26,716 bases of DNA from a virus. The DNA is taken from positions 1-26,716 of the IMG/VR virus record IMGVR_UViG_3300040960_001940. One strand, given 5' to 3'. Numbering within the stretch: position 1 is the first letter of the stretch; the number at the start of each line of letters is the position of its first letter. The notes under the pieces are model-generated. The model had not been told where the DNA came from, did not search any database, and saw nothing but the letters and a program-made list of their open reading frames with translations. A program made the position numbers and the translations under genes. This document shows positions 1 through 26,716 of the stretch, one piece after another.

Positions 1-18
1 GCATCGTATTGACAAGAG

Positions 19-25
19 ATAAATA
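19..25 (+). promoter_or_regulatory. T4-type late promoter (ATAAATA)
   Basis: The sequence GATAAATA at 18-25 matches the T4 late promoter core (TATAAATA) recognised by the phage sigma factor gp55 in T4-like phages. It lies 37 bases upstream of the glycosyltransferase-like start at 63 and no other gene start intervenes. A perfect TTGACA also occurs at 9-14, but the best -10 match at a suitable distance is poor (TTAGAG, 31-36), so a host sigma70 promoter is less likely. The first 12 bases could be the tail of an upstream gene ending in TGA at 10-12; this cannot be confirmed. Confidence 0.6.
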
Positions 26-62
26 AGACGTTAGAGTTTGATTTGAGGTTGATTATTCACTC

Positions 63-842
63 ATGGCAAAAGGATTCACAGTAAAAGCAAAAACCCCCAC
101 AGCGGGCGCACCAGTTGAGGACTGGGATTATGAAGCAATCAAAGAGAGGATGCGAGGCAAGAGCATTGTATTCTGTCTACCAGGAAGGGGATGTTCATTT
201 ACATTTCTAAAAGCATTTGTACAGTTAGCATTTGACTTAGTACAAAACGGAATGAGTATTCAGATTTCACAAGATTACTCATCGATGGTCAACTTTGCAC
301 GTTGTAAGTGTCTTGGTGCAAATGTACTACGTGGACCTGATCAGATTCCCTGGGATGGAAAACTACAGTATGATTATCAACTATGGATTGATAGTGACAT
401 TGTTTTCAACACTCAAAAGTTTTGGCAACTATGTGATCTAGCAGTACCAGCAGAAGGGGAAGAGAAAGAGATTGTTGCTGGTTGGTATTCTACAGAAGAT
501 GGTCGTACTACATCAGTAGCACATTGGTTAGAGGAGGATGATTTCCGTAGTAATGGTGGTGTCATGAATCATGAAATGGTTGATGGTATCAGCAAGCGTC
601 GTAAGCCATTCACTGTTGATTATACAGGATTCGGATGGGTTATGATTAAGAATGGTGTATTTGAGCATGAGGATATGAAGTATCCATGGTTTGCACCTAA
701 GATGCAAATTTTTGAGTCTGGTGCAGTACAAGACATGTGTGGAGAGGATGTGTCATTCTGTCTCGATGCTATTGAAGCAGGATTTGAAATCTGGTGTGAT
801 CCACGTATTCGTGTAGGACATGAAAAAACCCGAGTCATCTGA
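63..842 (+). CDS. Glycosyltransferase-like protein (GT-A type, DxD motif)
   Basis: This 259-aa protein looks like a nucleotide-sugar-dependent glycosyltransferase of the GT-A fold. An N-terminal Rossmann-like half (SIVFCLPGRG near residue 34, then alternating helices and strands) is followed by YQLWIDSDIVF, with D110-S111-D112 as the candidate DxD that binds the metal and sugar nucleotide. The C-terminal part has GEDVSFCLDA (E228, D229) and a late His (H253), arranged as acceptor and metal residues are in many GT-A enzymes. There is no signal peptide or membrane segment. The substrate is unknown; modification of virion proteins or of host surface glycans is possible. Arginine is coded mostly by CGT and never by AGA, unlike the large genes downstream. 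There is no clear Shine-Dalgarno; ATG 63 is the first start after the late promoter. The 3' end overlaps the next gene by 23 bases. The family is fairly clear, the role is inferred. Confidence 0.65.
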   Translation: MAKGFTVKAKTPTAGAPVEDWDYEAIKERMRGKSIVFCLPGRGCSFTFLKAFVQLAFDLVQNGMSIQISQDYSSMVNFARCKCLGANVLRGPDQIPWDGKLQYDYQLWIDSDIVFNTQKFWQLCDLAVPAEGEEKEIVAGWYSTEDGRTTSVAHWLEEDDFRSNGGVMNHEMVDGISKRRKPFTVDYTGFGWVMIKNGVFEHEDMKYPWFAPKMQIFESGAVQDMCGEDVSFCLDAIEAGFEIWCDPRIRVGHEKTRVI

Positions 843-990
843 TCCAAGGGTTACAATCTATTATGATGGAAAGATCCTTTATAAAGATTTAACTTACGAT
901 GAAACAACTGAGATGCTTGACGAAATGGCATCTCAGTTTTATGATAACAATGCATACGATCCAAACAAAATCGAACTGGAGATTAACTGA
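820..990 (+). CDS. Small acidic protein of unknown function (56 aa)
   Basis: This ORF starts at ATG 820 inside the end of the glycosyltransferase-like gene, in another frame, and ends with TGA at 988-990. The protein is acidic, with a short beta-strand pair (VTIYYDGKILYKDL, residues 11-24) followed by a helix (YDETTEMLDEMASQFYDN). I recall similar short acidic proteins in T4-like cyanophages, but no function is known to me. The 23-base overlap with the gene before and the 2-base gap to the next start suggest translational coupling. It is too short for a function assignment; that it is real rests on the packed gene spacing and the protein-like composition. Confidence 0.6.
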   Translation: MKKPESSDPRVTIYYDGKILYKDLTYDETTEMLDEMASQFYDNNAYDPNKIELEIN

Positions 991-992
991 TT

Positions 993-1136
993 ATGGCAAA
1001 GCGACCTAGTTTTACTGGCGGGCAAAAGATTGAGTCCAAACCCAAATCTACCCTTCAGGGTCAAGGGAAGAACACAAAATATGCTGCCACATCTCGTAAT
1101 AATGCTCGCAAACCTTATCGTGGTCAGGGCAAGTAA
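993..1136 (+). CDS. Small basic protein of unknown function (47 aa)
   Basis: The ORF runs from ATG 993 to TAA 1134-1136. The 47-aa product is strongly basic (12 Lys or Arg, only 1 Glu) and rich in Gly, Asn, Gln and Ser, with a C-terminal stretch SRNNARKPYRGQGK. It is probably disordered and could bind nucleic acid or an acidic partner, but that is inference from composition only. Proteins with the same TxxGQxK...SRN..KPYRGQGK pattern are familiar to me from marine T4-like cyanophages as conserved hypothetical proteins. Its stop overlaps the next start in a TAATG junction (1134-1138), typical of translational coupling. Confidence 0.65.
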   Translation: MAKRPSFTGGQKIESKPKSTLQGQGKNTKYAATSRNNARKPYRGQGK

Positions 1137-1379
1137 TGAAAGTCTTTGATGAATACTCACAAATTCATCAAGATGACCTTTGGGTTTATAATAAACTTAT
1201 TTTAAGTCGGAAACTTGTGGACCTTCTGGAGTCCCTGTACCCAAGTTTCCGACTTTTTTATTGTCAGACCTTGTATGAATTTTATGGGTATGGGGCGCTT
1301 TACTCGGAAAGAACCGATTTTAACCGTAAGAGGCATACAAAATCACGGAAAAGCTCTCTATAAATGGGAAAAATGGTAA
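1136..1379 (+). pseudogene. Frameshifted remnant of a cyanophage hypothetical gene (two -1 shifts)
   Basis: The conserved-looking protein is split over three frames. Frame A (ATG 1136) gives MKVFDEYSQIHQDDLWVYNK and LILSRK up to 1213. The -1 frame then gives TCGPSGVPVPKF up to 1248. A further -1 frame gives SDFFIVRPCMNFMGMGRF and on to LYKWEKW, stopping at TAA 1377-1379. Joined, this is about 81 aa and reads like a single protein; from memory, full-length cyanophage relatives with the VYNKL, CGPxG, IVRP and MGMGR motifs are clearly longer, so an internal or C-terminal part is probably also missing. Adding one A to AAA 1211-1213 and one T to TTT 1246-1248 would restore one open frame. The unbroken frame A ORF continues to 1363, but after residue 26 it is out-of-frame sequence, so I do not take it as a real 75-aa protein. 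A sequencing or assembly error is the main alternative. Confidence 0.65.
1204..1259 (+). terminator. Intrinsic terminator-like hairpin inside the broken gene
   Basis: AAGTCGGAAACTTG (1204-1217) and CAAGTTTCCGACTT (1242-1255) are perfect reverse complements, giving a 14-bp stem. The 24-base loop can form a small inner stem (GGAC 1219-1222 with GTCC 1231-1234). The downstream arm runs directly into a T-run (T at 1254-1259, then ATT). This is the layout of a Rho-independent terminator on the + strand; the minus strand lacks a T-run after the stem. It would separate the genes at 63-1136 from those at 1488 onwards. The long loop weakens the call. Confidence 0.55.
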
Positions 1380-1380
1380 A

Positions 1381-1388
1381 TATAAGTA
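1381..1388 (+). promoter_or_regulatory. Possible variant late promoter (TATAAGTA)
   Basis: TATAAGTA differs by one base from the T4 late core TATAAATA and sits just after the broken gene and terminator-like hairpin, about 100 bases before the gene at 1488. Position favours a promoter here, but the mismatch makes it weak evidence. The rest of 1380-1487 holds no convincing gene: a 14-codon ORF (ATG 1390 to TGA 1434) is too short to support. Confidence 0.25.
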
Positions 1389-1434
1389 TATGGAAGATCC
1401 AGATTACTTAAGAAGGGGATTTTTAATAGACTGA

Positions 1435-1454
1435 TACGGGATAGAAACCCCGTA
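1435..1454 (+). other. Small hairpin in the leader of the 80-aa gene
   Basis: TACGGG (1435-1440) pairs with CCCGTA (1449-1454) around an 8-base loop. It is followed by AAAAG rather than a T-run, so it is not a terminator. An alternative pairing of GGGG-A-TTT (1415-1422, one bulge) with AAACCCC (1445-1451) would compete for the same C-run. It ends 21 bases before the Shine-Dalgarno of the next gene. Confidence 0.35.
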
Positions 1455-1475
1455 AAAAGTTCTGTTAACATAACT

Positions 1476-1480
1476 AGGAG
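1476..1480 (+). promoter_or_regulatory. Shine-Dalgarno AGGAG for the gene at 1488
   Basis: AGGAG with 7 bases to ATG 1488 is the clearest ribosome binding site in the window and fixes this start, although the same frame is open upstream to 1386. The large structural genes in this window have no comparable site. Confidence 0.75.
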
Positions 1481-1487
1481 TAAAAAG

Positions 1488-1730
1488 ATGGCTATCCATC
1501 CAGAACCAGATAGAGATGTAAACTATATGAAAGAGATTTGGGGAACAACAAGCTTAATCACCGATTATTGGGCAGGAAGATCAAAACCTAAAATGCTTCG
1601 TGAGATTGCAGAAGACGATATGACACCTAAAAAGCATGATTTTAAAGTGCAAAAAGAGGTTCATGAAAGGATTCGCAATGATGATGACTATGATGACTGG
1701 GAATATGGAACAGAACCTATATTTGGGTGA
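1488..1730 (+). CDS. Hypothetical protein, 80 aa
   Basis: I do not recognise a function for this 80-aa protein. It has an N-terminal segment with EIWGTTSLITDYWAGRSKPK (residues 16-35), then a charged, probably helical stretch, and an acidic, Tyr/Trp-containing tail (NDDDYDDWEYGTEPIFG). It has no signal peptide, membrane segment or known catalytic motif. The good Shine-Dalgarno supports ATG 1488. The stop codon TGA (1728-1730) overlaps the late promoter core that drives the baseplate genes, so this gene directly abuts the structural operon but is probably expressed from upstream. Its small size and acidic tail would fit an assembly factor or an inhibitor, but nothing in the sequence demonstrates either. 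Confidence 0.65.
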   Translation: MAIHPEPDRDVNYMKEIWGTTSLITDYWAGRSKPKMLREIAEDDMTPKKHDFKVQKEVHERIRNDDDYDDWEYGTEPIFG

Positions 1731-1736
1731 TAAATA
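1730..1736 (+). promoter_or_regulatory. T4-type late promoter for the gp25-gp6 operon
   Basis: GATAAATA at 1729-1736 matches the T4 late core. It overlaps the TGA stop of the 80-aa gene and lies 22 bases upstream of the gp25 start at 1759, a suitable distance for a late transcript with a short leader. The next such site at a gene boundary is at 16579, so this one probably serves gp25, gp6 and the 4163-aa gene. Confidence 0.7.
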
Positions 1737-1758
1737 AACATAGTTTAAATACTATTAA

Positions 1759-2160
1759 ATGCCATTAGAACGGGTATCAGCGGGTTTTAAGGATATTAGT
1801 GCAAGTTTTCAGTTTAACCCACTGAATAGGGACCTTATTGCAATCAAAAATGAGACCGCAATAGCCCGTTCTATTCGAAATATTGTAATGACTACCCCTG
1901 AAGAGAAACCATTTAATCCAAGATTTGGTTCTAGAGTATCAGATCTTTTATTTGAAAATATGGATTTTGCTACTGCAGCACTAATCAAGGATCAAATAAA
2001 AAATTCTATTGAAAACTATGAACCAAGGGTAAAACTTGATGAAGTTATTGTCATTCCAGACTATGATAATAGCGAATTTAATATTACTATTAAGTATTTT
2101 ATCATTGGTATAGATGCTTTACCACAACAACTATCGTTCGTATTACAGCCTACTAGATAA
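1759..2160 (+). CDS. 25: Baseplate wedge subunit gp25
   Basis: This 133-aa protein matches T4 gp25 (132 aa) in length and pattern. gp25 belongs to the gpW/gp25 family, a lysozyme-like fold without known enzymatic activity here, which sits in the inner baseplate and helps start sheath assembly. Visible marks are the ARSIRNIVMTTPEEKPFNPRFGS segment in two parts (residues 36-49 and 51-58), LLFENMD (63-69), and the conserved EPR motif at residues 88-90 (YEPRV) followed by two beta strands. It follows a late promoter, has no Shine-Dalgarno, and its stop TAA is directly followed by the ATG of gp6, so the two are probably translationally coupled. Neighbouring gp6 confirms the baseplate context. Confidence 0.92.
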   Translation: MPLERVSAGFKDISASFQFNPLNRDLIAIKNETAIARSIRNIVMTTPEEKPFNPRFGSRVSDLLFENMDFATAALIKDQIKNSIENYEPRVKLDEVIVIPDYDNSEFNITIKYFIIGIDALPQQLSFVLQPTR

Positions 2161-4077
2161 ATGGCAATAGTAAACTTCACAAATTTAGATTTTGATCAGA
2201 TAAAAGATAGTATAACGCAATATCTAAGATCAAACTCAAACTTTACGGATTATGATTTTCAGGGATCTAATCTATCAACTATTATTGATGCTCTAGCATA
2301 CAACAGTTACATATCAGCATATAATGCTAATATGATAACCAATGAAGTTTTTATTGATAGTTCTACATTAAGAGAGAACGTAGTATCTTTGGCAAAGCAT
2401 ATTGGATACTTACCAAGATCCAGAAACTGTTCCAAAGCTATTATATCATTTATTGTCAATCTATCATCTGGTAATATATCACCAACTTACTTAACTTTAA
2501 AATCTGGCATTATCTGCACAACCCAAGTTGGATTCACTAAAACCAACTATATTTTCTCCTTAAGAGATGATATTGTTGCTCCTGTTGTAAATGGGATTGC
2601 AGTTTTTAATAATGTTGAGATTCTAGAAGGAAGTCTAGTCTCACAATCATTTACTGTTAATAGTATTCTTCCAAATCAGAGATATATTTTAGATAATGCA
2701 AATATTGATACTAATACTATTAGGGCAGTCGTAAGAAAAAGTGCCGAAAGTTCTGTTACTGAGGTTTTCAGTCTTTGTAAAGACTTTTGTGCTATTGGAT
2801 CAGAATCTAGAGTATTTTTCCTACAAGAGATTGAAGACCAAAGATATGAGATAATCTTTGGTGATGGAGTATTTGGTAGGAAACTTGAAGATGGTAATAT
2901 TGTAGAACTCTCTTATATTGTTAGTGATGGTGGCGAAGAATCTAATAATATTGAGACCTTTAAGTATGTTGGCAAGATTTATGATAATAATAACAGATTT
3001 GTAGATGCTGGCATTTCTCTAGTATCTTCTGATGGACCATCTCAAGGTGGTAGAAACATTGAATCCATTGATTCTATTAAAAAGTTTGCACCTAGATTAT
3101 ATTCTGCTCAAGGTAGAGCGGTCACTTCATCAGATTATGAAGCTATAGTTACTCAGATTTATCCCGAAGCAGAATCAGTTTCTGTTTTTGGTGGTGAAGA
3201 GTTAGATCCACCACAATATGGTAAGGTTTTTATTACTATCAAACCATATGAGGGAGATATCTTACCAATATCAGTTAAAAATAATATCAAAGATTCTTTA
3301 GGTAAATATGGTGTTGCTGGTATTAGACCAGAGATTATTGACCTTAAATACCTCTATGTTGAATATGATAGTAGTGTTTACTATGATATCAATAAAGTTG
3401 GCAGTGTAAATTCATTGAGATCAAACATTGCAGATTCTATTGAAAGATATGCAGACTCTGTTGAGTTGAATAAGTATGGTGCTAGATTTAAATATAGTAA
3501 GTTCTTGAAGATTATTGATGATACTGATGCATCTATCACATCAAACATCACTAAAATTACTATAAGAAGAGATCTAAAAGCATCTATTAATGCTTTAGCT
3601 GAATATGAGATTTGTTATGGTAATAGTATACATGTTAATAACTGTGATGGTTATAATATAAGGTCTTCTGGATTTAAGGTCTCTAACTACGTTGATACTG
3701 TCTATATTACCGATATTCCTAAAAGAGGGGGTATGGGTGAGATAATCCTGTTTAAGTTGAATGGAGGCGTTCCTGTAGTGCTTAGAAGGAACTATGGGAA
3801 GGTGGATTATAAGAAGGGTGAGATTGTTCTATATCCAACTATTATTACCTCTACAGAAAAAATCAAGTTCAATACCTCAGTTATTGAAATTTCTGGATCT
3901 CCATCTTCAAATGATGTTATTGGATTACAAGATCTATATCTTCAGTTAGACACTACAAATAGTATGTTAAATATGATTAGAGATTCAATATCTTCTGGGG
4001 AAGATACTTCAGGATCCTCGTTCATAACCTCATCAAGCTACACAAACTCAACCAGCGGACAGTATATAAGAAACTAA
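2161..4077 (+). CDS. 6: Baseplate wedge subunit gp6
   Basis: This 638-aa protein is the gp6 baseplate wedge protein (660 aa in T4; baseplate J family), which dimerises and forms the ring joining the wedges. The N-terminus (FTNLDFDQIKDSITQYLRSN, residues 6-25) with DYDFQGSNLSTIIDALAYNS and an EVFIDSS..RENVVSLAKHIGYLPRS pattern is typical of gp6 and J-like proteins. A second conserved area at about residues 295-365 contains APRLYSAQGRAVTSSDYEA and GKVFITIKP. The last 45 residues are rich in Ser and Thr and probably flexible. It begins directly after the gp25 stop without a Shine-Dalgarno and ends 4 bases before the next start. Arginine codons shift to AGA here compared with the genes before 1490. 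Confidence 0.92.
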   Translation: MAIVNFTNLDFDQIKDSITQYLRSNSNFTDYDFQGSNLSTIIDALAYNSYISAYNANMITNEVFIDSSTLRENVVSLAKHIGYLPRSRNCSKAIISFIVNLSSGNISPTYLTLKSGIICTTQVGFTKTNYIFSLRDDIVAPVVNGIAVFNNVEILEGSLVSQSFTVNSILPNQRYILDNANIDTNTIRAVVRKSAESSVTEVFSLCKDFCAIGSESRVFFLQEIEDQRYEIIFGDGVFGRKLEDGNIVELSYIVSDGGEESNNIETFKYVGKIYDNNNRFVDAGISLVSSDGPSQGGRNIESIDSIKKFAPRLYSAQGRAVTSSDYEAIVTQIYPEAESVSVFGGEELDPPQYGKVFITIKPYEGDILPISVKNNIKDSLGKYGVAGIRPEIIDLKYLYVEYDSSVYYDINKVGSVNSLRSNIADSIERYADSVELNKYGARFKYSKFLKIIDDTDASITSNITKITIRRDLKASINALAEYEICYGNSIHVNNCDGYNIRSSGFKVSNYVDTVYITDIPKRGGMGEIILFKLNGGVPVVLRRNYGKVDYKKGEIVLYPTIITSTEKIKFNTSVIEISGSPSSNDVIGLQDLYLQLDTTNSMLNMIRDSISSGEDTSGSSFITSSSYTNSTSGQYIRN

Positions 4078-4081
4078 AAAT

Positions 4082-7000
4082 ATGGAAAAAGTATCTCTTA
4101 ATAGTCTTGTAGAAAATCTTGTTCCCGAGTATGTTAGGGAAGAGTATCCCCTGCTTGTAGAGTTTTTAAAAGAATACTATATCTCACAAGAAACTTCTGG
4201 GCAATCTCTAGACCTTATTCAAAATCTAGCAGAATATGTCAAGATTGATAACTTGACAAACCTAGTAGATTCTTGCAATCTAACTGCAAGTATTTCTTAT
4301 TACGAAAAGGATATCTTTGTAGATACTACTAGAGGATTTCCATCTTCGCAAGGTCTTATTCAGATCAATGATGAGGTTATTTTTTATGATAGATCTGTAG
4401 AAGAGGAACCTATTGAGTTTGTTGGTAAGATTGATATTGGATTTAATGAGATTACCAGTACTGAAGTTGAGGACACTACATCTACTGTTGGTTGGTATGT
4501 AAGAGTTTATAACTTAGATGAATCTAAATTTATTGGCGAAGGTCTTGTAACTGGCACCAATGATGGTAATAATATCAAAGTCAACTTTACACCAGTACCT
4601 TCTTCAGATATTGATGGATATGAGACTTCTGACCTATACATCTGTAAGATCACCAGATCCAAGTTTACGGGGTGTAGAAGGGGTTTCTCGGGGGTTACAG
4701 GACTAAAGGATAGTGTAACGTCGAATAAACTCATTTTCACGTCTACGAAGGCATCTAAGCATAAGAATGGTGATGTTGTAACCAACTTAAATATCATCTT
4801 ACTCAAAGAGTTTTTTAGAAAAATAAAAGTCCAGATTGCTCCTGGATTTGAAAATGAGGAGTTTTATGACGTTATTAATGAGTCAACTTTTGTAAAAAAT
4901 ATTAAAGAGTTTTATAGATCCAAGGGTTCTGAATGCTCATTTGATTTATTATTCAAAGCATTATATGGAAAACCAGTAGATATTGTTATTCCAAGTAACT
5001 ATCTGGTAGAACCTTCTAGTTCTAGATATTCCATCACAAAAAATCTTATTGTAGAACTTATTGAAGGTGATGCAAGCGAGTTAGAAAATAGAACATTATA
5101 CCAAGATACCCAGTTTAATATTCCAAATACAAGGGGTATTATTACAAAACTAGAAAAACTGCAAAAAGATAATAAAGATTTTTATCGTTTATATATTGAT
5201 AACTCTATTGAGGAAAACTACGATTCCACATATGGAAACTTTACCATTCATCCTAAAACTAAAAATACTACACGTATAGAAAAAAATCAAACATTTGTTG
5301 ATGTTGATTCAACCATTGGATTTCCTCTTAGTGGAACTTTAGTATTAAAAGATGACTTCAACCTAGAATATCGCGTAGAATATACTTCCAAAACATCTAC
5401 ACAGTTTTTGGGATGTACTGGATTAACAAGAGATTTTGAAGAGAATAGTGATATTAATCTAGATGTATATTCGTATGTCAATGTTACGGGTGGTCAAGTT
5501 AAAGTACGTGTAACAGGTGTTCTTGATAATAGTATTGAATCTACTATATTACCATCGGTAAAAAATCTAAGAAAAAATGATTATCTTCCAATAAAAACAC
5601 TTGGTACTGAAATAAAAAATGATCCAAGATCTTCTTCTTGGATTTATAACATTCCCAAAACTTATCAAGTAAAATCTATTGAGTTATTAGATAACACTGA
5701 TTTTGCTTACAGAGTTTATTTTTATGAAAAGCATGATCTATCAGTTGGTCAAAACATTACTCTAACCCCAGTATCTGACATTTCTGGTTCCTATAATGGG
5801 GCTGTTGTTGAATGGAATAACCAGTTTTCTGTTATTGTAAGAGGTAGTAGAGTATTTTTAAATGAAAATATTAAATATGATTTAGAGAAAAAACTAAACA
5901 AATCAAACTTTGATGGAATAATCAACTATCCAGCTGATGTTCAGAATACTTATTATGACAGAAAAACAGATGACATTTATGTAAACTCGCAATCTTTACC
6001 ACTTTATAGACCATCTTTTGAAGTTGAAGAGTTAAATGTAAATAAAAGAATACGTGCATTTTCTGGCATATTTAAAGATCAAGACACTTTAGATATTGGT
6101 AAACATGGTTTTATAACTGGAGATGCTGTAGTATACAAACCCAGAACTGTTTCATATATCCCAAGTTATACTCTTGATGCAAATGGTGTAAGAAGCTATA
6201 AGTTTATCAATAATGAAACTGGAGATTATGAGAATAATCCAACTTTGGTTCTAATAAGAGGTAAAAAATATACCTTTAGAAATGATATGAATCAACACCC
6301 CTTTAGGATTCAGATAGAATCCAATGGGACAGTTAGTGATCAATACAATGATGGCATTAAAAATAATGATGTAAGTAATGGCGTATTAGTTTGGGAGGTT
6401 CAAGAAGATACTCCAGATGTTTTATATTATCAATGTTTGAACCATCAAGCAATGGGTGGTGTAATCAATATTATTGACGAAGATGAGCAAAAATCTTTAG
6501 ATATTGATAAAGGAATATATTTTATTGAAAAAGTATCGCCAACTCAGATTAAACTTTATAGAAGTAGAACAAATATAGTTAAAGGTCAGTCAGTAAAATT
6601 TAGTGGCGTCGTTATCCAAGATACTATTGAATCGTATGATTATGTTTACAAAAATCTTGACAGTAGAAAGATAGAACCTCAGGATATCATCAGAAAAATA
6701 GTTCGTCACCCAGGACATGAAAATTCTAATGTATCAGCAAAGATTACTGAATCAGGTACTATTGGTATTTGGAGAAATGGTATTGAACTATTAAACTATA
6801 AATCTAAAGATTTCATCTCTTATGGTCAAATTAAATCTCTAGACGTTCTTTCAAAAGGTTCTGGTTATGATGTAATCAATGTTCCTTATTTGCGAATTAC
6901 TGATCCAAACGGTTCTGGATGTGTATCTAACCTTTCGGTAAAAGGTTATTTAAGTAGAATCGATATATTAGATAAGGGATTTGATTATATTGAAACTCCA

Positions 7001-10000
7001 GTGATAAAAATATCTGGGGGTAATGGAACTGGAGCAAAAGCAGAAGTAGAACTTGAAAAATATGTCCATTTTTCAACTTTTAATGCTTCTGAAGTGGATC
7101 TTGTAAATGATAGTATCGGTTTTTCTACTTATCACAAGTTTAAAGATGGAGAATCCATTCAATATGAAACTTTGGGTCAAGTAGCTATTGCTGGTTTATC
7201 CACATCTTCATATTATTTTGTATCTCTTGTTGATAGTTACAATGTGAAGTTGCATAAATCCAAATCTGATGCTTTAGATAATAGAAATCCAATCAATCTG
7301 TATCAAATAGGAACTGGAAAGCACAATTTAAAGTCCACAAATAGAAAAAATAGAGTAAAAAGAGTAAATATTTCCCAAAATGGATATGGTTATGAGCAAA
7401 AATACAGATCATGTCCATCTTCTGGCATTAGTACATATAAAGATTTGATTGAAATCAAAGATCATGGTTATCAAAGTGGAGAAATAGTCACCTATAATCC
7501 AAAAATTGCTCCAGTTGCTGGTCTTTCATCTGGAACGGACTATTATGTACTAAAAAATGATGATGATTCTTTCAGATTATGCGCTATTACAGGAATTTCA
7601 ACACAAAAAGACATTTTTTATAAGCAGAAAAAGTATATTAACTTTGATGGATTTATAGAGGGCGATCATACGTTCAAATATCAGGATATTGTAGTCACAA
7701 TTGAGGGAAGATCTTCATTAAGTCAGGAAGATCTTAATGCTGATACAAATGCTAGAATAAGACCCATTTTTAGTGGTGAAATTGATAGTGTTTTTATCGA
7801 AAATGGTGGTCAAAAGTACGGATCTCAAGTTTCAAACTTTGTTTCTCAACCAAATATTCAGATTTTACAGGGCAGAAATGCTAGATTAAAACCCATTATT
7901 AAAAATGGCGAGATTATTTCTGTAATAATCCAAGATCCAGGAAAAGATTATTATTCCACACCAGATGTTTCTGTAATTGGTACTGGAGTTGGTGCAAACT
8001 TGATTCCAATCGTAAAAGATGGTTATATTTCTGATATTATAATCGAAAATCCTGGAATCGGATATCAATCTGAAGGTACTCAAGCACTTGTAGTCAACAG
8101 AGGAATCTCTGGTAGTATTTCTGCAAATATTCAGACTTGGAGAATAAATCTCGTTGAAAGATATGTTTCGACTGGACTGATTTCACCAGAAGATTCTTTC
8201 CTGTATGAAGGAAAAACAAAATCAAGAGGAATTCAATATGTTCATACATATGCACCAAGAAAACTTAGAGAGATTTCTCTTGCTAGTAGATTCTTAAATG
8301 GTGTTGAAGTTTTTAATCCAGATTTAGAACTTATTAATGGAGTTGAATCAGTTTCTTTAGCACATTCTCCAATTCTTGGATGGGCATATGATGGAAATCC
8401 AATCTATGGTCCATACGCTTATTCATCACAGACTGGTGGTAGAATAATCCAGATGACTTCAGGATATGAATTAAGAACTGATTTAAACAAAGACAAAAAT
8501 AGACCAAATCTAGTAGATTTTCCACCAGGATTTTTTATTGAAGATTATACATTCACTGGAAATGGTACATTGGATAAACATAATGGAAGATATTGTGTTA
8601 CTCCAGATTATCCAAATGGTGTTTATGCGTATTTCTGTACTGTAAACACTGAGGTTGATTCAAATGGATTATTTAAATCATATAGAAGACCAGTTTTCCC
8701 ATATGTTATTGGGAATGCATATATTTCTTCTCCTACAGAGTTCAACTTTAAGTCAACATCAACTTTAGAATACTTTGATCTAAACACTTCTGATTTGACT
8801 AGAAATACTGCTCCATACAGCTTGCTGGCAGATACTATTAACTATCCATATTTAAAATATGATAAAGCATATAGAAATCAAAACGCAATCGTAAAATCTA
8901 CAAAGTTTGGATCAGTAACTAGTGTTGGTATTGTTACTGGTGGTTATAACTACAAAGTTGGAGATAGAGTTGTATTTGACGGACAAATTGATACATTTAA
9001 AGCAAAAGGTATGGTTAGCAAAGTAAAGGGGGTAGATGTTGAATCTATCAGTTTACTTCACTCCGAATCGCAAAAATGCAATATTATAAAAACCAGTAAA
9101 GTATTCACTGCATTTACTGAAGACCCACATGGTTATACTCCTGGGGAGAGTGTAACATTAACATTCAATAATGAACTATTAACAACAACTGAGATAAATG
9201 TTAAGTTTAATATAATAACATTAAAGCAAAATCTTGATATTCCTTCAGTAACTGGAATTGTTACTCATATTTCTGTTGCAACTATTTTTGATTTGATTTA
9301 TCCAAATGATGTTTATGAACTTAATAATGAAAAAATAAAGGTTTTAAGAGTAGAATCTAACAAGTCTAGATTATTAGTTCAAAGGGAATATGATGGTTCT
9401 ATTGGATCAACTCACCAAGTATCTTCAGGATTTATTGAAGTTCCAAGAAAGTTCACCTTTAGTCCACAAAATTCTTTCATAACAACAAGTTTTACAAACT
9501 CTCTAGAAAATCCGTTATATTTTATCCCCTCAGAAAATGTTGGATTGAATACAGTAACAATCAATATAAGCAATCATCCTCTTATTACTGGTGATTTACT
9601 AGATTATTCAAATGAAGGTGGAACTTCTATAACCGTAGAAAATGAAAACGGATCATTCTTACTTTCTGATGTTGAACAGATTTATGCTGTAAAAATAAAC
9701 AGCAATCTGATTGGTTTGACAACTGTATCTTCTGGAATCACCACAGATCCACAACTATTGTTATTCACTAATGTTGGACTGGGTTCTGTTCACAGTCTAA
9801 CTCCAAGATATTCAAATGTTTTAGAGTGTGATATTTCAGATGATAGAGTATTAGTTACTACAAGTACTCCACATGGTCTTTCTGTTGGCGATAGATTTGA
9901 TCTTTATGTAGAATCGGGCATTTCTACAACTTATAAAGTAGAATATAACAAACGAAACAGAGCTGTTATCATTGGAAGAAGAGATTTTGAGTCTTCTGAT

Positions 10001-13000
10001 GTAAATACTTTAAAAAACTTCATTACAATAGAAAACCATAAGTATCAAAGTGGACAACAAGTAATATATCTATCATCTAATCCAGCAATAACTACTGGAT
10101 TGGACCATGATAAAGTATATTATGTGTCTGCTATCACTTCTAATAGAATCAAGTTAGCAGAGCAGAAATATGATGCTCTGCTGGGCATAAACGCTGTAGA
10201 TATTACAGCATCTCTTGCTGGATCAATATTACCAATAAATTCACCACTAGAAGTTGTAAAATATGAAGATATTATTTTTGATCTTTCCGATTCTTCATTA
10301 TCAATCGATAATGAGAGAGAAAAAGAGGCATTTGATTTTAGATTATATTGGGATCACATGTTGACCCATGAGTTCTATACAACTGCTAAACAACGTTCAT
10401 TTGATCTGACATATAATGGTTCCATAGGTATTTCAAGTGATGCAAAAGCAACTCTAAGAAATAGTTCAAATCTACCAAAAGAGATTTATTATAATCTAGT
10501 TCCAAAGAGAAGATTTGGTAATAATACAGAAAATCTTGAACTTTACACTTATAAAAATAGATCAGATGATGGATATATTAATAACTCCATTAATGTTGTT
10601 GATAGTAAGTTTTCTAATACCTACAAAATCAACTCAAATACATCAAATACATTTACAGCACCTATTTTTAATGACCCAGAAAGATATGAATATACTTCTG
10701 GTAGAGGAAACGTACTAAACTATTTTGTTAAATCTCCAGTTGTTGAAGGATCTATTGCTGAAATTGAGATTCAATCTAGAGGTGAAGGATATAAGAGTAT
10801 CCCTAAAATAGATAAGATTGTTTCGGAAAATGGTAGTGGTGCCATTCTAAAGGTCGAAAGTAACAATATTGGTACACCATTAAATATCGAGTTTGACGAT
10901 ATTGGTTACGATTATTATTCTGACAATACTATTAGACCATCATCAAAAACTCCTACAATTATTGAGTTAGATTACTTGTCTTCTGTAAAGGAAGTTAAGG
11001 TTATTTCACCAGGTAAAAACTATTCTACTGCTCCAGATATCATCATTATTGATGGATATACCAATAAGTTAGTGGAAGATTTGGAGTTTAAGTATAACAT
11101 ATTCACAAGAAAAGTCGATATTATTAAAAATACATATAACTTATCTGAATATTCACCAAAAATCCTCACTATAAACAACTCAAATGGCATTGGAATCAAT
11201 ACTATTACATTTAATGAGGATAATAAGCATGTAACTGTAGAACTTTCTCCATCATACAGTTTCTTACAAGACTTCCCATTTGAGATTGGTGATAAAGTAT
11301 TGGTCGAAAATGTAAGTGTTGGTATTGCAACTACTGGTAAAGGTTATAACTCAGAAAACTACAACTATACTACATTTACTATTATCGATAGAGATCCTGC
11401 CCTTGGTGGTATTGGAGCAACTGTTACATACAGTCTACAAAATCTTCTTGGAGAAGGAGAATCTCCTGGTAAGTTTAATGTTTTTAACTCAGTAGGAAGA
11501 ATAGTTCCATTAAAATACTTACCAACTTTTGAGATTGAAACTCAAAAGAGTAAGTTCTTTAGCAATGAACCAGTTGTAGGAACCTCTGGTGCAAGAGGAA
11601 ACATTCAGAGTATTGATTATGATAGAGACATTATTAAAGTTTATACCCTGGATGATTTTAAGGTCGGAGATGTTCTTAGAGGACTAGTTTCTGGAAGAAG
11701 ATCCAGAGTATTAAAAGTAGTCTCAGATGAGATAGATTTTCCAGTTACTTCTGGATCCGTAGTTAGAAATGGATGGTCAACAAGAAAAGGTTTCTTAAAT
11801 GATCCAGAACAAAGAATACACGATAGTGATTACTACCAATACTTCTCTTACTCTGTAAAATCTGAAGTTGACTATGAAACTTGGAATCCATATGTTTCAA
11901 ATCTAGTCCATACTGTAGGATTTAAAAAGTTTAGTGATATTTTGGTTCCATCAGAACCAAACTCTTTTGTGGGAATAGAAACTATTCAATCATCTGGAGA
12001 TATTAGTGGTATTGCTGACATCCATAGAGTTATTGACGTAGATTGCTATCAAGATTTTGATACTATTACAGAAACTACATCTATCATAAATGAGACTAGA
12101 AAATCTAAAGAGGTTATTCTAAGGTCTAGACTACTACAAGATTATATTGAGTCTATTGGTAATAGAGTTTTAGAACTAGATGACATATCTTCAGAGTTTA
12201 ATCAGGTTGTAAGATCTACAAGATATTCAACTATTGATGCATATGAAAGAGTCGTTGGATTTAGAAAATACTTTGTTATTGTTGAAAATATCGATAATCC
12301 ATATGAAAGACAAGCAGGTGTAGTTCTACTACTCTCTGATGGTCTAAATGTATTTAATGTTGACTATGCAAAATTATTCCCACAAACAACTATTGGAGAT
12401 TTTGATGCGGAGATTTCTGGTACTGAAGTTTTATTGAGATTCTTCCCAATCAGTTATAAAACGACAAACTACTTAGTCTTTGTAACTTCTTTAGAAATCG
12501 ATGCTTCTACAGTTGGTGTTGGATCAATCTCAGAATCTATCCTTGGCGATGCTGTTCATATGTATTCTGAACAGATTCCAAGTATTGGTCCAGGTGTGTC
12601 TGAAGTCTTTAGATTATCTCTGAATGATACTACTAATAAGTTAATCATTCACGTTGGTGCTGATAATGGATATGTGCAGACAGAAGAGTTGATTATTACT
12701 ACTGATGGTACAGATCTATTCGTAAATGAATATGGATTTTTAAATAGTTCTGGTGGTGGTTCTGATAGTACTCCAGGTATTGCTACCTTTACATATTCTA
12801 TAGATGGATCTGAAATCATTGTAACTGGTGCATTTGATTCACCAAACTCAAATGAGTTCCAAGTAGATGCATCTATTACAGCATTCTCCTCGACAAATAC
12901 TGGTGTAGGAACTGCTGCAGTAAATGGTGCTTTATTGGAGACTACATACACTTCTTTCTCTGCATCACCAACACCAACCGCATCTACATTATCATCTTTT

Positions 13001-16000
13001 GGTGGTAGATATGATGCAACATATGTGATTGCTTCTGTACAAGATTTAACTAATGGTACTCATTACGCAGAAGAGTTTGTTGTAATGTCAACCTGGAATA
13101 AACAGGTCGATTATGTTGCTCCCATCGTTTCAAGTGGAACTGATACTGGTATTGGAACGTTTGGTGCAATATCCAATGGATCTACTTGTAGTATAGTCTT
13201 TACTCCAGAACCAAATATCGATGTTGATGTTAGAACCTTCGAATACAAGATTGGTTACTATGATCAAATAACAACTCCAGAACAAATCATTGATCTTGGA
13301 AACATGAAAGTTGATTCTGGATTTGGTGATTATGAAGGAACTGAACTTTCAATCAAAAAATCATTTGAACTATATCATAAAGAACAACCATTATTCCAAA
13401 AAACTATTGATGCTACTCAAGCAAGTCAACTTGATATTGATAATAATATTATCAGCACACCTGGACACTATTTTGTTACTGGAGAAGAGTTAGATTACTC
13501 ATATAGATTCTCTGATGTTGGATTAACCGATAATGCTATTTCTATTGCGTCTACTACTGTTCCAGGAATAGGTCTTACCGATAAACTGCCCACAACGGTA
13601 TATGCGGTTAAAGTAGACGAGTTAAGTATTCAAGTTGCAGCATCTGCATCTGATGCATTGGCATTTAATCCAAAAATCTTTGAGTTTGCGTCTTTAGGGA
13701 TTACTACAGATCATAAATTTACATCTAAAAAACAAAATACAAGAACTCTGATTTCTCTAGATAATATTGTTCAATCCCCAGTAGTTTCATCTGGAACAAC
13801 TGCTCTATTGGCAATAGATTCAACTCCATTTAATGCTATCCTTGAGTTCCAATCTGTTGATGGATTCCAAGGTGGAGATCTGATTCAGATTGATAATGAA
13901 ATCATGAGAATCTTTGTTATTGGATTTAATGATAATCCAAACTTTGTTTATTGTACAAGAGGATTTATTGGAACTAAGAGAAATACTCATCCAGCTGGAA
14001 GTGTAGTAACAAAAGTAACTGCAAACTATAATATAGTTGGCAATACCATTTATTTCCCAGAAGCACCTTTTGGAAACATTCAGTTTGAAAACTCTCTCAA
14101 CAAACCAGATGAAGTCGATTACTTTGGTATTGATGTAAGATCTAAGTTCAATGGTAGAGTTTTCTTAAGAAGCTCTTCTCCTGGGTCACAGTATGATCCA
14201 TACAACGATAACTTTATCTTAGATACAGTATCCGATCAGTTTAATGGATATGATGATGAGTTTACTATCCAAAGTCTGGGTAGTAATGTGACAGGTATTG
14301 CATCACTAAATGCTGCAGTTCTTGTCAATAATGTTTTCCAGGTTCCAGATGGTCCATTCAATAATGGAAACTATTCAATGTTGGAAGTTGGTGGCGAAAC
14401 TAAAATCAAGTTTACAGGATTTAGTAGCACCAGTTATTATGATATTAACCAATCTGGTTTACCAAGAGGAAGAATCATCCTTTCAGTTGGTTCTACTGCT
14501 GGACTTGGTTATCAACCTTTAGTTTCTGCTGGAGGAACCGCTACAATATCTGGTACAGGATCAATTTCCAATATTTCTATTGGCAACTCTGGTTCTGGAT
14601 ATAGATCTGGAATCCAAACATATGTCAAGATTGGTGTTGTAACAACATCTTTAGATTCTGATGTAGAATACATTGGATTTGCAACTGTTTATAATGGGTC
14701 GGTGGTTTCTATTGCAATCACAAATCCAGGAACTGGTTATACCTCATCAAATCCACCTCAAGTTATATTTGATGATCCAGAACCATATTGGAATATTCCT
14801 CTTCAATATCAAGCACCTTCTAGCGGACTGGGAACTGAGGCATATGTAGATCTTGTTGTAAGTCAAGATTCTAGTGTTTTAAGCTTTGAGGTAAGAAACT
14901 ATGGTTATGGATTTAATGTTCGTGATCTATTAACAGTTCCTGTTGGTGGTGAAACTGGTATCCCAACTACATCGGATTATGGTGCATTCGAATACTTCAC
15001 TATTATTGTAGATCGTTTATATGCAGATGATTTCTCTGCATGGCATTTTGGAGAGTTGCAACCTATTGATTCTATTCAAGACCTCATTGATGGAAGTAGA
15101 AGATTCTTCCCAATCTATATTAATGGTCAACAAACAACTATTAGATCAAAACCAGGATCTGGTATTGAAGTTAAATCTACACTTCTAGTATTTGTAAATG
15201 ATATTTTACAAGTTCCAGATGAAGGTTATATTTTTGAAAATGGAAGTATTATTGAGTTCCCAGTTCCTCTAGAAATAGGAACAAAAGTAGATATAGTATT
15301 TTATAGGGGTTCTGGATCAGTTGACACTAGAAATGTAGACATTATTGAACCAATTGAAAAAGGTGATTTATTTACTATTAATAGCGATAATCCATTGTAT
15401 TTGCAAAATGAACGTCAAGTATTTGATATTGTGAATACAAATACAGTTGAAACTATTGCGTATCCAGGTCCAGGATTAGATCAAAGTGAATCCATTATCA
15501 GACCTATTGCTCTTTGCCAACAAAAGAATGATATTGCAGTGAATGGTGGTTATGTTGGAAAATCTAGATCAATTTATGAACCATACATATCCCCAGTAGC
15601 AAGAGTGATTGATACTATCAATACAACTTCAACGGATATTTACGTTGATGGAGTTAAGATTTTCTTCGATGATCTTAGAGAATATTCTACTGAACAAACA
15701 AGAAAGCAAACGATAACAGTAGTATCACAAGAATCCATTACTTCAGCTGCTGGAACTGCTATTGTTTCTACTGCTGGAACTATTACTGGTGTTGTTATCA
15801 GTAATAGTGGTCTTGGATATACATTTACACCATCTGCATCTATTCCAAATCCAGACAATCTAACATTTACAAATAAAAATAACTTCTATACCAACCAAAC
15901 AGTTCTACAAAGTAGCATTAGTAATGGATCAGTAGATTCAATAACTGTTGTTTCTTCTGGATCTGGATATACGGCAACGAATCCACCACAAGTCATTATT

Positions 16001-16573
16001 GAGTCTCCTAGAGCAATATATGAAGTTATAGAGAACGTTAGTTATGAAGGAGATTTTGGAGATGTGATTCAGATTAATAATGGAAATACATATCTGGACT
16101 TAGATTTATTTGTTCCATTAGATTCATATCTAAGAGATACAGATGTTGCTTCTGTTGGAGTTGCATCTACTGGTTTATCTGCACTACAAGTTGGTGATTA
16201 TTTCATTTTAGATAACACAAATGTTGGTGATGGAATAACATCTAGAGATACCACAGGAACAGTAAATGTTTCTATTGGTAATAGCTTCTTAGACAATGTT
16301 TACCAAGTGCAGGCAGTTTCTACAGTATCATCTACTGTTCCAGGGGTAGGTGTTACCTTTGTAACTAGAGTGAGAGTAAATGTAGATTCTTCTACAAATA
16401 ATGCTCCTGTAGGAGTAACTACCAGAGCAGGGACTTATACATGGGGTAAAATAACTAATCTAGGAAGAAGAATGCCAATGAGTTTTGTGGTTAATAGCAA
16501 TCGTTTATCTGGAATAAATACATCACCTGTTGTTGTCAGGAAAAATCGTTTAGATTATAAATCATACCTGTAA
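4082..16573 (+). CDS. Giant 4163-aa virion protein in the gp7 position
   Basis: By position between gp6 and gp8 this is the counterpart of T4 gp7 (1032 aa), a wedge protein of the baseplate, but it is four times longer. Residues 1-60 (LVPEYVREEYPLLVEFLKEYY) and 260-325 (FYRSKGSECSFDLLFKALYG) look like the conserved baseplate-anchoring part. The rest is a beta-rich mosaic: GFPxxG...INDEVIFYD modules near 77 and 407, a cupredoxin-like domain (690-800), GxGY modules near 917, 958, 1234-1342, 2220-2330, 3494-3570 and 3900-3977, a YHYH-like domain (1424-1518), seven H..GxxVxY modules, and a triplicated module (2728-3073). There is no signal peptide, transmembrane segment or coiled coil. A tape measure protein is unlikely because the sequence is not helical and lies outside that gene position. 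ATG 4082 is 4 bases after gp6 with no Shine-Dalgarno. Homology to T4 gp7 itself is inference from position; the virion role is likely. Confidence 0.8.
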   Translation: MEKVSLNSLVENLVPEYVREEYPLLVEFLKEYYISQETSGQSLDLIQNLAEYVKIDNLTNLVDSCNLTASISYYEKDIFVDTTRGFPSSQGLIQINDEVIFYDRSVEEEPIEFVGKIDIGFNEITSTEVEDTTSTVGWYVRVYNLDESKFIGEGLVTGTNDGNNIKVNFTPVPSSDIDGYETSDLYICKITRSKFTGCRRGFSGVTGLKDSVTSNKLIFTSTKASKHKNGDVVTNLNIILLKEFFRKIKVQIAPGFENEEFYDVINESTFVKNIKEFYRSKGSECSFDLLFKALYGKPVDIVIPSNYLVEPSSSRYSITKNLIVELIEGDASELENRTLYQDTQFNIPNTRGIITKLEKLQKDNKDFYRLYIDNSIEENYDSTYGNFTIHPKTKNTTRIEKNQTFVDVDSTIGFPLSGTLVLKDDFNLEYRVEYTSKTSTQFLGCTGLTRDFEENSDINLDVYSYVNVTGGQVKVRVTGVLDNSIESTILPSVKNLRKNDYLPIKTLGTEIKNDPRSSSWIYNIPKTYQVKSIELLDNTDFAYRVYFYEKHDLSVGQNITLTPVSDISGSYNGAVVEWNNQFSVIVRGSRVFLNENIKYDLEKKLNKSNFDGIINYPADVQNTYYDRKTDDIYVNSQSLPLYRPSFEVEELNVNKRIRAFSGIFKDQDTLDIGKHGFITGDAVVYKPRTVSYIPSYTLDANGVRSYKFINNETGDYENNPTLVLIRGKKYTFRNDMNQHPFRIQIESNGTVSDQYNDGIKNNDVSNGVLVWEVQEDTPDVLYYQCLNHQAMGGVINIIDEDEQKSLDIDKGIYFIEKVSPTQIKLYRSRTNIVKGQSVKFSGVVIQDTIESYDYVYKNLDSRKIEPQDIIRKIVRHPGHENSNVSAKITESGTIGIWRNGIELLNYKSKDFISYGQIKSLDVLSKGSGYDVINVPYLRITDPNGSGCVSNLSVKGYLSRIDILDKGFDYIETPVIKISGGNGTGAKAEVELEKYVHFSTFNASEVDLVNDSIGFSTYHKFKDGESIQYETLGQVAIAGLSTSSYYFVSLVDSYNVKLHKSKSDALDNRNPINLYQIGTGKHNLKSTNRKNRVKRVNISQNGYGYEQKYRSCPSSGISTYKDLIEIKDHGYQSGEIVTYNPKIAPVAGLSSGTDYYVLKNDDDSFRLCAITGISTQKDIFYKQKKYINFDGFIEGDHTFKYQDIVVTIEGRSSLSQEDLNADTNARIRPIFSGEIDSVFIENGGQKYGSQVSNFVSQPNIQILQGRNARLKPIIKNGEIISVIIQDPGKDYYSTPDVSVIGTGVGANLIPIVKDGYISDIIIENPGIGYQSEGTQALVVNRGISGSISANIQTWRINLVERYVSTGLISPEDSFLYEGKTKSRGIQYVHTYAPRKLREISLASRFLNGVEVFNPDLELINGVESVSLAHSPILGWAYDGNPIYGPYAYSSQTGGRIIQMTSGYELRTDLNKDKNRPNLVDFPPGFFIEDYTFTGNGTLDKHNGRYCVTPDYPNGVYAYFCTVNTEVDSNGLFKSYRRPVFPYVIGNAYISSPTEFNFKSTSTLEYFDLNTSDLTRNTAPYSLLADTINYPYLKYDKAYRNQNAIVKSTKFGSVTSVGIVTGGYNYKVGDRVVFDGQIDTFKAKGMVSKVKGVDVESISLLHSESQKCNIIKTSKVFTAFTEDPHGYTPGESVTLTFNNELLTTTEINVKFNIITLKQNLDIPSVTGIVTHISVATIFDLIYPNDVYELNNEKIKVLRVESNKSRLLVQREYDGSIGSTHQVSSGFIEVPRKFTFSPQNSFITTSFTNSLENPLYFIPSENVGLNTVTINISNHPLITGDLLDYSNEGGTSITVENENGSFLLSDVEQIYAVKINSNLIGLTTVSSGITTDPQLLLFTNVGLGSVHSLTPRYSNVLECDISDDRVLVTTSTPHGLSVGDRFDLYVESGISTTYKVEYNKRNRAVIIGRRDFESSDVNTLKNFITIENHKYQSGQQVIYLSSNPAITTGLDHDKVYYVSAITSNRIKLAEQKYDALLGINAVDITASLAGSILPINSPLEVVKYEDIIFDLSDSSLSIDNEREKEAFDFRLYWDHMLTHEFYTTAKQRSFDLTYNGSIGISSDAKATLRNSSNLPKEIYYNLVPKRRFGNNTENLELYTYKNRSDDGYINNSINVVDSKFSNTYKINSNTSNTFTAPIFNDPERYEYTSGRGNVLNYFVKSPVVEGSIAEIEIQSRGEGYKSIPKIDKIVSENGSGAILKVESNNIGTPLNIEFDDIGYDYYSDNTIRPSSKTPTIIELDYLSSVKEVKVISPGKNYSTAPDIIIIDGYTNKLVEDLEFKYNIFTRKVDIIKNTYNLSEYSPKILTINNSNGIGINTITFNEDNKHVTVELSPSYSFLQDFPFEIGDKVLVENVSVGIATTGKGYNSENYNYTTFTIIDRDPALGGIGATVTYSLQNLLGEGESPGKFNVFNSVGRIVPLKYLPTFEIETQKSKFFSNEPVVGTSGARGNIQSIDYDRDIIKVYTLDDFKVGDVLRGLVSGRRSRVLKVVSDEIDFPVTSGSVVRNGWSTRKGFLNDPEQRIHDSDYYQYFSYSVKSEVDYETWNPYVSNLVHTVGFKKFSDILVPSEPNSFVGIETIQSSGDISGIADIHRVIDVDCYQDFDTITETTSIINETRKSKEVILRSRLLQDYIESIGNRVLELDDISSEFNQVVRSTRYSTIDAYERVVGFRKYFVIVENIDNPYERQAGVVLLLSDGLNVFNVDYAKLFPQTTIGDFDAEISGTEVLLRFFPISYKTTNYLVFVTSLEIDASTVGVGSISESILGDAVHMYSEQIPSIGPGVSEVFRLSLNDTTNKLIIHVGADNGYVQTEELIITTDGTDLFVNEYGFLNSSGGGSDSTPGIATFTYSIDGSEIIVTGAFDSPNSNEFQVDASITAFSSTNTGVGTAAVNGALLETTYTSFSASPTPTASTLSSFGGRYDATYVIASVQDLTNGTHYAEEFVVMSTWNKQVDYVAPIVSSGTDTGIGTFGAISNGSTCSIVFTPEPNIDVDVRTFEYKIGYYDQITTPEQIIDLGNMKVDSGFGDYEGTELSIKKSFELYHKEQPLFQKTIDATQASQLDIDNNIISTPGHYFVTGEELDYSYRFSDVGLTDNAISIASTTVPGIGLTDKLPTTVYAVKVDELSIQVAASASDALAFNPKIFEFASLGITTDHKFTSKKQNTRTLISLDNIVQSPVVSSGTTALLAIDSTPFNAILEFQSVDGFQGGDLIQIDNEIMRIFVIGFNDNPNFVYCTRGFIGTKRNTHPAGSVVTKVTANYNIVGNTIYFPEAPFGNIQFENSLNKPDEVDYFGIDVRSKFNGRVFLRSSSPGSQYDPYNDNFILDTVSDQFNGYDDEFTIQSLGSNVTGIASLNAAVLVNNVFQVPDGPFNNGNYSMLEVGGETKIKFTGFSSTSYYDINQSGLPRGRIILSVGSTAGLGYQPLVSAGGTATISGTGSISNISIGNSGSGYRSGIQTYVKIGVVTTSLDSDVEYIGFATVYNGSVVSIAITNPGTGYTSSNPPQVIFDDPEPYWNIPLQYQAPSSGLGTEAYVDLVVSQDSSVLSFEVRNYGYGFNVRDLLTVPVGGETGIPTTSDYGAFEYFTIIVDRLYADDFSAWHFGELQPIDSIQDLIDGSRRFFPIYINGQQTTIRSKPGSGIEVKSTLLVFVNDILQVPDEGYIFENGSIIEFPVPLEIGTKVDIVFYRGSGSVDTRNVDIIEPIEKGDLFTINSDNPLYLQNERQVFDIVNTNTVETIAYPGPGLDQSESIIRPIALCQQKNDIAVNGGYVGKSRSIYEPYISPVARVIDTINTTSTDIYVDGVKIFFDDLREYSTEQTRKQTITVVSQESITSAAGTAIVSTAGTITGVVISNSGLGYTFTPSASIPNPDNLTFTNKNNFYTNQTVLQSSISNGSVDSITVVSSGSGYTATNPPQVIIESPRAIYEVIENVSYEGDFGDVIQINNGNTYLDLDLFVPLDSYLRDTDVASVGVASTGLSALQVGDYFILDNTNVGDGITSRDTTGTVNVSIGNSFLDNVYQVQAVSTVSSTVPGVGVTFVTRVRVNVDSSTNNAPVGVTTRAGTYTWGKITNLGRRMPMSFVVNSNRLSGINTSPVVVRKNRLDYKSYL
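6149..6481 (+). other. Cupredoxin-like domain in the giant protein (residues 690-800)
   Basis: The segment has the order seen in plastocyanin-like domains: a beta strand, NPTLVLIRGKKYTFRND, then HPFRIQI (H739), then a VWEVQEDTPDVLYYQC strand with C785, followed by LNHQAM (H788, M791) and GGVINII. His, Cys, His and Met are the ligand set of type-1 copper sites, and the C-x2-H-x2-M spacing is within the range of cupredoxins. It is flanked by unrelated beta modules, so it appears inserted as a unit. Copper binding is an inference; the domain could also be purely structural. Confidence 0.7.
8351..8635 (+). other. YHYH-like domain in the giant protein (residues 1424-1518)
   Basis: GWAYDGNPIYGPYAY (W1434, D1437, G1438, Y1442) followed by a long loop, FTGNGTLDKHNGRYC (D1498, H1500, N1501, G1502) and PNGVYAYFCT (Y1515 to C1519) matches the layout of the YHYH domain family, where an AYDGxPIYGP start and an LDxxNGxx middle precede a GxYHYH end. 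Here the signature is YAYF, so both His residues of the YHYH motif are absent. The fold is probably kept, while any metal site that depends on those His residues would be lost. Confidence 0.65.
12263..13300 (+). repeat. Tandem triplicated beta module in the giant protein (residues 2728-3073)
   Basis: Three consecutive segments share one pattern: a strand ending in a small linker, a second strand with E.. or AGVV/AEEF/TEEL, a D/N-G or W turn, V..VDY-like strand, then an IGxF/IATF strand, a short ISG/IDGSE/ISNGS turn and a V..RF/IVTG/IVFT strand. They start near RKYFVIVENI (2728), SEVFRLSLND (2840) and DATYVIASVQ (2977). The copies are old, with only patchy identity. The module resembles adhesion or tail-fibre beta domains in composition, but I cannot name a family. 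Confidence 0.45.
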
Positions 16574-16578
16574 ACCTC

Positions 16579-16585
16579 ATAAATA
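16579..16585 (+). promoter_or_regulatory. T4-type late promoter upstream of gp8
   Basis: CATAAATA at 16578-16585 matches the late core. It lies 5 bases after the stop of the 4163-aa gene and 16 bases upstream of the gp8 start at 16602. It would give the second baseplate operon (gp8, the 2573-aa gene and possibly the small genes and gp13) its own transcript, independent of the 12.5-kb gene before it. Confidence 0.65.
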
Positions 16586-16601
16586 GATAAAAAGTCTACC
16601 A

Positions 16602-18176
16602 ATGTCAGCAATTATAACTGATCAACTAAGAATATTTAATGCGGAGAACTTTGTCAATACCATTGGTGTTTCTTCAAACTCTTATTATGCATTCATTGGT
16701 CTCCCAAATGCAACTGAATATGACTCTGAGTGGGATATAACACCACCATCTCCTAAAGATTGTTTTGACGAAGAGAATGATTATTGGGACACTATGACAT
16801 CCTTAAAAAGGATTTCTAAAAATGATGTTAAAAGAGTCATTAGAAAGATCCAATGGGAAAGTGGATTTACTTATGACATGTATAGACATGATATAAGTAG
16901 AACAAACTTATCACAACCATCTGAAGCAACTAGTCTATATTATTCAAACTTTTATGTAGTGAATAAGGATTATAAAGTTTATATTTGTATTCACAATGGT
17001 ACTGATGAAAATAACTTTTCAGGTAAACCTTCATTGGATGAACCACTGTTTACCGATTTAGAACCAAAACCTGCTGGTAGCAGTAATGATGGTTATTTGT
17101 GGAAATATTTGTATACTATTAATCCATCGGATATCATTAAGTTTGATGGTATTGATTATATACCACTTCCAGATGAGTGGGGTGTAGATGAATCATCTTC
17201 AGCGATCAAACTTCATGCTTCTACTAGTGGACAGATAAAAAATGCAGTAATCGCTGATAGTGGTGCAAATATTGGTCCAGCAAATCAAGTTTATAATAGA
17301 GTACCTATTAAAGGTGATGGATCTGGAGCGGAAGCTACAGTTATTATCGATTCCGAATCTAGGTTAGATTCTGTCATCATTACTAATGGTGGATCTGGAT
17401 ACACATATGCAGTATTAGATTTTGCTGGTGGCGGTTTACCAGTAGATACTATTGGTTATGAAGAACCAGATGTTGATGTTATCATTCCACCTCAAGGAGG
17501 TCATGGATACAACATTTATAAAGAGTTAGGCGCAACGAGAGTATTAGTTTATTGTAGAATTGAAAATGATTTACAAAATCCAGATTTTATTCTTGGAAAT
17601 CAAGTTGCTAGATTTGGTATTGTAAAAAATCCACTAAAATATGGATCTAATGATATCCTTGATGATGATAAAGTAAGTGCATTACATGCAATTAAGCTTA
17701 TTGGAAACATTTCTGATGGTAGATATTTACCAGATAGCATTATTACACAAAATGTTTCAACAGGTACTACTGCTGTTGGAAGAGTAGTTTCTTACAATGA
17801 AAATACTGGGGTTCTTAAATATTGGCAAGATAGAACTCTTTATGGATTTAACTTTGACAAATCTAGAGACTATACTCCATCATATGGATATGGTAAAGTT
17901 GATTTTACTTCCAATGTTGGTGGTGGTGGAAGTTTATTGATTATCGGTGAAGTTTCTTCATTAGAGATTGATACAGATTTCGGAACAGAATCTAATCCTG
18001 GTATAACAACTGTAATAAATAATAGGACCTACAGTTTAGGTCAAGAATTTCAAAATGGGATATCAAATCCAGAAGTTAAAAAATACTCTGGAGACATTAT
18101 CTATGTTGATAATAGACCGTCCATTACAAGATCCCAAAACCAAAAAGAAGATATCAAGGTAATCTTGCAGTTTTAA
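16602..18176 (+). CDS. 8: Baseplate wedge subunit gp8
   Basis: This 524-aa protein is the gp8 baseplate wedge protein, which in T4 (334 aa) dimerises and binds gp7 and gp6 within the wedge. The N-terminal half has the gp8 pattern: DQLRIFNAENF (7-17), YYAFIGLP, VIRKIQWESGFTYDMYRH and YKVYICIHN, followed by DGYLWKYLYTINPSD. The later part has VIIPPQGGHGYNIYKELGA and VARFGIVKNPL. Between them, at about residues 205-290, are two copies of the GxGY-type module also found in the giant proteins (for example SVIITNGGSGYTY), which may account for some of the extra length relative to T4. It has its own late promoter, no Shine-Dalgarno, and lies 6 bases before the next gene. The gp6, gp7-position, gp8 order is as in T4. 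Confidence 0.88.
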   Translation: MSAIITDQLRIFNAENFVNTIGVSSNSYYAFIGLPNATEYDSEWDITPPSPKDCFDEENDYWDTMTSLKRISKNDVKRVIRKIQWESGFTYDMYRHDISRTNLSQPSEATSLYYSNFYVVNKDYKVYICIHNGTDENNFSGKPSLDEPLFTDLEPKPAGSSNDGYLWKYLYTINPSDIIKFDGIDYIPLPDEWGVDESSSAIKLHASTSGQIKNAVIADSGANIGPANQVYNRVPIKGDGSGAEATVIIDSESRLDSVIITNGGSGYTYAVLDFAGGGLPVDTIGYEEPDVDVIIPPQGGHGYNIYKELGATRVLVYCRIENDLQNPDFILGNQVARFGIVKNPLKYGSNDILDDDKVSALHAIKLIGNISDGRYLPDSIITQNVSTGTTAVGRVVSYNENTGVLKYWQDRTLYGFNFDKSRDYTPSYGYGKVDFTSNVGGGGSLLIIGEVSSLEIDTDFGTESNPGITTVINNRTYSLGQEFQNGISNPEVKKYSGDIIYVDNRPSITRSQNQKEDIKVILQF

Positions 18177-18182
18177 AGAATT

Positions 18183-21100
18183 ATGCCATCAAAAACGAAT
18201 CTAAACGTCTTTCCTTATTTTGATGACTTTGATGAGGACAAAAACTATTATAAAGTTCTTTTTAAACCTGGATATCCCATTCAGGCTAGAGAGTTATCAA
18301 ACGTACAATCGATACTGCAAAATCAGATCGAACAGTTTGGAAACCACGTTTTTAAAGAAGGATCTGTTGTAATCCCAGGTAATATTAGTTTTACCAGGAT
18401 TACTGGCGTTGAGGTTCAAAATACATTTAATGCTATTGATATTGATCAATACATTAATAATGCTAAGATGTACGGATACGTTATTGTTGGCAGAGATAGT
18501 GGTCTAAGAGCTAAAGTTGTTAAGGTACTTAGAAAAATCGATTATCCAGATTTAAATAATACTCTGGTATATTTTCAGTATTTAAATACTGGAACCAATA
18601 ATGAAACTGAGTTTCAACCAGGAGAATCTCTCTACGCAGAATCTGAGATTCTTCCTGTATTGAGGCGTGGTGTAACTTCTTCCACTCTCGTAAATGTAAA
18701 AACTCAAAGTACTGAAGACATTTTTGGTGATCGTGGTGTACAAAGTACCATTGTAACTGCTTCAAGATCATCAAGCAATATTTCTGGACAATATCAATAC
18801 GAAAATGTTAGTACTATTGATGATATTACTCTTAGAAGTGGTCAAGATTTCTTATTAGTAAAAACTCCTATTATTGGATCAGCAGCTATTATTAGCGAAG
18901 GTGTATATTTTCTAAGAGGAAACTTTGTTAATGTTGCTGAAGAGTTACTAGTTGTAGATAGGTTTAGTTTCTTAGCAAATGCAAAGATTGGACTAAGTAT
19001 TACTGAGCAGATTATAACTTCAGATAATGATTCAACTCTATTTGATAACTCTAGAGGATTTTCAAACTATGCTGCTCCTGGAGCAGATAGATTAAAAATC
19101 ACAGCAAGATTAGCATCTTTAGATTTAGATGATGATCAAACAGATAACTTTATTGAACTTACAAGAGTAGAAGACGGCAATATTGTATTCTTAAATAGAA
19201 ATCCTGAGTACAATGAGCTTGGCAATGAACTCGCCAGAAGAACTTACGATGGGTCTGGAGATTATTATATTACACCATTTACTCTAACCGTAGAGGAATC
19301 TCTAAATGACTTAGAGGGTAGCAGAGGTGTATTTAAAGAAGGAGAAGTAACTAGAGAACAAAATACTCCCAAGGAAAGTATGGGAGTATTTAAACTATCT
19401 CCAGGAAAAGCATATGTTAAAGGATATGAGATTGAAAGGTTAGCTAGTACTTTAATCGATTTTGAAAAACCTAGAGATACTAAAACATTATTAAATCAGT
19501 CCATCCAATATGCCCCTGGAACAGGTCTAACTCTTAATAGGTTACATGGAACACCAAAGATTGGTATTTCAACCTATCACGTTTCTTTGAGAGATTCTAG
19601 ACTGGGATCAAATAATTTAGAAGCATCTGGCAAAGAGATTGGATTGAGCAGAGTATATGATTTTGCTCTAGAATCTGGTGCATACAACACAAGCAATCTA
19701 GATCTCAATGAGTGGGATCTAAATGCATATGATTTAGATTTCTATACAGAGATTACATTAAACCAACCAGTAACAGAAACTGTTCCATCAAAAATTGATG
19801 GCAAATATACTGGAGCATTTTCTTTCTTAAGGTTTGGTGCATCAAATGCAGGTGTGGTTACTGCATATAGTAGTTCTGGAAGATATTCCATTGGAGAAAA
19901 AATCACTTTTAGTAATGGAGAAACTAGAGTAATCACAAATATTAGATCATATGGTATTGATGATACCAAATCAGTTTACGGAAATGTCGGATTATCTACA
20001 TTTACTGGTGATCTAAAGCAATCCAAAAAAGTTTCTTTGGGAAGTGTTGCTATTCAAGGCGAATCTGCTGGAGTATCTACAGTAACATCACCATCAACCG
20101 TATTTACTAATATTTGTGAAGATGGAGATTTAGTATCTTATACTATCGGTGAAAATACTGTACCAAATTTTGCAAAGATTCAATCAGTATCGACTAATAG
20201 TATTGTTATTGAACCAGTTCAATCGGTTTCTGGTATTTGTATAGGAACTCTTCCAGTATCAACAACTACTGGATTAGATTTTGCTATTTTAACTACAGAA
20301 AGACAAGTTGGTAATAACGCATTATATACTCCGTTCCCCAAGCAAAATATTGAATCTGTAGACCTTAGTGAGTCTAGAATTTCTATTAGAAGAGAGTATT
20401 CTGTTACTATTGCAGGTAATGGTTTTAACATTTCAGCATCTACATTATCTGCAAATGAATCTTTCCAACCATATGATGAAGAAAGATATTCTTTGGTAAC
20501 TCTTGATGGAACTATTATTCCATTAGAAAGTGGAAACTTTGCATTCTCAAATGGTGGTAGAGAAGTTACATTAACTAATCTCACTACTAATGGTCAAGCA
20601 AGATTTATTGCTTCACTGTACAAATCAACAGTTAAGAGTAGAGCAAAAGTTAAAAAGATTGAAGTTGCTACATTATCAAAATCATCTCTTGAGCAATCTG
20701 GTGTAAATATCGCTGGTGTTGGCGCAACAACTTTAAATGATGGTTTAGTATTTGGAAACTATCCATATGGCACAAGAGTTCAAGATGATAGAATCTGTTT
20801 AAATCATCCAGAAATCATTAGATTGTATGGTGTTTTCGAATCAAGAACTACAGAAGATCCGATTTTACCGAAGTTAACAATAACTAATATTCTAACTTCT
20901 GAAAAGTCCCCAACAACTGCAAATAACATTAAAGTTGGTGAGCGTTTAATCGGAAGCACTTCAGAATGTGTTTTAGTATGCACTAATATTATAAATCCTT
21001 CAACTATTGAAGTTGTATCGGTAAATAAAAAAACTCCTTCCACTTCTGAAGCAATAAAAGGCAAAGAAACTGGCATAACGGCAGAAGTAGTAAACTATAT

Positions 21101-24100
21101 CGATACGCAAAGCGTTAATATCACTGATAGATATTTACTTGAGTCTGGAGAGACTTCTCAAGCATATACATATTCATTCTTAAAGAGAGTTTCTAGTTCA
21201 GCATCTCCAAAAAGAAGGATTAAAGTCGTTTATGACAGGGTATATATTCCATCTGACGATGCTGGAGATGTCGTATGTGTAAACTCGTATTCCAGTATTC
21301 CCAGAAATACAATTTCATCGGCACCAGGTCAGACATCAAAAACTGATATTTTAGATTTAAGACCTATTCCAGATCCTTTCCTCGTTTATGAGGGTCAAAG
21401 ATCTCCATTTGAGTTCTTTGGAAAGAACTACAGTGAAACTAATAACTCATTTAGGGACATTTTAGTTGCGGATGAAGATATTATCTTAAACTACACATTC
21501 TATCTCGGTAGAGTAGATAGAATATTCTTGGATATTAATGAGCAGATTATTGTCAAGAAAGGTGTTGCATCAGAATCTCTAGATCCTCCAGAATCTCCAG
21601 CAAATGCTCTTGAGATTGCTAGAGTTACTTTTGCACCATATGCAAAAAATGCAAGAAAAGCAGCAGATATTCAACTTTTAACACATAAAAGATATAGAAT
21701 GTCTGATATCTCTAAGTTAGAGAATAGAATTAAAAATCTTGAGTATTATACGACATTAAATCTACTAGAGCAATCAACTTCAGCGTTATCTGTTCCAGAT
21801 TCTAATGGACTGAATAGATTTAAGTCTGGTTTCTTTGTTGATGATTTCTCAACCAGAAATAATCAATATGTTGTTGAGGGTCAGATTAAGAACTCAAATG
21901 ATAAAGTAAATAGAGAACTACGTCCAGCTTGTTATACTACAGAGCTTGATTTAACTTTAGCAAATAATATTAACTATAACACTAACAATGCTCCATCTGT
22001 TCATCCAGTAAAGGGCATTTCACGAAGTGTGTATGATGATGTTAAGTTTACTCAAATATCAAATATTATTGGAAATAATATCCAAATAACTGGTGGTGGT
22101 GGAGCTCGTAATGAAAATACAGGTAAGGGACTACTAACTTTAGCATATAATGAGGAGATTAGGATCAGACAATCTTTTTCCACAAGAGTAGTAAATGTTA
22201 CTCCGTATCTTGTAACAAACTATTATGGTCAGATTGATTTAAACCCATCTTCCGATGTTTGGAGCGAAGAGACTATTCTAGAACCACTAATCATTACTGG
22301 TATTGAAGGTAGAGTCATTGAAGAAAGTCCTAGTTTTACTGCTCAAGAGTTTGCATCTCAGGATGGATTTGATCCTGTAAGTTGGGGATCTTGGACAAAC
22401 AACTGGACTGGATCTTCTCAAGCAGTTATTGGTAGAGGTTCAGTTAGTAGTTCTTCAACATCGCAGAGTGGAAATACAGTAACTGTTGCCACAACAACAA
22501 CTAGTGGTAATGTTGTACAAACTACTAATACTGGTACTGCAACTCAGCAAGGTACAACTACTAGGATAACTAATCCTATTGAAGATAAAAATCTAGGAAA
22601 TAGAGTTGTATCAGCTTCTAGTGCTGCTTATTTGAGATCAAGAAATGTTGAATTCATCGCTAAGAAGATGAAACCAAGCACAAGATTATACGCTTTCTTT
22701 GATGATCAGGATGTTACTGCACTTTGTACGCCAAAACTATTAGAAATAGAAATGGTCGATGGATCATTTACTATTGGTGAAGATGTTATATTCTATGATG
22801 AAAATAACTTTGTGATAGCGGGATATCGTTGTGCAGCACCAAATCATCAATATGGCAACATTAATGATCCAAATGCTCAAACTTTCTATGATAGAAGTCC
22901 TTATGATCAGAGTTTATTACCAACTGCTTATACAGAGTCTTCAAATATTTTAAATGTAGATACAACTGCTTCTGGTGATTATTCTTCTGGTTATGGTGGA
23001 AATGTTTTAATAGGTGCTAGAGCGGAAGGTGTTACGAGTGGAGCAGTTGCTACGATTTCAAATAAGAGATTATTTACAGATCAAGTTGGCGTTGTTATTG
23101 GATCATTATTTGTACCAAATCCAAACGATGATACTAATCAAAGATTTACTACTGGTGCTATTTCGTTCAAAGTTTCAAACGACCAATCTAATGATATTAT
23201 TCTTGGCGTAGAGACTACAGAAGCTACTGGACAGTTCTTCTCTTCTGGATTTATTACTCAAACACAAGAAACTACAATCCAAGTAAGAAATACTCTGATT
23301 GAATCTGCTACTATTACTAGAGAAAGAGCGATTGTTTCTACATCTACGGCATTTGTACCAACTAATACTACCACAAGTAGTTTTTCATTCACAGTATCTC
23401 CACCAGCACCGCCAAATAGACATGATCCACTAGCACAGTCATTCTTTATCCCAAATGCTGCTGGTGTATTTGTGACTCACATGGATCTTTATTTCCAGGC
23501 AAAGTCTGAAGATCTTCCAGTATATGTTGAACTGAGATCAATGGAACTTGGACTTCCAACTACAGAAGTTTATCCATTAAGTAGAGTTGAGCTGTTACCA
23601 AGTCAGGTTAATATTTCTGATGATGCTGCTGTACCAACAAGAGTTAATTTCCAAGGACCAGTTTACTTAGAAGGTAATAAAGAGCATTGTATTGTATTAT
23701 TATCTGATGTTACTGATTATTATGTTTGGATTTCTAGACTAGGAGAAACTACATTTGGTGTTAATGGTGAAGAAATTGCTATTACTACCCAGAATGAACT
23801 AGGATCTCTATTTAAATCTCAGAATGGATCAACTTGGAGTCCAAGTCAATATGAAGATCTTAAGTTTACACTATTTAATGCAAGATTTGTAGAACAGGGT
23901 AGTGTAACTCTTGTTAATAGTGATGTTTCTCAAGTAAATAATCTCTATAAAGATCCACTCAAAACATATTCTAAAACACAAAGAGTTTCTCTTGGTGCGA
24001 CTATAACTGATACTAACTTAAGGATTGGAAATACCATATATCAAGAAGATTCTAATGCAAGTGGTGTTTATATTGGAAATGCTGGTATTGCAACTGGAAA

Positions 24101-25904
24101 TCTTTCTTTAGCAAATGCTGGCATTGGATATACTCCTTTTGAGTTTGGAGCACCTGCATTTACTTTTGAAGATGTTCCTCTAGTTTCATTAACAGGTGAT
24201 GGTAAGAATGCTACTGCTGATATTACAATCGATGGTGGTGTTGCTATTGCTGCAACTATCGTAAATGGTGGTTCTGGATATGTTATTGGCGAAGAATTGA
24301 CAGCATCTCAACTAGGAATCTCTTCTGTTGGAAGAAATCTTGTATTGTCAGTAACTGATATTTTTGGCATAAATCAAATCATTATGGACGAAATCCAAGG
24401 TGATTTTAATGTTTCACCTACTAAAGCACTATACTTCTACAGTAATGATCCTGTTGTTGGATTCGGAACAACTACTATTAATGCATTAGGTAATGGTGGA
24501 AATGATACTGATGTAACAGTTGAATCTATAGAAACTGTTCATGATGGATTACATATTGAAGTTATCCATAAAAACCACGGAATGCATTCTCTACAAAATA
24601 GAGTGTTGATTTCTGGTGTAGAATCTGATGTTTCTCCTGCAACACTAGTAGGATCACTTTCAAGAACATCTACTGAGGATATTGAGTTAGATGCAGATGA
24701 TATTTCAGTATTTGAAGCCTTTGAAAACATTCCAGTTTCTGCTCAGAATCCTGGTTATATTTCTATTGGAAATGAAATCATTTCATATACTGGAGTTACT
24801 GGAAGTAGTTTAACGGGTATTGGAAGAGACATTGATACATCATCAATAGCAATTCCTCGCACTGTTAACTATAATCCAAAAGTATATAAGTATGAATATA
24901 ATGGTATTTCTCTAAGAAGAATCAATAAGGAACACTTCTTACAAGATGCTACGGTAGAAAACCCAATTGGACTAGACAAATATAACATTAAGATAGATAC
25001 TTCAACTGATGGAGTAGATAGATCTACTGGAGTTACATATCCAAAACTATTCTTAGCTGAAACTAAGAGTGGTGGTGGACCTGGAGTCTATGGTTCTAAG
25101 AACATTGCCTATGAAATGATTCATCCTATTATAAATACATTAGTTCTTCCAGATGCAACACTAACTGCTACGGTTAGAACAACAACTGGTACTAGTATTG
25201 ATGGAAATGAAGAATCATTCCTTGATGCTGGAACCGTTCCATTGACTATTAATGAAGATAACTATTTTGAATCTCCTAGAGTTATTGCTTCCAGAATCAA
25301 TGAACTTGCTTTTGCAGATCAACTACCTGGAAACAAATCTCTAGAAATTACTTTAAACTTATCAACAGATCAACCAGTTATTAGTCCTATTATTGACCTG
25401 GATCGTCTTGGTGCTGTATTTGTATCAAATAGAGTAAATAATCCAATCAGTGATTATATTAATGATTCCAGAACATCCAGTAGTACAGAAGATCCAACCG
25501 CATTTACATATCAAACAAAACCAATCCAACTAGAGTTCCCAGCAACTTCTATAAAAGTTCTTGTTGAAGCATATATAAATCAATATACTGATGTTAGAGC
25601 ATTCTTTGCTGTTATGAAGTCTGCAGAAAAAGAACCAATCTATTATCCATTCCCTGGATTTAGAAATAGATTGGCATCGGGTGAAGTTATTGATATTACC
25701 AAAAATGATGGAACTCCAGATAAACAATATAGTAGAAATAATGCTCTAGGATATGAGCAAGGTGGCATCAGTTATGTTGATTTAGAGTTTAATATTGATA
25801 ATCTTGAGCCATTTAACTTCTTCTCAGTGAAGTTGTTAGGCACCTCAACAAATCAGGCATTCCCACCAAGATTTAGAGATCTAAGAGTTATTGGATTAGC
25901 ATAG
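18183..25904 (+). CDS. 2573-aa virion protein, DUF4815-like N-terminus (gp9/gp10 position)
   Basis: The N-terminus (NVFPYFDDFDEDKNYYKVLF, then GYPIQARELSNVQSILQNQI and GNHVFKEGSVVIPG, residues 8-68) matches the DUF4815-type start of phage tail fibre and baseplate proteins. Further marks are AYVKGYEIE with DFEKPRDTK near 411-440, a DILDLRPIPDPF segment near 1055, a helical KRYRMSDISKLENRIKNLEY stretch near 1168-1190, a Ser/Thr-rich linker at about 1420-1470, and a jelly-roll-like region from DPLAQSFFIP (D1748) to about 1857. Near the end are a GxGY module (2016-2040) and a module with ISIGNEIISYTG (2183-2220), related to those in the 4163-aa protein. It occupies the place of T4 gp9 to gp12 between gp8 and gp13, so a peripheral baseplate or fibre role is likely. 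No homology to T4 gp10 is claimed. The last codon is 1 base from the next start. Confidence 0.78.
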   Translation: MPSKTNLNVFPYFDDFDEDKNYYKVLFKPGYPIQARELSNVQSILQNQIEQFGNHVFKEGSVVIPGNISFTRITGVEVQNTFNAIDIDQYINNAKMYGYVIVGRDSGLRAKVVKVLRKIDYPDLNNTLVYFQYLNTGTNNETEFQPGESLYAESEILPVLRRGVTSSTLVNVKTQSTEDIFGDRGVQSTIVTASRSSSNISGQYQYENVSTIDDITLRSGQDFLLVKTPIIGSAAIISEGVYFLRGNFVNVAEELLVVDRFSFLANAKIGLSITEQIITSDNDSTLFDNSRGFSNYAAPGADRLKITARLASLDLDDDQTDNFIELTRVEDGNIVFLNRNPEYNELGNELARRTYDGSGDYYITPFTLTVEESLNDLEGSRGVFKEGEVTREQNTPKESMGVFKLSPGKAYVKGYEIERLASTLIDFEKPRDTKTLLNQSIQYAPGTGLTLNRLHGTPKIGISTYHVSLRDSRLGSNNLEASGKEIGLSRVYDFALESGAYNTSNLDLNEWDLNAYDLDFYTEITLNQPVTETVPSKIDGKYTGAFSFLRFGASNAGVVTAYSSSGRYSIGEKITFSNGETRVITNIRSYGIDDTKSVYGNVGLSTFTGDLKQSKKVSLGSVAIQGESAGVSTVTSPSTVFTNICEDGDLVSYTIGENTVPNFAKIQSVSTNSIVIEPVQSVSGICIGTLPVSTTTGLDFAILTTERQVGNNALYTPFPKQNIESVDLSESRISIRREYSVTIAGNGFNISASTLSANESFQPYDEERYSLVTLDGTIIPLESGNFAFSNGGREVTLTNLTTNGQARFIASLYKSTVKSRAKVKKIEVATLSKSSLEQSGVNIAGVGATTLNDGLVFGNYPYGTRVQDDRICLNHPEIIRLYGVFESRTTEDPILPKLTITNILTSEKSPTTANNIKVGERLIGSTSECVLVCTNIINPSTIEVVSVNKKTPSTSEAIKGKETGITAEVVNYIDTQSVNITDRYLLESGETSQAYTYSFLKRVSSSASPKRRIKVVYDRVYIPSDDAGDVVCVNSYSSIPRNTISSAPGQTSKTDILDLRPIPDPFLVYEGQRSPFEFFGKNYSETNNSFRDILVADEDIILNYTFYLGRVDRIFLDINEQIIVKKGVASESLDPPESPANALEIARVTFAPYAKNARKAADIQLLTHKRYRMSDISKLENRIKNLEYYTTLNLLEQSTSALSVPDSNGLNRFKSGFFVDDFSTRNNQYVVEGQIKNSNDKVNRELRPACYTTELDLTLANNINYNTNNAPSVHPVKGISRSVYDDVKFTQISNIIGNNIQITGGGGARNENTGKGLLTLAYNEEIRIRQSFSTRVVNVTPYLVTNYYGQIDLNPSSDVWSEETILEPLIITGIEGRVIEESPSFTAQEFASQDGFDPVSWGSWTNNWTGSSQAVIGRGSVSSSSTSQSGNTVTVATTTTSGNVVQTTNTGTATQQGTTTRITNPIEDKNLGNRVVSASSAAYLRSRNVEFIAKKMKPSTRLYAFFDDQDVTALCTPKLLEIEMVDGSFTIGEDVIFYDENNFVIAGYRCAAPNHQYGNINDPNAQTFYDRSPYDQSLLPTAYTESSNILNVDTTASGDYSSGYGGNVLIGARAEGVTSGAVATISNKRLFTDQVGVVIGSLFVPNPNDDTNQRFTTGAISFKVSNDQSNDIILGVETTEATGQFFSSGFITQTQETTIQVRNTLIESATITRERAIVSTSTAFVPTNTTTSSFSFTVSPPAPPNRHDPLAQSFFIPNAAGVFVTHMDLYFQAKSEDLPVYVELRSMELGLPTTEVYPLSRVELLPSQVNISDDAAVPTRVNFQGPVYLEGNKEHCIVLLSDVTDYYVWISRLGETTFGVNGEEIAITTQNELGSLFKSQNGSTWSPSQYEDLKFTLFNARFVEQGSVTLVNSDVSQVNNLYKDPLKTYSKTQRVSLGATITDTNLRIGNTIYQEDSNASGVYIGNAGIATGNLSLANAGIGYTPFEFGAPAFTFEDVPLVSLTGDGKNATADITIDGGVAIAATIVNGGSGYVIGEELTASQLGISSVGRNLVLSVTDIFGINQIIMDEIQGDFNVSPTKALYFYSNDPVVGFGTTTINALGNGGNDTDVTVESIETVHDGLHIEVIHKNHGMHSLQNRVLISGVESDVSPATLVGSLSRTSTEDIELDADDISVFEAFENIPVSAQNPGYISIGNEIISYTGVTGSSLTGIGRDIDTSSIAIPRTVNYNPKVYKYEYNGISLRRINKEHFLQDATVENPIGLDKYNIKIDTSTDGVDRSTGVTYPKLFLAETKSGGGPGVYGSKNIAYEMIHPIINTLVLPDATLTATVRTTTGTSIDGNEESFLDAGTVPLTINEDNYFESPRVIASRINELAFADQLPGNKSLEITLNLSTDQPVISPIIDLDRLGAVFVSNRVNNPISDYINDSRTSSSTEDPTAFTYQTKPIQLEFPATSIKVLVEAYINQYTDVRAFFAVMKSAEKEPIYYPFPGFRNRLASGEVIDITKNDGTPDKQYSRNNALGYEQGGISYVDLEFNIDNLEPFNFFSVKLLGTSTNQAFPPRFRDLRVIGLA

Positions 25905-25905
25905 T

Positions 25906-26133
25906 ATGGACAGATTAAAAGTAAAAGATCAATCCCATTTATATAGAGATAGTAATAGTAATGCTATTATTAATACTGATAAAGGTCAGTATGATCTCTA
26001 TATAAAAAGGAGAGAGAAACGGAAAAGTGAAAACAGTAAAATTGAGCACATCGAAAATGATTTGAATAGGTTAAAATCGGACATTAATGAAATAAAATCA
26101 TTATTAATGGAGATTAAGAATGGATCCCTCTGA
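25906..26133 (+). CDS. Small coiled-coil protein (75 aa)
   Basis: The 75-aa protein begins with a short polar region (residues 1-35) and continues with a charged helix, KIEHIENDLNRLKSDINEIK (45-64) and LLMEIKNG, whose Ile and Leu residues at heptad-like spacing (I46, I49, L53, L56, I60, I63, L66, L67, I70) indicate a coiled coil. It probably forms an oligomer, but the partner and role are unknown. The start follows the 2573-aa gene stop by one base (TAGTATG) and its end overlaps the next gene by 14 bases, so it belongs to the same late transcript. It could be an assembly factor for the large protein upstream, by position only. Confidence 0.65.
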   Translation: MDRLKVKDQSHLYRDSNSNAIINTDKGQYDLYIKRREKRKSENSKIEHIENDLNRLKSDINEIKSLLMEIKNGSL

Positions 26134-26284
26134 CATAACTCTAGATTCTGTTGCAAAAAACTTTGAGTATGAAAAAAATGCTAGAAACATAGATAGTATA
26201 AGTGATGTTCAGACTTTGCGAAATATTGCTAAGTCAATGCACAAATTATACTTAAAACAGCAAGAAGTCATTTCTAAACTATAA
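26120..26284 (+). CDS. Small helical hypothetical protein (54 aa)
   Basis: ATG 26120 overlaps the end of the coiled-coil gene, and TAA 26282-26284 shares its last base with the next start (TAATG). The 54-aa product (beginning MDPSDITLDSVAKNFEYEKN, ending KLYLKQQEVISKL) should be almost wholly helical, with two amphipathic helices around IDSISDVQTLRNIAKSMHKL. I recall similar short proteins just upstream of gp13 in cyanophages, with no function. The overlaps on both sides support it as a real gene. Confidence 0.65.
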   Translation: MDPSDITLDSVAKNFEYEKNARNIDSISDVQTLRNIAKSMHKLYLKQQEVISKL

Positions 26285-26716
26285 TGGCACAACCATCAAC
26301 GAGACAAGAACTAATAGACTACTGCTTAAGGAAACTTGGCGCTCCAGTTTTAGAGATAAACGTTGCTGAAGAGCAAATCGAAGATCTCGTTGATGATGCC
26401 TTGCAGTTCTTCCAAGAGCGACATTTTGATGGCGTCTACCCAACATTCTTAAAGTATAAGATTACTCAAGCAGATATTGATAGAGGAAAAGCAAAATCTG
26501 TATCTGATGTTGGAGTAGACGTTACAGATGTTTCCACTACTGTTGCTGGAGTTGGAGTAACGTTTTCATACTTTGAAAATGGCAACTATTTAAAAGTTCC
26601 AGATTATGTTACTGGCGTAAATAAGATTTTTACATTTGAGGGTTCTAACTCAGTATCTTCTGGAATGTTTAGTATTAAATATCAACTATTTTTGAATGAT
26701 ATTTATTATTGGGGTT
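26284..26716 (+). CDS. 13: Neck protein gp13 (5' part, cut by window end)
   Basis: The first 144 codons are present. The N-terminus STRQELIDYCLRKLGAPVLE (residues 5-24) with INVAEEQIEDLVDDALQFFQ and ERHFDGVYPTFLKYKIT is the pattern I know from the gp13 neck protein of T4-like cyanophages. In T4 gp13 (309 aa) and gp14 form the neck that closes the filled head and joins it to the tail. The early helices are followed by a beta-rich stretch (VPDYVTGVNKIF) at the window end. The gene overlaps the previous stop by one base (TAATG) and has no own promoter that I can see. Its position after the baseplate genes matches the T4 order, with gp14 expected next. Confidence 0.75.
   Translation, partial: MAQPSTRQELIDYCLRKLGAPVLEINVAEEQIEDLVDDALQFFQERHFDGVYPTFLKYKITQADIDRGKAKSVSDVGVDVTDVSTTVAGVGVTFSYFENGNYLKVPDYVTGVNKIFTFEGSNSVSSGMFSIKYQLFLNDIYYWG

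Follow-up and report, generated by a model that had tools for sequence, protein, structure and literature searches.

A conserved hairpin inside a decaying gene of T4-like cyanophages and its probable remodelling by a deletion and a template switch

Quasipalindrome template-switch mutation was worked out by Ripley in 1982 in yeast CYC1 and phage T4 rIIB, the latter being among the two first cases, and was later studied in E. coli thyA, according to the account in PMC7202029. In this type of mutation an imperfect repeat is made perfect by arm copying, and the locus described here appears to be alike. It differs from the known cases in being natural, in coming from an environmental cyanophage, and in combining a family-recurrent hairpin with an adjoining probable slippage deletion. 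Template switching is also described as creating and maintaining RNA hairpins (Monttinen and Loytynoja 2022, PMC8794818). That account shares with our locus the compensatory multi-base stem change, and it mentions an asymmetric event that breaks a stem whose pairing a later switch restores, but its cases are RNA genes, whereas ours overlaps a phage coding sequence. Arm homogenisation that alters codons has been reported for template switching at inverted repeats in yeast coding genes (PMC8604942); unlike the case in our window, the abstract of that study makes no mention of a hairpin kept across a gene family. The mutation type is already known, and we found no description of a coding-embedded hairpin of this kind.

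PeSL promoter-terminator stem-loops are intergenic and pair a stem-loop terminator with an adjacent early promoter. They act as shuffling joints in T4-type phages (Arbiol 2010, Comeau 2014), as outlined in PMC4503421. Our hairpin resembles them as a stem-loop that may serve as a recombination joint in T4-like myoviruses, but it lies inside an open reading frame and does not form a PeSL cassette; a simple scan for a promoter beside it gave no sigma-70-like site within 1255-1619. Among the structured RNAs of cyanophages, manA, wcaG and PhotoRC-II have been described, manA in what may be the 5' UTRs of metabolic genes (PMC2864571). These are alike in being conserved RNA structures of cyanophages and marine metagenomes. 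The survey, in the portion treating cyanophage RNAs, names these three and not the present hairpin. An Rfam scan of seven sources, which included these families by the accessions given there, returned no match at gathering score; the hits for L071 were all far below the gathering scores. A literature search that covered few subscription papers found no cyanophage hairpin in coding sequence like this one.

The window, that is, the whole stretch of DNA that was analysed, is a 26,716-base virus record with T4-like cyanophage genes. The hairpin lies in a remnant of a PHROG 3577 gene with its start codon at 1136 and an out-of-frame C-terminal piece that stops at 1432-1434 (Table 1); gp25 (Pfam GPW_gp25) starts at 1759. 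The assignment to PHROG 3577 comes from the relatives L011 (1.8e-57), L013 (3.5e-52) and L010 (2.4e-20, over residues 1-66 of its 82-residue product), the window's broken copy itself lying outside that profile scan. PHROG 3577 is a family of unknown function; its members L011 and L013 had no match in Pfam, and an AlphaFold model of the full-length protein, with a mean pLDDT of 59.6, was set aside. The preliminary description had limited the gene to 1136-1379, which is too short, as relatives have about 190-200 residues and a 3' piece, with coordinates taken by eye from the sequence, is recognisable to 1434. Two breaks interrupt the reading frame between 1136 and 1363. Internal pieces are already gone from the copy in the window's clade, and the C-terminal piece is in another frame; the gene in this lineage is already a decaying remnant. 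A frame break was also seen in S-SRM01 (L006 934-1100, MW015081), shortly 3' of an intact hairpin and with the PHROG 3577 match in two pieces; a sequencing error may be the cause, as may genuine decay. The annotated gene start of this phage falls within the hairpin.

Table 1. Features of the hairpin locus, in window coordinates
Feature	Position	Strand	Basis
PHROG 3577 gene remnant	1136..1434	+	tblastn, translations of relatives, PHROG 3577 matches of L011, L013 and L010
Crossover interval of the recombinants L097/L098	1184..1220	.	window coordinates
Hairpin left arm AAGTCGGAAACTTG, probable template of the arm copy	1204..1217	+	inverted-repeat search
Single ACTTG left by the 10-nt deletion between two ACTTG (first frame break)	1213..1217	+	L010 alignment
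Hairpin loop, 24 nt	1218..1241	+	inverted-repeat search
18-nt exact reverse complement of the L010 left arm AAGTCGGAAACTTGGGTA	1238..1255	+	minus-strand match
Hairpin right arm CAAGTTTCCGACTT	1242..1255	+	inverted-repeat search
Putatively template-switched GTTT replacing ancestral AT (one substitution and two inserted bases; second frame break)	1245..1248	+	
T tail; the first two T are the last two stem bases	1254..1259	+	tail codons conserved in relatives

The perfect 14-bp inverted repeat noted earlier is present, and the window contains no longer perfect one when loops of 3-79 nt are allowed. The best arms in 30 first-order Markov sequences as long as the window measured 10-13 bp, so that 14 was never attained. 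It was also correctly noted that the protein motifs are spread over three frames. Each frame break had been attributed to the loss of one base, and the two together to the loss of one A:T pair from a 15-bp stem with A4/T4 arms. Neither statement agrees with the relatives, which were collected by a search with the window gene read through its breaks (480 in IMG/VR, of which the best 80 were kept). Among these best 80 of 480, the closest relative that is open through the hairpin is L010, whose contig is 98.9% identical to the window over 10 kb. L010 has ten more bases on the left side, and two fewer bases and a different base on the right, so its arms differ from those of the window in a way other than supposed. 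In the right arm AAAT has become AAGTTT, the window having CAAGTTTCC where L010 reads CAAATCC. The AAA and TTT triplets are mirrored because the arms are complementary, and neither triplet marks a 1-nt indel. The hairpin recurs in most of the relatives examined, which the preliminary description, having none to compare, could not show, and its A4/T4 ancestor with a 15-bp stem is wrong.

The window and the contig of L010 (L090) differ by 88 substitutions and three indels in 10 kb, and two of the indels and one substitution fall within the hairpin. The remaining indel is one of 9 nt with flanking substitutions (window 109, L090 2110), near the start of the gene at 63-842. Dense clusters of substitutions relative to L090 (average about 0.9%) were found at 8194-8254 and 8718-8793, within an ORF of 4163 aa, and may reflect local exchange.

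The derived form is common to the window, to L012/L092 (identical over the shared 1970 bases) and to L018/L091 (3 differences in 3215), although these three contigs possibly represent one population. Four further contigs of 91-93% identity (L097, L098, L103, L104) have the right arm of L010, which is therefore regarded as ancestral. They carry their own 22-nt deletion, which removed most of the loop, and are uninformative on the polarity of the left-arm change since this part is deleted there; the left arm proper at 1204-1217 is identical in these four and in L090. In protein relatives the residues LGY stand at the bases deleted from the window. The motif SRxLGYxCGP...VPxxDF is in frame at 79 of 84 loci, always with one spacing (79/79); these loci comprise four fetched phage loci and the best 80 of 480 relatives, picked by likeness to the window protein. 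The five mismatches are the derived broken copies L012 and L018 and three loci with residue differences (L007, L049, L061). The right arms of the outgroup and the motif spacing of the relatives therefore indicate that both changes are derived in the window's clade.

These observations bear on the suggestion that one A and one T were dropped from homopolymers by a correlated sequencing or assembly error. Short AAA and TTT runs do lie at both breaks. However, the derived form occurs in three separate contigs (the window, L091 and L092), which makes an assembly error appear unlikely, and what separates this form from L010 is one change of 10 nt and one of +2 with a substitution, rather than 1-nt homopolymer errors. 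The number of assemblies and the nature of the changes both contradict the error, and we give it very little credence.

A history of two steps would account for the derived form. Ten nucleotides were probably lost by slippage between the ACTTG direct repeats in the decaying PHROG 3577 gene of this T4-like cyanophage lineage. Synthesis of the right arm would have been templated by the left arm, changing CCCAAATCCGACTT to CCCAAGTTTCCGACTT, and the stem would thereby have become perfect. One template switch would suffice for the substitution and both inserted bases. The deletion and the switch may have been separate or coupled steps. The copying of one arm onto the other that had been proposed for both breaks is supported for the right arm and fails for the left, where the 10-nt deletion between ACTTG repeats is untemplated.

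The quasipalindrome of L010 has an 8-bp stem and a 3x1 internal loop followed by at least 7 further pairs. An exact template for the right-arm change exists within 40 nt. The locus thus presents what is expected of quasipalindrome mutation, namely an imperfect ancestral repeat, an exact complement with improved pairing, and ancestry of the imperfect form. The predicted folding energies are -26.5 kcal/mol for L010, -13.8 with the deletion only, -36.3 with the arm copy only and -22.8 for the window. The strand switch itself we infer from this footprint.

In a dead gene, a slippage deletion could also have been joined independently by a 2-nt insertion and a substitution that matched the other arm by chance, and the low frame constraint and several other deletions in the remnant of this clade would allow for that. 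We enumerated the 7105 sequences that one 2-nt insertion and one substitution can produce from the ancestral right arm, and a single one, which is the observed sequence, is a perfect 14-bp complement. Correction of quasipalindromes is furthermore a known hotspot mechanism, as treated in PMC7202029. Independent mutations are accordingly improbable, though somewhat less so than a sequencing error. The deletion and the switch could have occurred in either order. A possible snap-back primer, the helix TACCCAA/TTGGGTA, shrinks from 7 bp to about 3 bp through the deletion, and this favours the switch first. Stem repair, in turn, favours the deletion first.

The hairpin is not confined to the window's clade. 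For the homologous 99-nt segment in 51 distinct sequences, the folding energy was -33.1 +/- 4.7 kcal/mol. Synonymous recoding with local codon usage (200 recodings each) gave a mean z of -4.7, and for 46 of the 51 no more than 2 of 200 recodings were as stable; the weakest were the ACG-2014f records, with z of -1.6 and -1.2. A scan along the gene, for which 20 of 47 eligible loci were used, gave a mean z of -4.7 at the hairpin and -1.3 to +0.3 at ten other offsets. The 13 stem pairs were paired in 92.2% of 663 cells, and in 54.1% and 61.4% when the alignment was slid by one column.

Cells changed on both sides numbered 43 versus 17.6 in shuffles, and the covariation score was 0.213 versus 0.139 (0/500 shuffles as high), although relatedness alone can raise such scores. 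Two stricter measures were within the range of the shuffles, namely the pairs with a double change (5 versus 3.4, a value reached by 70/500 shuffles) and the further pair types (13 versus 11.9, reached by 133/500), and the sequences are related. The pair 36-72, which joins a Leu codon and a Pro codon at their third positions, is A-U in 27 sequences and G-C in 16. On a tree built without the hairpin columns from 48 of the 51 loci (L006, L010 and L043 were dropped as short), 12 of its 15 changes were double, nine of them between A-U and G-C. At the pair 31-76, where residues are altered on both sides, there are 21 A-U, 18 G-C, 3 G-U and 9 unpaired cases. Here covariation extends into the amino acids, Val occurring with Pro and Lys or Ile with Ser, with exceptions. 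The RNAalifold consensus was weak (-2.4 kcal/mol), probably because the registers of the inner stem slide between lineages.

Codon choice agrees with the hairpin. In the same 48 loci as the tree, Arg is encoded by CGG in 40 of 42 cases within the hairpin and in 18 of 381 elsewhere in the same genes, and GAC is found in 38/43 versus 142/593. The tail codons behave likewise, with TTT at 45/45 (elsewhere 407/489), TAT at 46/47 (310/404) and ATT at 43/46 (321/629). Stem codons varied less than the remainder of the gene (Mann-Whitney p 0.001), but the loop codons, judged by their mean, did so too (excess 0.22, compared with 0.27 in the stem and 0.07 in the rest).

The hairpin could in principle be a by-product of the protein, with the codons of SRxLG and VPKxDF complementary by accident, and both motifs are indeed conserved in the protein. 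Against this, synonymous recoding strongly weakens the hairpin, and this null led us to reject the by-product. The rare Arg codon CGG in 40/42 and the occurrence of both A-U (27) and G-C (16) where two synonymous third positions pair argue in the same direction. So does L089, which has other residues in both arms and keeps the pairing; its arms differ in several bases from those of L087 and still pair, the two genes not being close (32.7% differences elsewhere). An accidental origin is very hard to reconcile with these data. Programmed ribosomal frameshifting or bypassing in the manner of T4 gene 60, as described in PMC3014915, was suggested by the position of the hairpin between frames. It was rejected since 79 of 84 relatives are open across the hairpin without a shift. 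The derived form would moreover need two shifts, and its downstream part is itself truncated, which leaves this explanation a negligible probability.

Taken together, the history of a deletion and a template switch and the existence of a conserved hairpin have, in our estimate, a probability of about 0.82.

A covariance model of the hairpin matched only the homologous place in the same and other records and detected no second copy. A weak match elsewhere in S-SRM01 (20.4 bits, E 0.48) was taken as chance. The complete phages S-SM2, P-TIM68 and Bellamy gave no match to the model, and no clear hairpin was seen by eye in BUCT-ZZ01, a distant relative of the gene. L007, L049 and L083 share a different 13-bp hairpin (AGGCATCTCTGTG/TACAGGGGTGCCT in L007), which is shifted inwards and has no T tail.

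Other strong in-frame hairpins exist in the analysed stretch, 9 of 829 segments having a z below -4. As a control, the family of the gene at 25906-26133 gave mean z values of -1.5 and -1.8, with 17/39 and 14/41 segments below -2. This gene of 75 aa contains a 13-bp inverted repeat (arms 25938-25950 and 25994-26006) with a z of about -5 to -8 in its own clade. The small gene upstream of the remnant (phrog_3252, 820-990) also has an in-frame hairpin, at 906-938, which in the window copy is followed by TTTTATGAT. This gene was recognised upstream at 28 of the 51 loci, 26 of them distinct, and 24 of these 26 segments had a z below -2 upon synonymous recoding (mean -3.7). Its stems differ between lineages and mostly lack a T tail.

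In the transcript, the PHROG 3577 hairpin might act as an intrinsic terminator or attenuator, a stem followed by a U-rich tail, that would end the transcription of the upstream small genes and would be retained after loss of the protein. Like intrinsic terminators, it has a stable stem directly 5' of a T-rich tail, that is, of a U-rich tract in the RNA. Unlike them, it has a long structured loop, overlaps about codons 23-43 and was not listed in the window, L010 or L104 by a stock terminator scan (loops 3-8). The loop is 24 nt in the window, and in L098 and L104 a 6-nt loop is combined with an internal loop in the stem; a short loop together with an uninterrupted stem was thus not found. By a custom scan rule, a hairpin with a T tail was present at the homologous place in 15 of 20 chosen loci, a set that included loci known to lack the hairpin; the rule picks out further places as well, the upstream gene among them. 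The five exceptions are the two ACG-2014f records (L008 and L009), S-T4 (L007), L049 and L083. In L008 a canonical terminator lies between the upstream gene and the PHROG 3577 gene, with an 11-bp stem, a 5-nt loop and six T, two of them paired, and the custom scan lists the same upstream terminator in L009. S-T4, L049 and L083 have only weaker candidates upstream, none of them equally clear.

The reading as a terminator is favoured by the conserved tail, by the persistence of the hairpin in a gene under decay, and by the canonical terminator that ACG-2014f has in its place. Across the remnant clade, no position of the arms and tail has changed (0/39), as compared with 7.6, 9.4 and 10.5% elsewhere in the remnant (Fisher test, p = 0.09, 0.06 and 0.03 in three comparisons that are not independent). 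The arms and tail therefore survive marginally better, which falls short of proving selection after the death of the gene. The recurrent hairpin of the upstream gene, which mostly has no T tail, speaks against a terminator, and the conserved tail codons could also serve an outer helix. On these sequence comparisons, the hairpin most resembles an intrinsic terminator incorporated at the beginning of the gene, a tentative reading to which we assign somewhat less than even odds. The sequence ATAAATA is the core of T4 late promoters. It occurs at 1730, just 5' of gp25; the window holds 7 matches, compared with 17.6 expected by chance.

A crossover between phage lineages also falls at the hairpin. 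L097 and L098 are mosaics with 1 difference between them in the compared stretch. Upstream of the hairpin, L098 has 3/1191 differences from L090 and 72/1191 from L104, whereas downstream it has 0/1157 from L104 and 73/1149 from L090. The crossover, a single event, falls in a stretch of about 36 nt that includes the left arm. Because these contigs were picked up through sequence identical to the gene start, which biases toward upstream identity, the use of the left arm as a joint is no more than suggestive.

With two deletions, an arm copy and a crossover in the same 50-70 nt, the hairpin looks fragile. It could matter as DNA, forming a cruciform or hairpin at which replication stalls and which favours recombination and the exchange of modules, with pairing kept partly by template switching and with no RNA function. 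The mostly double changes at the pair 36-72 would agree with this, as would the weak strand preference of mismatches, G.T exceeding A.C by only 29 to 17. On the other hand, the tail codons of the + strand are conserved, ACG-2014f has a canonical terminator in place of the hairpin, and the single crossover is a single event. We regard a purely DNA-level role as unlikely, if worth considering. More doubtful still is a combined function, in which the coding-embedded hairpin would be a module boundary (an RNA terminator and a DNA joint) that is kept by covariation across many T4-like cyanophages, is arm-matched by template switching and outlives its gene.

The locus appears to offer a natural and polarised case of a kind of mutation that was originally analysed in yeast and phage T4. 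Its consequence would be traceable, since a stem that the deletion would weaken is made perfect by one arm copy. A hairpin hidden in a protein gene seems to constrain codons and even residues, persists in the remnant of that gene and coincides with a crossover between lineages. Whether selection or template switching itself maintains such stems may thus be open to testing with environmental phage sequences in large numbers.
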